Below are positions 1-64,000 of a DNA stretch of 64,000 nucleotides, in pieces. Below the pieces are notes generated by a model that saw nothing but the letters and a program-made list of their open reading frames with translations, had not been told where the DNA came from and ran no database searches. The DNA comes from Verrucomicrobiia bacterium (lineage in GTDB: Bacteria; Verrucomicrobiota; Verrucomicrobiia; Verrucomicrobiales; Akkermansiaceae). The stretch covers positions 1 through 64,000 of the forward strand of contig JAUIJD010000018.1 of the NCBI GenBank assembly GCA_030431475.1, read 5' to 3'. Within the stretch, counting starts at the first letter, position 1. Every line of letters begins with the position of its first letter. The position numbers and the translations under genes are program-made.

Positions 1-2
1 GT

Positions 3-653
3 TCAGGCTTCCGGCGTGAAGCCCATGATGAGGTCGAAGCGGGCGGTGAGTTCGCCGGCCTTCGAGTCGGGGACGGGCTTGAAGTCGACGATCACCGAGT
101 CGCGCTGCTTCTTGTCGCGGATGCCGCGGATCACGCCGTCGGTTTCGTTCTGCTTTTCGCCCTTGATGTAGCACTGGGTCGTCCACTTCTTCCGGCCCTT
201 CATCTTCACCGCGAAGTGGATGTGCGGCGTGCGGCCGGGGTAGGCGACGGGTTTGATGGTGCGGAAGTAGTATTCGCCCGACGACCCGGTCATGAAACGC
301 CCGAAGCCCTGGAAGTGCTTGTCGCGCTTGTCGTGGCCGTTGCTGCCCTTGTGGAGGTAGACGCCGTGGTGGTCGACCTGCCAGATCTCGACCGTCGCGT
401 TGCGGATCGGCTGACCCTTGAGGTCGAGCACGCGACCGCTGAGGTGGGTGACCTCACCGACCGCCGGCGTCAGGTCGTCGTTGATGACGATCAGATCGTT
501 GTCGGTGTCGAGCGGGAGATCGACGGGATAAAAGGGTCCCTCGGTCTGCTTCGGGGTGCGGACCAGTTCTTCGGCAAAGGCGCCGGGCACCCATAGGCCG
601 GCGGCGGTGGCGGTGAAGCCCTGGATGAAACGGCGACGTGAGGAATGGATCAT
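3..653 (-). CDS. Secreted intradiol ring-cleavage dioxygenase
   Basis: The 216-residue product opens with a twin-arginine export signal (SSRRRFIQGF, then a short hydrophobic stretch ending near GAFA), so it probably folds in the cytoplasm and leaves by the Tat route. The mature part has the protocatechuate 3,4-dioxygenase beta-barrel pattern: TEGPFYP near residue 38, a carboxypeptidase-like strand LSGRVLDLKGQPI, then tyrosines and the HIHFAV pair that match the Fe(III) Tyr/His ligands of the family. It probably opens a catechol-type aromatic ring between the hydroxyls. At 216 residues it is close to the compact secreted branch. No aromatic catabolic genes are nearby, so the substrate is unknown. 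Confidence 0.85.
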   Translation of the reverse strand: MIHSSRRRFIQGFTATAAGLWVPGAFAEELVRTPKQTEGPFYPVDLPLDTDNDLIVINDDLTPAVGEVTHLSGRVLDLKGQPIRNATVEIWQVDHHGVYLHKGSNGHDKRDKHFQGFGRFMTGSSGEYYFRTIKPVAYPGRTPHIHFAVKMKGRKKWTTQCYIKGEKQNETDGVIRGIRDKKQRDSVIVDFKPVPDSKAGELTARFDLIMGFTPEA

Positions 654-693
654 GAGGAGGACATAACCACCGAACGGGGAAATTGTCTCGATC

Positions 694-1746
694 TCATTCG
701 TCCACCTCGAGGATCAGGAACTCGGCGGGGTCGCCGGACGGGGTCACCGTGAAGGTTCCGGACGATCCGAGCGGCAGCGGATTCTGGGCGCCGGAAAGAC
801 GATTGGCCGGGAGGTCGTTCCAGTTGTCGAGAGCGGTGGAAACCCGGACCTTGATGGGGGCGATGGTGCCGAAAGGGGGGAGGGGAATTTCGTAGCCTCC
901 GGTGGGCAGGGCCATCGGCCGCCACGCGCTGGCGTCGTCGAACTTGCCGAGCCCGTAGGCCCAGGCGAAGGCGTTGGTCACGCCGTCGCCGTTGAAATCG
1001 GCATCCGGATCAGCCCCGGGGATGCCCTCGGTGATCGTCCAGGCGAAGTATTCGCTCTCGGGAACCTGCAGGGTGCCCTCGGCGCGAAGCGTGCCGTTGG
1101 AGGTGACGTCCACGTTCGTGCCGCTGGCGTCGAACATGTCGCTGGTCGTGATCGGGAGGGTGACGACGACGTCGTAGTTCAAATAGGGCGGCGTGGGGGC
1201 CGTGGGGATGAGCGTCACCGTGCCGGCGATGGTCTCGCTCCCGGCACCTTCGAAGGGATCCTGCGGCGAGAGCACGATGTTGACCGGATTTCCCAGCGCC
1301 GTTCCGCTGATGGTTCCCTGGTCGATCTGGAAGGCGTGTTCGGAGGCGAGGAACTCGCCGGTGGCTTCATTGGTGAGGAAGCCGGGCGGATCGATGGTGA
1401 AGACGGCGGCCGAGAGCCCGGTCGCGGTGACGTTGTAGCCCAGCGAGAAGAAGCTGTTGCTGAAGGTGACGGGGGTCGCGTCGGCACGCCCGTTGGAGAG
1501 GGTCAGCTCGGCGGTCGTGTGGTTGGCGGGGTCGATGTCGAAGGTCGCGGTGACCGTCCCGCTCAAGGTGGTGATCTGGGTATCGGAGAGGTTGATGAAC
1601 ACATCCGGATCCACCGTGATCGCCAGTTCGTTGTAGTTCAGGGTGCTGTTCGGCACCGCGCCGTTGCCGTCCAGCGTCAGCGTGGTGGTCGCGGGAATGC
1701 CGAACGCCGGGAGGGCGAGCAGGGGGAGAAGCAGGGGGAGGCGCAT
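694..1746 (-). CDS. Secreted beta-rich protein with a TSP3-like motif
   Basis: A 350-residue product with a clear Sec signal peptide (MRLPLLLPLLALPAFG). It is rich in Thr, Asn and Asp with alternating hydrophobic strands, typical of an extracellular beta-sandwich. Near residues 247-263 lies DPDADFNGDGVTNAFAWA, a calcium-binding thrombospondin type 3/dockerin-like loop followed by the short C-terminal beta domain common in Verrucomicrobia secreted proteins. No enzymatic motif is visible and the function is unknown. It ends 41 bp before the dioxygenase start on the same strand, so the two may share a transcript. Confidence 0.7.
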   Translation of the reverse strand: MRLPLLLPLLALPAFGIPATTTLTLDGNGAVPNSTLNYNELAITVDPDVFINLSDTQITTLSGTVTATFDIDPANHTTAELTLSNGRADATPVTFSNSFFSLGYNVTATGLSAAVFTIDPPGFLTNEATGEFLASEHAFQIDQGTISGTALGNPVNIVLSPQDPFEGAGSETIAGTVTLIPTAPTPPYLNYDVVVTLPITTSDMFDASGTNVDVTSNGTLRAEGTLQVPESEYFAWTITEGIPGADPDADFNGDGVTNAFAWAYGLGKFDDASAWRPMALPTGGYEIPLPPFGTIAPIKVRVSTALDNWNDLPANRLSGAQNPLPLGSSGTFTVTPSGDPAEFLILEVDE

Positions 1747-1780
1747 CGGGATGACAAGCTTGATGGGATCCTGAGGATTG

Positions 1781-2209
1781 TCAAAGCGGCGGATGCCCCC
1801 CGCTTTCCTGCATCCACCGCTGGAGGATTTCCACCGCCGCGGCCTGGTCGATGATGCCCTTCTGGCGTTTCGCCTTGCGGCCCGCCTCCCGGAGTTTCGC
1901 GGCGGCGTCCACGGTGGTGTGCGATTCGTCGATGTAGACGAGCGGCAGATCCGGCAGGCGGCGGGCGACCTTCCGGCCGAACGCGCGGACCTTCTCCGCG
2001 GCGGGGCCCTCCTCGCCGTCGAGGTTCAGGGGCAGGCCGAGGACGAGGGTGCGGATGCCTCTCTCGGACGCCAGTTCGGCGATGCGCTCGATGGGATTGG
2101 CCGTCCGGATCTCGATGGTCTCGACCGGATGGGCGAGGATGCCGAGGGCATCGGTCGCCGCGATGCCGATCCGGGCGTCGCCGTGGTCGATGCCGAGGGC
2201 CGGATGCAT
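1781..2209 (-). CDS. ruvX: RuvX/YqgF-type Holliday junction resolvase-like nuclease
   Basis: A 142-residue RNase H-fold protein of the usual RuvX length. The N-terminal ALGIDHGDARIGIA strand carries the first catalytic aspartate, LGLPLNLDGEEGP is the central family signature, and YIDESHTTVDAA near the C terminus supplies the other acidic residues. The family acts in 16S rRNA 5'-end maturation and/or Holliday junction processing. I chose the ATG at 2209 because the open frame upstream runs through a GGAGCGG microsatellite and has no family similarity. The gene lies 65 bp downstream of the manC-like gene on the same strand. Confidence 0.9.
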   Translation of the reverse strand: MHPALGIDHGDARIGIAATDALGILAHPVETIEIRTANPIERIAELASERGIRTLVLGLPLNLDGEEGPAAEKVRAFGRKVARRLPDLPLVYIDESHTTVDAAAKLREAGRKAKRQKGIIDQAAAVEILQRWMQESGGHPPL

Positions 2210-2210
2210 G

Positions 2211-2243
2211 GGAGCGGGGAGCGGGGAGCGGGGAGCGGGGAGC
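2211..2243. repeat. 7-bp microsatellite (GGAGCGG x 4.7)
   Basis: A perfect tandem run of the heptamer GGAGCGG lies directly upstream of the ruvX start codon. On the coding strand it is pyrimidine-rich and leaves no Shine-Dalgarno sequence, so it could vary in length and affect ruvX translation. That effect is inference. Confidence 0.85.
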
Positions 2244-2274
2244 ATTCCACGCTCCCCACCCGGGACTCCGCGCT

Positions 2275-3348
2275 TCAAAGGAGTTCCTTGGGCAGCTCGC
2301 TGGAGAGCTTCTTGATGTCGTCGGCCTGGTGGCGGTTGGCGATGAGGAGGGCGTCGGCGGTCTGGACGACGATCAGGTCGTCGACGCCGAGGAGGGCGAT
2401 CTTCACGTCCTTGCGGTTGTTGAAGACGATGTTGTTCTCCGAGTCGACCTTGGCGATCGGGTCGTTGAAGTGGTTGTTGTCGTCGTCGCCCTCGAAGTAC
2501 TTCGCCACCGAGATCCACGAGCCGACGTCGTCCCAGTCGAAGGTGGCCTCGATGTTGAGCACGCGGTCGGCCTTCTCCATGAGCGCGTAGTCGATGGAGA
2601 TCGCGGTGAGCTTCGGAAACTGGGCCGCGACGGTGGCGGCGAGGTCCTTCGAGCGGCGGAGTTCGGAGACGAAGGCGGCGAGCTCCGGGGTGTTGCTCGA
2701 GAGCTCGCGGATGACGGTCGGCAGCGACCACACGAACATCCCGGCGTTCCAGCAGAAGGTGCCGGCGGTGAGGAACTGCTCGGCGAGCTCGGTGCTCGGC
2801 TTTTCCCGGAAACGTTCGACTTCGGAGGGTGGGTGCTCGCAGTCGAGGCCGGGCACCTTGGCGCGCGGACCGCGCTCGATGTAGCCGTAGGACGGGCAGG
2901 GCCAGGTGGGGCGGATGCCGATGGTGACGAGGCCGTCCGCCGCTTCGGCGGTGGCGATCGCGTCGCGCATGACGCTCTGGAAGGCATCGGTGTCGCGGAT
3001 GAGCTGGTCGGCGGGCAGCACCATCATGGTGGCGTCGGGGTCGCGGGCGGCGACGAGTCCGACGCCGAGGGCGACGGCCGGGGCGGTGTCGCGCTTGGCC
3101 GGTTCGGCGAAGATGTTCTCGGCCGGAAGCATCGTGGCGACCTCCCGCACCGCGTCGATCTGGGCGGCGTTGGTCAGGATGAGGATGTTCTCGGTCGGCA
3201 CGAGGCCTTCGAGGCGCTGGATTGTCTGCTCGAGCAGGGTTTCCTCGCCGAAGAGCTTGAGAAGTTGCTTGGGGCGGGCGTCGCGGCTGAGGGGCCAGAA
3301 CCGGGTGCCGGATCCACCGGCGAGGATGAGGGCGTAGGTCGAGGGCAT
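2275..3348 (-). CDS. manC: Mannose-1-phosphate guanylyltransferase
   Basis: A 357-residue nucleotidyltransferase. The N-terminal ALILAGGSGTRFWPLSR followed by PKQLL is the sugar-nucleotide pyrophosphorylase signature, and FRNW-type features (FREKPS, FCWNAGMFVW) match the GMP branch. It makes GDP-mannose from mannose-1-phosphate and GTP for polysaccharide or glycoprotein precursors. The length matches the short, single-domain form without the C-terminal phosphomannose isomerase domain of bifunctional ManC. It is upstream of ruvX on the same strand. Confidence 0.9.
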   Translation of the reverse strand: MPSTYALILAGGSGTRFWPLSRDARPKQLLKLFGEETLLEQTIQRLEGLVPTENILILTNAAQIDAVREVATMLPAENIFAEPAKRDTAPAVALGVGLVAARDPDATMMVLPADQLIRDTDAFQSVMRDAIATAEAADGLVTIGIRPTWPCPSYGYIERGPRAKVPGLDCEHPPSEVERFREKPSTELAEQFLTAGTFCWNAGMFVWSLPTVIRELSSNTPELAAFVSELRRSKDLAATVAAQFPKLTAISIDYALMEKADRVLNIEATFDWDDVGSWISVAKYFEGDDDNNHFNDPIAKVDSENNIVFNNRKDVKIALLGVDDLIVVQTADALLIANRHQADDIKKLSSELPKELL

Positions 3349-3469
3349 GGGATCAGGAAGTCGGTGGGTGAATGCCGGGAACTGTAGGGGGGGCGAGGAC
3401 GACGGAAAGCCCGAATCGGGTGCGCGTTTCCGGGATTGTCGGCCGCGTCGGGGCTGCTAGGGTGCCGTC

Positions 3470-3778
3470 ATGAGTTACGAATCCGACGAAGCGGACACCG
3501 AATGGGTGGAGGCCTCGGCCATGGCGTCGCCGGCGCTGCTCGGTGCGGCGGCCGGCTTGATTCTCGGCGAGGTCATGCACCGCAACGCCCGTCGCGGCAT
3601 GGCGATCGGGCTCGCCGCCCTGGGGGTGGCCGCGTTGATGCCCCTGGCGGTTTCGGGAATCGTGGACCGCGTGAACGGCCCCCGCACCCGTCGCGGCGTG
3701 CAGCGCCGCCTGCGGGGAATCCGCGATGCCGGTGACGGCTTCGTGGAGGACGAACTGGAGGAGACCGGCGTCATCTGA
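3470..3778 (+). CDS. Small two-helix membrane protein
   Basis: A 102-residue protein with two hydrophobic segments (about residues 22-36 and 45-65) separated by a short basic loop (HRNARRG), and a charged C-terminal tail. No family is recognised. Its TGA stop overlaps the ATG of the RmlD-like gene by one base, so the two are probably co-translated. Confidence 0.6.
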   Translation: MSYESDEADTEWVEASAMASPALLGAAAGLILGEVMHRNARRGMAIGLAALGVAALMPLAVSGIVDRVNGPRTRRGVQRRLRGIRDAGDGFVEDELEETGVI

Positions 3779-4665
3779 TGTCCGGCCGCCGGCGGGTCGC
3801 GGTGACCGGTACCAGCGGGCGCGTGGGTCGCGCCGTGGCGGGCCGGCTCGCCGGGTGCCACGAGGTCATCGAGCTGCCGCGGGCGGCGTGGGACTTCGCG
3901 GATCCCGCGACGGTCGACCGGATCTCCGAGCTGGACTTCGACCTGCTGGTCCACCCGGCGGCCCTCACCTCGCTCGAACTCTGCGAGGACGATCCCGACC
4001 TGGCCCGGCGGGTCAATGCCGAGGCGCCGTCGAGGCTGGCGGAGCTCTGCCGGGTCCGGGGTGCCGGGATGTTGCATTTCAGCACCGACTACGTGCTCGA
4101 TGGATCGCGGCCGGGGCTGCTCGACGAGTCCGCGCCGGTCGGGCCGGTGTCGGTCTACGGCCGGACCAAGTTGGACGGCGAACGGGGGGTGCTGGCGCAG
4201 GGCGGTTGCGTGTTGCGCGTCGCCTGGGTGTTCGGTCCCGAGCGCCCGGCTTTTCCCGATCAGGTGGTGGCGAAGGCCCTGGCGGGCGATCCCATTTCGG
4301 CGGTGGCGGACAAGACCTCGGTGCCGTGCTTCAGCACGGACCTCGCCGGCTGGGTGGAGGATCTGATCGACCGGGGGCTCCCCCACGAAGTGCTCCACGC
4401 CTGCAACGGCGGGGAGCCGGTGAGCTGGCTGGGCATGGCCGAGGTGGTTCTCGATGAGATGCGCGCCCGCGGGGTGCTCGACGAGCTTCCGGCGATCCTT
4501 CCCCAACAGCTCGACGAGGTGCCGTTTTTCCGGGCGCCCCGCCCCCGCCACACGGCGATGTCGCCGGCCCGTCTGGCCGGGCGGATCGGGCGGGCGCCGC
4601 GCCCCTGGCCGGAGGCCCTGAGGGCCCACGTCGGCCATCTGTTGGAGAGTCGGCTATGCCGTTGA
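3778..4665 (+). CDS. RmlD-like NAD(P)-dependent sugar-nucleotide reductase
   Basis: A 295-residue extended short-chain dehydrogenase. The Rossmann nucleotide-binding motif is near the N terminus (VTGTSGRVGRAVA), STDYVLDGSRPG matches the RmlD strand-and-loop, and the catalytic YxxxK appears as YGRTK. This is the dTDP-4-dehydrorhamnose reductase family, but without the other rml genes nearby the substrate cannot be fixed. The start codon overlaps the stop of the small membrane protein. Confidence 0.8.
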   Translation: MSGRRRVAVTGTSGRVGRAVAGRLAGCHEVIELPRAAWDFADPATVDRISELDFDLLVHPAALTSLELCEDDPDLARRVNAEAPSRLAELCRVRGAGMLHFSTDYVLDGSRPGLLDESAPVGPVSVYGRTKLDGERGVLAQGGCVLRVAWVFGPERPAFPDQVVAKALAGDPISAVADKTSVPCFSTDLAGWVEDLIDRGLPHEVLHACNGGEPVSWLGMAEVVLDEMRARGVLDELPAILPQQLDEVPFFRAPRPRHTAMSPARLAGRIGRAPRPWPEALRAHVGHLLESRLCR

Positions 4666-4697
4666 CCCGGTCGGATCGGCGTGCGAGTTTTCCCCGG

Positions 4698-5324
4698 ATG
4701 AATCCCCGCCTGCTTCTTCTCCCGGCCTTCGGACTGGTGTTCGCTTCCTGCGAGTCCAACGGACCGATCCGTTCGAGCTTCGATCCGCTGGATGCGGCGG
4801 GGGGCTACGGAGCGCAGACCAATGTGGTCGACACCGGTTACCGGCCCGGGGAATTCGTCTCGTCGGTGACGCCGAACACGGGCTTCTACAAGAAGCGGCC
4901 CGACGGCGAGGCCGATGCCGACAAGCTGCTTCCCGCAAACACCCCGATGAAGGTGATCTCCGACGACGGCAGCTTCGTGAAGGTTGAGTTGGACAGCGGC
5001 GAGGTGGGCTACGTCTCGACCGTGCAGGTCATGGGTCAGGACGAGGCCGCCGGGACGCCGGCTTCGGGTTCGGAAGTCCAGGTCTGGCCCCCGCCGGTCG
5101 AGGGGACCATTCCGCTCGACACCATCGAGGAGGGCGACCCCGGCGTGCCGACGGTTCCCACCGACATCGATCCGGATGCGCCGGTCGAGTCGCCGCTGCT
5201 TCCCGACGAGCTGCCGGAAGGGGGCGATACCGCGACCGACATTCCGCCACTTCCCGAACCGGTCGATGCTGGTGAAGACGAAGAAGCGACCGTGGACGAA
5301 TCCGCGGCCGCTTCGGAGGAGTGA
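4698..5324 (+). CDS. Lipoprotein with SH3-like domain and acidic Pro-rich tail
   Basis: From the ATG at 4698 the product has 208 residues. It starts with a lipoprotein signal (PAFGLVFASC, with Cys as the lipidated residue), which an earlier ATG at 4656 would push inside the chain. Residues about 70-110 (PANTPMKVISDDGSFVKVEL and GEVGYVSTVQV) look like a bacterial SH3 domain. The C-terminal third is a low-complexity tail rich in Pro, Asp and Glu. It is likely an envelope-anchored adaptor; the function is unknown. Confidence 0.75.
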   Translation: MNPRLLLLPAFGLVFASCESNGPIRSSFDPLDAAGGYGAQTNVVDTGYRPGEFVSSVTPNTGFYKKRPDGEADADKLLPANTPMKVISDDGSFVKVELDSGEVGYVSTVQVMGQDEAAGTPASGSEVQVWPPPVEGTIPLDTIEEGDPGVPTVPTDIDPDAPVESPLLPDELPEGGDTATDIPPLPEPVDAGEDEEATVDESAAASEE

Positions 5325-5339
5325 TCGTTCGCCAGGGGC

Positions 5340-5834
5340 TCAACCGAGCTCGCCGAGCGTCTTGCGGACGGCGTCGAAGTCGGGCAGGTCCTTCGGGTGG
5401 TCCTGAATGTCGACGAGTCGAACCACGCCCGACTTGTCGATGACGAATGCAGAACGTTTGGAGACACCGCCCATGATCAGGTTGGCGTCGGGAAGGAACT
5501 GCTCGTAGGCGACGCCGTAGGCTTCGGCGACCTTGTGTTCGTAGTCGCTGAGGAGCTTCACGCGGATGCCTTCCTTCTGCGCCCACGCCTCCTGGGCGAA
5601 CGGGTTGTCGCCGGAAACGCCGACGACCGTGGCGTCGAGGGACTCATACTCGGAGAGGCCGGCGCTGAGATCGCAGAATTCCTGGGTGCATACGCCAGTG
5701 AAGGCCATGGGAAAGAACAAGAGAACGACATTCGACTTGCCGGTGAGGTCGGCAAGCGTCACGAGTTCCGGCCCTTCCGGGCCTTTGCTGACGAGGGTGA
5801 AGTCGGGGGCTTGATCGCCGATTTGAAGTGCCAT
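5340..5834 (-). CDS. AhpE/Bcp-type peroxiredoxin
   Basis: A 164-residue thioredoxin-fold peroxidase. FTGVCTQEFC carries the peroxidatic Cys49 with the family Thr at 46, and Cys54 may be a second redox cysteine as in atypical 2-Cys or AhpE-like members. It reduces hydrogen or organic peroxides with electrons from thiols. The ATG at 5834 begins directly at the conserved MALQIGDQAPDF; another at 5861 would add nine residues. It is divergent from the aminotransferase gene and convergent with the SH3 lipoprotein gene. Confidence 0.88.
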   Translation of the reverse strand: MALQIGDQAPDFTLVSKGPEGPELVTLADLTGKSNVVLLFFPMAFTGVCTQEFCDLSAGLSEYESLDATVVGVSGDNPFAQEAWAQKEGIRVKLLSDYEHKVAEAYGVAYEQFLPDANLIMGGVSKRSAFVIDKSGVVRLVDIQDHPKDLPDFDAVRKTLGELG

Positions 5835-5905
5835 GGGATGAATTGGTGCTTTGAGGTTCATGGCGACTATGGCCAGCCTGACCCGGAGGTCAACGGATCG
5901 AACCC

Positions 5906-7171
5906 ATGGATTTTGAATTTTCCCAACTCGGACTCGAGCTCGGATCCCCCAGCGGCATCGGGGAGCTGATGGAGGACCTCGGCAACGCGCTGAGCGCGGG
6001 CGGCGACGTCAAGATGCTCGGCGGTGGCCAGCCGGCGCACATCCCGGAGATGAATGCCATCTGGCGTCGCCGGATGGAGGAAATCGCCGCCGAGCCCGGC
6101 TCGCTGGAGAAGGTGCTGGCGAACTACGACCCGCCGCGGGGCAACCCGCGCTTCATCGAGGCGCTGGCGGGCCTATTCCGGGGCGAGTTCGGCTGGGATG
6201 TCGATGCCTCGAACTTCGCGGTCACCGCCGGCGGCCAGACCGCCTTCTTCTTCCTCTTCAACCTGCTCGGCGGCAGGATGCCCGACGGCCGGTGCAAGCG
6301 CATCCTCCTGCCGCTGGTGCCGGAGTACATCGGGTATGCCAACCAGGGCACCTGCGGCGGGATGTTCAAGGCCCTGCCGCCGAAGATCGAGAAGACCGGC
6401 GGGCACGAATTCAAGTACCGGGTCGACTTCGACAAGCTCGAGGTCACCGACGACATCGCGGCGATCTGCGTTTCGCGGCCGACCAACCCGACGGGCAACG
6501 TGCTCACCGACGGCGAGATCGCGCGACTTTCGGACCTTGCGAAGGCCCACGGCATCCCGCTCATCATCGACAACGCTTACGGCGCGCCCTTTCCGAACGT
6601 GATCTTCACCGAGGCGACGCCGGTGTGGGACGAACACATCATCCTCACCCTCAGCCTTTCCAAGATCGGGCTGCCCGGCACCCGCACCGGAATCGTCGTC
6701 GCTCATCCGAAGGTCGCCTCGGCGGTCGCGGCGATGAGTTCCATCGTCGGCCTGTCGAATCCGAACATCGGGCAGGCCATCGTGCGGCCGATGATCGAGA
6801 GTGGCGAGATCCTGCGGCTGTCGGACGAGACGGTGAAGCCGTTCTACGTCGAGAAGTCCCGCCTCGCCCGGGAATGGGTGGCCGAGAGCTTCGGGGAGGA
6901 CTTTGATTACTATGTGCACCGTAGCGAGGGTGCCCTGTTCCTCTGGCTGTGGTTTCCGGATCTTCCGATCACGACCGCCGAGCTTTACCAGCGCCTCAAG
7001 GAGCGCGGGGTGTTGATCGTGCCGGGGCACTACTTCTTCTTCGGGCTGCCGGACGACCCGTGGCGGCACCGCGACGAGTGCCTGAGGATGACCTTCACCA
7101 TGGATGAAACGACGGTGCGCGAGGGCATCCGCATCATCAGCGAGGAGGTGAGGAAGGCGTGGGGCCGTTGA
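5906..7171 (+). CDS. avtA: Valine-pyruvate aminotransferase
   Basis: A 421-residue fold-type I PLP aminotransferase of AvtA length. It has the N-terminal GGGQPAHIPEM stretch, SRPTNPTGNVLTD (the binding loop preceding the PLP aspartate region IIDNAYGAPFP), and the PLP lysine K253 in LSLSKIGLPGTRTG. The reaction interconverts valine and 2-oxoisovalerate with alanine and pyruvate. It stands alone and converges with the GlcD-type oxidase gene 24 bp away. Confidence 0.9.
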   Translation: MDFEFSQLGLELGSPSGIGELMEDLGNALSAGGDVKMLGGGQPAHIPEMNAIWRRRMEEIAAEPGSLEKVLANYDPPRGNPRFIEALAGLFRGEFGWDVDASNFAVTAGGQTAFFFLFNLLGGRMPDGRCKRILLPLVPEYIGYANQGTCGGMFKALPPKIEKTGGHEFKYRVDFDKLEVTDDIAAICVSRPTNPTGNVLTDGEIARLSDLAKAHGIPLIIDNAYGAPFPNVIFTEATPVWDEHIILTLSLSKIGLPGTRTGIVVAHPKVASAVAAMSSIVGLSNPNIGQAIVRPMIESGEILRLSDETVKPFYVEKSRLAREWVAESFGEDFDYYVHRSEGALFLWLWFPDLPITTAELYQRLKERGVLIVPGHYFFFGLPDDPWRHRDECLRMTFTMDETTVREGIRIISEEVRKAWGR

Positions 7172-7195
7172 GACGGGCGGGGTTGGCCTCCTCCG

Positions 7196-8755
7196 TCAGC
7201 TGCGCCGGGTCTCGTCGAGGAACTTGCCGGGGTTGAGGATCCCGGTGGGGTCCAGCGCGTGCTTGATCGCCCGGTGGGCGTCGAGGCCGGTCTTCCCGAG
7301 GGCGGCCGCGATCCACGGCTGCTTGGCGAGACCCACGCCGTGTTCGCCGGTGATGGCGCCCCCGTTCTCCAGCACCCAGCGGAACAGGCGGTCGAGGGCG
7401 GCGTCGGCCTTCTCGCGCACTTCGGGATCATCGTAGTCGGCCACCATCAGGTTGGTGTGGATGTTGCCGTCGCCGGCATGGCCGAAGCACGCCACGGGAA
7501 TTCCGGTGGCCTCCTGCAGTTCGCGGGCGAAGGCGACCAGAGCCACCAGTTTCGATCGCGGGACGACGATGTCCTCGTTGAGCTTGGTCAGGCCGGTGTC
7601 TCGCAGCGAGTAGGAGAACTCGCGGCGGAGCTGCCAGATCGCCTCGCAGTCCGCGTCGTCTTCGGCGCGATCGACGTTGCAGGCGCCGAGTTCAGCGAGG
7701 AGTTTCTCCAGTTCCGCGAGTTCGTAATCGACGGCGCGCGGGCGGCCGTCGATCTCGACGATCAGGTGGGCCTCGCCCTCGGGCAGGGAATCCGGGCCGA
7801 GACGACGCCGGGCGGCCGCGAGCGTGAACCCGTCGGTGATCTCCAGGGCCGAGGGCAGGTGGCCGCGGTCGAGGATGCCCTGGACGGCCGCCGCCGCCAT
7901 TTCGAAGCTGGGGAACACGGCGGCCAGCATGGCGCGGGCCGGAGGCTTCGGAATGAGGCGCAGGGTGGCCTCGGTGACCACGCCGAGCATCCCCTCCGAG
8001 CCGGTGAACAGGCCGACGAGATCGAAGCCGGTCTTGTTCTTGTGGACGCGCCCTCCGCATTTCATCACGCGCCCGTCGGGCAGGACGACCTGGAGGCCGA
8101 GAACGTAGTGACGGGTGACGCCGTACTTGAGGCAGCGTGGCCCCCCGGCATTGGTGGCGATGTTGCCGCCGATCGAGCACTCCTTGAGCGAGGCGGGATC
8201 GGGCGGGTAGTCCCAGCCAAGGGACCGGGCGGCCTTCTGCAGGTCGCCGGTGATCACGCCGGGTTGGACCACCGCCACGCCGTCCTCGGGGTTGAGCTCG
8301 ACGATGCGGGTCATCTTCGCCAGCGAGAGGGCGATCCCGCCGTGTACGGGCACGCAGCCGCCGACATACCCGACTCCGGCGCCGCGGGTGGTCACCGGGA
8401 CCTTGTGGCGATGGGCGACCTCCAGCGTGAGCGAAACGTCCTCGGTCGACTCGGCGAAAACCACGAGGTCGGGGGCACGGCTGGCGTACCACTTGTCGGT
8501 CGAGTGGACCTCCAGATCGTCTTCGCGCATCGACACCTTGTCGTTGCCGAGCCGGGCGACCAGCAGGTCCGCAACATGATCGATGTCGCGCGGGGGGGCG
8601 TCGGCCATCTCGGCCGGATCGAGATCCCGGAAGACATCTTCCTTGAAGCCGGTTTCGAAAGCGGGCCGGCCGGACGATTCCGCCCGTCCCTGGCTGATCC
8701 AGCGGTTGCGTTTCGGAGGCAGTTTCACGCGGACGTCACCCTCCCCTCGGACCAT
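7196..8755 (-). CDS. GlcD-type FAD-linked oxidase
   Basis: A 519-residue product, or 470 residues if translation starts at the internal ATG at 8608. The FAD-binding PCMH domain contains TTRGAGVGYVGGCVPVHG and CSIGGNIATNAGGPRCLKYG. The C-terminal FAD-oxidase domain has CFGHAGDGNIHTNL and ITGEHGVGLAK, both hallmarks of glycolate/D-lactate dehydrogenase subunits. It oxidises a 2-hydroxyacid to a 2-oxoacid. The longer start lies 7 bp after the preceding oxidoreductase gene and suggests coupling; the shorter start better matches family length. No glcE or glcF is adjacent. Confidence 0.85.
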   Translation of the reverse strand: MVRGEGDVRVKLPPKRNRWISQGRAESSGRPAFETGFKEDVFRDLDPAEMADAPPRDIDHVADLLVARLGNDKVSMREDDLEVHSTDKWYASRAPDLVVFAESTEDVSLTLEVAHRHKVPVTTRGAGVGYVGGCVPVHGGIALSLAKMTRIVELNPEDGVAVVQPGVITGDLQKAARSLGWDYPPDPASLKECSIGGNIATNAGGPRCLKYGVTRHYVLGLQVVLPDGRVMKCGGRVHKNKTGFDLVGLFTGSEGMLGVVTEATLRLIPKPPARAMLAAVFPSFEMAAAAVQGILDRGHLPSALEITDGFTLAAARRRLGPDSLPEGEAHLIVEIDGRPRAVDYELAELEKLLAELGACNVDRAEDDADCEAIWQLRREFSYSLRDTGLTKLNEDIVVPRSKLVALVAFARELQEATGIPVACFGHAGDGNIHTNLMVADYDDPEVREKADAALDRLFRWVLENGGAITGEHGVGLAKQPWIAAALGKTGLDAHRAIKHALDPTGILNPGKFLDETRRS

Positions 8756-8762
8756 GGAAGGG

Positions 8763-9992
8763 TCAACCCCCGGCCGGGGATCGCCGTTGGTTTTCCTCCG
8801 CCGCTGCCGCAGCGGCGAAGGCGATGCGGTGGCCTTCGGTGAAGTCGGAAGAAGCGCCGGTCAGCAGTTCGGGGAGGGCATCGATGAGTCCGAAGTCGCC
8901 GCCGCCATGTCCGCCGTAGCCGGAGGCGGCCGTCGCTTCCACCGCCACGGCGTCCGTCTCCCCCTCGTGCAGCCGGCACTCGATCCACGGCCCGCGGCCA
9001 TCGGCATGCAGGGCCCCCTCCAGGATGCCGGCGGTGCCGTGGACCCGGATGCGGCGGCCGGTGTCGAAGGCGGTCATCGTCAGGCTCGCGGTGATCCGGT
9101 TCGCGAAACGCATCGAGACCACCTGGTGATCCGGGGTGTCCTGGCCGCAGCGGTAGGCGCAGCGGCCCCAGTCGCTGGTCCGCAGCCAGTCGGTGATCTC
9201 CTCGTCGCTCATGTCGGGGCCGTCGGGCCTCACCATCTCGAGCCAGCGCCGTTGGTCGGTCAGGTAGCGGTGGGCGTCGAAGCGGCACTCGCCGAGGTGC
9301 GGGCACCCGTCGGTGCAGCGGTCGGTGGCACCGTCCGGCGCCCGATCGGGGCGGAAATGGGAACACTCGGCGTAGCTCGAGACCGCGGTGACGGTCGAGC
9401 CGGCCAGCCAGGCGAGAAGGTCGGTGTCGTGGCAGCACTTGGCGACGATCATCGGCGTCGACTCGGCGGTTCGCGACCAGTGGCCGCGGACGAAGGAGTG
9501 GGCCTGGTGCCACGGGCCGACGCCCTCGGTGGCCTCGATGTTGAGGACCTCCCCGATGCGCCCGTCGTCGATGGCCCCCTTCAGCGCGCGGAAGAAGGGC
9601 GTGTATCGGAGCACGAAGCAAAGGATGAGCTTCCGGTCGTGCTCGCGGGCGAGCCGGGCGAGTTCGTCGACCTCCGTCGCCGAAGTGGCGGCGGGTTTCT
9701 CGAGCAGCACGTGGTATCCCCGGCGCAGGGCGGCGGACGCCTGCTCGAAGTGCATGGCGTCCTGGGTGGTGATGACCGCCACGTCGGCAAGCCTCGGTTC
9801 GGCGAGGAGGGCTTCGCCGGTCTCGAATTCGAGCGGGCCCGGGTCGCCCGCGATCGTGCCCATCGCTTCGCGGGCCTCCGGAGCGGGATCGGCGAACGCG
9901 TGGATCCGGTGGCCGAGGTCGCGGGCAATCGTCATGTAGGTCCGGCCGCGCGAACCGCAGCCGACGACGGCGAAGGAGATGAGTGAAGGCAC
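8763..9992 (-). CDS. Gfo/Idh/MocA-family NAD(P)-dependent oxidoreductase
   Basis: A 409-residue protein with an N-terminal Rossmann fold (FAVVGCGSRGRTYM) and the family EKP motif (HVLLEKPAATS), whose lysine is the catalytic or substrate-binding residue. The second domain contains CCHDTDLLAWLAG, equivalent to the usual HxxD region, and a cysteine-rich insert (CTDGCPHLGEC) that may bind a metal. It probably oxidises a sugar or polyol derivative. It is upstream of the GlcD-type gene with a 7-bp gap, so the two may work on related hydroxy-substrates. Confidence 0.85.
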   Translation of the reverse strand: MPSLISFAVVGCGSRGRTYMTIARDLGHRIHAFADPAPEAREAMGTIAGDPGPLEFETGEALLAEPRLADVAVITTQDAMHFEQASAALRRGYHVLLEKPAATSATEVDELARLAREHDRKLILCFVLRYTPFFRALKGAIDDGRIGEVLNIEATEGVGPWHQAHSFVRGHWSRTAESTPMIVAKCCHDTDLLAWLAGSTVTAVSSYAECSHFRPDRAPDGATDRCTDGCPHLGECRFDAHRYLTDQRRWLEMVRPDGPDMSDEEITDWLRTSDWGRCAYRCGQDTPDHQVVSMRFANRITASLTMTAFDTGRRIRVHGTAGILEGALHADGRGPWIECRLHEGETDAVAVEATAASGYGGHGGGDFGLIDALPELLTGASSDFTEGHRIAFAAAAAAEENQRRSPAGG

Positions 9993-10089
9993 GTTTCAAG
10001 GAGAGCCGAGGCCGCCCTCCGACGCGACCAAGAACTGTCGAGCGGGATCGCTTCTGGAAAGGATGGCGGTTCGAAGCGAGGGTGGGGGT

Positions 10090-11412
10090 ATGGAAACGGA
10101 TCGAGAATGTGCCTTCGGGCGACTGGCGGGTCCGGTCCCCGCGTCATCGGAAGAAGGCATCGGAGAACGGGCGGAGTGGATGCAGGCGATCGCCGGGCGA
10201 CTCGAGTCGGAGGCCGGGGCGCACGCCCGGACAATGGCGGAGGAGATGGGGAAACCCGTGGCGCAGGGCAAGGCGGAGGCCGAGAAGTGCGCGTGGGTGT
10301 GCCGCTACTACGCCGAGCATGCCCGGCGTTTTCTGGAGGACGAGATCATCGACAGCGGCCGGGCCGATTCGCGGGTGAGTTGTGCGCCGCTGGGGATCGT
10401 GCTGGCGGTGATGCCGTGGAACTTCCCGTTCTGGCAGGTCTTCCGCTTCGCCGCCCCGGCGCTGATGGCCGGCAACCGGGTGCTGCTCAAGCACGCCTCG
10501 AACGTGAAACGCGGTGCGGCCGCGATCGATGAGCTGATCCGCGAGGCGACCGGGCGGTCTGATCTGCTGGCCTGGGCCGACGTGCCGGGGTCCGAGGTGG
10601 ATTCCCTCATCGCCGACGATCGCGTGGCGGCGGTGACCTTCACCGGCAGTACGCGGGCGGGGCGCGAGCTGGCGTCGAACTGCGGCCGGCACCTGAAGAA
10701 GTCGGTGCTTGAGCTCGGCGGCAGCGATCCTTACCTGGTGCTTGACGATGCCGACATCCCGCACGCGGCGTCGGTCTGCGCGCAGGCGCGGATGATCAAC
10801 AACGGCCAGAGCTGCATTGCAGCCAAGCGGCTGCTGGTGGCGGCGCCGGTGCACGACGAATTCGTCGAGTGCCTTCACGCGGAGCTGAAGACCTACGAGA
10901 TGGGCGACCCGCTGGATCCGGAAACGAAGCTCGGGCCGATGGCGAAGGAGGACCTGCGGGACGAGCTGCATCGCCAGGTGAGCGAGAGCCTCGGTCCGAG
11001 GACGAAGGTGCTGCTGGGCGGACACGTTCCGGATCGTGAGGGCGCCTGGTATCCCGCGACACTGGTGACGGGCGTGGCACCGGGCATGCCGCTGTTCGAC
11101 GAGGAAACCTTCGGGCCGGTGGCGGCGGTGTGCCGGGTCAACGGCGCCACCGACGGCGTCGAACTGGCGAACCGAAGTTCGTTCGGTCTCGGCGCCGCGG
11201 TGTTCACCGGCGACCTCGGGATGGGAGAGCGCGTCGCCCGTCAGATGCGCGCCGGCACGGTGGCGATCAACGCCCAGGTCGTCTCGGATCCGCGCCTGCC
11301 CTTCGGCGGGATCGGTGAAAGCGGCTGGGGCCGCGAGCTCGGTCGCGAGGGGATTCGCGAGTTCGTGAACGTGAAGACGATCGTGCGCGAGGACGTTCCG
11401 AATCCGGACTGA
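10090..11412 (+). CDS. Aldehyde dehydrogenase (succinate-semialdehyde type)
   Basis: A 440-residue NAD(P)-dependent aldehyde dehydrogenase resembling the short YneI/SSADH branch. Visible features are EEMGKPVAQGKAEAEKC, PWNFPFWQV, the general base Glu208 in LELGGSDPYL, and the nucleophile Cys242 in NNGQSCIAAKR. The N terminus is odd. Family members begin with a strand INPATGE plus about 20 more residues, and this is missing from every start I can find. A longer open frame back to 9979 adds non-homologous sequence and would overlap the divergent oxidoreductase gene by 14 bp. I chose the ATG at 10090 because a purine-rich GAGGGTGGGGG precedes it. Confidence 0.8.
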   Translation: METDRECAFGRLAGPVPASSEEGIGERAEWMQAIAGRLESEAGAHARTMAEEMGKPVAQGKAEAEKCAWVCRYYAEHARRFLEDEIIDSGRADSRVSCAPLGIVLAVMPWNFPFWQVFRFAAPALMAGNRVLLKHASNVKRGAAAIDELIREATGRSDLLAWADVPGSEVDSLIADDRVAAVTFTGSTRAGRELASNCGRHLKKSVLELGGSDPYLVLDDADIPHAASVCAQARMINNGQSCIAAKRLLVAAPVHDEFVECLHAELKTYEMGDPLDPETKLGPMAKEDLRDELHRQVSESLGPRTKVLLGGHVPDREGAWYPATLVTGVAPGMPLFDEETFGPVAAVCRVNGATDGVELANRSSFGLGAAVFTGDLGMGERVARQMRAGTVAINAQVVSDPRLPFGGIGESGWGRELGREGIREFVNVKTIVREDVPNPD

Positions 11413-11457
11413 TTTTCCCATCGCTCCGCGGGGTGGCTGTGGTAACACGACGGCGAC

Positions 11458-12456
<999 letters not shown>

Positions 12457-12527
12457 TCCGGGCGGATCTTGACCGTGGCGGAGGGGCCTCCTATGGCGCG
12501 GCGGCTACCGAAACAGCCGCACTCATC

Positions 12528-13157
12528 ATGTCCGTACTCGTAGGCAAAAAAGCACCGTCCTTCCGCGCCAAAGCGGTCCAGCGTGAAACCATCATCGAGG
12601 ACTTCTCGCTCGAGCAGTTCCTCGGGAAAAAGTATGTCGTGTTCTTCTTCTACCCGAAGGACTTCACCTTCGTCTGCCCGACCGAACTCCACCGCTTCCA
12701 GGAGGAGCTGGGCGAGTTTGAAAGCCGCGACGTCGCGGTGGTCGGCTGCTCGACCGACTCGGAGTTCTCGCACTGGGCCTGGCTCAACACGCCGCGTGAA
12801 AAGGGCGGCATCCAGGGCGTGAGCTATCCGCTCGTGGCCGACATCAACAAGACGATCTCCGAGGCCTACGACGTGCTCGCCGGCGAGGAGACGATCGACG
12901 AGGACGGCAACTACACCGTCGAAGGCGAACTGGTCGCCTACCGCGGTCTGTTCCTCATCGACAAGGAAGGGGTCGTCCGCCACCAGGTCGTCAACGACAT
13001 GCCGCTCGGTCGCTCGATCCGCGAATGCCTGCGCGTTGTCGATGCCCTGCAGCACTTCGAGCAGCACGGCGAGGTCTGCCCGATGGACTGGCAGAAGGGC
13101 GAGGATGCGATGAAGGCGGATGCCGCCGGCGTGTCCGACTACCTGAGCAAGCACTGA
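12528..13157 (+). CDS. Typical 2-Cys peroxiredoxin (AhpC/TSA family)
   Basis: A 209-residue protein with the peroxidatic Cys50 in FYPKDFTFVCPTEL and the resolving Cys184 in HGEVCPMDW, so it is the homodimeric typical 2-Cys class of about 200 residues. It reduces H2O2, peroxynitrite and alkyl peroxides using thioredoxin or AhpF; no reductase gene is next to it. The ATG at 12528 begins the conserved SVLVGKKAPSF strand. An intrinsic terminator-like hairpin follows the gene. Confidence 0.93.
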   Translation: MSVLVGKKAPSFRAKAVQRETIIEDFSLEQFLGKKYVVFFFYPKDFTFVCPTELHRFQEELGEFESRDVAVVGCSTDSEFSHWAWLNTPREKGGIQGVSYPLVADINKTISEAYDVLAGEETIDEDGNYTVEGELVAYRGLFLIDKEGVVRHQVVNDMPLGRSIRECLRVVDALQHFEQHGEVCPMDWQKGEDAMKADAAGVSDYLSKH

Positions 13158-13179
13158 GCCTCCCGGCTCCCGTTTCCAG

Positions 13180-13216
13180 CGCCGGCCGGACCTCGCGTCC
13201 GTCCGGCGTTTCTGCT
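13180..13216 (+). terminator. Intrinsic terminator after the 2-Cys peroxiredoxin
   Basis: A 12-bp stem (CGCCGGCCGGAC paired with GTCCGTCCGGCG, one mismatch) with a 5-base loop is followed by a broken T-run (TTTCTGCTTTT). It lies 22 bp after the peroxiredoxin stop and before a convergent gene. Confidence 0.7.
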
Positions 13217-13233
13217 TTTCGGGACCGGCTCCG

Positions 13234-14307
13234 CTACTCGTCCCATGACGAGGTGGTTTCACCGATCCAGTAACCGTCGGTCCGGGTGTAGCGGGCCTCC
13301 CAACCGCCGCCGGCGAGGAAGGGGCCCGAGCTGTCGCGCACCCTGGCGGTCCACGCATCGCCGTCGGGCTTGACGCTCACTTCAAGCAATCGTCCGAAGC
13401 GGCCGTCCCCGGGATCGCGATACCAGGTCGGCGCCCCGAGCGGACGCGTTTCAAGTGTCTCCATCCGCGACGCCGGCCGGGCATTCGGCAGGCGCTTCTT
13501 CAACCACTCGAGGAGCGCCTGCGGCGGGTCCTCGCCGCCCCAGACAATGAAGTGGAGGCGGTCGCCCCGGTCGCCTTGGAAAATCTCGTCGAGCACCCCT
13601 TCGGGCACGCCCGCGATCATCGCGTCCTTCTTTCCGGGCATCGCCAGCAGGCGGCGGATCTCCGGCAGCTTCCATTCGATCGCGAGCTCGATCGGGCGCT
13701 CGCCATCGCGTCCCCGCAGGTCCCGGTCGGCCCCCTGCTCGAGGAGGAATTCCACGAGCTGCGGGCTTCGTTCCCAAACCGCCTCGTAGAGTGCGGTGGT
13801 CGGTTCTTCGGAGTCGAGAGAAGCGTTGAGGTCGAGTCCCCGCTCGATGAGCTGCTTGAGGAACTCCACGTCGTTCTCGGTGATCGCGAGTCGCGCCGCG
13901 GGGCCCAGCGCCTTCTGGCGTTCGCTCAGGGGCTCCGCTTCCGCCTCGGAGTCGGGTACCTCGATCTCCGGCTTGAAGCTGTGGGCGGTGAGCCAAGCGC
14001 CTCCGTCGGCCCCGGTGAAGAAATCGAGTCGCGTCTGACAGGCGCCGGGATTGACGCCGATTCCCCAGGGGCGCGCCATGCCGGGTGCCTGATAGCTCGC
14101 ATGGGCGCCGCGCTTCAGGATCACCGTGCCGGCGTGGCGATAAGGCTCGGAGGATTGACCCTTCTCAAACCAGAGCGTTCCGAGTTCCCGACCGTCGTGG
14201 GTCCGGCCCAGAGTGAGTGCCGCGTCCCGGGAGAAACCTTGTTCGTCGTCTTCCCCGTGGCAGCACGCCATGGCAAGCATGGCGGGGAGTATCCTCGTTC
14301 TCAGCAT
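13234..14307 (-). CDS. Ankyrin-repeat envelope protein, probable lipoprotein
   Basis: A 357-residue protein with an N-terminal export signal ending at MLAMACC, a weak lipobox. Residues about 140-225 form two to three ankyrin repeats (DVEFLKQLIERGLDLNA, SPQLVEFLLEQGADRDL, RPIELAIEWKLPEIRRLL). An N-terminal beta domain and a C-terminal region with several Trp residues flank them and are not recognised. It is likely a protein-binding module facing the periplasm or outer surface. It converges with the peroxiredoxin gene. Confidence 0.75.
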   Translation of the reverse strand: MLRTRILPAMLAMACCHGEDDEQGFSRDAALTLGRTHDGRELGTLWFEKGQSSEPYRHAGTVILKRGAHASYQAPGMARPWGIGVNPGACQTRLDFFTGADGGAWLTAHSFKPEIEVPDSEAEAEPLSERQKALGPAARLAITENDVEFLKQLIERGLDLNASLDSEEPTTALYEAVWERSPQLVEFLLEQGADRDLRGRDGERPIELAIEWKLPEIRRLLAMPGKKDAMIAGVPEGVLDEIFQGDRGDRLHFIVWGGEDPPQALLEWLKKRLPNARPASRMETLETRPLGAPTWYRDPGDGRFGRLLEVSVKPDGDAWTARVRDSSGPFLAGGGWEARYTRTDGYWIGETTSSWDE

Positions 14308-14355
14308 GGGCGCACGCTATCAACCGCACCCGCCGGGAACAAGGAGCTGGCCGGT

Positions 14356-14838
14356 TCAGTCGATGATGACCCCGGCCGGGCCCCGGCCGTTCGTCGACCG
14401 GGTGGAAACCTGATGCAGGGTTCCCGGGGCAGGGCCTTCGGCGGCATTCTGCCAGACGGTGATCAGCTTCTTCAGTTCGGGGATCGCGCTGGCGGTCTCG
14501 AACCGGAAATCCTTGGCCTCGGCAAGCTCACGGCGGGCCCGGAGGATCTCGGCGGGATCGCCGGACTCGATGGCGGCGGTGTAGCGGCGGCGTGCCATCC
14601 GATCGAGTCGGTTGGCTTCCGCCATGTCGGGATGGGTGGCCAGGGCCTGCCCGAGGGCTCGATAGGCGATCTCTTTCTTGGTTGCCGCGGTGGTGGTCCG
14701 GCGGGGGCGTTCGCCGGTGGCCTCGTTGCGCGCGACAGCGCCGCGGTCCGGGGCGGACTGGGAAGCCGTGGGTTGCCACATCAGATCACCGGAGGCCGAG
14801 GTGATCAGGAGAGCCATGAGAAGCGCCATCTGTTTCAT
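14356..14838 (-). CDS. Small exported protein, function unknown
   Basis: A 160-residue product with a signal peptide (MALLMALLITSASG) and a mostly helical, Ala/Arg/Glu-rich mature part (EIAYRALGQALATHPDMAEANRLDRMARRRYTAA split over two helices). ATG at 14838 or GTG at 14841 can start it. No family is recognised. It diverges from the GH20 gene. Confidence 0.55.
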   Translation of the reverse strand: MKQMALLMALLITSASGDLMWQPTASQSAPDRGAVARNEATGERPRRTTTAATKKEIAYRALGQALATHPDMAEANRLDRMARRRYTAAIESGDPAEILRARRELAEAKDFRFETASAIPELKKLITVWQNAAEGPAPGTLHQVSTRSTNGRGPAGVIID

Positions 14839-14964
14839 CACGGGGCTCAGCCTAGGAGATTCGGCAGCACTCGGGGATTCCGTGAAGACGGAGTCTGGGT
14901 GAAAAAGTTGTTGATGCTTTTAAGTTGGTGGAAAAATGCCCAAAAGTGCCTCTGTATGGTGGGC

Positions 14965-17154
14965 ATGAACGCGACTTCCTCCATCATGGGCGCACTCTTC
15001 GGAGCTTGGATCGGTCTTTCGGGATCGGGAATGGGGGAGGTTTCAGTGATTCCTCTCCCGAAATCCATGGAGGTGGAGGAAGATCAACCCGGCTTCGGCG
15101 TGGAGGACGATCTCGAGGTGGTGTTCGCCGATGAGAAGGCACGCTCGGCGGCGGAGCTGCTGGCGATCGGTTGGGAGACGGCGACCGGGTCGTCGGTGAC
15201 GGTCGGACGGGGGACCGAAGGCGACGTCGTTTTCGAAAGTGCGTCGGACCTGTCTCGCGAGGCCTATCGTCTCGAGGCGAATCGCGGGGGCATCCGCATC
15301 TCCGCCTCGGGCAACGCCGGCTGGATCTACGGTGGCCAGACGCTGTTGCAGTTGATCCCGCTCGACGGCTCGAAGGAGCTGCCGGTCGTCATGATCGAGG
15401 ACGAGCCGGCCTTTCCGTGGCGCGGCGTCATGCTCGACGTCTCGCGCTACTTCTTCACCAAGGAGTACGTGCTGCGCTATCTCGACATGATGGCGATGCA
15501 CAAGCTGAACGTCTTCCACTGGCACCTGGTCGATGACTGCGGCTGGCGCCTCGAGATCCGGAGGTATCCGAAGCTCACCGAGATCGGGGCGTTTCGAGGA
15601 AAGGGTGAGCAGCGCTACGGCGGATTCTACACGCAGGAGGACATCCGCGAGGTCGTCGCCTACGCGGCGAAGCTCGGGATCGAAGTCGTGCCCGAGATTG
15701 AAGTGCCGGCGCACACGCTGTCGGCGCTGTGTGCCTATCCGGAACTCGGCTGCACCGGCAGGCAGTTCGAGGTGCCGACCCGGCATTCGATCTCGCCGGA
15801 GATCTACTGCGTCGGCAAGGAGACGACCTGGGAGTTCCTGGAGAACGTCTTCGCCGAGGTGGCGGAGCTTTTCCCGAGCCGCTGGGTGCACATCGGCGGC
15901 GACGAGGCCCGCTACCAGCGCTGGCAGCAATGCGAACACTGCCAGGGCGTGATCAAGGCCGAGGGACTGGGAGGTCCGAAGCAGCTCCAGGGCTGGGCGA
16001 CACGGCGGCTGGCGAAGATGCTCGAGAAGCACGACAAGCGCATCCTCGGCTGGAGCGAGGTGCTCGATGCGGGCGCGGGAGAGGACGTCGGCCTGATGGT
16101 GTGGCACAAGCCGGTCGAGGCGAAGATCGGGGCGGAGAAGGGGCATCCGATCGTCGCGTCGAATGTCTTGAACACCTATTTCGACACGCCGGAGAGCAAG
16201 CTTCCGGGCGAGCCACCCGCGGCGACATGGACTCCGCCGGTCTCGCTGGCGATGGCCTACAACTGGCATCCGGTGCCCGACGGGGTGGCCGCCCCGGCGG
16301 TGAAGAACATCCTCGGCCCCAACGCGTGTCTGTGGAGCGATCGTTTCCTCCACAACGCAAAGGAACTCGCCGACAAACCGGGCGAGGGGACGGCGGCCTC
16401 GGAAGCCTACATGGACTACCTTTCGCTGCCGCGTCTGGCCGCCTTGGCGGAGGTCGGGTGGACGCCCCGCGGCAGGCGGAATTTCGATGACTTCGAGGAG
16501 CGGATGAAGACCCAGTATCTCCGCTACCTCCGTCGCGACTACGGTTTTCGGGTGCCGACGCCGGTCGTGGAAGCCGCGCAGTTGCAGGGGAGGGAGTGGC
16601 GCAAGGCCGCGTCGCCGGTCGCCGGAGGCACGGTCCACTACACGATCGACGGCTCCGACCCGACGCCGTCGTCACCGGAGCTGACCACCGCCGTCGAGTT
16701 GCCGGACGGCGCGACCTTCAAGGCGATCACGGTGCTGCCGGACGGGGCGACGACCAGCCTCGTCCACCGCGAGGGACCGCCGGAGAATCGGTTTCCCAAG
16801 CTCGGCGAGATGATCGGCCACTGGAAGTCCGGCCAGCCGGGCAATGGCAAGCCGAAGGCCATGACCTTCGATGCAACCGGGCTCATCGACGGCAACGGCG
16901 AGTACGTGATCACCTTCCGCTACACCGGTGGGAAGCACCGGCTCGAGATCGATGGCATCGAGGTGCTGCGCAACGACACCGAAGTGGTGGCCAAGGATCC
17001 GCACCACGGCATCACCGGTTCGTTCCACAAGGACAACGCCTACACCGTGAAGATCGACGCCTACCAGACCGGCGCCTCGTTCAAGGTGAAGGCGAGGGTT
17101 TACGGCGACACCGGCAACGACTCGAACGGCGTGGTGCTGATCCGGCGGAAGTAG
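14965..17154 (+). CDS. GH20 beta-N-acetylhexosaminidase
   Basis: A 729-residue exported glycosidase. After a signal peptide, residues about 25-145 form the GH20b alpha/beta domain. The TIM barrel follows, with FHWHLVDDCGWRLEI near residue 185 and the catalytic pair D313-E314 in HIGGDE. Near residue 550 a chitobiase/HEX C-terminal segment (VHYTIDGSDPTPSSPEL) starts, and an unrecognised beta domain ends the chain. It removes terminal GlcNAc/GalNAc from glycans or chitin oligomers. The ATG at 14965 (or 14956) begins the signal peptide. The frame stays open far upstream but without homology. Confidence 0.93.
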   Translation: MNATSSIMGALFGAWIGLSGSGMGEVSVIPLPKSMEVEEDQPGFGVEDDLEVVFADEKARSAAELLAIGWETATGSSVTVGRGTEGDVVFESASDLSREAYRLEANRGGIRISASGNAGWIYGGQTLLQLIPLDGSKELPVVMIEDEPAFPWRGVMLDVSRYFFTKEYVLRYLDMMAMHKLNVFHWHLVDDCGWRLEIRRYPKLTEIGAFRGKGEQRYGGFYTQEDIREVVAYAAKLGIEVVPEIEVPAHTLSALCAYPELGCTGRQFEVPTRHSISPEIYCVGKETTWEFLENVFAEVAELFPSRWVHIGGDEARYQRWQQCEHCQGVIKAEGLGGPKQLQGWATRRLAKMLEKHDKRILGWSEVLDAGAGEDVGLMVWHKPVEAKIGAEKGHPIVASNVLNTYFDTPESKLPGEPPAATWTPPVSLAMAYNWHPVPDGVAAPAVKNILGPNACLWSDRFLHNAKELADKPGEGTAASEAYMDYLSLPRLAALAEVGWTPRGRRNFDDFEERMKTQYLRYLRRDYGFRVPTPVVEAAQLQGREWRKAASPVAGGTVHYTIDGSDPTPSSPELTTAVELPDGATFKAITVLPDGATTSLVHREGPPENRFPKLGEMIGHWKSGQPGNGKPKAMTFDATGLIDGNGEYVITFRYTGGKHRLEIDGIEVLRNDTEVVAKDPHHGITGSFHKDNAYTVKIDAYQTGASFKVKARVYGDTGNDSNGVVLIRRK

Positions 17155-17158
17155 GCGC

Positions 17159-17722
17159 TCAGAGCGACGGCAGGCTTTCGAGCAGCGAGGTCCAGCGTTC
17201 GGCGGTGCCGTGTTCGGTGCACCAGCGTTCGATGTAGCCGGTGTCGAGGGTTTCGGGGCCTTGAACCGCGGTCACGTCTCGGGCATCGTCGAGGTCCTTG
17301 GTGCGACCCCAGCGGAGTTTCTGGACGATCACGTCCTCGGCGGTGGGGAGCCAGATGGAGCGGGAGAGGAGGGGGACGAACTTCTGCACCCTTCGAGAGA
17401 ATTCCGAGCGGACAAAGGGGTCATCGAACATCTCGAAAAGCTCGACTTTGTAGGGTGGCGGCTCTTTGGAAACACCCACATGGCGACGCCCCCATGTGAT
17501 GGTGTCGAACTGGGTCTGGCCGTCGAAGGAGATCCATTCGTCGAGCGCCCCCATGAGGGTGTGGATGCCTTTGCCCGGATCCACGGAGACGAGCAGGTCC
17601 ACGTCCTTCGTCGCCCTCGGGATTCCGTAGGCTCCTGCCGCAATGGCGCCCACGGCCATATGCTCGACCTGAATCCGTTCAGCCGTTTCGAAGATTCTGG
17701 CAGCCAGTTCGACGATCTTCAT
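17159..17722 (-). CDS. Nucleotidyltransferase of the MNT/AbiEii-like superfamily
   Basis: A 187-residue protein. HMAVGAIAAGAYGIPRATKD leads into VDLLVSV, the G-(x)n-DxD nucleotidyltransferase signature with metal-binding aspartates. A conserved PTAEDVIVQKLRWGRTKDLDDARDV follows, typical of single-domain nucleotidyltransferases annotated as AbiEii/DUF6036-like. Such proteins may transfer nucleotides to RNA or a partner protein. The ATG at 17722 overlaps the stop of the preceding 91-residue gene as ATGA, so the two form a coupled pair. Confidence 0.8.
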   Translation of the reverse strand: MKIVELAARIFETAERIQVEHMAVGAIAAGAYGIPRATKDVDLLVSVDPGKGIHTLMGALDEWISFDGQTQFDTITWGRRHVGVSKEPPPYKVELFEMFDDPFVRSEFSRRVQKFVPLLSRSIWLPTAEDVIVQKLRWGRTKDLDDARDVTAVQGPETLDTGYIERWCTEHGTAERWTSLLESLPSL

Positions 17723-17994
17723 CCCGCCGATGAGCTGGACGAGTAGAAGCGATGATCCCGAGCGCGGTCCAGTCGGTCGAGGCCTTTGGCGACCTCGGCC
17801 CAGCCTTCGGCTTGATCGGTGGAGCCAATGCGGTCGAGAGCGCCGGCAAGCATCATGCCGAACTGCATTTCGGAGAGTTCCAAGATGCTGTCGATTCTCT
17901 CCTCCGGCGTCATTCTGCGGGCACGCAGGACCTTCTCCCGATAGATCGAGTCCTGAAGATCCTTCAGGGCCGTGGGATGATCGTGCGGGTTCAC
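17719..17994 (-). CDS. Small partner protein of the nucleotidyltransferase
   Basis: A 91-residue product from a GTG at 17994 (an in-frame ATG at 17913 would give 64 residues). YREKVLRARRMTPEERIDS followed by a short helix-rich tail resembles small proteins I recall upstream of single-domain nucleotidyltransferases in Planctomycetes and Verrucomicrobia. That recollection needs a search. The stop overlaps the next start as ATGA. The tail ends in a Ser run (FYSSSSSAG). The arrangement is toxin-antitoxin-like, but activity is not shown by sequence. Confidence 0.65.
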   Translation of the reverse strand: MNPHDHPTALKDLQDSIYREKVLRARRMTPEERIDSILELSEMQFGMMLAGALDRIGSTDQAEGWAEVAKGLDRLDRARDHRFYSSSSSAG

Positions 17995-18112
17995 GGGCGT
18001 GAAGATAGTGGGACAGGGAGGGGTCCGCAATCTCGGGGTGCCGCGAGCGCGAGTCGGCGGGGCGACCGCCCCTCCGGAGCCGGGCCGCCCCCGGCCCGCG
18101 ACCGGTTCGGTC

Positions 18113-18250
18113 CGGATCGAGTCGGGAAATGGACGAGAGGGCCGTGCGGGTCGTGGCGCGGGGGCGAGCCACCTCCAGACCTCGGATCGAGTCGGGATAA
18201 GAACGAGAGGACCGTCCGGGTTGTGGCGCGGGGGCGCGCCACCTCCAAAC
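18113..18250. repeat. Tandem pair of an imperfect 70-bp repeat with hairpins
   Basis: Two head-to-tail copies (18113-18182 and 18183-18250) share CGGATCGAGTCGGG, CGAGAGG and a GC-rich hairpin (GTGGCGCGGGGGCGAGCCAC in copy 1; the second copy pairs GGCGCG with CGCGCC). They fill most of the gap between sufD and the 91-aa gene. The adjacent 18030-18112 is GC-rich with short inverted repeats but no third clear copy. Confidence 0.75.
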
Positions 18251-18251
18251 G

Positions 18252-19565
18252 TCAGGCCCCGCCGCCGGCGATGTGGGCGAACTTGTCGTCGAGGTAGCGG
18301 AGGACGACCTCCTCGATCTTCTCGTCGCCGACCTTCTCGATCACCTCGACCGAGAACCCGCGGGCGATGAGCTGGCGGGCGCGGATGGGATCGATCCCGC
18401 GGGCCCGGAGGTAGAAGATCTCCTCGTCGCTGATCTGAGCGCTGGTGGATCCGTGCGAGCACTTCACGTCGTCGGCATTGATCTCGAGGCCCGGCATCGA
18501 GTTGGCCTCGGCGTCGCCACTCATGAAGAGGTTGCGGCAGGTCTGGTAGGCGTCGGTGCGGTGGGCGCCCTCGTCGACGAAGATCAGCCCGGAGAAGATG
18601 GTACGGGACTTGTCGTAAAGGGAGTTCTTGTAGAGCAGGTCGCTGAAGGCTCCCGGCGAGACGTGGTGCTGGAAGGTGCGCTGGTCGTACTCTTGTTCGC
18701 GGGCCGGCACGCTGACGCTCAGCATGTCGGATCGCGAGCCTTCGCCCTCGAGGCGGCACAGCGACTCGTTGCGGGCCCAGCTCGCGCCGGTGTTGAGGAC
18801 AAAGCCGGTGGTCGAGGCGTCCTTGGCGACGCCGGTCTCGTTGACCGAGATGACCTGCGTCTTCTCGTTGAAGGCCTGGATGGCGAGGTAGTCGAGCTTC
18901 GAGCCCTCGCCGGCGATCAGGTCGTTGACCGCGATGCAGAGCCCGGTGTCGGCGTCGTTGACCGAGTGGAAGTAGTCGACCACGCGGACCTTGGCGTTGG
19001 CGCCGGTGACGATGAGGGTGTGCGGGAAGATCGCCGCCTTGTCGCCGGCGAGCCAGTGGAAGACCTCGATGGTGCCCTCGACCTCGACGTTTGCCGGCAC
19101 GTGGACGAACAGGCCGTTGGTGACGCGGGCCTCGTGGAGCGCGGTCCACTTGGCGGACCCGAGCCGGGTGTCCTGCTTCATGAAGTGCTGCTCGACGAGG
19201 TCGGAGTGCAGCAGCAGCGCCTCGGCGAGAGGCAGGCAGACGACTTCCTCCGGAAGGTTCGAGTCGATCTCGATCAGCGTCTCGTTGACGAAGATGAACT
19301 TCGCCACCGGCTTCCCGACACCCACCGAGTTCTCGATGATCGTTCCGGTGTCCTCGGGGACCGGGACGTCGTTGTGATAGCCGGAAAAGTCGAGCTGCTT
19401 GAGGTTGGAGAAACGCCAGTTCTCATCCTTTCGGGCGGGGGCCGGCGTTTCGAGAAAGCGCTGCCAGGCGGCGCGCTGGCGCTCGGCGAACCATGCCGGG
19501 AGGTCGGCTTCGGTTTCCGGGGCGGCGTCGAGGATGGAGGCGGAGGGTTCTGCGAGAGTGGACAT
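18252..19565 (-). CDS. sufD: Fe-S cluster assembly protein SufD
   Basis: A 437-residue member of the SufBD beta-helix family. It is assigned to SufD because it is the shorter, more divergent paralogue, with an N-terminal helical part (RKDENWRFSNLKQL) and C-terminal KCSHGSTSAQISDEEIFYLRARGI. SufD joins SufB and the ATPase SufC to form the SufBC2D scaffold on which Fe-S clusters are built. It is the last gene of the leftward fur-sufC-sufB-sufD cluster, 54 bp after sufB, with a small hairpin repeat between them. Confidence 0.93.
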   Translation of the reverse strand: MSTLAEPSASILDAAPETEADLPAWFAERQRAAWQRFLETPAPARKDENWRFSNLKQLDFSGYHNDVPVPEDTGTIIENSVGVGKPVAKFIFVNETLIEIDSNLPEEVVCLPLAEALLLHSDLVEQHFMKQDTRLGSAKWTALHEARVTNGLFVHVPANVEVEGTIEVFHWLAGDKAAIFPHTLIVTGANAKVRVVDYFHSVNDADTGLCIAVNDLIAGEGSKLDYLAIQAFNEKTQVISVNETGVAKDASTTGFVLNTGASWARNESLCRLEGEGSRSDMLSVSVPAREQEYDQRTFQHHVSPGAFSDLLYKNSLYDKSRTIFSGLIFVDEGAHRTDAYQTCRNLFMSGDAEANSMPGLEINADDVKCSHGSTSAQISDEEIFYLRARGIDPIRARQLIARGFSVEVIEKVGDEKIEEVVLRYLDDKFAHIAGGGA

Positions 19566-19591
19566 GGGAAAATGGGGTGGAAGAGGGGGAA

Positions 19592-19614
19592 GCCGGTCTG
19601 AAGACCGGCGCTCC
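19592..19614. repeat. Single REP-like hairpin of the GGAGCGCC design
   Basis: Read on the minus strand it is GGAGCGCC followed by a 7-bp perfect stem (GCCGGTC/GACCGGC) with a TTCA loop. It sits between sufB and sufD. The same leader with a different but still pairing stem occurs at 26664-26788 and 35217-35286. Confidence 0.75.
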
Positions 19615-19619
19615 TTGCG

Positions 19620-21062
19620 TCAGCCGACGGAACCTTCCATTTCGAGGTCGATGAGGCGCTTGAGCTCGACGGAATACTCCATCGGAAACTCGCGGACGAG
19701 GTCGTTGATGAAGCCGTTGACCGCGAGCGACATGGCGTGGCCCTCGTCGATCCCGCGCTGCTGCATGTAGAAAAGCATCTCCTCGGAGACCTGCGAGACG
19801 CTGGCCTCGTGCTGCGTGGCGTGCTGGTTGCCTTTCACCGTGATCGCCGGGTAGGTGTCGGTGCGGCTGTGGCTGTTGATCAGCAACGCGTCGCACTCGG
19901 TGTTGTTCTTGCAGCCCTTGAGCTTCTTGGGGATGGAAACCTGACCCCGGTAGGTCGAGCGGCCCTCGCCGACGGAGATGGACTTCGAGACGACGTTCGA
20001 CGTGGTGTTGTCGGCGGCGTGGATCATCTTGGCACCGGTGTCCTGGTGCTGGCCGTCGTTGGCCAGGGCGATGGAGATCACCTCGCCGCGGGCGCGTTCG
20101 CCACGCATGATCACGCCGGGATACTTCATCGTCAGGCGGCTGCCGATGTTGCAGTCGATCCAGCGCACCTCGGCGTCCTCCATCGCGAGGCCGCGCTTGG
20201 TGACGAGGTTGTAGACGTTGCTGCTCCAGTTCTGGACCGTGACATACTGGATCTTGGCGCCCTTCAGCGCGACCAGCTCGACCACCGCCGAGTGTAGCGT
20301 GGAGGTCTCGAACTTCGGCGCGGTGCAGCCTTCCATGTACATCACCTCGGCGCCCTCGTCGGCGATGATGAGCGTGCGCTCGAACTGTCCGAAGCTTTCC
20401 GAGTTGATGCGGAAGTAGGCCTGGAGCGGCTGCTTCAGCTTCACCCCCTTGGGGATGTAGATGAACGATCCGCCGGAGAAGACGGCGCTGTTGAGCGCGG
20501 AGAACTTGTTGTCGCCGGTCGGGATGACCTTGCCGAACCACGGGCGGAAGATGTCCTCGTATTCCTTCAGGCCCTCGGTCGAGTTGACGAAGATGACGCC
20601 CTGCTTGGTCAGCTCCTCCTTCATGTTGGAGTAGGCGGCCTCGGAGTCGTACTGGGCCTCGACGCCGGCGAGGAAGGCGCGTTCCTGCTCGGGGATGCCG
20701 AGGCGGTCGAAGGTCTTGAGCACCTCTTCCGGCACCTCGTCCCAGGAGCGCTTCGGTCGCTCGCCGTCGGACAGGTAGTAGCGGATCTTGTCGAAGTCGA
20801 TGTTGTTGAGGTCCTCGGTGGCCCAGTTGGTGGGCATCGGCTTGTCGAGGAAGGTCTTGAGCGCCTTGTGGCGGAACTCGCGGACCCAGTCGGGGTCCTG
20901 CTTCACATCCGAGATGTAGTCGATGGTGCGCTCGGTGAGTCCGCGGCCGGCATCGTACTTGTGCTTCTCGGGGAAGCGGAAGTCGCCCTTGCTGCGGTCG
21001 ATGTCGAGCGCGGCCTGGGTTTCCTCGTCGATGGTGCTCGTGCCTGGTGCGTCGTAGCTCAT
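19620..21062 (-). CDS. sufB: Fe-S cluster assembly scaffold SufB
   Basis: A 480-residue SufB of normal length. It includes [17 protein letters not shown], the central beta-helix ([20 protein letters not shown] with [11 protein letters not shown] typical of the family) and the C-terminal [21 protein letters not shown]. It is the main scaffold for nascent clusters. The ATG at 21062 begins SYDAPGT; upstream in-frame residues run through a short direct repeat and are not conserved. It follows sufC by 55 bp on the same strand. Confidence 0.96.
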
Positions 21063-21070
21063 GGGAAGAA

Positions 21071-21098
21071 GTGATCGGTGACCAGTGATCGGTGACCA
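21071..21098. repeat. Perfect 14-bp tandem duplication
   Basis: Two adjacent copies of GTGATCGGTGACCA lie just upstream of sufB in the sufC-sufB gap. No function is evident. Confidence 0.8.
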
Positions 21099-21117
21099 GT
21101 GGCTTGGGTTGCAGGGT

Positions 21118-21870
21118 TCAGGCGGTGGCGGCTTCCTTGAGGAAGTCGTAGCCGTTCTCTTCAAGCTCCAGCGCCAGCTCGGGGCCGCCGGAGCGAACGA
21201 TGCGGCCTTCGGACATCACGTGGACGTGGTCCGGCGCGATGTAGTTGAGGAGCCGCTGGTAGTGGGTGATGAGGAGGATGCCACGCTCGGGGGAACGCAT
21301 GGCGTTGACGCCCTTGGCGACGATCTTGAGCGCGTCGATGTCGAGTCCCGAGTCGGTCTCGTCGAGGATGCAGAACTTGGGATCGAGCATCATCATCTGA
21401 AGGATCTCGTTGCGCTTCTTCTCACCGCCGGAGAAGCCTTCGTTGACCGCCCGGCCGGTGAACTTGCGGTCCATCTCAAGGAGGCCCATCTTCTCGTAGA
21501 GGGATTTGTAGTAGGCGACGGCGTCGAGCTCCTCGCCCTCGGGCATGCGGGCCTGCAGGGCCGCGCGGATGAAGTTGGCGTTCGAGACGCCGGGGACCTC
21601 CGCCGGGTACTGGAAGGCGAGGAAGATGCCGGCGCGGGAGCGCTCGTCGATCTCCATGTCGAGGATGTCCTCGCCATCGAGTTGCACGCTGCCGCCGGTG
21701 ACCTCGTAGCCTTCATGGCCGGCAACCACCTTCGACAGGGTCGATTTGCCCGAGCCGTTCGGGCCCATGATGGCGTGCACTTCGCCGGCGGGGATGTCGA
21801 GGGTGACACCGTTCAGGATGGCGGTGCCGTCTTCCAGTTGCGCGTGGAGATTGTCGATTTTCAGGGACAT
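21118..21870 (-). CDS. sufC: Fe-S cluster assembly ATPase SufC
   Basis: A 250-residue soluble ABC ATPase. The Walker A is GPNGSGKST, the signature [14 protein letters not shown] and the Walker [17 protein letters not shown], which are diagnostic of SufC rather than a transporter ATPase. It drives conformational changes in SufBD during cluster assembly. It follows the Fur-family regulator by 27 bp and starts the suf part of the operon. Confidence 0.97.
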
Positions 21871-21897
21871 GGTCTTGGAGTTTGAGATTTGAGAGTT

Positions 21898-22338
21898 TCA
21901 GCTTTCCACGGACGGCAGCTTGCCGCGGAGGGTGAGTTCGATGTCGGTGATCACGGTGCCTTCGGGAAGGTCGAGGACCTCGGAAAGATCGATCCCCGGC
22001 TTGAAGGTGACGTCGTGGATCGATCCGTTCACCTCGTCATGGAAGTGCCCGTGTTCGGCGAGGTTGGGGCAGAAGCGCGAGGGCTCGCGGTCGAAGTTGA
22101 CCTGGCGGACGATGCCGTGCTTCACCAGCGCTTCGAGGCAGTTGTAGACCGTGGCCAGCGAGATGCTCGGCAGCTTCGTCTGGATGCGCCGGAAGACGTC
22201 GTTGGCGGTCGGGTGGTCACGCTGCGTCATAAGGAGCCGGTAGACTTCCCAGCGCTGGCGGGTCATCCGCAGCCCGCCGATCTCCGCCGGCATCTTGCCG
22301 GAGGGCTCGGGGTGGAGGTTGGAATCGTCGCTGACCAT
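21898..22338 (-). CDS. Fur-family transcriptional regulator
   Basis: A 146-residue winged-helix repressor. The helix-turn-helix region is HPTANDVFRRIQTKLPSISLATVYN, with ATVYN the classical Fur signature. The usual C-terminal CxxC zinc pairs of Fur/PerR are absent; FCPNLAEHGHFHDEVNGSIHDV keeps the His-rich metal site. It could sense iron, peroxide (PerR-like) or another metal. It is first in the cluster with sufCBD and probably controls it and itself through the boxes at 22356-22392. The ATG at 22338 fits family length. Confidence 0.85.
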   Translation of the reverse strand: MVSDDSNLHPEPSGKMPAEIGGLRMTRQRWEVYRLLMTQRDHPTANDVFRRIQTKLPSISLATVYNCLEALVKHGIVRQVNFDREPSRFCPNLAEHGHFHDEVNGSIHDVTFKPGIDLSEVLDLPEGTVITDIELTLRGKLPSVES

Positions 22339-22355
22339 GAGTGGGCGGCGAGAAA

Positions 22356-22392
22356 CTAGAACGATTCCAATTCTTGGCAAGAATGATTCTAA
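22356..22392. promoter_or_regulatory. Array of three overlapping Fur/PerR-type 7-1-7 boxes
   Basis: The centre, 22370-22384, is a perfect 7-1-7 inverted repeat (ATTCTTG-G-CAAGAAT). It overlaps a near-match on the right (CAAGAATGATTCTAA, 22378-22392) and nearly touches one on the left (CTAGAACGATTCCAA, 22356-22370). The outer boxes are centred 22 bp apart, about two helical turns. The array begins 18 bp upstream of the Fur-family start codon in otherwise GC-rich DNA, so it is the likely operator for the fur-suf cluster. Confidence 0.75.
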
Positions 22393-22534
22393 TTCTTGTG
22401 CGGATTTTCTGGTTTCAGACGTCGATCGGACAAGTCCGCCTCAAGGACCTGCGACGATCCGGCCGGTTCGTCAAGCGACAGGCGCTTGCCGGGCTCAAAT
22501 GAAGGCAGCGGGCACTTTTCCGAAGCACGGCGGC

Positions 22535-22606
22535 GTGGCCGGGGCTTCCAGCCCCGTCGCCAAGACCAACGGCAAATCCGGCGACGGGCCTGGAAGGCCC
22601 GGCCAC
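22535..22606. repeat. Inverted pair of REP-like hairpins
   Basis: Two 27-bp arms, GTGGCCGGG...GTCGCC and its near-perfect reverse complement, are separated by 18 bp. Each arm holds its own hairpin (GGGGCTTCCAGCCCC and GGGCCTTCCAGGCCC). The inner stems differ between arms but each still pairs. It lies beyond the 3' end of the sugar dehydrogenase gene and upstream of the fur-suf promoter region; the rest of 22393-22641 shows nothing else. Confidence 0.75.
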
Positions 22607-22641
22607 ATCCGGTGGCGCACCCGTTTCCCGGAGACCCACGC

Positions 22642-24078
22642 TTACTTCTCCGGCACCAGACGCAGCACCGAGTGCGGGTCGTTGAGCAGCACGTAGAGGA
22701 AGCCATCGGGGCCGGCGGCGACATCGCGAACGCGCCCGAGATCCTTGAGGATGACTTCCTGCTCGGTGACCTTGCGGTTCTCGATGCGCAGGCGCCGGAT
22801 CTCCTTCTTTGCCAGTGCGCCGACAAAGAGATCGTTCTTCCAGCCCGGGAAGGCATCGCCCGCGTAGAAATCGAGCCCGCAGACGGCGATGCTCGGCGTC
22901 CAGTGGATGACCGGCTGCTCCATGCCCTCGCGCGCGGTTTCGGCGGTCATCGGGGTGCCGTCGTAGTTCATGCCGTAGGTGATGACCGGCCAACCGTAGT
23001 TGTTGCCCGGCTCGATGAGGTTGAGCTCGTCGCCGCCGCGCGGGCCGTGCTCGGTGGACCAGAGGTCGCCGTTGCGGGGATCGAGCGCGAGACCCTGCGG
23101 GTTGCGGTGGCCGTAGGTCCAGATGCCGGGCACGGCGTCGGCGTTGTCCGCGAAGGGGCCATCCTCCGGGACCCGGCCGTCGTCGTGGAGGCGGTAGATC
23201 TTGCCCTTCGGGTTCGAGAGATCCTGGACGTCCATCTTCCCGTTGCGCTCGCCGATGATGAAGAAGAGGTAGCCGTCCTTGAAGACGAAGCGGGTGCCGA
23301 AGTGGACGCCCTGGCCGTCGTAGTACTCGCGATCCGCCTCCCAGATCGTCTCCTGATCGGTCCAGGTGTGATCGACGAGCCTGCCGCGAACGACCTTGGT
23401 GATGGTGCGTGGTCCGCGCTCGCGACCCTTCTTCTCCGGGTGCTCATACCAGCCTTCGGCGTATCCGAGGTAGATCCAGCCGTTGTTTTCGAAGTCGGGA
23501 TGCAGCGCGACCTCCATCAGGCCGCCCTGTCCGTGGTGGATGACCTCCGGGGTGTCGCGCACCGGTTCGGAGAGAAGCTGGTCGTCGGCATCGATGATGC
23601 GGAGACGCCCGGGGCGTTCGGTGACCAGCTTGCGCCCGTCGGGCAGGAACGCGATGGCCCAGGGGATGTCGAGGCCTTCATCGACCACGGTCTCGATCAG
23701 GTAGTCGGCCCGCTCGGTCTTCGTCACCTTGCCGGGAACGGGCTTGGGAAACTCGATGCCCTCGACGCGGGCCTCCTCCTCCTTCTCGCGCAGGTAGATG
23801 ACCAGCGAGCGGATCTTCTCGTCGCTGAGGACCGTGCCGAAGGGCGTCATGCCAAGCTCGGGATTGCCGATCTTGATGGAACGGAAGATCTCGGCGTCGG
23901 TGGCACCGTGCTTCCATTCGCCATCGACCAGCGAGCCCCCCTGACCCCCGTTCAGGTCCTTTCCATGGCACGACGCGCAGACCGTGTTGAAGAGTTCATC
24001 GACCTTCATCTTGGCGTAGTCGGGCGTCTCCTCGGCGACGAGGGTGAGCGGGAGCAGGAGGAAGAGAAGTCGTTTCAT
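22642..24078 (-). CDS. Periplasmic cytochrome c fused to PQQ-type sugar dehydrogenase
   Basis: A 478-residue exported protein with a signal peptide (MKRLLFLLLPLTLVA). Residues about 25-105 form a class I cytochrome c (CASCHGK heme motif, with the axial Met candidate in LGMTPFG). The rest is a six-bladed beta-propeller of the glucose/sorbosone dehydrogenase family (IPWAIAFLPDGRKLVTERPGRL, ALHPDFENNGWIYLGY, YGHRNPQGLALDP, TEHGPRGGDELN). It probably oxidises an aldose or polyol with PQQ and passes electrons to its own heme. The start at 24078 is set by the signal peptide. Confidence 0.9.
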   Translation of the reverse strand: MKRLLFLLLPLTLVAEETPDYAKMKVDELFNTVCASCHGKDLNGGQGGSLVDGEWKHGATDAEIFRSIKIGNPELGMTPFGTVLSDEKIRSLVIYLREKEEEARVEGIEFPKPVPGKVTKTERADYLIETVVDEGLDIPWAIAFLPDGRKLVTERPGRLRIIDADDQLLSEPVRDTPEVIHHGQGGLMEVALHPDFENNGWIYLGYAEGWYEHPEKKGRERGPRTITKVVRGRLVDHTWTDQETIWEADREYYDGQGVHFGTRFVFKDGYLFFIIGERNGKMDVQDLSNPKGKIYRLHDDGRVPEDGPFADNADAVPGIWTYGHRNPQGLALDPRNGDLWSTEHGPRGGDELNLIEPGNNYGWPVITYGMNYDGTPMTAETAREGMEQPVIHWTPSIAVCGLDFYAGDAFPGWKNDLFVGALAKKEIRRLRIENRKVTEQEVILKDLGRVRDVAAGPDGFLYVLLNDPHSVLRLVPEK

Positions 24079-24190
24079 GCGGCGTTTCCGACCCCTACCT
24101 CCGATCCCGTACTTGGCAACGTGCCAGCGTGTCAGGTGAGCCGATTGTCGTTTCACCCCTGTTTTTTCCGCGTTTCTCGCATCGAGCGGC

Positions 24191-24219
24191 TTGACAAACG
24201 GCCGCGGTTTCGGGAATTC
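24191..24219 (+). promoter_or_regulatory. Candidate sigma-70 promoter of the HU-like gene
   Basis: A perfect -35 TTGACA (24191-24196) is followed 17 bp later by GAATTC (24214-24219), a weak -10. A start point 6-7 bases downstream would fall at the ATG at 24226, implying a leaderless or nearly leaderless mRNA. The -10 match is poor, so this is tentative. Confidence 0.45.
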
Positions 24220-24225
24220 CTCCGC

Positions 24226-24555
24226 ATGGCTAAGAAGTTGAAAGCTATTAAGGAACGTTACACCAAAACCCAGATCCTCGAACACATCGCCGAAAGCACC
24301 GAGCTGAGCCGCAAGGACGTCTCGGCCGTGCTGGAAAGCCTGGGTGAGGTGATCGAGGGCCACCTGAAGAAGAACGCCGCCGGCGAGTTCGTCCTGCCCG
24401 GGATGATGAAGATCGTCACCGTCCGCAAGCCGGCGGTGAAGGCTCGCAAGGGCATCAACCCCTTCACCAAGGAGGAGATGACCTTCAAGGCCAAGCCGGC
24501 GACGACGGTGGTCAAGATCCGCCCGCTCAAGAAGCTCAAGGACATGGCCGGCTGA
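24226..24555 (+). CDS. HU-family DNA-binding protein
   Basis: A 109-residue basic protein of HU/IHF length. The N-terminal helical part (YTKTQILEHIAESTELSRKD then VSAVLESLGEVIEGHL) matches the HU dimerisation helices. EFVLPGMMKIVTVRKPAVKARKGINP, read in pieces as the FxLPGxxK strand and the R-x-G-x-NP arm tip, is the DNA-binding beta arm. It compacts and bends DNA. Lys/Arg-rich ends are usual in this group. A strong intrinsic terminator follows. Confidence 0.88.
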   Translation: MAKKLKAIKERYTKTQILEHIAESTELSRKDVSAVLESLGEVIEGHLKKNAAGEFVLPGMMKIVTVRKPAVKARKGINPFTKEEMTFKAKPATTVVKIRPLKKLKDMAG

Positions 24556-24575
24556 TCGGCTTGTTGCCTTTTTCC

Positions 24576-24612
24576 AGCCCTCTCCGGACCTGGTGCCGGG
24601 GAGGGCTTTTTT
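24576..24612 (+). terminator. Intrinsic terminator after the HU-like gene
   Basis: AGCCCTCTCCGG pairs with CCGGGGAGGGCT (one mismatch) around a short loop, followed by six Ts (24607-24612). The T-run reaches the stop codon of the convergent TonB receptor gene (24611-24613). Confidence 0.9.
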
Positions 24613-26629
24613 ACAGCCGCCACTCGGCGGTGAGCCAGAACGCGCGCGGCTGGCCGGTCGAGAGGAGGCCATTGCCGGCGAGGCCGGTGGGGATCTCGGC
24701 GTCGAGGAGGTTCTCGACGCGGGCGTGGAGAGTGAAGGAGTCCGAGGCACGCCACGTCGCGCCGATACGGTAGGTGTCGTAGCTCGACAGGCGGCGGGTC
24801 GCCAGGGCGTCGTCGTAGCGCGATGAGGCGAACTCCGCACCGATGAAGAAGTGGAGCCCCTCGGTGAGGCGGAAGTCGGCGGTCCCGAGCAGGCGGAGGT
24901 CCGGAGTCTGGGGAAAGGGCCGGCCTTCGAGGAGAGGCTGGGCGTTCGACGACACGAACTCGGTGTGGGACCACAGTCCGTCGAAGCGCAGGCCCCAGCG
25001 GTCGGAGGGTCGCCAGTCGATGGATCCCTGGAGGCCGAGAACGCGGGCCTCGTCGACGTTGCGTCGTTGCGCACCGGTTCCGCCGGGGGGCAGGGTACCG
25101 AAGATCGCGGTGATCTCGGCGGGATCCGTGACCGGCACGTTGGCGATGGCGTCGTGGATCCAGTGGTGGAAAACGGTGGCGTCGAGGGTGAGGCACGAGG
25201 CCGCCTGCCACGTCAGTCCGGCCTCGAGGCTGTAGAACCGCTCGGAATCGAGCGCGGGATTGGCCTCGGTCAGGTCGTTGCGGACCCGGAACGGGCGATG
25301 GAGCTCGTTGAGCGTGGGCAGGCGGTAGGCGGTGGAGAGGGCGAACCGGCTGTCGAGCGAGGTCGTGAGCTTCCGGGTGAGGGAGATCGCGGCGCTGGGT
25401 TCCCAGTCGGAACGATTCCGGAAGAAGTCGGCGCGGAGGAGCCCGCCGGTGCCGAGGGATCGCTCGATGCGTTTTCCGTCGCGCAGCTCCCAGTGGTCGA
25501 GGCGGAGCGAGGCGTCGAGGCGGGTTCCCGGGTGCGGCGTCCAGCGGGCGGTGCCGAAGAAACCGGCAAGCGACCGGGTGCCGCCCGCCCTGCGGCGACG
25601 GAAGGTTCCGGCATCCTCCTGGGTTTCCCCCTCGAGTCGTCGCAGGTCGGCGCCGAGGGTGAGGCCGAGCTCGTCGCCGATCTCGGTGTCCAGGGTGAGG
25701 GCGCCGCCGATGCCTTCGCCCGGGACGTCGAACTGGTTGAGGGCCATCCGCTCGCGCGTGCGGGTCGCGTCGACGGCGCTGAAGACCGACGCGAAGCGCC
25801 GGCGTTGGTAGTAGGCGAGGGCCTGGAGGGTGGTCGGGCCCTCCTCGAGGGTGATGCGCAGGGAGGCGTCGAAGGCCTCGGTGGTGTTTCCGGTGAGTGG
25901 CGTGCCGTTGCTACGTCGTTCGTCGTAGAAGGAAAGAGAGGGTTCGACAGTGAGACGGTCGACGGGCCTCCAGATGAAGCGCAGGTCGGTGCCGGCCAGA
26001 TCGAGGGAGAGCCGGGTGTCGATGGGGCCGCGCTGCCAGGCGGGCAGGGCGTGGAAGCCGTCGGTGTGTCGACCGAAGGTGTGGAGCGAGACGCCGAACG
26101 ATCCATCGTCGGCAACGACGTCTCCGGTCAGCGATCCGCCGTAGGTGCCGTGGCTGCCGGCGGTGACGATCAGGCCGGTGCGGTCGGCGGCGATGGGCCG
26201 GCGGGTGAGTCGCACGCTGCCGGCGGGGCTGAGATTTCCCCAGACCGCGGAGCCGGCGGCGGGGACGATCCGGGCGGAGTCGAGGGTGGAGGGGTCGTAG
26301 CGGGCCCAGTGGATCCAGCCGCCGAAGGGATCGTTCTGCGGGATGCCGTCGAGCAGGACCAGCGAGCGCGAGGCGGCGGTGGCGCCGGTGTGGCGGAGGC
26401 TGACGCCGGCGGCCGTGGGATTGGCAAAGGTGGCGGTCTGCGGCCGGTAGAGCGAGAAGGCCGGATCGGTGGCGAGCAGTTCGTCGATGGTGCGCGGGGC
26501 GAAGTCGGCGATCTCGTCCGACGACCACGAGGCCAGGGCCGAGGAGGTCTCGCGCTCGGCGACGACGACCAGGGGTGGGAGGGCGTCCTGGGCGAGGAGC
26601 GGCGCGGTGAGAACAAGGAGCAGGCGCAC
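24611..26629 (-). CDS. TonB-dependent outer-membrane receptor
   Basis: A 672-residue protein from a GTG start with a signal peptide (RLLLVLTAPLLAQ). The plug domain runs over about residues 20-150 (LVLLDGIPQNDPFGGWIHW, RIVPAAGSAVWGN typical of plug strands). A 22-strand barrel follows, ending in ARVENLLDAEIPTGL and a C-terminal aromatic strand (RAFWLTAEWRL). It imports a ligand such as cobalamin, a siderophore or an oligosaccharide using TonB energy. No substrate genes are adjacent, so the ligand is unknown. Confidence 0.9.
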   Translation of the reverse strand: MRLLLVLTAPLLAQDALPPLVVVAERETSSALASWSSDEIADFAPRTIDELLATDPAFSLYRPQTATFANPTAAGVSLRHTGATAASRSLVLLDGIPQNDPFGGWIHWARYDPSTLDSARIVPAAGSAVWGNLSPAGSVRLTRRPIAADRTGLIVTAGSHGTYGGSLTGDVVADDGSFGVSLHTFGRHTDGFHALPAWQRGPIDTRLSLDLAGTDLRFIWRPVDRLTVEPSLSFYDERRSNGTPLTGNTTEAFDASLRITLEEGPTTLQALAYYQRRRFASVFSAVDATRTRERMALNQFDVPGEGIGGALTLDTEIGDELGLTLGADLRRLEGETQEDAGTFRRRRAGGTRSLAGFFGTARWTPHPGTRLDASLRLDHWELRDGKRIERSLGTGGLLRADFFRNRSDWEPSAAISLTRKLTTSLDSRFALSTAYRLPTLNELHRPFRVRNDLTEANPALDSERFYSLEAGLTWQAASCLTLDATVFHHWIHDAIANVPVTDPAEITAIFGTLPPGGTGAQRRNVDEARVLGLQGSIDWRPSDRWGLRFDGLWSHTEFVSSNAQPLLEGRPFPQTPDLRLLGTADFRLTEGLHFFIGAEFASSRYDDALATRRLSSYDTYRIGATWRASDSFTLHARVENLLDAEIPTGLAGNGLLSTGQPRAFWLTAEWRL

Positions 26630-26663
26630 GCCGGGAGGTTGAGGGAACGTCGGGGCCGGTGTG

Positions 26664-26788
26664 GAGCGCCGATTATGAAATCGGCATGTGGGCGAGCTGC
26701 GAGAGGAGAAGCCGTCGAGGCGTGGCCTGGGGCCTCTGGCGGCGTGGGAGTCGATGAGCGGAAGGTGCCGATTTCATCATCGGCGCTC
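26664..26788. repeat. Inverted pair of GGAGCGCC-type REP-like hairpins
   Basis: The left arm (26664-26687) and right arm (26766-26788) are reverse complements apart from one base. Each holds a 7-bp hairpin (GCCGATT, ATGA loop, AATCGGC, in the left arm). 78 bp of GC-rich sequence with no other feature lies between them. The same arms, closer together, occur at 35217-35286. Confidence 0.8.
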
Positions 26789-26795
26789 CCCCTTC

Positions 26796-27413
26796 TCAGT
26801 AGCCGCGCCAGAAGAGGAAGGCGCAGGCGAGGACGGCGAGGCCGTAGGCGAGGCCGCCGAGGGAGAGCAGTTGCCAGCGCTTGCCGTTGGTGGTGGCCCA
26901 GGTGACGGCGTCGCGGAAGAGGTAGGGCATGCCGACCCAGTAGAGCGACGCGATGATCAACACGTAGGCGAAGATGGGGACGAGCAGCCGGCTGGTGGGC
27001 TCCTTCAGGAAGGCGGACTCGAGCAGGGGCGCGGCCGCCATCAGGCCGACCAGACCGAGGGCGCGGACCGCGAGGAACTCCTTCACGGCCAGGGCGACGA
27101 GCACGATGGAGACCGGCACCGCGATCTTGAGAAAGGGCTTCATCGCGTTGAACTGGTCGCCGAGATCCATGGCCAGTGCGCTTGCGAGGCCGGGTCCGGG
27201 CTGGGCGACGATGAGCCAGAACCAGATCATGCCGATGCCGAGCAGGACCTGTCCGAGCCGGTCGTTGCGCGGGAAGCGCTTGAGGAAACGCTGGACCTCG
27301 GTGGCCTTGACCAGCATCAGGACGTGCAGGCCGATTAGCCACAGCCCGAGCGCGATGCCGGCGGTGAACAGCGGCAACTTCTCGTAGGCGTGCATTGACT
27401 GTGAGGCATCCAT
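26796..27413 (-). CDS. Integral membrane protein, unknown
   Basis: A 205-residue protein with five to six hydrophobic segments (for example LFTAGIALGLWLIGLHVLML, IGMIWFWLIVAQPGPGLA, IAVPVSIVLVALAVKEF, LLVPIFAYVLIIASLYWVGM, LGGLAYGLAVLACAFLFW). No conserved catalytic motif or family is recognised. I chose the ATG at 27413, just before the first charged and hydrophobic segments. Confidence 0.65.
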   Translation of the reverse strand: MDASQSMHAYEKLPLFTAGIALGLWLIGLHVLMLVKATEVQRFLKRFPRNDRLGQVLLGIGMIWFWLIVAQPGPGLASALAMDLGDQFNAMKPFLKIAVPVSIVLVALAVKEFLAVRALGLVGLMAAAPLLESAFLKEPTSRLLVPIFAYVLIIASLYWVGMPYLFRDAVTWATTNGKRWQLLSLGGLAYGLAVLACAFLFWRGY

Positions 27414-27468
27414 GCGCGGGAGGGGCTTAGGGGAGGGGGCGGAAAATGACAAACGGCAAATGCCGGTG

Positions 27469-27921
27469 TCAGTGGGCGAACGGATCGCCGGGATCGGGGT
27501 GCTGCACGAAGCGAAGGCCGAAGAAGGTGAGCGTCGGCGACAGGGCCAGCGGCAGGAGTACCACGGCGCCATAGATGAAGTAGCGGAGCGTGAAAAACCA
27601 GAAGCAGGCGGCGAGCAGCGCGCTGCAGACCATCAGGAGGCGGGTGGACAGGCGACTGAGTTCCAGCCAGCGGAGAAGAAAGGGGCTGGTCAGGGCGATG
27701 ACCGCCAGCATCAGGAGCCCGCTGACCGCCACCGCGTCCTCGCCGGTCGGGAAGTCGCCGTTCGCGAAGCTCCGGAAAATGTTCGGGAAGATGCTGCGTC
27801 CGTCCTCGCTGACGAACACCGCGAGGAAGCTCAGGGCTCCGAAAATGAGGAGGGTCCGGGCGTGATTGGTGTCGGCGAGACCTTCCGGATCGCTGTCGGG
27901 TCGCGGACTCGGTTCGCTCAC
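27469..27921 (-). CDS. Small integral membrane protein
   Basis: A 150-residue protein from a GTG at 27921, with three to four hydrophobic segments (TLLIFGALSFLAVFV, VSGLLMLAVIALTSPFLL, LLMVCSALLAACFWFF, YGAVVLLPLALSPTL). No family is recognised. The start overlaps the stop of the upstream coiled-coil gene as GTGA, so both are likely translated together. Confidence 0.65.
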   Translation of the reverse strand: MSEPSPRPDSDPEGLADTNHARTLLIFGALSFLAVFVSEDGRSIFPNIFRSFANGDFPTGEDAVAVSGLLMLAVIALTSPFLLRWLELSRLSTRLLMVCSALLAACFWFFTLRYFIYGAVVLLPLALSPTLTFFGLRFVQHPDPGDPFAH

Positions 27922-28802
27922 TTCACCGCCTCGATGGCGTCCTTCAGGGTTTCGAGTTGGGCCTCCTTCAACTGTTCGCGGGCGGCGGTGAAGGCCGCGG
28001 CCTCCTTTTCGTCCAGCAGGTCGCCGAGCCGGGCGCCGAGGTTCTCGCCGGTCTTCGCCCATTCCTCTTCGAAGCGTTCCAGCGCCCCGCCTTCGGCGAT
28101 CGCCTTCATGCCCGCGAGCGAATCCCAGTCGATGGCGCCGGCTTCGCTTCGCGCCTTGTGCATGGCGTCGATGATCGCCAGCTCCTTTTCGAGCTCCAGC
28201 GCCACGCCCTCCTGGTCCATCATCGGCGCCAGCTTGGCGAGCTGTTCGCGGTCCGGCTGCCGCTCGTGGTAGGCGGTGAAGGTGGCGAAGTCCTCCTCGT
28301 CGCCGAGAAATTCACGAACCCGGTCCATGGTCATCGTGTCGATCTCGGTGATGCTTTTCTCGATCGCCGCTCGGTCTTCGGGCAGCGCGTCGAGCCACTG
28401 GCCGGCGAGCTGCTGCTGCTCGAGCTGGCGGGCGAAGAGCAGCTCCTCGAGGTAGGAACGTTCGCGGTTGGTGAGGTTGAGCTCGTAGTGGAGTTGGGAG
28501 TAGGGGCTCTGCGCGACCTCCTGGATGCGTTCCTTGTCGGGAGCCGGATAGCTCTCGGGCACCTGCCGCAGGCCGGGGGCGGGTTCGGGGAGCTCGGCAG
28601 GAGCCGGGGCTTCCTCCGCATCGGGCACCGCCGCGTCCGGAGTGGTCGCCACCGGCGGTTCGGTGGCCGGGGCCTCCTCGGGTGTCGGCAGCGCCCGGAG
28701 GCGGATGATTTCGTCGTTGAGCTGTTTGATGCGGGTTTCCTCGATCACGACCGTGACGAGGACCGCGATGACGACGGCGGAGATGGCGGCGGCAGGTTTC
28801 AT
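27918..28802 (-). CDS. Membrane-anchored helical protein, unknown
   Basis: A 294-residue protein with an N-terminal hydrophobic anchor (AAISAVVIAVLVTVVI) followed by a short coiled coil (EETRIKQLNDEIIRLRAL). A Pro/Ala/Glu-rich linker precedes a long charged helical domain with many Glu, Gln and Leu (for example RSYLEELLFARQLEQQQLAG). It is probably periplasmic. No enzymatic motif is seen. It is coupled by GTGA to the following small membrane protein. Confidence 0.65.
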   Translation of the reverse strand: MKPAAAISAVVIAVLVTVVIEETRIKQLNDEIIRLRALPTPEEAPATEPPVATTPDAAVPDAEEAPAPAELPEPAPGLRQVPESYPAPDKERIQEVAQSPYSQLHYELNLTNRERSYLEELLFARQLEQQQLAGQWLDALPEDRAAIEKSITEIDTMTMDRVREFLGDEEDFATFTAYHERQPDREQLAKLAPMMDQEGVALELEKELAIIDAMHKARSEAGAIDWDSLAGMKAIAEGGALERFEEEWAKTGENLGARLGDLLDEKEAAAFTAAREQLKEAQLETLKDAIEAVK

Positions 28803-28956
28803 GCGGTGGCTTTGGGGTGTGGCGGCATGTTGGAGGGGGAAGTGCCGGGTGAGAAGTGCCGAGTGAGAAGGGGGGGGTGAGCACGGCCTCTCGATTCTCG
28901 ACGCCGCGCAGCCGTGTCTCGGCGGCAGGTGGCCGGATGTGCGGCATCCGGAGCTG

Positions 28957-29082
28957 TAGGCGTGGCGCTTGTCGAAGTGCCACGAGCAGGGCGGGTGGCT
29001 TCCGGTCGCACCGTTCCAAGGGTTGTGCAAGCGGCTGAAAGCCGCCGACCCGGCTCATGGCGCTCGCAGAGCGCCACGCCTA
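28957..29082. repeat. Inverted pair of TAGGCGTGGCGCT-type REP-like hairpins
   Basis: The left arm (28957-28986) reads TAGGCGTGGCGCTT then GTCG then AAGTGCCAC. The right arm (29054-29082) is its inverted relative with a different but pairing stem (GGCGCTC/GAGCGCC). The right arm contains the TAG stop codon of miaB (29080-29082), so the repeat and the coding sequence overlap. The 67 bp between arms holds nothing recognised. Confidence 0.75.
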
Positions 29083-30450
29083 GACCACCTCTCCGTAGAG
29101 CGTGAAGCCGGTGGTTTCCTCGACGCGGACGTCGACGAGCTGGCCGGTGAGCTTGTGTGGGTCGCCCTCGAAGATGAGGATCTTGTTCTGGCTGGTGCGG
29201 CCGCTGAGACGCGCCTTGTTGGTCTTGCTCGGACCCTCGCAGAGCACGGTCTGCACGCTGCCGACCATCGCTTCGTTTTTGGCGACGGCGTATTTGTTGA
29301 CCACCTCGAGCAGGCGTTGGTTGCGCTCTTCCTTCACCCGCTCGGGAAGTTGCTCGTCCATCTCGGCGGCGGGGGTGTCCTTGCGCTTCGAGTAGCGGAA
29401 GACGAAGGCGTTGTCGAAACGCAGCTGCTCGCAGGTGTCGACGGTGGCCTGGAAGTCCTCTTCGGTCTCGCCGGGGAAGCCGACGATGATGTCGGTGGTG
29501 ATGGCGAGGTCCTCGCGGGCGCCGCGCATCTTTTCGCAGATCTCGACGAACTTGGCGTGCTTGTACGGCCGGCGCATGGCGCGCAGGATGCGGTCGCTGC
29601 CGCTCTGCATCGGGAAGTGGATGTGCGAGCAGAGCTTGGGAAGATAGGTGAAGGCGGCGACGAGGTCGTCGCGGTAGCCGATCGGGTGCGGCGAGGTGAA
29701 GCGGATACGCCGGATGCCCTCGACCTCGTGCACGGCCTCGAGGAGTTGGACGAAGGGCGACTTGCCGCCGACCTTGTCGAACTCGGTGCGGCCGTAGAGG
29801 TTGACGATCTGGCCGAGGAGGGTGACTTCGCGCACGCCATGGTCGGCGAGGCGTTTCACCTCCTCGACGATCTCGGGGATCGGGCGGCCGCGTTCCTTGC
29901 CGCGGGTGTCGGGCACGATGCAGAAGGAGCAACGCATGTTGCAGCCCTGCATGATGGAGACGAATGCGGTGGCCTGGTGCTCCTGCGGGACATGGTCGCG
30001 GATGGTGTTCTGCGAGTCCTTCTCCTCGTCGATGTCGCACACGTTGTCGCCGATCAATGACAGCGCGGGGTCGTCCATGCGGCGCTCGAGACGGCGGGAA
30101 AGGATGCCGTCCACGTAGTCGAAGACCTTGTGATACTTCTGCGTGCCGACGACGACGTCGAGGTGCGGGACGCGCTCGAAGAGTTCCTCACCGCGCGACT
30201 GGGCCATGCAGCCCATGAAGCCGTAAACGACATGGGGGCGGGTTTCGCGGTAGGTGCCCATCATGCCCATCTTGCCGAGCGCCTTCTGCTCCGCCTGGTC
30301 GCGGACCGAGCAGGTGTTGACCAGGATGGCGTCGGCCTCGGTCTCCTCGGAGGTCACGGTGTAGCCGCCCTCCTGGAACATCCGGGCGACCTGCTCGGAG
30401 TCCCGCGAGTTCATCTGGCAACCGTAGGTGCGGATGTGGACCTTGGGCAT
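29080..30450 (-). CDS. miaB: tRNA-2-methylthio-N6-dimethylallyladenosine synthase
   Basis: A 456-residue methylthiotransferase. The N-terminal UPF0004 domain has three Fe-S cysteines (YGCQMNSRDSE, NTCSVRDQAEQKA, GCMAQ). The radical SAM core follows with CNMRCSFC near residues 168-175, then a C-terminal TRAM domain that ends the chain. It inserts a methylthio group at A37 of tRNAs reading UNN codons. The ATG at 30450 starts the conserved PKVHIRTYGCQMNS. The last codon lies in a hairpin repeat. Confidence 0.96.
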   Translation of the reverse strand: MPKVHIRTYGCQMNSRDSEQVARMFQEGGYTVTSEETEADAILVNTCSVRDQAEQKALGKMGMMGTYRETRPHVVYGFMGCMAQSRGEELFERVPHLDVVVGTQKYHKVFDYVDGILSRRLERRMDDPALSLIGDNVCDIDEEKDSQNTIRDHVPQEHQATAFVSIMQGCNMRCSFCIVPDTRGKERGRPIPEIVEEVKRLADHGVREVTLLGQIVNLYGRTEFDKVGGKSPFVQLLEAVHEVEGIRRIRFTSPHPIGYRDDLVAAFTYLPKLCSHIHFPMQSGSDRILRAMRRPYKHAKFVEICEKMRGAREDLAITTDIIVGFPGETEEDFQATVDTCEQLRFDNAFVFRYSKRKDTPAAEMDEQLPERVKEERNQRLLEVVNKYAVAKNEAMVGSVQTVLCEGPSKTNKARLSGRTSQNKILIFEGDPHKLTGQLVDVRVEETTGFTLYGEVV

Positions 30451-30539
30451 CGGGGCGCAAAGACCTACCCGCGACGCGCTGATGTTCAATGGCAAAAACT
30501 CGGGGTTGACGGTCCTGCGAAGGAGGTCGATGGCGTGCC

Positions 30540-31337
30540 ATGAAGGAGATTCTCGCGATTCTTCCCCTGCTGGGCCTCGTTTCCTGTTCTTCCCTGATGG
30601 TGCCTGGTGAGGCCCCCGCGGTGGGCGGCGGCGAGTCGGCCCGGGCCGTGCTGGAAGCGTCCGCCGACGCCACCGGCGACCCGTGGAAGACGTATCGGAA
30701 GGTGACGGTCGGCTACGACGGCGAGTGGACCGGGGTGGTGAAGCGTCTCCAACCGGATCTGGTGGATGCGGCCTTCCGCAAGTCCTCGACCGAGGTCTAC
30801 GACACCCGACGGGAGACCGTCGATCAGCTCCACACCGGCCCCGGGGGCCGGAAGTCGGTGGAGCGGACGCGATCGGATGTGGTGGTCGCCTACAACGGTG
30901 AGCGGATCGGCAAGGAGTCCCGCCGCGACGCCTCGGCGTTGGTGGCCGACGCCTACACCGCTTTTCTTTTCGGCCCCTCGTGGCTGCTGCGGAAAGGGGA
31001 ATCGCTGGAACGGGTCGGCCCGCAGACCGTCGAGGGGGAGATCTGCGACGGCGTGCAGGGGAAGCTGCGGCCGGGCTTCGGTTTCTCGGAGGAGGACCGT
31101 TTCATCGCGTGGATCGGGCGCGAGAGTCGCCTGCTGCGGCGGCTGCAGTTCACCATCGACGGTCTGGCCAGCACCCGTGGAGCGGATGTGGACGTCACCT
31201 TCCTCGACCACTGGAAAGCAAGCGACGGATCGGTGTGGCCCGGGCGTTTCGTCGAGTGGGTGCACCGCCCCGTCCACGTCAAGGCGCACGACTGGCGCCT
31301 GGAGTCGCTGGAGGTGGATGGACGGACGTTGAGGTAG
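30540..31337 (+). CDS. Lipoprotein of unknown function
   Basis: A 265-residue lipoprotein with a clear lipobox (ILPLLGLVSC, lipidated Cys16). The mature part resembles LolA/LolB-like or DUF-type beta-barrel lipoproteins in its alternating strands (KVTVGYDGEWTGVVKRL, VDVTFLDHWKASDGSVWPG), but I cannot assign a family. It diverges from miaB by 89 bp. Confidence 0.65.
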   Translation: MKEILAILPLLGLVSCSSLMVPGEAPAVGGGESARAVLEASADATGDPWKTYRKVTVGYDGEWTGVVKRLQPDLVDAAFRKSSTEVYDTRRETVDQLHTGPGGRKSVERTRSDVVVAYNGERIGKESRRDASALVADAYTAFLFGPSWLLRKGESLERVGPQTVEGEICDGVQGKLRPGFGFSEEDRFIAWIGRESRLLRRLQFTIDGLASTRGADVDVTFLDHWKASDGSVWPGRFVEWVHRPVHVKAHDWRLESLEVDGRTLR

Positions 31338-31353
31338 CGGGGGGAAGTCCGCG

Positions 31354-31725
31354 TCAGCAGCAGTCGATTCCGGACATGCCGGGGATGGCCACGACCGCCT
31401 GCACGGCCCAGAAATAAAAGATGGCGAGGGCGGCGAGGAGCAGGGCGCCGGTCGCGATCGTGAACCGGCGGGTCGCCCACCACAGGTCCGAACGCTCGGC
31501 GACGAGGGTCAGGATGGTCCACGAAAGCGGCATCGCGAGCAGGCTGAGGCCGAAGTAGCGGACGAACTGGAGGACGGCCACGGAGCTCCGGGGTGCGATC
31601 GTCACCTGGTCGAGCATCACCTTGGTCATGGCTCCGACCAGCAGGGTTCCGCCGAGGATCAGGGCGCAGTGGAGGGTCACCAGCACGCACTGGGCGCGGT
31701 GTTCGTAGCGAAATTCCGCGAGCAT
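31354..31725 (-). CDS. Small membrane protein with C-terminal CC
   Basis: A 123-residue protein with three hydrophobic segments (CVLVTLHCALILGGTLLVGA, FGLSLLAMPLSWTILTLVA, IATGALLLAALAIFYFW). It ends GMSGIDCC. No family is recognised. The ATG at 31725 begins LAEFRYEHRAQC; a longer upstream frame lacks features. Confidence 0.6.
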   Translation of the reverse strand: MLAEFRYEHRAQCVLVTLHCALILGGTLLVGAMTKVMLDQVTIAPRSSVAVLQFVRYFGLSLLAMPLSWTILTLVAERSDLWWATRRFTIATGALLLAALAIFYFWAVQAVVAIPGMSGIDCC

Positions 31726-31840
31726 GGGGGAGGGGGTAGCATGAATGGTCGGAAATGGCGAGCTCCCGGAAGGTGCCGCCCGACGGCCGGCCCGCGCCAC
31801 GGGCTTGCATGGTCGGGCCTGTGTGCCGATGCTCCGCCGC

Positions 31841-33061
31841 ATGTTCGATTTTCTCAGGCCCCGCTGGAAAAAGGAGGCGCGGCATCTGGTCAAGGGCGCG
31901 AAGAAATACGTCCACTACAAGCGCGACCTGCTCGACGACGGGCGGATCGCGGAGATTGAGTCGCGCCGCGACGACCTCCGCAACTCGCTGAAGAGCGGCG
32001 ACCGGAAGGCGGTCGAGGAGGCGGGCAAGCAGCTCCGGGCGACCTGTGAGAAGGCGCTGCCCCGCGCCCCGCAGCAGACGTGGTGGGAGGAAAACGTGGA
32101 GGTGATGTTCGTGGCGCTGGTGATCGCGCTGGGCCTGCGGGCCTACGTCCTGCAGCCGTTCCGGATTCCGACCGGATCGATGCAGCCGACCCTCAACGGC
32201 ATCGTGATCGTCGACAAGGGCCAGGACTTCAAGGCGCCGTGGATCGGCAAGCAGGCCTTCGACTGGCTGTGGAGCGGAACGAGCTACAAGAACATCGTCG
32301 CCGATCGCGACAAACGGGTGGTGGATATGAAGGACGCCTCGTGGTTCCTCTTCACCCGGACCAAGGTGATGTTCGACGACGGCAGCGTGCTGAAGGTGCC
32401 GGCGGCGGCGGGGGAGGTTTCGAACCAGTTCCTGGTCGACTCCAACGGCGACGGACGGCCCGAGGGCCGGAGCTTCCGTGAGGGGGAGCCCATCCTCCGG
32501 GGCACGATCACGACCGGGGACCTGGTGCTCGTCGACAAGGTGTCGTATCACTTCCGCAAGCCGAACCGGGGCGAGGTCTTCGTCTTCGACACCCGCGGCC
32601 TGAATACCTACGGCGAGGCGAGCGGCAAGCTCGGCGGGCAGTCCGGCGGGTCGCATTATATCAAGCGCCTCTGCGGGGTGCCCGGCGACGAACTCCAGAT
32701 CGACGAGCCCCAGCTCTACGTGAACGGCCGGATCGCCGACGAACCGGGCATCGTCCGGGTGATGAAACGGGAGGGCGAGTATGCCGAGTATCCCAGCGGC
32801 GAGCCGCGGCCGGGCTATCTGTTGGCGGATGCGCGCCAACGCTCGAAGTACCCCCGCGGTCCGTTGTTCGAGGCGGACGATGTGTTTGAGCTGAAGGACC
32901 CCGAGCGGGTGGGCATGCGCGAGTATGCGGCGCTGGGCGACAACACCGCGAACTCGCTCGACTCCCGCTACTGGGGGGCGGTCCACGAGTTCAATCTCTC
33001 GGGTCCCGGCTGGTTCTCGCTGTGGCCGTTCGGGTCGGGCCACTGGGGCTTCATCAAGTGA
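31841..33061 (+). CDS. lepB: Signal peptidase I, extended
   Basis: A 406-residue type I signal peptidase (ATG at 31841; ATG at 31829 also possible). A charged helical N-terminal part is followed by one membrane helix (VMFVALVIALGLRAYVL), the nucleophile Ser113 in GSMQPT, the general base Lys275 in YIKRLCGVPGDEL, and box E GDNTANSLDSRYWG. About 110 residues are inserted between the Ser box and GDLVLVDK, giving a chain longer than the 250-320 residues usual in Proteobacteria. It removes signal peptides from the exported proteins that are abundant in this window. Confidence 0.93.
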   Translation: MFDFLRPRWKKEARHLVKGAKKYVHYKRDLLDDGRIAEIESRRDDLRNSLKSGDRKAVEEAGKQLRATCEKALPRAPQQTWWEENVEVMFVALVIALGLRAYVLQPFRIPTGSMQPTLNGIVIVDKGQDFKAPWIGKQAFDWLWSGTSYKNIVADRDKRVVDMKDASWFLFTRTKVMFDDGSVLKVPAAAGEVSNQFLVDSNGDGRPEGRSFREGEPILRGTITTGDLVLVDKVSYHFRKPNRGEVFVFDTRGLNTYGEASGKLGGQSGGSHYIKRLCGVPGDELQIDEPQLYVNGRIADEPGIVRVMKREGEYAEYPSGEPRPGYLLADARQRSKYPRGPLFEADDVFELKDPERVGMREYAALGDNTANSLDSRYWGAVHEFNLSGPGWFSLWPFGSGHWGFIK

Positions 33062-33070
33062 GGCCTGCCG

Positions 33071-33910
33071 ATGACCGACGCTGCGAAGATCACCCTGCGG
33101 GCGCGGTCGAACCTTGCGTTCGCCCTGCCCATCCTGCCGAAGGACCGTCGCGACGACGCGGTGATTTTCTACGCCTTCTGCCGCGTGGTCGATGATCTCG
33201 CGGACGACCTGACCCGCCCGCTCGAGGAGCGCGAGGAAGGCTTGTTGGCGTGGGAATCGGGGCTGCGTGACGGCTTCGAGGATCCCGATCCCCTGCAGCG
33301 GGACGTGATGGGTCTGATCGAGCGGCGGGACATTCCGGTGGGTTTGATGGTCGCGGTGGTCGATGGCTGCCTGATGGATCTGCGCCCGCAGCGTTTCGGC
33401 ACCTGGGACGACCTTTCCGAGTATACCTGGAAGGTGGCGTGCGCGGTCGGCCTGGTGGCGATGAGGATTTTCGGCGCGAGGGATCCCGCCACCGAGCGCT
33501 ACGCGGTGGCACTGGGCCACGCCCTGCAGCTGACCAACATCATCCGCGACGTGGACGAGGACCTGGCCAATGGAGGGAGAATCTATCTCCCCCTGGCGGA
33601 CCTGCACCGGTTCCAGTACACCGAGCGCGATCTGATCGGACGCGTTCACGACGGACGGTTCCTCGCGCTGATGAACTACGAGTGCGAGCGGGCGGAGATG
33701 TTCTACGCCGAGGCGCGCAACATGCTGCCGCAAGGGGACCGGCGGGCGATGCTCGCGGCCGAGGTGATGCGCGGGATTTACCGGCGCCTGCTCGACAAGA
33801 TGAAGGCGGACCAGTTCCAGGTGTTCGGGAAGCGCTACAGTCTGTCGAAGGCGGCGAAGGCCTTTGTTTTTGGAAAGCACCTGTTGAAAGCGCGCATGAG
33901 GGGTGAATAG
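33071..33910 (+). CDS. Squalene/phytoene synthase family (HpnD/CrtB-like)
   Basis: A 279-residue trans-isoprenyl diphosphate synthase. The two Asp-rich motifs are RVVDDLADD near residue 40 and LTNIIRDVDEDLANG near residue 155; YLP follows as in the family. It joins two C15 units (presqualene diphosphate, hopanoid route) or two C20 units (phytoene). Sequence alone does not decide, and no partner hpnC/E or crt genes are present. It starts 10 bp after lepB and may share its transcript. Confidence 0.85.
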   Translation: MTDAAKITLRARSNLAFALPILPKDRRDDAVIFYAFCRVVDDLADDLTRPLEEREEGLLAWESGLRDGFEDPDPLQRDVMGLIERRDIPVGLMVAVVDGCLMDLRPQRFGTWDDLSEYTWKVACAVGLVAMRIFGARDPATERYAVALGHALQLTNIIRDVDEDLANGGRIYLPLADLHRFQYTERDLIGRVHDGRFLALMNYECERAEMFYAEARNMLPQGDRRAMLAAEVMRGIYRRLLDKMKADQFQVFGKRYSLSKAAKAFVFGKHLLKARMRGE

Positions 33911-33935
33911 TTTCCGCCAACAACCGTTTCACTCC

Positions 33936-34376
33936 ATGATGAAGAAAATCGGAATTGGGATGCTTTCGCTTGCCGTGCTCGGCTCCGTCTCCTGCACCTC
34001 CTACCAGCAGCAGGGCGCGCTGATCGGGGGCCTGGCGGGGGCCGGACTGGGTGCCGCCTTCGGCGATGATCACCAGGATGTGGTCGCGGGGGCGGCCGTG
34101 GGGGCCGGGCTCGGCGCTGCCGGAGCCGCGGTGCATGAAAACTCGGTGCGCCAGCGGAACTACGGACGCTACGGCATCCCGCCCGAGCAGCAGGGCCAGC
34201 CGCGGTCACAAGCCCCGGCCCCGCGAGCGGAAGACTACCCGACCGCGCAGCGGACGACCGTGCCCGGCGAGGTGCTGAGTCCCTATCCTCCCCACAACCG
34301 GATCGACGTCTCCGGCTACCGCAGCGGCCAGATGGTGAAGGATCCCAAGACCGGCGAGATCTTCCGGGTTCCCTGA
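33936..34376 (+). CDS. Glycine-zipper lipoprotein
   Basis: A 146-residue lipoprotein with lipobox VLGSVSC. The segment GALIGGLAGAGLGAAFGDD and a second GAAVGAGLGAAGAA form two glycine-zipper (YMGG/OmpA-like) helices separated by an acidic loop. The C-terminal tail is Pro/Gln/Arg-rich and ends DPKTGEIFRVP. Such proteins line the outer-membrane or periplasmic face. The function is unknown. Confidence 0.75.
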   Translation: MMKKIGIGMLSLAVLGSVSCTSYQQQGALIGGLAGAGLGAAFGDDHQDVVAGAAVGAGLGAAGAAVHENSVRQRNYGRYGIPPEQQGQPRSQAPAPRAEDYPTAQRTTVPGEVLSPYPPHNRIDVSGYRSGQMVKDPKTGEIFRVP

Positions 34377-34429
34377 GGCACGGCGTTTGAAGCTTGGAGC
34401 TCCGAGCCGGTGAGGCCTAGGCTCCGCGC

Positions 34430-35215
34430 ATGTCCACGACGCGTCCCGATGGCCGGCCGGCCGATCAGCTCCGCCCCGTTTCCTTCGCGCCAGGTGTGGC
34501 GCCTCATGCCGATGGTTCGGTGCTGGTTTCCTTCGGAAACACCAAGGTGATCTGCGCGGCGACGGTGCAGGAGGATGTGCCGCGCTGGATGAAGCAGCAG
34601 AAGGTCGTGGGTGGATGGCTGACCGCCGAGTATTCGATGCTCCCGTATTCGACCCATGAGCGGAAGTCGCGCGACATCTCGCGCGGCAAGCTCGACGGAC
34701 GGTCGTCGGAGATCCAGCGCCTGATCGGTCGCTCGCTGCGGGCGGTCACCGACCTCTCGAAGCTCGGCCAGCGGACCATCTGGGTGGACTGTGACGTGCT
34801 CCAGGCCGACGGCGGTACGCGTACCGCCTCGATCACCGGCGGCTGCGTCGCGCTGGCGATCGCGCTCAATCGGTTGATGGGTGCGGGCAAGCTGAAGGAC
34901 TTCCCGCTGAAGCAACTGGTGTCGGCGATTTCGACCGGCGTGTACGAGGGGGAGCCGGTGCTCGACCTCAACTACCCCGAGGACAAGGCGGCGTCGGTGG
35001 ACTTCAACGTGGTGATGACCGAGCGCGGCGAGTTCGTCGAGGTGCAGGGCAGCGGCGAGGAGGCCGTCTTCACCGGTGACGAGATGGCGAAGATGCTGGA
35101 CCTCGCGAAGAAGGGGTCGGACGAGCTCGTGACCCTGCAGAAGGCCGCGATCCTCGAGGCCGACCGACCGGAAGGGCCGGCCCTGGCCGACCTGGCCTCG
35201 GCGTTTTCGAAGTAG
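34430..35215 (+). CDS. rph: Ribonuclease PH
   Basis: A 261-residue phosphorolytic 3'-5' exoribonuclease that trims tRNA 3' ends. The family pattern is complete: RPDGRPADQLRPVSF, GNTKVICAATVQEDVP, the RNase PH signature MLPYSTHERKSRDISRGK, DCDVLQADGGTRTASITGG (phosphate and substrate binding), and ISTGVYEGEPVLDLNY. The C-terminal part is slightly longer than the usual 238-255 residues. It ends two bases before an inverted hairpin repeat that may terminate it. Confidence 0.97.
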   Translation: MSTTRPDGRPADQLRPVSFAPGVAPHADGSVLVSFGNTKVICAATVQEDVPRWMKQQKVVGGWLTAEYSMLPYSTHERKSRDISRGKLDGRSSEIQRLIGRSLRAVTDLSKLGQRTIWVDCDVLQADGGTRTASITGGCVALAIALNRLMGAGKLKDFPLKQLVSAISTGVYEGEPVLDLNYPEDKAASVDFNVVMTERGEFVEVQGSGEEAVFTGDEMAKMLDLAKKGSDELVTLQKAAILEADRPEGPALADLASAFSK

Positions 35216-35216
35216 C

Positions 35217-35286
35217 GAGGAGCGCCGATTATGAAATCGGCATTGAGCCGGACCGGTGGGGTGCCGATTTCATAATCGGCGCTCCT
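35217..35286. repeat. Inverted GGAGCGCC-type hairpin pair between convergent genes
   Basis: Perfect 26-bp inverted arms (35217-35242 and 35261-35286) start with GAGGAGCGCC and contain the GCCGATT/AATCGGC hairpin. The 18-bp centre is short. The element fills the space between the stops of rph and serS, so it could act as a bidirectional terminator; it lacks a T-run. It matches the element at 26664-26788. Confidence 0.85.
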
Positions 35287-35290
35287 CACG

Positions 35291-36574
35291 CTAACGGATC
35301 TCCGAACCTCCGAAGTACGGCACCAGGGCCTCCGGCAGCTGGATCGAGCCGTCGGGCTGCTGGCACTGCTCGAGGATGGCGACGTAGAGCCGCGGCAGGG
35401 CGGTGCCCGAGCCGTTGAGGGTGTGGCAGAAGCGGTTCTTGCCGTCGGCATCCTTGAAACGGAGCTTCATGCGCCGGGCCTGGTAGTCGGTGAAGCACGA
35501 GCAGCTCGAGACCTCGAGGTATTTCCCCTGGCCGGGCGCCCAGACCTCGATGTCGTAGGTCTTGGCCGCCGAGAATCCGAGGTCACCGGTGCACAGCTCG
35601 ATGGTGCGGTAGTGGAGGCCGAGCTTCTGCAGCGCCGCCTCGGCGTGGCCGGTGAGTTCCTCGAGCACCTCGAAGGAGGTGTCGGGGTGCACCACCTGGA
35701 CCAGCTCGACCTTGTCGAACTGGTGCATGCGGATGATGCCGCGGTTGTCGCGCCCGGCGCTGCCGGCTTCGCGGCGGAAGCAGGGGGTGTGGGCGCAGAG
35801 CTTCTTCGGCAGGTCGGCCTCGGCGAGCAGGGTGTCGCGGTAGAGGTTGGTGACCGGGACCTCGGCCGTGGGCGCGAGGAACATCTGGTTGATGCCCTCC
35901 TCACTACGGTCGGTGCCGTACATGTCGTCCTCGAACTTGGGCAGCTGGCCGGTGCCTTCCATGCACTCGCGGCGGACGATGTGGGGCACGTTGACCTCCT
36001 CGTAGCCGTGCTCGCCCGACTGGAGGTCGAGCAGGTAGGAGATGAGCGCGCGCTCGAGCCGGGCGCCGGCGCCGCGGTAGACGGCGAAGCCCGAACCGGC
36101 GATGCGGGTGGCATCGTCGATGGAGATCAGGCCCAGCGCCTCGGCGAGGTCGAGATGGTCCTTCGGGGCTTCGATCCCCGGCTTTTCACCCCACTCGCGG
36201 ACGACGGGGTTCGCGGTTTCGTCGGCGCCGACCGGGCAGGCCTCGTGCGGCAGGTTGGGGAGGTTGAGGAGCAGGTCGGTCTGGCGGGTGCCCGCCTGCT
36301 CGGATTCCGCCTCGAGGGCCTCGATCTTCTCCTTGAGCCCGCGCACCTCGCCCTCGACTGCGGAGCTGTCCTCGCCCTTGGCCTTGAGCATGCCGATCTG
36401 CTTGGAGATCTGCTTGCGCTGGGAAAGCAGCGCCTGCTTGTCGGTCTCGGCCCGGCGACGGGTTTCGTCGCAGGCGAGGACCTCGTCGATGAGCTGCCAG
36501 AGGTCGCCGCCGCGGGCCTTGAGGCGCTCGCGGGCGGCGTCGGGGTTGTCGCGGATCTCGCGGATGTCGAGCAT
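35291..36574 (-). CDS. serS: Serine--tRNA ligase
   Basis: A 427-residue class II aminoacyl-tRNA synthetase. Residues 1-110 form the long tRNA-binding coiled-coil arm (KQISKQIGMLKAKGED). Motif 2 appears in CFRREAGSAGRDNRGIIRMHQF and motif 3 in LNGSGTALPRLYVAILE. The length and order are normal. It is a single-copy housekeeping gene here, convergent with rph. Confidence 0.97.
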   Translation of the reverse strand: MLDIREIRDNPDAARERLKARGGDLWQLIDEVLACDETRRRAETDKQALLSQRKQISKQIGMLKAKGEDSSAVEGEVRGLKEKIEALEAESEQAGTRQTDLLLNLPNLPHEACPVGADETANPVVREWGEKPGIEAPKDHLDLAEALGLISIDDATRIAGSGFAVYRGAGARLERALISYLLDLQSGEHGYEEVNVPHIVRRECMEGTGQLPKFEDDMYGTDRSEEGINQMFLAPTAEVPVTNLYRDTLLAEADLPKKLCAHTPCFRREAGSAGRDNRGIIRMHQFDKVELVQVVHPDTSFEVLEELTGHAEAALQKLGLHYRTIELCTGDLGFSAAKTYDIEVWAPGQGKYLEVSSCSCFTDYQARRMKLRFKDADGKNRFCHTLNGSGTALPRLYVAILEQCQQPDGSIQLPEALVPYFGGSEIR

Positions 36575-36660
36575 GGCGGCGCGTGCTTAGACGATCCGTC
36601 GGCGGACGTCCAATCCCGATCGATCCCATGGTGGGGCCCGCGGGCGGGCGGGGCGGAGGC

Positions 36661-39243
36661 CTACTCGGCCTCGCCCTTGATCTTCGCGCGCTCGCGCATG
36701 TGGTTGATGGCCTTCTCGGCCTGGTCGATCACGCGGTCGCTCTCGGCCTCGTCGGCGAAGTATTCGACGACCGAGAGGGCCCAGTCGGCGGTTTCGCTCT
36801 TGGCGAGGCCGGAGATGATGCTGAATTGCTCGCGCTCGGTCTTGGCGTTGCGGGCGAGCATCTTCCAGTAGTCCTCGCTGTCGAGGTCGTCCCGCTTGGC
36901 GGCGCGGTCCTTGTCCATGAGGAAGGCGTAGGCGGCGTCGAAGGTCTTGCGGCGCAGGGTGTCGTCGGTCTGCTCCTCGAGGAAGGCGATGAGATCCTCG
37001 AAGAGGGAATCGTCCGGCCAGGCCTGGATGGCCTGGAGTGCCGCGAGGGTGTCGAGGTTGTCATCCCCCTCGAGGGCGGCGGTCACCTTCTCCATCGCGA
37101 GATCGCCCCCGGCGTGTCCGAGCAGTCGGATGAGGGCGCGACGCACGTCGTCGTCGGTCGCGCTTTCGGCCGCGGTGACGAGGGTGGAGGCGTAGTTCTG
37201 GCGGTTCTCGGTTTTATCCAGCACGGCGGCGGTGGCCTTCTCGGCGGCGCTGCGGATGGACGAGGAGGAGGTGAACTGGATGACCTCGAGGAACTCGTCG
37301 AGCTCCGACTCCCCGCCGATTTCGGTGACGGCGGTCAGGGCGGCGGCGGCGGCCCGGTCGTTTTCCGTCTCACGGGCGAATTTGAGGAGGATGGGAACGG
37401 TGGACGCGCTCGCGCGGCGGCGCAGCACGCGCTCGAGCAGCGAGATGCGGATGTCGTCGGGAAGAAGCTCCGTGGTCGCGAACTCGGCGATGCGGGTATC
37501 GACGTCGGTCGATCCCGTCGCCTTGGCGATGGCGAGCGCCTTGTAGACGGTTTCCCGGGAGCGGTTGCTGCCGGCGCGGACGGAATTCAGCAGGATGTCG
37601 AGGTCGCCGGCGCTGACCGGGAGCTCCTCGGTGGCCGGGTCGGCGGCGATGGCGACGAGCTCGTTGTAGCGCTCGTTCACCTTGTTCTTGCTCATGGTGT
37701 TGAGGATCACCATGCCGAGAATCACGACGACGACCGCCAGCACGATGGCGATGGCGATCTTGGCGCCACCGGAGAGGCCTTTCTTGGTGCTGACCGGGGC
37801 GTTGCCGATGGTGGTCTGGCCGACCTGTCCCTGGGCTGCGGTTCCCGGGCTGCCGGAAGGGGTGGGGGAGGCGGAGGGAACGGGCTGCGCGACCGCTGCC
37901 GGCTGGGGTCCGGTCGCGGGCTGGGCGGCACCTCCGGCGAGCAGGACGGGCTTGGGGCCCGTGGATGGCTGGGCGGCGGTCGCCGGCTGGGCGGGCTGGA
38001 CGACCGGTGTTGCCTGAGCCGTTTGAGCGGGCTGCACCGGTGCGGCGGGAGGCGGCGCGTCCGGCGAGGCTTCCGCGGCGGAGGCATCGGCCTGCTGGGA
38101 AGTGGTGTGGATGCTCGGAGGAGCTCCGGCGGGCGGGCTCAAGGGCTGGGGTGCGGTCTGCGTCACCGGTGGGGCGGGGACCGGGCCCGTCTGGGCCTCG
38201 GGGGCGGGCTGGGCCGAGGTCACGGGTTGGACCGGCTGGGCCGGAGCCGCGGGGGTGACCGGTTGGACCGGGGCCGGGGTGGGAGTCGCGGGAGCGGCTG
38301 GCTGGGGCTGGGGGGTCTCGGCCTCCGGGGTGGCGCCGGGGATGATCAGCCGGGGGCGCTTGGGTGCTTGCTCGGACGGAGTTTCGGATGGGCCGTTGCT
38401 CATGGATTCAGTGACGGGGACGTCGAGTTCGATGAAGTTGCGAAGTGCCTCGCGGGCGTTTTCGGGGCGCTCGGCCGGGGTTCGGTTCACGTGCCACATC
38501 ACCCAGTCGGCGACCCATTGTGGGATGTCCGGTCGCAATTCGGCAAGGGGAACGACACGATGTTCCAGATGTGACGCCATGACCTGCGGTCCGGTGTCAC
38601 CGCTGAAGGGAGTCTGACCCGTCAGCGCGAAGTAGTAGACGCACCCGATGGCATACATGTCGGTGCGGGTGTCGAGGGCCGCCCGCTCGAACTGCTCGGG
38701 TGCCATGTAGAAGATGGAACCGTAGACCGAGTCGTTGTGGTCGAGGGTCTGGCTGCTGGGTTTCGGGGAGAACTTGGCGAGCCCGAAGTCGACGATCTTG
38801 GCCTGGAACTTCCCCGAGGGGAGCCAGTTGATCATCACGTTGGACGGCTTGAGGTCGCGGTGGAGGAGACCGAGGTCCTGGGCGGCGATGAGGCCCTCCA
38901 TGATCTGCTGGACGAGCTCGCGGAAGTCCTGCCAGGTGAGCGGCGCCTTTTCGACCAGCTCGTCGAGCGTGTTGCCCTTGAGCAGCTCCATCACGACGAA
39001 GGGTCCGTCATCGTCGGTGCCGACATCGTAGATGGTGACGATGTGCGGGTGCTGCAGGGCGGCGAGGGCGCCGGTCTCCTGCTCCATCTGGCGGGAGGCC
39101 TCCTCGGTCTGGCCGTCGTCCCCGGCGATGATGCGCTTGATCGCGACCTCGCGTTTCAAGCTGCGATCGTACGCGCGATAGACCGTGCCCAGCCCCCCCT
39201 TCCCGAGGGTGCTCCGGATCTCGTAGCGTTCCTCCATTTCCAT
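36661..39243 (-). CDS. Membrane Ser/Thr protein kinase with HEAT-like ectodomain
   Basis: An 860-residue PknB-type kinase. The kinase domain spans about residues 5-270 (GKGGLGTV glycine loop, VAIKRI lysine, LLHRDLKPSNV catalytic loop, IVDFGLAKF, YMAPEQF). A 200-residue low-complexity Pro/Ala/Gln linker leads to one membrane helix near residues 494-516 (AIAIVLAVVVVILGMVIL). The exported part has about 340 helical residues with HEAT-like repeats (VPILLKFARETENDRAAAAAL, LIRLLGHAGGDLAMEKV). It likely senses protein partners outside and signals inside. The start at 39243 fits the family. Confidence 0.9.
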   Translation of the reverse strand: MEMEERYEIRSTLGKGGLGTVYRAYDRSLKREVAIKRIIAGDDGQTEEASRQMEQETGALAALQHPHIVTIYDVGTDDDGPFVVMELLKGNTLDELVEKAPLTWQDFRELVQQIMEGLIAAQDLGLLHRDLKPSNVMINWLPSGKFQAKIVDFGLAKFSPKPSSQTLDHNDSVYGSIFYMAPEQFERAALDTRTDMYAIGCVYYFALTGQTPFSGDTGPQVMASHLEHRVVPLAELRPDIPQWVADWVMWHVNRTPAERPENAREALRNFIELDVPVTESMSNGPSETPSEQAPKRPRLIIPGATPEAETPQPQPAAPATPTPAPVQPVTPAAPAQPVQPVTSAQPAPEAQTGPVPAPPVTQTAPQPLSPPAGAPPSIHTTSQQADASAAEASPDAPPPAAPVQPAQTAQATPVVQPAQPATAAQPSTGPKPVLLAGGAAQPATGPQPAAVAQPVPSASPTPSGSPGTAAQGQVGQTTIGNAPVSTKKGLSGGAKIAIAIVLAVVVVILGMVILNTMSKNKVNERYNELVAIAADPATEELPVSAGDLDILLNSVRAGSNRSRETVYKALAIAKATGSTDVDTRIAEFATTELLPDDIRISLLERVLRRRASASTVPILLKFARETENDRAAAAALTAVTEIGGESELDEFLEVIQFTSSSSIRSAAEKATAAVLDKTENRQNYASTLVTAAESATDDDVRRALIRLLGHAGGDLAMEKVTAALEGDDNLDTLAALQAIQAWPDDSLFEDLIAFLEEQTDDTLRRKTFDAAYAFLMDKDRAAKRDDLDSEDYWKMLARNAKTEREQFSIISGLAKSETADWALSVVEYFADEAESDRVIDQAEKAINHMRERAKIKGEAE

Positions 39244-39310
39244 CGCCAAGCGGCTATTACAACTGAGGCCGCTCCCGGCCGGGTGCAATGAAGAAACGAG
39301 CGCCGGTGTG

Positions 39311-40231
39311 TCAGGATGCGGCGCGCCGCAGCTGCTCGGAGCGCCACTGGGTCGGCGAGCTGCCGACGATGCGGGCGAAGCTCCGGTTGAACTGCGAGAG
39401 GGACTGGTAGCCGACGTGGAAGGCGATTTCCGAAACGCGCAGCTCGGGCCGGAGCAGCTCCTTCTTGGCCCACTCGACGCGGCAGCGGTTGACGTAGTCG
39501 GTGAGGGTCAGGCTGGTGGCGTCCTTGAAGAGGCGGCAGAAGTGCGACTCGCTGAGGCCGGCGATGCGGGCGACGTCGCCGAGTGGCAGCGGATTGTCCA
39601 GGTGCTGGTGGATGTACTTGCGCGCCTTCGAGATGGCGGCGGGCTCGCTGCCTTCCTCGATGATGGCCAGCGATTCGGCGTGCTGGCCGAGCTGCGAGGC
39701 GAAGCTCTCGAGGAGCTTGATCATGCCTTCGTAGCGGTCGGGCTCGATGGTGCGCGTCTGGAAGTAGGTCTGGCGCAGGATCTTTTCCGACTCTTCGTTG
39801 AGATTCTTCCGGCCCAGCTTGCCGAGGAACTCCTCGAAGTCCGCCTCGGTCGGCACGCGGGAGAACACCTGGCCGGTGCGGAGGAATCCGACGACGGTCG
39901 CCCCCATGGTCACCGGGACGGCGGTCGACATGAGGCCGGCGAAGCAGTGGCAGGAGGCGGGGCCATTGACCTCGGCCTCGTGCATCAGGCGGCGGTTGGT
40001 GTCGACGCACGCGTTGCACGCGGAGTCGCAGGTGTTGAGGTGTTCGCAGAACGGACTGCGGTTCACGCACTCGTCATCCAGGTCCCAGGCATCCGGATCC
40101 GCCCCCACCAATCGGAGGGGAAGGCCGGTCGCGGTTCGGAACGCCTCCTGATAGGTCCGGAACGTGTCCGAGTGCTTGAGTCGTTGATGCAAAGTGGCTT
40201 CGAAGCCCTTCGGCGAATTCATTGTCACCAT
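39311..40231 (-). CDS. AraC-family regulator with PocR sensory domain
   Basis: A 306-residue regulator. The N-terminal half (residues about 25-190) is a PocR-type domain with a cluster of cysteines (CEHLNTCDSACNACVDTNRR, CHCFAG) that may bind metal or sense redox. The C-terminal 100 residues hold two AraC helix-turn-helix motifs (GDVARIAGLSESHFCRLFKD, VSEIAFHVGYQSLSQFNRSF). The DNA target is unknown. It sits between the kinase and the metal ATPase on the same strand. Confidence 0.9.
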   Translation of the reverse strand: MVTMNSPKGFEATLHQRLKHSDTFRTYQEAFRTATGLPLRLVGADPDAWDLDDECVNRSPFCEHLNTCDSACNACVDTNRRLMHEAEVNGPASCHCFAGLMSTAVPVTMGATVVGFLRTGQVFSRVPTEADFEEFLGKLGRKNLNEESEKILRQTYFQTRTIEPDRYEGMIKLLESFASQLGQHAESLAIIEEGSEPAAISKARKYIHQHLDNPLPLGDVARIAGLSESHFCRLFKDATSLTLTDYVNRCRVEWAKKELLRPELRVSEIAFHVGYQSLSQFNRSFARIVGSSPTQWRSEQLRRAAS

Positions 40232-40264
40232 CTGCGGAGACGCTAGCGGGATATGCGGAGCATT

Positions 40265-42613
40265 TCAACACCTACGAGAGCCACCCGATCGGGCGACCAG
40301 AAGGACGGAAATGATGGAGCTGACGGGCATCAGCACCGCGGCGAGAAGCGGGTTCATGTGACCGCCCAGGCAGATCGCAACGGCGATCAGGTTGTAGAAC
40401 AGGGCGAAAACGAAGGCGGCGCGGACGCCGGAGGCCCGGGCGTCGGCGGCGGCGAAGAGCGCGGGAAGGAAGTCGAGACCGGAGCCGAGCGTGTAGAAAT
40501 CGGATTTGGCCTCGAGCAGGGAGCGGTCGACGACCGGGGTGCCGGTGACGCTGGCGGCGTCGAAGGCCAGCGAGTCGTTGGCGCCGTCGCCGAGGTAGAG
40601 GGTGTCGCCGTGGTCGAGCTCGCGGACCGCAGCGGCCTTCTGGTCGGGATCGAGTCCTCCGCGCGCGTGGGCGCCGGGAATGTCGAGCTGTCCGGCCAGG
40701 GTGGCGACCTTTTCCGGCGTGTCGCCGGAAAGGATGTGGAGGCTGTGATGCCGGCGACGGAGCAGGTCGAGGGTTTCGCGGGCGCCGGGGCGGAGGGTGT
40801 CGCGGAACCGGAAGGCGGCGATCCGCTCGCCGTCGCGGCAGAGCGAGGTGGTGCCGTCGGCTTCGTCGCCGGCCCAGCCGGCGCGACCGAGGGTCCAGTT
40901 GGGCGACGGGGAAGGGCCGTCTTTGGATGGAGGGTCGACGAAGGACACGCCCCGGCCGGGGTGGTCTTCGATTTCGGCGGGGCCGTGGGTGGCGAGAAGC
41001 CGTTGGCCGCGGGCCCCGAGGGCTTCGAGCAGGGTGCGTCCGACCGGGTGCAGGGAGCCGGCCGTGAGCCGGGCAAGTGCAAGGGCGGCCTCGTCGTCGA
41101 GGGCGGCGACGGCTTTCGGGTCGACGAGGACGGGGCGCTCGAGGGTGAGGGTGCCGGTCTTGTCGAAGATGACGTGTCTCACGGCCCGCAGGCGCGACCA
41201 CAGGGTGGCGCTGCGGACGAAGGCGCCGTGGCGGCCGGCCCGGGAGGCGGCGAGCTCGTCGGCGAGCGGGATGGCGACACCCAGCGCGCAGGGGCAGGAG
41301 ACGACGAAGACCGAGATCATCGCCTGCAGGGCGGTGGCGGTTTCGCCGAGGGCGAGCCAGACGACAAGACCGCCGACACCGATGAGCAGCACGGCGACGA
41401 GGTAGAATCGAAGCACCTTCTGCAGCACGGGGGAGGCGCGCTCGCCGGAACCTTCGGCCGTGAGGCGGGAAAGGAGTGAGTCGGTCCACGATTCGGTGGC
41501 CTCGAGGGCCAGCGGTTGGCGGCTGAGGAGGATGGCGCCGGCGGGGAGCTGGCGGCCGGGGCCGGTGACGACGGGATCGGCTTCGCCGTTGATCCATTCG
41601 AGCGAGACCTCGGCTTCGGCGTCGCGGACGGTCGAGGCGACCGGGATGGCCTGGCCCGGCTGGATCTCGAAACGGGTGCCGGGCGCGAGCGACTCAAGCG
41701 GAGTAGGTTTCTCGTCCACCGTGACCGAACCCGGCAGCGGGGAGGCGCGTTGCAGGCGGCGGCGGTTCTTGTCCACGGCCGAAGTCTGCAGGTAGCGGCC
41801 GCCGAGCATCAGGAAGACGAAGGTGGCGACGAAGTCGAAGTAGCGCAGGCCGTCGATCTGGAGCCCCCAGCCGGCGATCGAGCCGGCGTAGGCGAGGACC
41901 AGCCCGAGCGCGATGGGGAGGTCGATGTGGAGGGACTTCGCCCGCAGGGCGCGCCAGGCGCGGTCGATGAAGTAAGAGCCTCCGACCAGCATCGATAGCG
42001 TGGCCGAGATGAAGGCGATGAGCCGGAACAGCCCGGCGAACTCGAAATCATCGGGCATGCCGAGGTAGTGGGGCAGGCTGAAGCCCATCGCGTTGAGCGC
42101 GAAGGCACCGCAGAGTCCGAGCCGGGCGACGAGCCGTCGGCCCTCGATGTCGGCGGTGCCGGCGGCGGCGGGCGCGGCGACGTAGCCGAACTGCGTGAGT
42201 TCCTCGCAGAAGGCCTTCAGGTCGCAGCGCCCGGGCTGCCACTCGAGGTGGAGCCGTCCGGACGCCGGATGGGCGGCGGCGCGGATGGCGCCGGGGTGCT
42301 TGTCGAAGAGTTTCTCCACCAGCCACACGCAACCGACGCAGGAGATGCCCTCGAGGGCGCAGTCGAGCTTGGCGGAGCCGTCGGTGGCGCGGCCTTCGGC
42401 GTCGGCGACGCGGGCGTCGAGCCAGGAGAAGTCGTGGTTCTCGAAAGGCCGGCTGCGGACCGGCGCGGTTGCGAGCCCGCCCTTGAGGTCGTAGAAGCGG
42501 TCGAAGCCCGCGTCCTCGATCATCCCGGCGACGAATTCACAGCCCTTGCAGCAGTATTTCTCCTCCGGATCGGAGGCGGAAAACGCGGTGCCGCAGTGCT
42601 CGCAGGTGGGCAT
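40265..42613 (-). CDS. Heavy-metal P1B-type ATPase (CtpA/CcoI-like)
   Basis: A 782-residue copper-type transporter. It has an N-terminal Cys cluster (CEHCGTAF, CCKGC), an HMA domain with ISCVGCVW, eight predicted membrane helices, the CPC metal motif in SCPCALGVAIP near residue 440, DKTGTLT with the phosphorylated Asp near residue 480, and GDGANDS. In the actuator domain the usual TGE is NGE (WINGEADPV). It resembles the FixI/CcoI group that loads copper into oxidases, but cytochrome oxidase genes are not adjacent. The first 188 codons are duplicated 7213 bp away. The ATG at 42613 begins PTCEHCG. Confidence 0.9.
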   Translation of the reverse strand: MPTCEHCGTAFSASDPEEKYCCKGCEFVAGMIEDAGFDRFYDLKGGLATAPVRSRPFENHDFSWLDARVADAEGRATDGSAKLDCALEGISCVGCVWLVEKLFDKHPGAIRAAAHPASGRLHLEWQPGRCDLKAFCEELTQFGYVAAPAAAGTADIEGRRLVARLGLCGAFALNAMGFSLPHYLGMPDDFEFAGLFRLIAFISATLSMLVGGSYFIDRAWRALRAKSLHIDLPIALGLVLAYAGSIAGWGLQIDGLRYFDFVATFVFLMLGGRYLQTSAVDKNRRRLQRASPLPGSVTVDEKPTPLESLAPGTRFEIQPGQAIPVASTVRDAEAEVSLEWINGEADPVVTGPGRQLPAGAILLSRQPLALEATESWTDSLLSRLTAEGSGERASPVLQKVLRFYLVAVLLIGVGGLVVWLALGETATALQAMISVFVVSCPCALGVAIPLADELAASRAGRHGAFVRSATLWSRLRAVRHVIFDKTGTLTLERPVLVDPKAVAALDDEAALALARLTAGSLHPVGRTLLEALGARGQRLLATHGPAEIEDHPGRGVSFVDPPSKDGPSPSPNWTLGRAGWAGDEADGTTSLCRDGERIAAFRFRDTLRPGARETLDLLRRRHHSLHILSGDTPEKVATLAGQLDIPGAHARGGLDPDQKAAAVRELDHGDTLYLGDGANDSLAFDAASVTGTPVVDRSLLEAKSDFYTLGSGLDFLPALFAAADARASGVRAAFVFALFYNLIAVAICLGGHMNPLLAAVLMPVSSIISVLLVARSGGSRRC

Positions 42614-42634
42614 GGGGGGAGGCTGCGCCTCCAA
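42047..42634. repeat. Source copy of the duplicated ATPase segment
   Basis: This 588-bp block from the 5' part of the ATPase gene and 21 bp upstream recurs at 49260-49847 with the same orientation and spacing (offset 7213). By eye there are three substitutions, all synonymous, and no indels. Homology stops at the microhomology ATCATCG (42047-42053) on one side and just past GCCTCCAA on the other. Confidence 0.95.
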
Positions 42635-43042
42635 TGACAAATGATAAATGCCAAATGACGGAAGGTGCGTCGTGCTCTACACCATGCCGTTCCCTGCGCC
42701 TTACCCTCTACGACCACGCTCGTCGTTTCACCCCGTGCGGCTATCCGCGTATCTGATCAAGAACGAAGCGCTGCATGCCTTCTGAGATAATCGTCTTGTT
42801 CGGCGGAGACCAACGAGCTTGATTCGGGGTGTCCGCTCCGGCGGATGGGGTCTGATAAACCTCGCACTGTGCGGCCGGCATCGGCCGCGAACGATGCCGC
42901 CAAACCGAATGAAAAAGGTCGGGGAGGCGGTGGCGCATGTCCAGGCGGCCGCCCCGGCGGTGGCTAAAGGCCATCGCGGCCGACACAGTGCGGCTTTATC
43001 ACTCCCCGTCCACCGGAATGGTTCGACCACCATCTTTTTCCG
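42635..43042. other. Spacer without recognised genes
   Basis: Between the ATPase start and the secreted-protein cassette. It contains a perfect GC hairpin (GCGGCCG, GCAT loop, CGGCCGC, 42871-42888) and an 81-codon open frame on the minus strand (42741-42986) without convincing coding character. No similarity to the corresponding spacer at 49848-50899 is visible beyond a few bases. It may hold the cassette promoter, but I cannot point to one. Confidence 0.5.
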
Positions 43043-43858
43043 ATGAAACCCCCATTCCTGCCCGCACTCGTCGCGGCGCTCGTGCTGCCGGTCTCCGCGC
43101 AGACCAGCGGATTACGCGCCGACTCGCCTCTCCGCGTCGCTGATGCCGTCCCCGACCCGGCTGCGATCCGCTTCATCCCGCCGCCCCCACCGGAGCCGGC
43201 TCCCGAGATTCCCGCCGTCTCCGCCACCGTCCGCGACTACGGCACCCACCGCGTGACCATCGCGCGCGGCGAGCCTTCCACACGACCCGACATCCCCCCG
43301 CCACCGCCACGGATTTTCACCTCTCCCAACACGCAGTTTGAAGCGCCGGACATCGACTTTCTCTCCATCTTTGCCGTCGTAACCATCTACGACCATGCCC
43401 TTTCCCATCTGAAATGGACCGATACCCGCAGCGGTGAGTCCTTCGAGGCGTGGTGCGCGTGGGATTGGGAGCTGGTCTCGCCCATCGGCGAACTCACCGC
43501 CGAAAAGCTTCGCTGTTCCGTGTTCTGCCTTCCTCATTCCGTCGATACGAAAAGAGACCTTCCCGTCGGCATTCCGAAACCCGTCATCCCGGCGCATCCC
43601 GAACTCGCTCCGGACACCTTCGCGATCACCGCCGGAAACGCCGCCGCCCCGCTCGGCGACGCCTTCCTCGAAGCCTACCGCAGCCACCTTGTGGAAAACC
43701 GTCCCGCACTGGAAGCTGCCCTCGCCGCTCGAAAGCGAGCGGCGGCCGATGCCGCCGCGTGGCGCGCCGCGCATCCTCCCGTGCCGCAGGACACCACCAT
43801 CTGGCTGCGCCCGCACCGCGGCAGCCGCTATCTGGACGGAAAGGAGGCCGCGCGATGA
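43043..43858 (+). CDS. Secreted protein, first gene of the cassette
   Basis: A 271-residue product with a signal peptide (LPALVAALVLPVSAQ). The mature part starts Pro-rich (IPPPPPEPAPEIP, PPPPPRIFTS), has an aromatic core (WTDTRSGESFEAWCAWDWEL) and ends in a helical Arg/Ala-rich region. No family is recognised. Its TGA overlaps the ATG of the next gene as ATGA, so the three genes to 48560 are translationally coupled. Confidence 0.7.
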   Translation: MKPPFLPALVAALVLPVSAQTSGLRADSPLRVADAVPDPAAIRFIPPPPPEPAPEIPAVSATVRDYGTHRVTIARGEPSTRPDIPPPPPRIFTSPNTQFEAPDIDFLSIFAVVTIYDHALSHLKWTDTRSGESFEAWCAWDWELVSPIGELTAEKLRCSVFCLPHSVDTKRDLPVGIPKPVIPAHPELAPDTFAITAGNAAAPLGDAFLEAYRSHLVENRPALEAALAARKRAAADAAAWRAAHPPVPQDTTIWLRPHRGSRYLDGKEAAR

Positions 43859-46800
43859 GTTCCCCGTCCGGATCATCGCGTCTTCCACGGACCGCGTGGC
43901 TCCCGTCGCGCATCTTCGCGTCGGTTCTCTTCATCTCCGCCCTTCTCGCATCCGCCACCGCCCCGGCCACCGATCAGGATTCCGAAATCATCATCGTCCC
44001 CGCCGGGGATTCCTTCCTGCGCTGGACCGCCGAACCCGGCCGCACCTACTTCATCCAGGCATCGGCCTCCCTCGACCAGTGGCAGTGGTCCGACCTCATC
44101 GAGACCGGCCAGGGCCAGCAGATCAGCTACGAGATCGGTAGTAATTCCGGCAGGGGCTTCGTCCGGCTCGTCCATACCGACGAACCCGTCCCGCAGGGAG
44201 TCACCCCCGAGGACTGGGATGCCGATGGGGACGGACTTTCCAACCATCAGGAGATCGCGACCTACCAGACCCATCCGCTGCTTGCCGACACCTCCGGTGA
44301 CGGTTTGATCGACGGCTGGGCGGTCGCCCACGGGCTCAACCCGCTGGCCGACAACGGCGCCGGTCTTTTCCAAGGCGGCCCCTCCACCAACCTCGAAGCC
44401 TACCAGGCCGGTGTCCTCGCCGATCCCGACGCCACCCTCGACGACCACGATGCCGACGAGGTCCCCAACGATGCCGACGCCGACCCCTCCGATCCCGACG
44501 TCACCTGGTCACCCGCGCCCGAAGCATCCTACGTCCTCATCGATATCGATCATCCCCTCGCCGAAGAACTCGGGCTTGAGATCAACGACAAAGGCGAGGT
44601 CCTTTTCCAGAACGGCATCTGGTCCGCGGGAAACTGGATCGATCCGGGTCCGGACGGCCCCTTCGATTACCTCGTCGGCGACCCGGAGGTCGAATACTCG
44701 ATCACCGGATCGGATTTGCATCACTTCAACACCGATGGATCTCTCCTGGGCCTCGGCAGCTCACCCGATCCCTACGGCGGCGACCCCCTCCTGGCCACCA
44801 TCCACCGGCCCGCCGGACAGAGCGCCGGCCCCCTCGGCGACTTCGACGATTACCCCGATGTCACCCCGTTCTCCTACCGCCCCCGCGGCCTCGATGCTGC
44901 GGGAAAAGCCTACTGCCTCGAAAGCACATCGACTTACAGCGAAGGTGCCGGCTGGGAATATTTTTCCCACGTCACGATCTTCACCCCCGGCGGCGATCCC
45001 GCCGACCTGCCCAATCCCGTCGACCGCTTCCCTTTGCCGAATGAGTTCGCCGAAGCCTTCGACGTCACCCGCAACGGCTGGGTCGCCCTCAACGCCGCCG
45101 CGGACCTCCAGAGTCCCTATTCCAACGCACGCCCCGTCCTCTGGAACGATCAGGGAGCCCTCACGAGCCTTCCCGACGCCCTGACCGGCTGGTTCTCCGG
45201 CCTCGCACTCGAAGAGATCGAGGACGGCCCCGCCATCCTCTGCACCACCGGCAGCAGCTCCGCCGTCCTCGTGCCCGATGAGGTGGCGCAGGGGCAGCCG
45301 CCCGCCATGCGCATCGCCGGGAAGCTCACCGCCCACGGCATCCTCCGCTTCGCGCCCGACGGCACCGGCATGACCGCCGACCAGCACCTCTGGCGAAACG
45401 GCGAACTCCTGCCCCTGGCCGACCTGTGCGAAGACCTCGCCGAAGCCGGGGCCGCCGGTCGGTTCGTCGTCCCCGTCGATGCCAACCGTTCCGGTGCATG
45501 GCTCGTCCACCTCCACGACTCCGCCCAGACCGCCCCGAGCGAAACGAAGATCCTCCTGCCCGCGTCCATCGTCCCGGACCACAATCGGGATGGCTTGATC
45601 AATTTCGAAGATCGCGGGCAAATCTCGGAGGCGCATCCGTGGCGTTTCTGGGTAAACGATGACGACGATTCCGGCGAAACCGGCGGAGACGATGTTCCCC
45701 GGGCAGATCCTCTTGAGGAACCGGATTACCTAAACGGTAACATCGACGGCATCCGTGACCTGGTGGATTTCTTCGCATTGAAACTCGAACTAGGCGATTT
45801 GACGGAAGTTCTACCCCCCGGGAGTTTCGACTACTTCCTCACACACGATTCACAACTACAGCTTCAGGTTCCTGGGAATCCGTATGAGTCTTCACTTGGA
45901 GTGATCTGGCGGCCGGATGTGGACCCCGGGGCGGATCCCGTCGGAGACGAGGCCGCCGGCTCCTATCTTTTCAACCTCGACCATGCCGAGCAGATCGGCG
46001 GAGCTGCGGTTCATGACATTCCCGAGGACGGCCTCCTGATTCCGGGCGAGATGCTCGATGCGGCGGATCAGGATCAGGGCGTGGTTCTGGTCGAAGGCCG
46101 ACATGCCACGACCAATCCTCTCGCGCTGGAAGTCCGCAAAAACGACGGCACCGTGGTTGCCCGAATGGAATTCACCCTGCGGGTTTCCGGTGTGGAGGAC
46201 ATGCTCCGCTGGCTCTACGTCTTGCCCGGCGCGGCCGATCTGACCACGCAGGACATTCCGGCCGATCCTCCGAACTGGCCGGATGCCGACCGGAACGGCA
46301 AACACTTCGTCTTCGTTCACGGCTACAACGTGAGCGGCGAGGTTTCCCGCGGCTGGGCGGCGGAGACCTTCAAACGCCTGTTCTGGTCCGGCAGCAACGC
46401 CCGCTTCACCGCTCTCGCGTGGAGGGGAAACCAGGGCCAGATCGCCGGAATAACCCCGGACTATCAGGTCAATCTCGACAATGCCTTCGGGACTGCCGCC
46501 TCGTTCAAGCAGCTTCTCGACCTGCTCGAAGGCGAAAAAACCGTGGCCGCCCACAGCATGGGCAACATCCTCGTCGGCAGCGCCATGCATGACTGGGGTG
46601 CCCGCCCGGAGCATTACTTCATGCTGGATGCGGCGGCCGCCAAGGAATGCTACGATCCCACCGAAGCCGGAGATGCGGACCAGGACACCCGGATGGCTCA
46701 TCCGGCGTGGACATGGGTCGGATACCCCAAGGAATTCAGGGCCAGTGAATGGCACGCCCGACAATGGACGGCGGGCGACCATCGAGCCACTCTTACTTGG

Positions 46801-47553
46801 AAAGGCCGCTTCCGAAACGTGATCGCAAACGGAGGCTTGACCGAGGTTTACAACTTCTACTCATCCGGCGAGGAGGTGCTGAACAATCCGGAAACCAACA
46901 ACCCCGATCTGGATACGAGCAATCCTTTCAGTAATGGCAATCTTACCTGGACCAAAGCCAACAAGGCTTGGGCGATGCAGGAAAAACGCAAGGGACTGGG
47001 CTTAACCGGCTACGTCCAGTCGAGCAATCACGGGGGATGGCTTCCGAATCTATATCCCTACGACACCACCATCCATGTTTTGGTCGGGCAAGACGCGTGG
47101 AGGATGCGTTTCCCCGTAGAACTCCCCCAGCCACCCGACATGGCTTATTACAACTTCCTCGCCAGTCTAACCACGAGACCGTTTTTCGACAACAGCCAGG
47201 AAACGACCTTGTTTCACTTCGACGAAGGCCCCGGAACCACCGGATCCGAGCATGCCCGAACACGACGTAACACTATCATCTCCGAAATGATCCCCTGTAC
47301 CACCTTCGCTGCGGGAAGAAATCCATTTAATGATCCCATCAGCTCGCTACCAATTGATAGAAATATTGACATGCACACAAGCATGATGACCGACTCAAGC
47401 CGCTGGCCGGAATCGGATGAGCATGATCCTGAGGCGAATCTACCGAGGCCTTGGTTGCATAGCGACTTTCGGGTAAAGGCTTTCACTCACAACTGGAAGC
47501 TGTTCAAAACCTTTATCGATATTGCCTATCTAAACGAATCCGACCAGCCATGA
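43855..47553 (+). CDS. Large secreted TSP3 and alpha/beta-hydrolase protein
   Basis: A 1232-residue exported protein. A signal peptide ends near residue 37. A beta domain follows, then TSP3 calcium loops at about 120-155 (DWDADGDGLSNHQE, DTSGDGLIDGW) and further Asp-rich loops. Near 640 is another (DHNRDGLINFEDRG). Residues about 815-990 look like a GPI-deacylase/lipase-type alpha/beta hydrolase: FVFVHGYNVSGE is the oxyanion-hole strand and TVAAHSMGN the nucleophile elbow (Ser901). The elbow begins with Ala in place of the usual first Gly. The last 250 residues are unrecognised and more AT-rich. It is coupled by ATGA to both neighbours. Confidence 0.75.
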   Translation: MSSPSGSSRLPRTAWLPSRIFASVLFISALLASATAPATDQDSEIIIVPAGDSFLRWTAEPGRTYFIQASASLDQWQWSDLIETGQGQQISYEIGSNSGRGFVRLVHTDEPVPQGVTPEDWDADGDGLSNHQEIATYQTHPLLADTSGDGLIDGWAVAHGLNPLADNGAGLFQGGPSTNLEAYQAGVLADPDATLDDHDADEVPNDADADPSDPDVTWSPAPEASYVLIDIDHPLAEELGLEINDKGEVLFQNGIWSAGNWIDPGPDGPFDYLVGDPEVEYSITGSDLHHFNTDGSLLGLGSSPDPYGGDPLLATIHRPAGQSAGPLGDFDDYPDVTPFSYRPRGLDAAGKAYCLESTSTYSEGAGWEYFSHVTIFTPGGDPADLPNPVDRFPLPNEFAEAFDVTRNGWVALNAAADLQSPYSNARPVLWNDQGALTSLPDALTGWFSGLALEEIEDGPAILCTTGSSSAVLVPDEVAQGQPPAMRIAGKLTAHGILRFAPDGTGMTADQHLWRNGELLPLADLCEDLAEAGAAGRFVVPVDANRSGAWLVHLHDSAQTAPSETKILLPASIVPDHNRDGLINFEDRGQISEAHPWRFWVNDDDDSGETGGDDVPRADPLEEPDYLNGNIDGIRDLVDFFALKLELGDLTEVLPPGSFDYFLTHDSQLQLQVPGNPYESSLGVIWRPDVDPGADPVGDEAAGSYLFNLDHAEQIGGAAVHDIPEDGLLIPGEMLDAADQDQGVVLVEGRHATTNPLALEVRKNDGTVVARMEFTLRVSGVEDMLRWLYVLPGAADLTTQDIPADPPNWPDADRNGKHFVFVHGYNVSGEVSRGWAAETFKRLFWSGSNARFTALAWRGNQGQIAGITPDYQVNLDNAFGTAASFKQLLDLLEGEKTVAAHSMGNILVGSAMHDWGARPEHYFMLDAAAAKECYDPTEAGDADQDTRMAHPAWTWVGYPKEFRASEWHARQWTAGDHRATLTWKGRFRNVIANGGLTEVYNFYSSGEEVLNNPETNNPDLDTSNPFSNGNLTWTKANKAWAMQEKRKGLGLTGYVQSSNHGGWLPNLYPYDTTIHVLVGQDAWRMRFPVELPQPPDMAYYNFLASLTTRPFFDNSQETTLFHFDEGPGTTGSEHARTRRNTIISEMIPCTTFAAGRNPFNDPISSLPIDRNIDMHTSMMTDSSRWPESDEHDPEANLPRPWLHSDFRVKAFTHNWKLFKTFIDIAYLNESDQP

Positions 47554-48560
47554 AATGGACCATGACGACCTTAGCCGTGATCTGCTGCGCCTCCCTTGCT
47601 CGATGCGAGGAATACCCGAAGAGTCATTACGTGCTTGAAGCACAGGTTAAAGATGACCGGGGCGCCCCCGTGGCTACAGCATCCATCCAGGGGGCGAAGG
47701 TGGCGCTGAAGAAAGAAGGTGTTCCGCACGGAAGCAACGTACGGATCGAAGCTGCCACCGATGACAAAGGTAAAGCGCTCCTTGCATTTGAATCGCTTCC
47801 CGGCGTGGGAGGTGTATCGATTCAGAAAGATGGATATTACCCCTCTTTCCACCCGGTGGATTGGATTCGAGATACCCATTCGAGTGATTACAAGGCAGTG
47901 CTGAAGGTTGCTCTCAAGCCAGTTAAGAAGCCAATTGCCATGTATGCCTTTGACAACACGGGTAACGCCCGAGGCATTGTGAAAATCCCAGTGATCGGGG
48001 AAAGTTATGGCTTCGATCTTATGAGAGGCGCGGCGCTTCCTCCTCTTGGCAATGGAGAAACATCGGACTTCACGTTCAGAGTCGAAGGGGATTGGGAAAG
48101 TATCGAGTCGTATAGGCTCAAATTGGTCGTCGAATTTCCTCATCCGAAAGACGGTGTGGTTGAATTCATGACGCCTCAGCGCAGGGGAAAGAGGGAGCCC
48201 CAAATGTTCGGTAGTAGGCTCATCTCCTCCTACCATGCCCCCGAGGAGGGCTACCGCGGGCGACTCGTCAGGATCACAGGAAAGCCCGAGCAGAAACAAG
48301 ATGCCCGGCATCAGGTGGATTTTCATAGGAATTACTATTTCCGGTGCAGGACCAAAACGGACGATCAGGGAAACATTATTAGCGCGAATTATGGAAAGAT
48401 TTATGGAGACTTCAATTTCGATGCGGCCCGGGAGGAGTGGGGCTATCGTGCAACCCTTCTCATGATGACGACTTATTTCAATCCCACACCCAACGATCGC
48501 AACGTTGAGTTTGATCCGAAGAGGAATCTGAATCCTGATACTGGAATCATTAGACCATGA
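47550..48560 (+). CDS. Secreted protein with carboxypeptidase-regulatory-like domain
   Basis: A 336-residue product with a signal peptide (TTLAVICCASLARC, with Cys as a possible lipidation site). Residues about 25-125 (LEAQVKDDRGAPVATASIQG to YKAVLKVALKPV) match a carboxypeptidase-regulatory/CnaB-like beta-sandwich. The C-terminal 200 residues are unrecognised. Codons are clearly more AT-rich than the surrounding genes, as in the 3' end of the upstream gene. By position it could be a partner or immunity-like protein of the large secreted protein. That is inference. Confidence 0.65.
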   Translation: MKWTMTTLAVICCASLARCEEYPKSHYVLEAQVKDDRGAPVATASIQGAKVALKKEGVPHGSNVRIEAATDDKGKALLAFESLPGVGGVSIQKDGYYPSFHPVDWIRDTHSSDYKAVLKVALKPVKKPIAMYAFDNTGNARGIVKIPVIGESYGFDLMRGAALPPLGNGETSDFTFRVEGDWESIESYRLKLVVEFPHPKDGVVEFMTPQRRGKREPQMFGSRLISSYHAPEEGYRGRLVRITGKPEQKQDARHQVDFHRNYYFRCRTKTDDQGNIISANYGKIYGDFNFDAAREEWGYRATLLMMTTYFNPTPNDRNVEFDPKRNLNPDTGIIRP

Positions 48561-48593
48561 TGATTTGGGTTCTCCGTCAATTTTCCTACTGTG

Positions 48594-48800
48594 CAGGTCG
48601 CCGCGCGCGAGGCGCTGCGGCGGGCAACGGAAGAGAGCGTGGATGCCACGGTGGCGGCGTATCAGGACGGGAGCGCTTGTGTGGAGCTCATCGCGGGGCT
48701 GCGCGGCAAGGACCACGCGCTCACGCTCTCGCTGCGCCGCATCCGCGAGGGCATGAGCAACCCCGCCGCACGCGGCCCGCAGATGCCGCCGACGTCCTGA
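48594..48800 (+). pseudogene. Fragment of an unrelated GC-rich gene
   Basis: Composition jumps from AT-rich to GC-rich near 48594. From there an open frame runs to a TGA at 48800, encoding QVAAREALRRATEESVDAT followed by about 50 well-behaved residues. No proper start is present, so it looks like the 3' remnant of a gene cut at the junction. The parent is not recognised. 48801-48976 holds short GGGTA-type repeats and nothing else. Confidence 0.4.
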
Positions 48801-48976
48801 ATGGATTCGCAATAATCTGACAACCAAGAGGTTGTGTATTCCGAAGCGTGGTGATCATCGAAATCCCCCGGGTTGCGCTCCCCCCAACCAAGGTTGTGAA
48901 GATCCGCCCCTCGGGTAGGGTGCGGCTACCTGCGGGTAGGGATGCGGGTATCCGGGGGTGATTCCTTTTCTCCGTC

Positions 48977-49266
48977 TCACCGCGTCACGCCACGCTGGGA
49001 TCCTTCGAGGAAGGCGATGAGGTGCTTCACGTGCGGGTTGTTGGCGGGGGTGTCGGCCTTGAGGGAGGAGACCGCCATGCCGAGGTTGCCGTCCTTCTTC
49101 AGGAACAGCCGCTCGTAGGCGGTGCGGAGGGCCTTCAGGTCGTCCTCGGTGAACCCGCGTCGGCTGAGGCCGACCTGGTTGATCGCGCGGGTGGTGGCCG
49201 GGTTGCCCTCGACCACGGTGTAGGGGGCGACGTCCTGGGTGATGCGCGAGCAGCCGCCGATCATCG
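48977..49266 (-). pseudogene. Duplicated 3' fragment of lpxA
   Basis: A 290-bp copy of the last 96 codons of lpxA (parent at 50900-51189, offset 1923). It encodes IGGCSRITQDVAPYTVVEG through the C-terminal acyltransferase helices to GSQRGVTR. By eye there are three substitutions, one changing Lys to Glu (YERLFL instead of YKRLFL), and no indels. It has no start of its own and is fused at ATCATCG (49260-49266) to the ATPase fragment in a different reading frame, so it is almost certainly not translated as LpxA. Confidence 0.9.
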
Positions 49267-49826
49267 GGCATGCCGAGGTAGTGGGGCAGGCTGAAGCCCA
49301 TCGCGTTGAGCGCGAAGGCACCGCAGAGTCCGAGCCGGGCGACGAGCCGCCGGCCCTCGATGTCGGCGGTGCCGGCGGCGGCGGGCGCGGCGACGTAGCC
49401 GAACTGCGTGAGTTCCTCGCAGAAGGCCTTCAGGTCGCAGCGCCCGGGCTGCCACTCGAGGTGGAGCCGTCCGGACGCCGGATGGGCGGCGGCGCGGATG
49501 GCGCCGGGGTGCTTGTCGAAGAGTTTCTCCACCAGCCACACGCAACCGACGCAGGAGATGCCCTCGAGGGCGCAGTCGAGCTTGGCGGAGCCGTCGGTGG
49601 CGCGGCCTTCGGCGTCGGCGACGCGGGCGTCGAGCCAGGAGAAGTCGTGGTTCTCGAAAGGCCGGCTGCGGACCGGCGCGGTCGCGAGCCCGCCCTTGAG
49701 GTCGTAGAAGCGGTCGAAGCCCGCGTCCTCGATCATTCCGGCGACGAATTCACAGCCCTTGCAGCAGTATTTCTCCTCCGGATCGGAGGCGGAAAACGCG
49801 GTGCCGCAGTGCTCGCAGGTGGGCAT
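49260..49826 (-). pseudogene. Duplicated 5' fragment of the metal ATPase gene
   Basis: The first 188 codons of the ATPase (N-terminal Cys cluster, HMA domain and the first hydrophobic segment) are copied from the start ATG at 49826. At the junction the frame continues into lpxA DNA out of phase, adding about 135 unrelated residues (to 48855). All three differences from the parent are synonymous. If transcribed it could yield a soluble or single-helix HMA-domain protein; most likely it is a pseudogene. Confidence 0.9.
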
Positions 49827-49910
49827 GGGGGGAGGCTGCGCCTCCAAGGCCGATTGATAAATGAAGAATGGCGAAAATGAGAGGCGGAGCCCGGTGCTGG
49901 AGGGGGTATG

Positions 49911-50168
49911 GGAGGATGGGGGGATGGGAGGATGGGCAGGATGGGAGGATGGCAGGATGGCAGGATGGGCAGGATGGGCAGGATGGCAGGATGGCGGGAT
50001 GGCGGGATGGCGGGATGGCGGGATGGCGGGATGGCGGGATGGGCAGGATGGGCAGGATGGGCAGGATGGCAGGATGGCAGGATGGCAGGATGGGCAGGAT
50101 GGGCAGGATGGGCAGGATGGCAGGATGGCGGGATGGCGGGATGGCGGGATGGCGGGATGGCGGGATGG
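49911..50168. repeat. Minisatellite of 8-9-bp GGATGG-type units
   Basis: About 258 bp of units such as GGATGGCGG, GGATGGCAG and GGATGGGCA. There is a higher-order pattern: runs of GGGCAGGAT, then GGCAGGAT, then six GGCGGGAT, and the whole pattern occurs twice (about 49967-50040 and 50092-50166). It lies between the chimeric fragment and the left REP element. Open frames through it only encode Gly/Trp/Met/Arg or Pro/Ser/His repeats and I do not call them genes. 49848-49910 shows nothing. Confidence 0.9.
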
Positions 50169-50175
50169 AGTGGCA

Positions 50176-50220
50176 GGCCCGGAGGGCCATCGGAGATTAG
50201 CCGGTGGCGCGAGCCACCGG
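50176..50220. repeat. Left REP element of the RAYT unit
   Basis: Two hairpins, GGCCCGGAGGGCC and CCGGTGGCGCGAGCCACCGG, joined by ATCGGAGATTAG. It lies downstream of the transposase stop. The right element at 50764-50807 is the same sequence inverted. Confidence 0.85.
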
Positions 50221-50269
50221 ATGGTGTTGTCGCGGGCCACACCGCCCCGAAGGGGTGGTGGACCTCGAC

Positions 50270-50716
50270 TCACCAGAGATATCGCTCATCAAAATCCACC
50301 CCGCTCAACCGGAGCAGCTCGCGGTATTCCTCTTGAAAGCTCCGTCGCCGATGATGCTCTTCCTGGCGGGCGATGTAGTCCTTCACCAACTCTCGCTGGG
50401 ATGTACTCACCGTGAAGGCGCCATAGCCCTCCTGCCAGGCGAAGCTCCGGTCGGAGATCTCATCGTGAACCCATTTCGAAGACACCGATTTCAAATCCCG
50501 GATGACGTCGGCAAGGCGGACCGTGGCACGCAGACCGATGAGCAGATGGACGTGGTCCGCGACGCCGCCGATGGCTTCGGGGACGGCTTCCGACGTTTTC
50601 AAGACACCACCCATGAAGGCGTGCAGGCGGTCGCGCCATGCGTCGCGGATCAAAGGGGCCCGGTCCTTGGTGGAAAAGACGACGTGGTAATGGAGGGAGA
50701 GATGGGTCGAGGGCAT
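50270..50716 (-). mobile_element. REP-associated tyrosine transposase (Y1/IS200-like)
   Basis: A 148-residue HUH-family transposase. It has LSLHYHVVFSTKDRAPLI at the N terminus, the metal-binding HVHLLIGL (His-x-His) near residue 66, and a candidate catalytic Tyr in ELVKDYIARQEEHHRR. It acts on single-stranded hairpins. Inverted two-hairpin REP elements flank it on both sides (50176-50220 and 50764-50807), the standard layout of a RAYT with its own REPs. The gene looks intact. Confidence 0.9.
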
Positions 50717-50763
50717 GGCGGATCCAGCGCTCCTCCGGAGCGCGAAGGCGGTGCTAACCAAAA

Positions 50764-50807
50764 CCGGTGGCTCGCGCCACCGGCTAATTTCCGAACGCCC
50801 TCCGGGC
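50764..50807. repeat. Right REP element of the RAYT unit
   Basis: CCGGTGGCTCGCGCCACCGG, then CTAATTTCCGAA, then CGCCCTCCGGGCG. This is the reverse complement of the left element apart from a few bases in the linker. It lies 47 bp upstream of the transposase start. Confidence 0.85.
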
Positions 50808-50832
50808 GAATGGGCGAGCCGCCGAATTACCG

Positions 50833-50872
50833 GACCACCGAACCACCGAACCACCGAACCACCGAACCGCCG
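50833..50872. repeat. 8-bp microsatellite (ACCACCGA x 5)
   Basis: Four perfect and one imperfect (ACCGCCGA) tandem copies lie between the right REP and the end of lpxA. No function is evident. Confidence 0.8.
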
Positions 50873-50899
50873 AATGGGCGAACGATCGACGCGCCGACC

Positions 50900-51673
50900 T
50901 CAACGCGTCACGCCACGCTGGGATCCTTCGAGGAAGGCGATGAGGTGCTTCACGTGCGGGTTGTTGGCGGGGGTGTCGGCCTTGAGGGAGGAGACCGCCA
51001 TGCCGAGGTTGCCGTCCTTCTTCAGGAACAGCCGCTTGTAGGCGGTGCGGAGGGCCTTCAGGTCGTCCTCGGTGAACCCGCGTCGGCTGAGGCCGACCTG
51101 GTTGATCGCGCGGGTGGTGGCCGGGTTGCCCTCGACCACGGTGTAGGGAGCGACGTCCTGGGTGATGCGCGAGCAGCCGCCGATCATCGCGTGGCAGCCG
51201 ATGCGGCAGAACTGATGGATCGCGGCGAGGCCGGAGACGATGGCGTGGTCCTCGACGGTCACGTGTCCGGCCAGCGTGCCATTGTTCGAGAGGATGATGT
51301 GGTCGCCGAGCTGGCACTCGTGGGCGATGTGGGCGTAGCAGAGGAAGAGGTTGTCGCTGCCGATCCGCGTCGGTGTGTGGTCGAAGGTGCCGCGGTGGAC
51401 GGTGGAGTTTTCGCGGAAGACGTTGCGGTCTCCGATGATGAGCTCGGTCGGCTCGCCGGCGTACTTGAGGTCCTGGGTTTTTCCGCCGATGGCGGCGAAG
51501 GGGAAGAACTCGTTCTCGCGGCCGATAGTGGTGGTGCCCTCGATCACGACATGCGAGTGCAGCGTGCAGCCGTCGCCGAGGGTGACGTGGTCGCCGACCA
51601 CGCAGTAGGGGCCGATTTGAATGTCGCTGCCGAGTTCGGCCTTGGAGGAAACGATCGCCGTGGGGTGGATCAC
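50900..51673 (-). CDS. lpxA: UDP-N-acetylglucosamine acyltransferase
   Basis: A 257-residue left-handed beta-helix acyltransferase, the first step of lipid A synthesis. Hexapeptide repeats run from VIHPTAIVSS through IQIGPYCVVGDHVTLGDG. AIGGKTQDLKYAGEPTEL is the LpxA signature, and FRENSTVHRGT plus the active-site His region (LAHIAHECQLGD-type, here YAHIAHECQLGD) are present. The GTG at 51673 gives the normal length; upstream residues are not homologous. Its last 290 bp are duplicated at 48977-49266. Confidence 0.95.
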   Translation of the reverse strand: MIHPTAIVSSKAELGSDIQIGPYCVVGDHVTLGDGCTLHSHVVIEGTTTIGRENEFFPFAAIGGKTQDLKYAGEPTELIIGDRNVFRENSTVHRGTFDHTPTRIGSDNLFLCYAHIAHECQLGDHIILSNNGTLAGHVTVEDHAIVSGLAAIHQFCRIGCHAMIGGCSRITQDVAPYTVVEGNPATTRAINQVGLSRRGFTEDDLKALRTAYKRLFLKKDGNLGMAVSSLKADTPANNPHVKHLIAFLEGSQRGVTR

Positions 51674-51755
51674 CCGGCGAGTGTGGAACGCGGACGCACG
51701 CGGAACCAAGCCCGAACCGCGGGCTTTGTCAGCGGATGCGTGCGGGGCGGGAAGT

Positions 51756-51790
51756 GGGGCAGGCCGCCGGTTTCCCGGACGACCTGCCCC
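51756..51790. repeat. Long GC-rich hairpin before lpxA
   Basis: GGGGCAGGCCGCCGG pairs imperfectly with CCGGACGACCTGCCCC. It lies between the end of the PEP-CTERM gene and the lpxA start on the same strand. There is no T-run, so it could be an attenuating hairpin or a weak terminator of the upstream gene. Confidence 0.5.
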
Positions 51791-51810
51791 GGTCCTCACG
51801 AAAAGTCGTT

Positions 51811-52491
51811 TCAGGCCCGGCGCCGCCGGAGCAGCCCGAGGCCGGCGGCGAGGGCGAGGGTCAAGGCCCCCGGTTCGGGAACCGTGGTGTAGGTCAGCCA
51901 ATTTCCTGAAGCGCCTCCCTGTGCCCCGTCGACGTAGGCGTCTCCGCCGCCGAAGAAGTCGCTCACCGCGATGAAGTCGAAGTTGGTGGGGCTGCCGATT
52001 GCCGAGCGGGCGAAGGAGAGTTCGTGGTCGTTGAGCGGGAAGTCGTCATAGACGGCCGAACCGATGAAGTTCCAGCCCCAGTCGGTCCCGGATCCGGTGT
52101 AGGCGAAGATGGAGACCCCTTCGATCATGTATTCCGCCCCGACCGCGAAGGTGTCGGCCGCTCCCCGGTATCCGGTCGCCCGGTCCTGGTCGGTATCGAT
52201 CAGGATCTTCTGGCTTCCACTGAGGAAGCCGCTGCCGTCGTTGCGGTAGAGCTGCTCGCGAAGGTAGAAGTTCGTCGAATCGTGGGCCACGGTCATGCTG
52301 GCGAAATCGACCGCCTCGGACTCGTCCGGATCGGTCGGAAAGGCAATCGTGGCGCTCCAGTCGGAACGGTCGTTGTTGCCTCCGGTGGTGTTGATGGCGC
52401 CGTCGGTGACGGGGTTCGACAGCGTCGCCACCGAGGCGCCATGAGCGGTGCCGAGGGCGAGGAGGGTCAGAAGCGGTGCTTTGATTTTCAT
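51811..52491 (-). CDS. PEP-CTERM sorted protein with a DOMON/CBM9-like domain
   Basis: A 226-residue secreted protein. After a signal peptide (LLTLLALGTAHG) one beta domain (DGAINTTGGNNDRSDW, DSTNFYLREQLY, ILIDTDQDRATGYRG, EYMIEG) has the same layout as the repeats in the adjacent 1182-aa protein. The end is a classical PEP-CTERM signal: VPEPGALTLALAAGLGLL plus RRRR, recognised by exosortase, so it is processed at the membrane. It lies 16 bp downstream of the large GH114-type gene and is probably co-expressed. Confidence 0.85.
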   Translation of the reverse strand: MKIKAPLLTLLALGTAHGASVATLSNPVTDGAINTTGGNNDRSDWSATIAFPTDPDESEAVDFASMTVAHDSTNFYLREQLYRNDGSGFLSGSQKILIDTDQDRATGYRGAADTFAVGAEYMIEGVSIFAYTGSGTDWGWNFIGSAVYDDFPLNDHELSFARSAIGSPTNFDFIAVSDFFGGGDAYVDGAQGGASGNWLTYTTVPEPGALTLALAAGLGLLRRRRA

Positions 52492-52507
52492 GAGGTGATG
52501 TGCGGAT

Positions 52508-55500
52508 TCAGTTGAGCAGGATGGAGAGGCGGAGGAAGTTCGGCGAGGCGGGAATCGGGTTGCTGAAGCGGATGACGACTTCCTCGAGATCGGTGCCGGC
52601 CGGCGTGGTCGAGACGGTGACGAATTGCGCGGGCGTGTCGTCCCAGCCTCCGAGGGAGGAGGAGGATTCCGGCGCGACGCTGACCGAACCGTCGGTGCGG
52701 CGGGTGTAGGTGAGGGTCAGGTAGCGGTCGGGGCCGATGGTGGTGGTTCCCACCTCGGGGCCCGCCGTGAAGGCGAAGGGGTCGCCGCCGAGGGCGAACT
52801 CGACGAGGTTGACGAGGCCGTCCTTGTCGGGATCCGCGTCGTCGCCGCTGACCAGCGGGTCGGCGAGCTGGGTCGGGCTGAAGTTCGCGCTCTTCCAGGT
52901 GTCGTACGGTCCGGTGCCGGGATTCTCCGTGAACGAGTAGCGGAAGGCGCCGGCGAACTCGGCGGTGCCGGCGTCGTCGGTCCACAGCGCCAGGCGGATG
53001 ATGTCCTGCGGGAAGACCGGCTGGTCGCCCCCGCCGAGGTCGTAGGTCGCGCTGCGGGCGATGCGGTATTCCTGGATGCTGGTGTTGCTGGCGTACGGCG
53101 AGATGCCCGGAACCGCATCGGTGAAGGTCGCGCCGGCGTTGTAGACTCCCGCGCTCTGGGCAAAGGGGAAGTCGTTCTGCCAGCTCACCTCGGCCCCGAC
53201 CTCGCCGAGGGCGTAGATGTTGAATCCGGTGCCCGGGTCGTCGTCGTTGTCGAGCGAGAGGAAGGTGCTCGGCGAGCCGTTGAAGTTGTTGGTGTCGGCG
53301 GCCGCGGCGTACTCGACCAGCAGGTACAGCCAGTCGTCGTCGTTGGCGGCCTTGATCGAGACGATGTCCGGGACACCGTCGCCGGTCGGATCGCTGAGGA
53401 TTTCCGGAACGGACGCCCATTCGGAGGCGTCCCCATCGACCGTGATCGCCGCGTAGTACCCGGGAGGCGGGGGCGGGGTGGCGAGCTGGTAGCGGAAGGC
53501 GCCGGCGAACTCGGCGGTGCCGGCGTCGTCGCTCCACAGCGCCAGGCGGACGATGTCCTGGGGAAAGACCGGCTGGGAGCCGCCGCCGGAATCGTAGGTC
53601 GCGTCGAGACGGATGCGGTACTCCTGCGCGGTGGTGTTGGCCGCATAGGGGGCGATGCCCGGGACGGCGTTGGTGAAGGTGGCGCCGGTGTTGTAGACGC
53701 CGGTGTCCTGGCCGAAGGCAAAGTCGTTCTGCCAGCTCACCTCGGCGCCGATCGCACCGAGACTGAAGATGTCGAAGCCGGTGGCGGTGTCGTCGTCGTT
53801 GTCGAGCGAGAGGAAGGTGCTCGGCGAGCCGTTGAAGTTGTTGGTGTCGGTCGCGGCGGCGTACTCGATCAGCAGGTAGAGGTATTCGCCGTCGTTGGCG
53901 GCCTTGACCGACACGATGTCGGGAACACCGTCGCCGGACGGATCGCTGAGGATTTCCGGAATGGACGCCCAGTCGGAGAAGTCGCCGTCGATGGTGAGCG
54001 TGGCGTACTCCGACGGCGGCGGCGGCGCGGGCGCGAAGCGGTAGCGGATCGAGGCGGTGGTGTCGCCGGCGTTGTCCTGGAGCAGCAGTCGGATCGTGTC
54101 GCCGTCGAAGACCGGCTGGCTGTCGCCGTCGAAGATGGCGGAGCGCGAGACCCGGATCTCGTATTCGAGCATGCCGCTGTCGGCGATCGACCATGCCACG
54201 CCGCTGACCGGGCCGTCGTTGAAGCCGCCGGCCCGCTGGTCGTAGCCGGTCGAGCCCTCGATCATCATCTCCGATCCGAAGCTGGTGCCGCCCGGGGTGA
54301 ATCCGGTGCCCGGGTTGTCGTCGGTGTCGAGAAAGAGGTGGCTGTTGAAGTCGGTGAAAACCCCGTCGGCCGCGTGGAGCGTGAACCGCACGTAGAGGAA
54401 GTCGGCGTCGTTGGCGACGGAGACCTCGGCGAAGTCGGGATCGACGAACTCCGCGGGATCGCTGTCGAGGACCGGTGCCCCCGCCCAGTCGGCGAAGGCC
54501 CCGTCGATCGCAATGCTGCGGAACTCGGAGGGGATGCCTTCCGGGGTGGCCGACAGGGTGACGGTGTTGGTGTCTTCCTGGGCCAGGCCGTCCTCGGCAC
54601 GCACGGCGAAGAGGTAGGAAGTGCCGTTGTCGAGCCCGGTGACGGTGTACTCGAAGGGGTGGTCCTCGGGGTCGACCGCCAGGGTGTAGTTGGCGGGGGA
54701 TTCGACGTCCACGCCGGCGATCTTGGTCGCGGTGCCGAAGTCGAGGGTCGGTTGGTCGGTGTAGTAGAGGTTGTAGACGACCGGTCCCGTCTGGTCGCGG
54801 GCGACGTCCCAGCGCACGGTGACCTCCCCGTCGCCCGCCTCGACCTCCTGCACTCCGATTTCAGGCGGGGCCGGCTGGTTGCCGGGGGTGCCGAGGTCCC
54901 AGTCGTCGCTGAAGGCGGCGGTGCTGTCCCAGGTCGGGGGCGCGGTGTCGGCGTTCGCGGCGTTCCAGGTCGCGGCGTCGGTGTTGAACGCCGAGTCGAG
55001 GGAGGGGTTGGTGCGGTAGAGCGGCCAGCCTTGCTCCTGCTGGCTCTCAATGAAGTCCTGCTCGCCGAGCGAGGCCGGTTCTCCCGGTGTGGTGTAGCCG
55101 AGGCTGAGGATGGTGAACCCGTCGGGGCGCTGGGCCTCGGCGTTGAGCTTCGGTGCGAAGTTGAACTTGTTGTCGAAGAAGAAGGCCGAAGGGGATCCGC
55201 TTCCGCTACTATCGGTGTAGTAGCTTTCGAAGAGGATCATGTCGAGGTGCGGACGCAGCGTGTAGTCGTAGGTCTTGAGATTCGGGTTGTAGAAGAACAG
55301 TCCGCGGTTTCCGAGCAGCAGCTTGCCGGGGTAGGTGTCGCTGATCGTTTCCACCAGCTGCCGGTAGGCCGGCGCGGTCCACTCGTACTGCGTCGCTCCG
55401 AAGGAGTTCGGAGCCGGGGTGTCGAGGGTGTCGAGAAACACACCGTCGCAGCCGTAGCCGAGTCCGGTGGTGGTGGTGAGGATTTCGTCGAGGCCGGCGA

Positions 55501-56056
55501 CGCCGTCGGTGCCCTTGACGTTGTTCTTGATGACCTGGAACCAGGCCGGGTCGCCGGGGTTGACGAAGGCGCCGCCGAAGGTCGAGTTGAGGTCCGGTTC
55601 GCCGTCCTCGTCCTCGTCGTCGAGGTAGTAGGAGGCGTAGCCCGTGCCGCCGGGCGACGGATCGCCCAGAGGGGCGATCCCGTCGAGCGGGTCGAGGTCC
55701 GAGTTCCGGGGGTCGACTCGGGGTCCGTTGCCGTCGCCGGCGACAGGGGCTGAGGGGCGGTCGTCCTCACCGACCGAGATGTAGGCCAGCACGAGCACGT
55801 CGTCCGCGGTGTCGGCGAGGTTGTCCGGGCCGCGGCGGATCGTCGCGATGTCGGCCGGAGTCACGTTGCTGGTCGGGTGGAGGATCACCAGCGAGTAGTC
55901 GGTGCGGGCGGCGTCGACTTTCCCTGCGTCCCAGTTTCCGTAGTAGATCAGGTAGGGGGTGGCGGTGGAGATGCCCGCGACGGGGCCGCGCTCGGCGGTG
56001 CAGGGGACCATGCCGAGGGTGGCGGCCAGGAGGAGGATGCGCTTCATGGAGATCAT
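52508..56056 (-). CDS. Large secreted GH114-like protein with CBM9-like repeats
   Basis: A 1182-residue exported protein. Residues about 30-340 resemble the TM1410/GH114 endo-alpha-1,4-polygalactosaminidase barrel (YLIYYGNWDA, VLAYISVGEDD, GCDGVFLDTLD). A fibronectin type III domain follows (about 395-500). Three DOMON/CBM9-like domains come next (each starting IDGxFxDWA or IDGDxxEWA); the second and third are near-duplicates (NNFNGSPSTFLSLDNDDD in both). A TSP3 loop (DADPDKDGLVNLVEF) and a short beta domain end the chain. It may bind and cut an exopolysaccharide. The ATG at 56056 has GGAG 8 bp upstream. Confidence 0.82.
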   Translation of the reverse strand: MISMKRILLLAATLGMVPCTAERGPVAGISTATPYLIYYGNWDAGKVDAARTDYSLVILHPTSNVTPADIATIRRGPDNLADTADDVLVLAYISVGEDDRPSAPVAGDGNGPRVDPRNSDLDPLDGIAPLGDPSPGGTGYASYYLDDEDEDGEPDLNSTFGGAFVNPGDPAWFQVIKNNVKGTDGVAGLDEILTTTTGLGYGCDGVFLDTLDTPAPNSFGATQYEWTAPAYRQLVETISDTYPGKLLLGNRGLFFYNPNLKTYDYTLRPHLDMILFESYYTDSSGSGSPSAFFFDNKFNFAPKLNAEAQRPDGFTILSLGYTTPGEPASLGEQDFIESQQEQGWPLYRTNPSLDSAFNTDAATWNAANADTAPPTWDSTAAFSDDWDLGTPGNQPAPPEIGVQEVEAGDGEVTVRWDVARDQTGPVVYNLYYTDQPTLDFGTATKIAGVDVESPANYTLAVDPEDHPFEYTVTGLDNGTSYLFAVRAEDGLAQEDTNTVTLSATPEGIPSEFRSIAIDGAFADWAGAPVLDSDPAEFVDPDFAEVSVANDADFLYVRFTLHAADGVFTDFNSHLFLDTDDNPGTGFTPGGTSFGSEMMIEGSTGYDQRAGGFNDGPVSGVAWSIADSGMLEYEIRVSRSAIFDGDSQPVFDGDTIRLLLQDNAGDTTASIRYRFAPAPPPPSEYATLTIDGDFSDWASIPEILSDPSGDGVPDIVSVKAANDGEYLYLLIEYAAATDTNNFNGSPSTFLSLDNDDDTATGFDIFSLGAIGAEVSWQNDFAFGQDTGVYNTGATFTNAVPGIAPYAANTTAQEYRIRLDATYDSGGGSQPVFPQDIVRLALWSDDAGTAEFAGAFRYQLATPPPPPGYYAAITVDGDASEWASVPEILSDPTGDGVPDIVSIKAANDDDWLYLLVEYAAAADTNNFNGSPSTFLSLDNDDDPGTGFNIYALGEVGAEVSWQNDFPFAQSAGVYNAGATFTDAVPGISPYASNTSIQEYRIARSATYDLGGGDQPVFPQDIIRLALWTDDAGTAEFAGAFRYSFTENPGTGPYDTWKSANFSPTQLADPLVSGDDADPDKDGLVNLVEFALGGDPFAFTAGPEVGTTTIGPDRYLTLTYTRRTDGSVSVAPESSSSLGGWDDTPAQFVTVSTTPAGTDLEEVVIRFSNPIPASPNFLRLSILLN

Positions 56057-56196
56057 TCGGGTTTCTCCGTCCAATACCCTTCCATCGCCGGGTGTGAAGC
56101 GGATTTCGCCGGACTCAAATCTTTGTGTCAGGTTTCCGGAGGGCGGGGTATTGCTTGTCGGAGAGATGGCATGATGCCGTCCATCCGGAGATCCCG

Positions 56197-56751
56197 ATGA
56201 ATCCCGATCCCAAGCCGGAACCCATGCTCGAGGACAGCGCCTCCGCCCGTGAGGTGGCGGCCCTGATCCGCGGGCTGCAGCCGACGCTGACCGAGTTCGC
56301 CGCCGGATTGCTCGGTGGTGCGGACGGGGCGGACGACGTCGTCCAGGAGACGAATCTGTTCCTGTGGGAGCGGCGGGCCGACTACGAGCCGGGTTCGGAT
56401 TTCCGGGCGTGGGCGCTGCGGGTGGCCCGGTTCAAGGTGATGGCCGCCCGCCGGGATGTCGCCCGTGAGCGTCGGCTTCGGTTCAGTGACGAGACCCTCG
56501 AGCGTCTGGCCGCCCGCGCGGAGGAGCGCGCCGGAGGTGCCGAGCGCCGGTTGAAGGCGCTGGGTGGGTGTCTCGGGAGGATCCGGCTGCAGGACCGCCG
56601 CCTGCTCGAGTGGAAGTACGCCCGTCGAGGCTCGCTGACCGAGCTGGCCGATGCGGTCGGCGAGTCGGCGAATGCCATCCACAAGAAGATATCCCGCCTG
56701 CGCATGGCGCTTCGCCAGTGCGTGGAGAAAGCCCTTTCCCAGAACCCATGA
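56197..56751 (+). CDS. ECF-type sigma factor (Verrucomicrobium/Rhodopirellula group)
   Basis: A 184-residue sigma-70 family factor. Region 2 contains DDVVQETNLFLWERRADYEPGSDFRAW and region 4 ends in LTELADAVGESANAIHKKISRLRMALRQCV, the helix-turn-helix. The pattern matches the group typed from Gemmata, Verrucomicrobium and Planctomycetes, which usually pairs with FecR-like proteins. The ATG at 56197 has GGAG six bases upstream. Its stop overlaps the next gene as ATGA. It diverges from the GH114-like gene by 140 bp. Confidence 0.9.
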   Translation: MNPDPKPEPMLEDSASAREVAALIRGLQPTLTEFAAGLLGGADGADDVVQETNLFLWERRADYEPGSDFRAWALRVARFKVMAARRDVARERRLRFSDETLERLAARAEERAGGAERRLKALGGCLGRIRLQDRRLLEWKYARRGSLTELADAVGESANAIHKKISRLRMALRQCVEKALSQNP

Positions 56752-58151
56752 ATCCCACCAACGAACTCAGGAAGCTGGTTGACGCCATGCTCGACGGATC
56801 GATCGAGACCGCCGAGCTCGCGCGTCTCGAGCAACTCATCACCGGGGATGAGACGGCGATGGACTACTACCTCGCGATGGCGGGACAGGAGGGTTTGATG
56901 ATGCGAGCGCTCTCGGCGGACTCATCCGGGGCGAAACGGAGCCACCCGTCCCGGGGATGGTGGATGGGGGCGGCGGCGGTCGCCGCGGCGGTTGTGGTGG
57001 CCTTCGTCGTCTGGCGTCCGGTCGCCGGTCCCGTGGAGGCGGACGGTGGCTGGGCATCGGTGACGGATCAGGTCGATGTGGTGTGGAAGGGCGAGCCGGT
57101 GGGGACGGATGTCGATGCCGGCGGGCGCCTGATCGAAATCGAGTCCGGTCTGCTGGAGATCACCCATGCCTCCGGGACGCGGTTGCTCATCGAAGGACCG
57201 GCGGGCTACGAGGTCACCGGCGAGAACGCGGGGCGTTTCGTGCACGGCAAGCTGGTCGCCGAGGTGCCTCCCGGAGCGGAGGGTTTCACGGTGGATTGTC
57301 CGGACGGCCAGGTGGTCGACTTCGGCACCGAGTTCGCGATCGAGGCGGATCCTTCCAAGGGCATGATGGAGGTCGGGGTGTTCCGGGGCGAGGTGAAGGT
57401 GCGCCCCTCGGCCGACGACGGGGAGCCGGTGCCGCTCTACACGGGGCATGCGGTCCGCCTGCCCGGGAAGGTCGAGAGTCCCCTGCGCTCGATTCCCTTC
57501 GACCAGCAGCGCTTCGTGCGGCGGGCGCCGAGCCGCGAGCTGCCGTGGTACTTCGAAGGATCCTCCCAGCCGCTGGAGTGGGATGTGAGCCATCTCGTCT
57601 GGTCGTCGGGCGAGAAGCTTGCGGTGCTGAAGTGGATGAGTGGTCCCGATGCGCTGGTGCTGCACCGGATGGAGTTGCTGCTCGACGGCGAGGTGGTGGC
57701 GCGGGACGAGCACCCCTGCAGCGTGGGCGAGCTGAGCAGCACGCTGGCGAATGTCTATCACCTGGCCATTCCGGACGGCGGTTGGCGCCGGGGCGAATGG
57801 ACGCTCCGCGCCTGGCCGGGCGAGATGCGCGGGGACGCCCGCAGCGAGGGCATCCTGATGCTGGAGGATGCCTCGGTGGCGGAGGCTTCCATGGGGGATT
57901 TCGTCGGCGTGTGGGAGTATGTGCACGACGGGGTCGTCTACCGCCGGACCTTCCGCGGGGACGGGACCTGCCTGCTCCAGTTCGACGGCAAGCCCACCCC
58001 GTATTTCGAGAACGCCCGGTGGGGCGTCCGGGAGGGGATCCTCGAGGTCCGTTTCGACGCGTCGGAGACGGTCGAGCGCCACCTGCTGCGGGATGCCGAC
58101 AGCCTCGTTTTCATCAACCAACCCTACCGCAACGCGCGGCGCGTGGAATGA
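56748..58151 (+). CDS. FecR-domain transmembrane regulator
   Basis: A 467-residue protein. The cytoplasmic N-terminal part (ELRKLVDAMLDGSIETAELARLEQ, MDYYLAMAGQEGLM) is the usual sigma-interacting region. One membrane helix follows (MGAAAVAAAVVVAFVVW, about residue 73-90). The periplasmic FecR domain includes GRLIEIESGLLEITHASGTR, LLIEGPAGYEV and VVDFGTEFAIEAD. A C-terminal domain (about 330-467) with DFVGVWEYVHDGVVYRRTF is unrecognised. It probably controls the sigma factor. It is coupled by ATGA on both sides. Confidence 0.88.
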   Translation: MNPTNELRKLVDAMLDGSIETAELARLEQLITGDETAMDYYLAMAGQEGLMMRALSADSSGAKRSHPSRGWWMGAAAVAAAVVVAFVVWRPVAGPVEADGGWASVTDQVDVVWKGEPVGTDVDAGGRLIEIESGLLEITHASGTRLLIEGPAGYEVTGENAGRFVHGKLVAEVPPGAEGFTVDCPDGQVVDFGTEFAIEADPSKGMMEVGVFRGEVKVRPSADDGEPVPLYTGHAVRLPGKVESPLRSIPFDQQRFVRRAPSRELPWYFEGSSQPLEWDVSHLVWSSGEKLAVLKWMSGPDALVLHRMELLLDGEVVARDEHPCSVGELSSTLANVYHLAIPDGGWRRGEWTLRAWPGEMRGDARSEGILMLEDASVAEASMGDFVGVWEYVHDGVVYRRTFRGDGTCLLQFDGKPTPYFENARWGVREGILEVRFDASETVERHLLRDADSLVFINQPYRNARRVE

Positions 58152-59434
58152 GCGGCCGATCCCTGCTCATCGCCGTCTGCGGTGCGGTGCTGATGGCCCC
58201 GGCCGGCTGCGAGCGGGCCCACACCGAACCCCTGGGTCCGGTTGAAAAGGAGTGGTCGCGGGTCGCCGATCCCGGCCGTGGTTTCTACCGGCACACCGAA
58301 CGTCGGAGCGCGGCGGACCCGGCCCCGGGGCTCGGGACGCTCAGGGAGTGGCGCCGGGAGGGGATCACGCTGGTGATGCGGGTCTGCTACCTCGGCGAGC
58401 ATCGCGACGGCGCCATGTCGGACGCCTACCTCGACGCCCTGCGGGCGGACTTCGGCGTGATCCGCGAAGCGGGCATGAAGGTCATCGTGAGATTCGCCTA
58501 CTCGAGCTCGATGGAGGGAGCGGATTCCCAACAGGCGGGGGAGCCGGTGGTGCTGCGCCATGTCGAGCAGCTGGCGCCGGTTCTTGCAGAGAATGCCGAC
58601 GTCCTGCACTGCCTGCAGGCGGGGTTCCTCGGCGCGTGGGGCGAGTGGCATGCGGTGCATCCGGATTTCCAGGCGCCGGACGGGTCGCTGTCCGCCCCCG
58701 CGGCACGGCGTCTGCTGTCCGCCCTTTTGAAGGCGGTGCCCGAGCCGGTTCACCTGCAGGTCCGCACCCCCTGGCAGAAGATGATGCTTTTCGAAGACGA
58801 CATGCCCGGTGCCGATCGCGTCGGCCATCACAACGACTGCTTCCTCGCCAGCCCGAACGACGTGGGCACCTACCGCGACCGCGAGGGTGAGATTGCCTGG
58901 CTCGAGCAGGAGACCCGCACGCTGCCGATGGGTGGTGAGACCTGTGGCGTCCACCTCCCTCGTTCGTCCGGCGGCAGCGCGCTCAAGGAGTTGGCCCGAC
59001 TTCATTTCAACTACCTCAATCTCGACTACCATCCGGATGTCCTCGACGGCTGGCGGCGCGACGGCAGCTTCGATGAAATCGCCGCTCGTCTCGGCCACCG
59101 GCTGCGGCTCGAGTCGGCCGAGGAAGGACCCGCGGGCGTGAAGCTCGTCTTCCTCAACGAGGGCTTCGCGGCACCACTCCGCAACCGCCCGCTCGAGTGG
59201 CGGAACGGCGAAGGGGAGGTCCGGGTCGTCGATGGGTTCTCCGCCCGCTCCCTCGACCCCGGGGAGCGGCGGGTCGTGGAACTCGCGGGCGCATCGCTGC
59301 CCCTTGAGATCCGGTTGCCGGATCCGTCGGAGAGCCTCCGGCCCCGGGGTGACTACGCGACCCGCATCGTGAATCTCGAACCGCAGGCCTCGGGCTGGCA
59401 CCGGATTCCTGCGAAACCCCAACTGGCGAAATGA
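58148..59434 (+). CDS. DUF4874/DUF4832 lipoprotein
   Basis: A 428-residue lipoprotein (lipobox MAPAGC). The N-terminal half matches the DUF4874 barrel (NPxRGFYRHTE-type DPGRGFYRHTERR, GITLVMRVCYLGEHRD, MKVIVRFAYSSS, LQAGFLGAWGEWH) and the C-terminal half DUF4832 (NDCFLASPNDVGTY, HFNYLNLDYHPDVLDGW). These domains resemble glycoside hydrolase barrels, but no activity is proven. It sits in the sigma-FecR operon, coupled by ATGA on both sides, so it is probably a product of the signalled response. Confidence 0.88.
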   Translation: MSGRSLLIAVCGAVLMAPAGCERAHTEPLGPVEKEWSRVADPGRGFYRHTERRSAADPAPGLGTLREWRREGITLVMRVCYLGEHRDGAMSDAYLDALRADFGVIREAGMKVIVRFAYSSSMEGADSQQAGEPVVLRHVEQLAPVLAENADVLHCLQAGFLGAWGEWHAVHPDFQAPDGSLSAPAARRLLSALLKAVPEPVHLQVRTPWQKMMLFEDDMPGADRVGHHNDCFLASPNDVGTYRDREGEIAWLEQETRTLPMGGETCGVHLPRSSGGSALKELARLHFNYLNLDYHPDVLDGWRRDGSFDEIAARLGHRLRLESAEEGPAGVKLVFLNEGFAAPLRNRPLEWRNGEGEVRVVDGFSARSLDPGERRVVELAGASLPLEIRLPDPSESLRPRGDYATRIVNLEPQASGWHRIPAKPQLAK

Positions 59435-60078
59435 TGACCCGATCCCGCGCCCTTCGTGGCTTCACCCTTGTGGAACTCATGGTGGTGATGGTCATCGTCA
59501 TCACCCTCGCGGCGCTCGCCTTCGTCTTCGTCCGGCGCGGGATGGAGAAGGCCCGGCTTGCCGGCAGCGTCTCGCGGGCGAAGGACCTCGGCGTCATGGT
59601 GATGGCCTACACCGCGGATCACCACGACGAGCTGCCGGTGTGGCACGACTACCGCGAGGGGAAGTACTGGTGGCAGTTGATCACCGACGACACCGAGGTG
59701 GAAGGGCACGAGGAGAGGCTGTTCAAGAGCCCGAACCACCAGGGGTTCGACTCCGACCGGGTCGCGATGACGATCTCCTACGGCTGGAACTATCCCGTGA
59801 TCGGGCGGCACAAGGGGGACTCGTCGTTTGCCGCGGATCACGTGCTGCGGCTGGCGAACTTCCGGAATCCGAGCCGGGTCCTGGTTTTTGCCGACGGCGC
59901 GCGGGAAAACTCGTGGGGCTATCTCGATGGTGGCAACAACGTCCCGGATCCCGAGCGCTACGATGGCAAGGCGGCGGCCTTCATGCTCGATGGTTCGGTG
60001 CGGGTGCTCGAGACGCCGGAGGAGTTCGGGCCGGACTCCCCGTGGTTCGTGCCGGTGCGGGACTTGGTGTGGAAGTAG
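59431..60078 (+). CDS. Pseudopilin-like protein with type IV prepilin signal
   Basis: A 215-residue protein with the prepilin cleavage motif GFTLVELMVVMVIVITLAAL: Gly at -1, Phe methylated at +1, Glu at +5. The rest is a small alpha/beta domain with ADHHDELPVWHDYREGKYWW and AFMLDGSVRVLE, the DUF1559/H-type pseudopilin pattern common in Planctomycetes and Verrucomicrobia. It is the last gene of the ATGA-linked operon from 56197. A pilin assembly machine must be elsewhere. Confidence 0.85.
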   Translation: MMTRSRALRGFTLVELMVVMVIVITLAALAFVFVRRGMEKARLAGSVSRAKDLGVMVMAYTADHHDELPVWHDYREGKYWWQLITDDTEVEGHEERLFKSPNHQGFDSDRVAMTISYGWNYPVIGRHKGDSSFAADHVLRLANFRNPSRVLVFADGARENSWGYLDGGNNVPDPERYDGKAAAFMLDGSVRVLETPEEFGPDSPWFVPVRDLVWK

Positions 60079-60222
60079 CGGGCGAGCCGGAGCGGTCGAA
60101 GGGGCGACGGAGGATTCGGGGTTTTTGAGGCTAAATTCGACAGGTTTTGAAGAGTTGGCCTAATCCTCGAATTCCATCGGAGAACGTGATGAATTGACGA
60201 TCTGAAAGCGTAGAAGTGAGCC

Positions 60223-62553
60223 ATGAGCTTCTTTGATCGGCAAGTGTTCACCGACCCGTCCGGGCCCCGGAATCGGTTCGAGGTCAGAGACAAGGATCAG
60301 CATGGAGGGGGCGAGCGGCTGCCCGCGATCAGGGTGGGCGGGCTGGGTCGTGCGCTGTCGGGACTCGTGGCCGTGCTGCTGGCAGGCCTCGCAAGCTCGA
60401 CGGCACTCGCCGTCGAGACCAGTGCCGAGCGCCGCCATGACCGGCTCGCCGACGACTCCCTGACGCTTCCGGCGCCGATCGAGCGCTGGGACAACGCCTT
60501 GCCGCTGGGCAATGGTCTGACGGGAGGGCTGCTGTGGGGCGAGGGGAGTGAACTGAGGCTCTCGATCGACCGCGGCGACTTGTGGGACGAGCGGGGGAAC
60601 GAAGACACCCGGGATCCCAGGAGGCACTTCCAGACCTTGCGGAAGTCGATTCAAGAACGCGACCGAGCGACCTGGGATCGACTCTTCAACCGGACCTACA
60701 ATGGAAGTCCCTGGACGAAGATCCCGGGCGCCCGTCTGGTGATGACCCTGCCCGAGGGCCGGACCGCGCACCGCTTCCACCTGGACCTCGAGAGCGCGAC
60801 GGCGGCGGTGGAGCTGTCCCGCGGCAAGGTCGAGGCGTTCTTCTCGGCCGGGAGGCCGGTGGCGCTTCTGCGCGTGCCGAAGGGAACCCGCTTCGAGCTC
60901 GTCCGTCCGGCGTCGATCGACCGCCTCGGCTATCCCGATCCGGTGATCGTGCGGGACGGCGGATGCGCGTCCTTCGTCCAGAAAACCGCGGAGGCTCTCG
61001 AGTATGCGTTCACGGTGCGGTGGTCCGAGTTCGGCGAAGAGGTGCTGGTCGCGATCTCGACGGCCGCCGCCGAGGACGGCGGCGATCCGCTCCGGCTTGC
61101 CGACCGACGCGCCGTGGAGGCGCTGGAGGCGGGATGGGACGTCCTGCACCGCGAGCACGTGGCGTGGTGGAAGCGCTTCTACCACACCTCCGATGTCGAG
61201 ATCCCGGCGCCGCGGCTGCAGCACCACTACAACCTGGTGAAGTACTACTACGGCGCGGCGAGCCGGACCGGCGCGCCGCCGATGCCGCTGCAGGGCGTGT
61301 GGACGGCCGATGCGGGCCAGCTCCCACCGTGGAAGGGTGACTTCCACAACGACCTCAACACCCAGATGACCTACGTCGCCTGGCAGGCCGCCGGACTATC
61401 CGAGGCGGGGATGTCCTACATCAACTACTACGTCGACCGGATGCCGCGCTTTCGTGAGTTCGGCCGGAGCTTCTACGGTGTCGATGGCGCGATGGTCCCC
61501 GGGGTGATGACGCTCGACGGTCGAGCGATGGGCGGGTGGCCGCAGTATGCCTTCTCGCTCACCGCGGGGCTGTGGAATGGTCACGGATTCTACCAGCAAT
61601 GGAAGACGACGATGGATGACGAGTTCCTTCGCAGCACGGCCTACCCGTGGCTGGCCGAGGTCACGAACTCGGTGCTTGAGCTGGCGGGGGAGCGCGACGG
61701 AAAGCTGTATCTCCCGCTCTCCACGAGCCCGGAGTGGAACAACGCGAGCTGGAACGCCTACCTGACGCCGCATTCGAACTTCGACCAGGCCCTGCTCACC
61801 TGGGCGGTCGGGGCGCTCGAGGAGATGGCGGATCGCCTCGGAAAGGACGATGAGGCGGCCCGGTGGAGGGCTCATGCGGGGAAGATGGCGCCGCTGCGAT
61901 TCGATTCGAAGACGGGAGCGCTGGAAGTCGCCGAGGGGATCGTTTTCGAGCATTCCCACCGGCACTTCTCGCATGCACTGGCGATCCACCCGCTCGGGAT
62001 TCTCAACGTCGACCAGGGCGCCGGGGAGAAGGCGGCGGTGCGGGCGACGGTGCGCCAGATCATCGACAACGGCTCGTCGGCCTGGGTCGGCTACTCGTTC
62101 ACCTGGGCCGCCTCGCTGGCCGCCCGCGCCGGATTTGCCGAGGATGCCCGGCGCCTGCTCACCGACTTCGAGCGGGCCTTCGTCACCCGCAACGGTTTCC
62201 ACGTCAACGGCGACCAGACGAAGTCGGGGCTCTCCGGCTTCACCTATCGTCCCTTCACGCTGGAGGGGAACTTCCTGCTGATGGATGCGGTCCACGAGAT
62301 GCTGCTGCAGTCCTGGGGCGGGCGGATCCGCGTGTTCCCGGCGCTGCCGGAGTCGTGGGAGGACGCCTCCTTCGATCGTCTGAGGGCCGAGGGTGGCTTC
62401 ATCGTCTCGGCCGAGCGGAGAAATGGCGCGACCCGCTCGGTCACGATCTCGTCGGAGAACGGCGGTGCCTTCCGATTGGCCGACCCCTTCGCCGACGGTG
62501 AGGACATCACGCGCACGCTTGCCCCGGGAGAGACGGTGACGCTGCGCCGCTGA
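60223..62553 (+). CDS. GH95-family alpha-L-fucosidase
   Basis: A 776-residue exported glycosidase. The N-terminal GH95N domain begins NALPLGNGLTGGLLWGEGS. The alpha/alpha barrel follows with PPWKGDFHNDLNTQM (family Asn residues), LSTSPEWNN (the general acid Glu region), HRHFSHALAIHPLG and EGNFLLMDAVHEMLLQSWGG. It inverts 1,2-fucosyl or related galactosyl linkages. The signal segment (LVAVLLAGLASSTALA) lies at about 46-62, so translation may begin later than the ATG at 60223. No regulatory site is clear in 60079-60222. Confidence 0.88.
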   Translation: MSFFDRQVFTDPSGPRNRFEVRDKDQHGGGERLPAIRVGGLGRALSGLVAVLLAGLASSTALAVETSAERRHDRLADDSLTLPAPIERWDNALPLGNGLTGGLLWGEGSELRLSIDRGDLWDERGNEDTRDPRRHFQTLRKSIQERDRATWDRLFNRTYNGSPWTKIPGARLVMTLPEGRTAHRFHLDLESATAAVELSRGKVEAFFSAGRPVALLRVPKGTRFELVRPASIDRLGYPDPVIVRDGGCASFVQKTAEALEYAFTVRWSEFGEEVLVAISTAAAEDGGDPLRLADRRAVEALEAGWDVLHREHVAWWKRFYHTSDVEIPAPRLQHHYNLVKYYYGAASRTGAPPMPLQGVWTADAGQLPPWKGDFHNDLNTQMTYVAWQAAGLSEAGMSYINYYVDRMPRFREFGRSFYGVDGAMVPGVMTLDGRAMGGWPQYAFSLTAGLWNGHGFYQQWKTTMDDEFLRSTAYPWLAEVTNSVLELAGERDGKLYLPLSTSPEWNNASWNAYLTPHSNFDQALLTWAVGALEEMADRLGKDDEAARWRAHAGKMAPLRFDSKTGALEVAEGIVFEHSHRHFSHALAIHPLGILNVDQGAGEKAAVRATVRQIIDNGSSAWVGYSFTWAASLAARAGFAEDARRLLTDFERAFVTRNGFHVNGDQTKSGLSGFTYRPFTLEGNFLLMDAVHEMLLQSWGGRIRVFPALPESWEDASFDRLRAEGGFIVSAERRNGATRSVTISSENGGAFRLADPFADGEDITRTLAPGETVTLRR

Positions 62554-62574
62554 GCCGGAAAGCCCCCGTGCGGG

Positions 62575-62748
62575 TCAGTCCGCGGGCCGTGTCGAGAGCT
62601 CGATCCGGGAGCCGACGAGGTATTCCTCGGTTCGGCCCAGGACGATCAGTTCGAAGCGATGCTCCGGGCCGTAGTCGGCTTCAAGCTCAAGCCGGACGTA
62701 TCCATTGCCGGCGTCGTGGGCGCCGAGGACTTTGTAGTAGTTCACCAC
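62575..62748 (-). CDS. Small conserved-looking beta protein
   Basis: A 57-residue protein from a GTG at 62748 (or 62745): NYYKVLGAHDAGNGYVRLELE followed by HRFELIVLGRTEEYLVGS. The alternating pattern suggests a single beta domain. No family is recognised. A longer upstream frame on this strand overlaps the next gene and is not believed. Confidence 0.45.
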   Translation of the reverse strand: MVNYYKVLGAHDAGNGYVRLELEADYGPEHRFELIVLGRTEEYLVGSRIELSTRPAD

Positions 62749-62896
62749 TCGCGGATGCCGCGTTCTTGGGTGAGGTTTAGAGGGTTCCGATAACCCGAAT
62801 GGACTAACATCCGGATTGGGGGTTGCGAGCCGTTCGGGCGCGAACAGCGATGGCAGGACTCTTGCTCCGTCCGGGACGGGTTGATAGGAAGCAGTC

Positions 62897-63601
62897 GTGA
62901 ATGCTGCACCCCCCGTTCCCTCCTCCGCCGCCTCCGCTCCGACCTCCGGCCTCGCGATCGGGAGTCTCGTGTGCGGAATTCTGGGGTTTCCGACGCTCGG
63001 CCTGGCGGGGATCGCGGCGGTGGTGCTCGGGCATGTCAGCCTGTCGAAGATCAAGCGGGCCGGGGGTGCTTTGAAGGGGAAAGGGGTCGCGGTGGCGGGG
63101 CTGGTGCTCGGATATTTTTCCGTGTTGATCCTTCTGGTCGCGATGGTCGCGGGTCTGATCACGCCGTTGATCCTGCGACAGCAGCAGGCGGCCGAGAGGG
63201 TGGCGATGGGGTCGAATACGAAGCAGATCGGGCTGGCGCTGCTGGAGTTCCATCAGGAGTTTGGGAGCCTCCCCTCCGACGACACGGCGGAGGCAGTGAA
63301 AAGCGCGACGGGGACGAATCTTCCGCTGACCGGGGGCGACGTGTTCCGCCAGATCGAGACCTACGGGATCGAGATGCAGCCCCTGCTGACGGTCAGCTCT
63401 CGGACCGAGGGCGATTGGACCTACTTCCCCGGGGTCACGCTTGAGGATGATCCGGGGCAGGCGGTGCTGGTTTCCCCGGACGTTCGCGGCGAGGCGCTCG
63501 TGCTGCAGGTCGACCTGAGCGTGCAGCGGGTGCCGTCGGCCCAGGCCGACGCGCTGCGCACCGACCCGGCTGCGGTGACGATTCCGGCGGTCCGGCCGTG
63601 A
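62897..63601 (+). CDS. DUF4190 membrane protein with a pilin-like tail
   Basis: A 234-residue protein from a GTG at 62897. Residues about 18-95 form the DUF4190 double hairpin (LAIGSLVCGILGFPTLGLAG, LGHVSLSKIKRAGG, GVAVAGLVLGYFSVLILL). The second half (QQQAAERVAMGSNTKQIGLAL) resembles a DUF1559/pilin-derived region as found in related Verrucomicrobia and Planctomycetes proteins. It lacks a prepilin peptidase motif. The function is unknown. Confidence 0.75.
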   Translation: MNAAPPVPSSAASAPTSGLAIGSLVCGILGFPTLGLAGIAAVVLGHVSLSKIKRAGGALKGKGVAVAGLVLGYFSVLILLVAMVAGLITPLILRQQQAAERVAMGSNTKQIGLALLEFHQEFGSLPSDDTAEAVKSATGTNLPLTGGDVFRQIETYGIEMQPLLTVSSRTEGDWTYFPGVTLEDDPGQAVLVSPDVRGEALVLQVDLSVQRVPSAQADALRTDPAAVTIPAVRP

Positions 63602-63634
63602 GTCGCCGTTCGGGTGGGCGTTTGCCCGCAGCGC

Positions 63635-64000
63635 TCAGGCGCCGACCATCACCGCCACCTTCACGCCCTCCTGGCGGATGTTGGTCAGGAAGGCCTCTTC
63701 GATTCGATCGAGCGGGAAGCGGTGGGTGATCAGCGACTTCACCGGCAGGCCGATGCGCTCGGCGCGCTGGAGAAAATGGTAGGCGTTCGGGTATTCGAAG
63801 CTGTTGTAAACCCAGCTGCCGGTGACGGTGATTTCCTTGCGGCAGATGTCCCGGTGCGGGTTGATCGAGCACTCGCCGCCATCGACGAAGTGGCCGACCT
63901 CGCAGATGCCTCCGCCGCGGCGGACGCACTTGAAGAGGTTCGAGAAGGCCTGGGGCACGCCGGTGACCTGGAATCCGTAGTGTGCGCCGAGCCCCTTGGT
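63635..64000 (-). CDS. Zinc-type alcohol dehydrogenase, C-terminal part
   Basis: The last 121 codons of a medium-chain dehydrogenase; the gene continues beyond the window edge. GLGAHYGFQVTGVPQAFSNLFKCVRRGGGICEVGHF is the end of the Rossmann fold (read as GxxGVPQAF and RRGGGICEVGHF). EITVTGSWVYNSFEYPNAYHFLQRA and PLDRIEEAFLTNIRQ are typical of the L-threonine/sorbitol dehydrogenase branch. The catalytic zinc half is not visible here. The substrate is unknown. Confidence 0.85.
   Translation of the reverse strand, partial: TKGLGAHYGFQVTGVPQAFSNLFKCVRRGGGICEVGHFVDGGECSINPHRDICRKEITVTGSWVYNSFEYPNAYHFLQRAERIGLPVKSLITHRFPLDRIEEAFLTNIRQEGVKVAVMVGA

Follow-up and report, generated by a model that had tools for sequence, protein, structure and literature searches.

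A fusion of lpxA and metal-ATPase gene ends as the apparent join point of a direct duplication that encloses two different spacers

How did a fusion of the 3' end of lpxA and the 5' end of a metal-ATPase gene come to lie between intact copies of both genes? The question was addressed in a Verrucomicrobiia bacterium (Akkermansiaceae), in a window of 64,000 nucleotides (assembly GCA_030431475.1, contig JAUIJD010000018.1, positions 1 to 64,000), where the locus consists of the following features.

40265..42613, minus strand: intact CcoI/FixI-like P-type metal ATPase gene of 782 aa (Pfam E1-E2_ATPase, HAD hydrolase and ATPase-cat_bd)
42047-42634, minus strand: parent of the ATPase part of the chimera (first 567 bases of the ATPase gene with its leader)
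42664..48976, plus strand: spacer 1, with a structured leader, three genes that overlap one another (271, 1232 and 336 aa) and a 67-codon orphan open tail (from open reading frames and GC content)
48855..49826, minus strand: open frame of 323 codons through the chimera (from translation)
48977..49266, minus strand: copy of the lpxA 3' end, stop codon included (3 differences in 290)
49260..49266, minus strand: junction microhomology ATCATCG (plus-strand letters), common to both parents
49260..49847, minus strand: copy of the ATPase 5' end with its start-codon leader (3 differences in 588)
49877..50899, no strand assigned: spacer 2, with a GGCRGGAT minisatellite (about 49905-50170), a REP (RF01687), a RAYT gene, an inverted REP and ACCGAACC repeats
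50270..50716, minus strand: RAYT-type Y1 transposase gene (Pfam Y1_Tnp, E = 7.7 × 10−25) between inverted REPs (50177-50220 and 50764-50807)
50900..51673, minus strand: intact lpxA of 257 aa (Pfam Hexapep and Acetyltransf_11), with the parent of the lpxA part of the chimera in its last 290 bases

When the two parts of the chimera (48977-49847) were compared with their parents by repeat search and base by base, 48977-49266 differed from 50900-51189, and 49260-49847 from 42047-42634, by three substitutions each and no indels, which matched to the base the count made by eye in the initial annotation. The substitutions are at 48980 (C/A), 49114 (C/T) and 49226 (G/A) in the lpxA part and at 42137/49350, 42470/49683 and 42524/49737 in the ATPase part. 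The rest of the described structure was also confirmed: all copies retain the parental orientation, the chimera is placed between the two intact parent genes, and its parts overlap by the seven bases ATCATCG, which are present in both parents. On a reading of the minus strand, lpxA (51673-50900) comes first, followed by spacer 2, the fusion, spacer 1 and the ATPase gene (42613-40265), and within the fusion the ATPase start (49847-49260) lies upstream of the lpxA end (49266-48977). Judging from these alignments, an identity of about 99 % or more over several hundred bases cannot be chance.

The similarity to lpxA ends at the stop codon. On the ATPase side no sharp end was observed, and the similarity fades over a CATTT-type leader of approximately 29 bp (42635-42663 versus 49848-49876, approximately 65 % identical). 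A leader of this type recurs in the genome. It consists of CATTT-type repeats and the palindrome GGAGGCGCAGCCTCC (with a Shine-Dalgarno-like GGAGG), followed by ATG or GTG in the position of the start codon, and it was observed at no fewer than eight sites (window 42611-42660, C39:10494, C67:219743, C55:21371, C34:34716, C93:120026, C21:10811 and C21:66970). At the junction between the two parts, a shared stretch of at least 7 bp was obtained in only 0.11 % of 400,000 simulated random joins of lpxA and the ATPase gene (P = 0.0011), and a microhomology-dependent join is therefore favoured.

The copies were checked against related genomes, as the initial annotation had proposed, using a set of 57 genomes (one per species, own genome G000 included). 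Only G000 carried a further near-identical piece of lpxA or the ATPase gene, and none of the 56 others did. ATPase orthologues adjoin lpxA in the sister species E54 (G017) and in G014, each with a single, unduplicated ATPase-lpxA arrangement. In E54 the two genes are 170 bp apart in the matching orientation, and its lpxA is 87 % identical to the intact lpxA (50900..51673). The spacer measures approximately 0.66 kb in G014, and in G016 it is about 5 kb long and holds unrelated genes; in the remaining relatives the ATPase gene and lpxA are not close neighbours. Thus, the order ATPase-spacer-lpxA appears to be ancestral for the group and the duplication private to the G000 lineage. As is typical of a tandem duplication, the two far ends of the duplicated segment are fused in a hybrid that sits between two direct copies, and the outer parents are intact. 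We infer from this arrangement that the ATPase-5'/spacer/lpxA-3' segment underwent a genuine direct duplication, specific to this lineage, and that 48977-49847 marks its join point.

The initial annotation had explained the chimera as the junction of a tandem duplication with breakpoints inside the two genes. The analysis supported this interpretation in part. It is consistent with the order and orientation of the copies, the intact parents, the microhomology and the ancestral adjacency of ATPase and lpxA, but the two spacers share no homology, so that it names the right class of event (a direct-duplication join point) and is incomplete. Spacer 1 is a 6.3 kb three-gene operon and spacer 2 is 1.05 kb of minisatellite and REP-RAYT sequence; the gene copies that flank them are 99.3 % identical. 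Sequence comparison of the two spacers yielded no common stretch beyond the flanking gene ends, and the identical internal sequence that both units of a fresh, unmodified tandem duplication contain is thus missing. The ancestral spacer was not found inside spacer 1, nor did spacer 1 show homology to the lpxA-ATPase spacers of G017, G014 and G016. A resemblance to the E54 spacer was seen in spacer 2 alone, whose REP-bearing stretch (50174-50262) is 81.5 % identical to it over 92 bp. Because a plain tandem duplication copies the spacer too, the unlike spacers mean that the simple model needs either a spacer replacement or a join between different alleles.

Both spacers contain further elements. 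Along spacer 1 the GC content drops from 67 % to 52 %, and a copy of its first 830 bp (42744-43573) was found with a 98 % match at G000:C35:20594-21423. This copy is abutted by a run of 2,982 N bases (G000:C35:17610-20591; L072 12611-15592), which could reflect either a gap in the assembly or sequence that was withheld. Directly before the first gene of spacer 1 is a candidate structured leader RNA of approximately 170 nt (42846-43018, plus strand; fold z = −4.3). RNAalifold gave 41 pairs, 14 of them kept despite changes on both sides, a count that comes from 13 partly related sequences with no additional control. The leader occurs in 35 copies in 17 of the 57 related genomes (4 in its own genome). 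Where the flanks of a copy were read, an ATG follows downstream in most cases, often that of a secreted-type protein. No Rfam family matched it at E ≤ 1. The 1232-aa gene (43855-47550) looks modular: at about residue 570 its GC content changes from 67 % to 58 % and so do its relatives, the N-terminal half matching G017:C255 and the C-terminal half (a DUF900-like hydrolase, below cut-off) matching G016:C29. Near the lpxA-end copy lies the orphan open tail of 67 codons (48597-48797), possibly another truncation scar. It has no relatives in the genus, and the search for its parent gave nothing beyond a weak match (E = 0.004) in one member of the family.

In the case of spacer 2, RF01687 (Acido-Lenti-1 RNA) was matched at 50175-50220 and 50764-50807 by a REP-like palindrome that is inverted around the RAYT (Y1) gene. 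RF01687 occurs 38 times in this genome and as many as 66 times in members of the genus, often as close inverted pairs. The palindromic repeats thus enclose a Y1 transposase gene here and also occur at many other sites, and the Acido-Lenti-1 RNA family may be a RAYT-mobilised REP element.

Given that the spacers are unlike although their flanking copies are 99.3 % identical, a join between two molecules seems the most likely origin of the locus. We put the probability at about one half that the locus arose by illegitimate recombination, homology-facilitated or in a merodiploid, between two alleles with different spacers. One molecule would be the resident ATPase-spacer-lpxA locus, and the other a homologous but non-identical allele with the other spacer, supplied by an incoming fragment or a co-resident chromosome. 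The two molecules would be held together on one side by homologous pairing and closed on the other by an illegitimate join at ATCATCG. The product would read ATPase, spacer 1, lpxA tail/ATPase head, spacer 2 and lpxA, with both parents whole and a dead fusion between the cargoes. The locus contains a single microhomology junction (ATCATCG), as in homology-facilitated illegitimate recombination, and the 588 and 290 bp copies, about 99 % or more identical, are long enough to serve RecA as a homologous anchor. A ComEC-type gene is present in the genome, which is not proof of competence.

Differences among the relatives bear on the supply of such alleles. The lpxA-ATPase spacer differs in each of the four species with linked genes, and the DNA 3' of lpxA diverges from the stop codon onward in every relative compared. 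Spacer polymorphism within a species is therefore plausible, and it would make it natural for the dead lpxA copy to break off exactly at its stop codon. The repeats would also allow later resolution by RecA: recombination between the 588-bp copies would remove 7.2 kb, and between the 290-bp copies 1.9 kb, leaving in either case a clean locus with a single spacer. A more speculative extension, which we hold doubtful, is that the spacer between lpxA and the ATPase gene is a cargo hotspot for accessory operons swapped among strains, and that this genome is an intermediate with two cargoes stacked, resolvable by RecA to either.

The main rival of the two-allele join is a plain tandem duplication on one chromosome, arising through microhomology-mediated slippage or through template switching from one sister chromatid to the other. 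In this scenario the 6.3-kb operon would later have taken the place of the spacer in unit 1, and the RAYT gene and repeats would have been acquired by unit 2. We consider it a serious but tentative alternative. It does not require a second strain. Insertion alone is insufficient, however: no remnant of a common spacer was found in both units, and a complete swap within 0.7 % divergence is therefore required. The lpxA-side edge of this swap would moreover have hit a stop codon that the copy no longer needed. On the other hand, the REP of the E54 spacer is retained in spacer 2, and spacer 1, being partly duplicated on contig C35, has a history of moving.

The substitutions speak to both models. 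Five of the six differences between copies are synonymous, as would be seen between two functional alleles. The sole non-synonymous change (lpxA 634, at 49114; K to E) affects a lysine conserved in all relatives compared and is derived in the chimera, so that it falls in the dead copy, in favour of the plain tandem duplication. Polarisation with relatives placed four of the six substitutions, this one included. The intact genes carry the derived state at lpxA 522 and ATPase 90, and probably also at lpxA 768 (E54 ends in CGG), and the resolvable derived changes in intact genes are synonymous. Divergence after a single duplication would also account for a non-synonymous change in the dead copy alongside synonymous ones in the intact genes. 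The pattern is compatible with either model, six differences being too few to decide.

An artefact of assembly or library, in which two alternative loci were fused by way of chimeric reads or a mixture of strains, is unlikely. A strain mixture would likewise give two alleles with different spacers, and the genome is a draft of 109 contigs with the N run beside the spacer 1 repeat on another contig. Against this, completeness is 95.3 % and contamination 0.26 %, and the window contains no N runs. The overlap of 7 bases at the junction should by itself be too short for an assembler to join on.

Translation of the chimera frame (ORF 48855-49826, minus strand) gives 189 ATPase codons and then out-of-frame lpxA, and the N-terminal ATPase-cat_bd was the sole Pfam domain found. 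A functional in-frame fusion was rejected because the lpxA part is out of frame after the junction. It is highly improbable that the chimera was selected as a gene for a useful short metal-binding protein or as a regulator of its neighbours. The open frame of 323 codons does retain the N-terminal metal-binding domain, but the lpxA part is read out of frame, no relative has the chimera, one conserved LpxA residue is already altered, and long chance frames are expected in a GC-rich context. The chimera has no evident function of its own, and its open frame is probably without function.

The locus thus appears as a well-preserved, recent scar of illegitimate recombination (0.7 % divergence) in Verrucomicrobiota, a phylum in which gene exchange is, to our knowledge, little studied. 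With its mismatched spacers, it offers a case in which allele stacking, as opposed to simple copying, can be tested. The locus shares with the tandem-duplication join points of bacterial merodiploids the direct repeat order, a truncated hybrid, intact outer copies and short junction homology, whereas here the two units have different spacers. In Streptococcus pneumoniae, transformation generates merodiploids by recombination with donor DNA, which yields a direct duplication as observed here, and a small 3.3-kb duplication without flanking repeats was also found (PMC3784515). The events modelled there use long repeats, in contrast to 7 bp here, and transformation is only putative for our locus. 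Homology-facilitated illegitimate recombination was proposed for the T6SS immunity-gene arrays of Vibrio cholerae (PMC5361080). In that model, homology aligns an incoming cargo on one side while the other side is joined illegitimately, and the old cargo ends up displaced next to it with a truncated gene, much as in the two-allele join proposed here. The Vibrio model rests on many strains and ours on one locus, and unlike the Vibrio arrays the cargo here bears no sign of an effector-immunity module. The kind of event is already known, and the locus is unusual only in that its two duplicated halves enclose completely different DNA.
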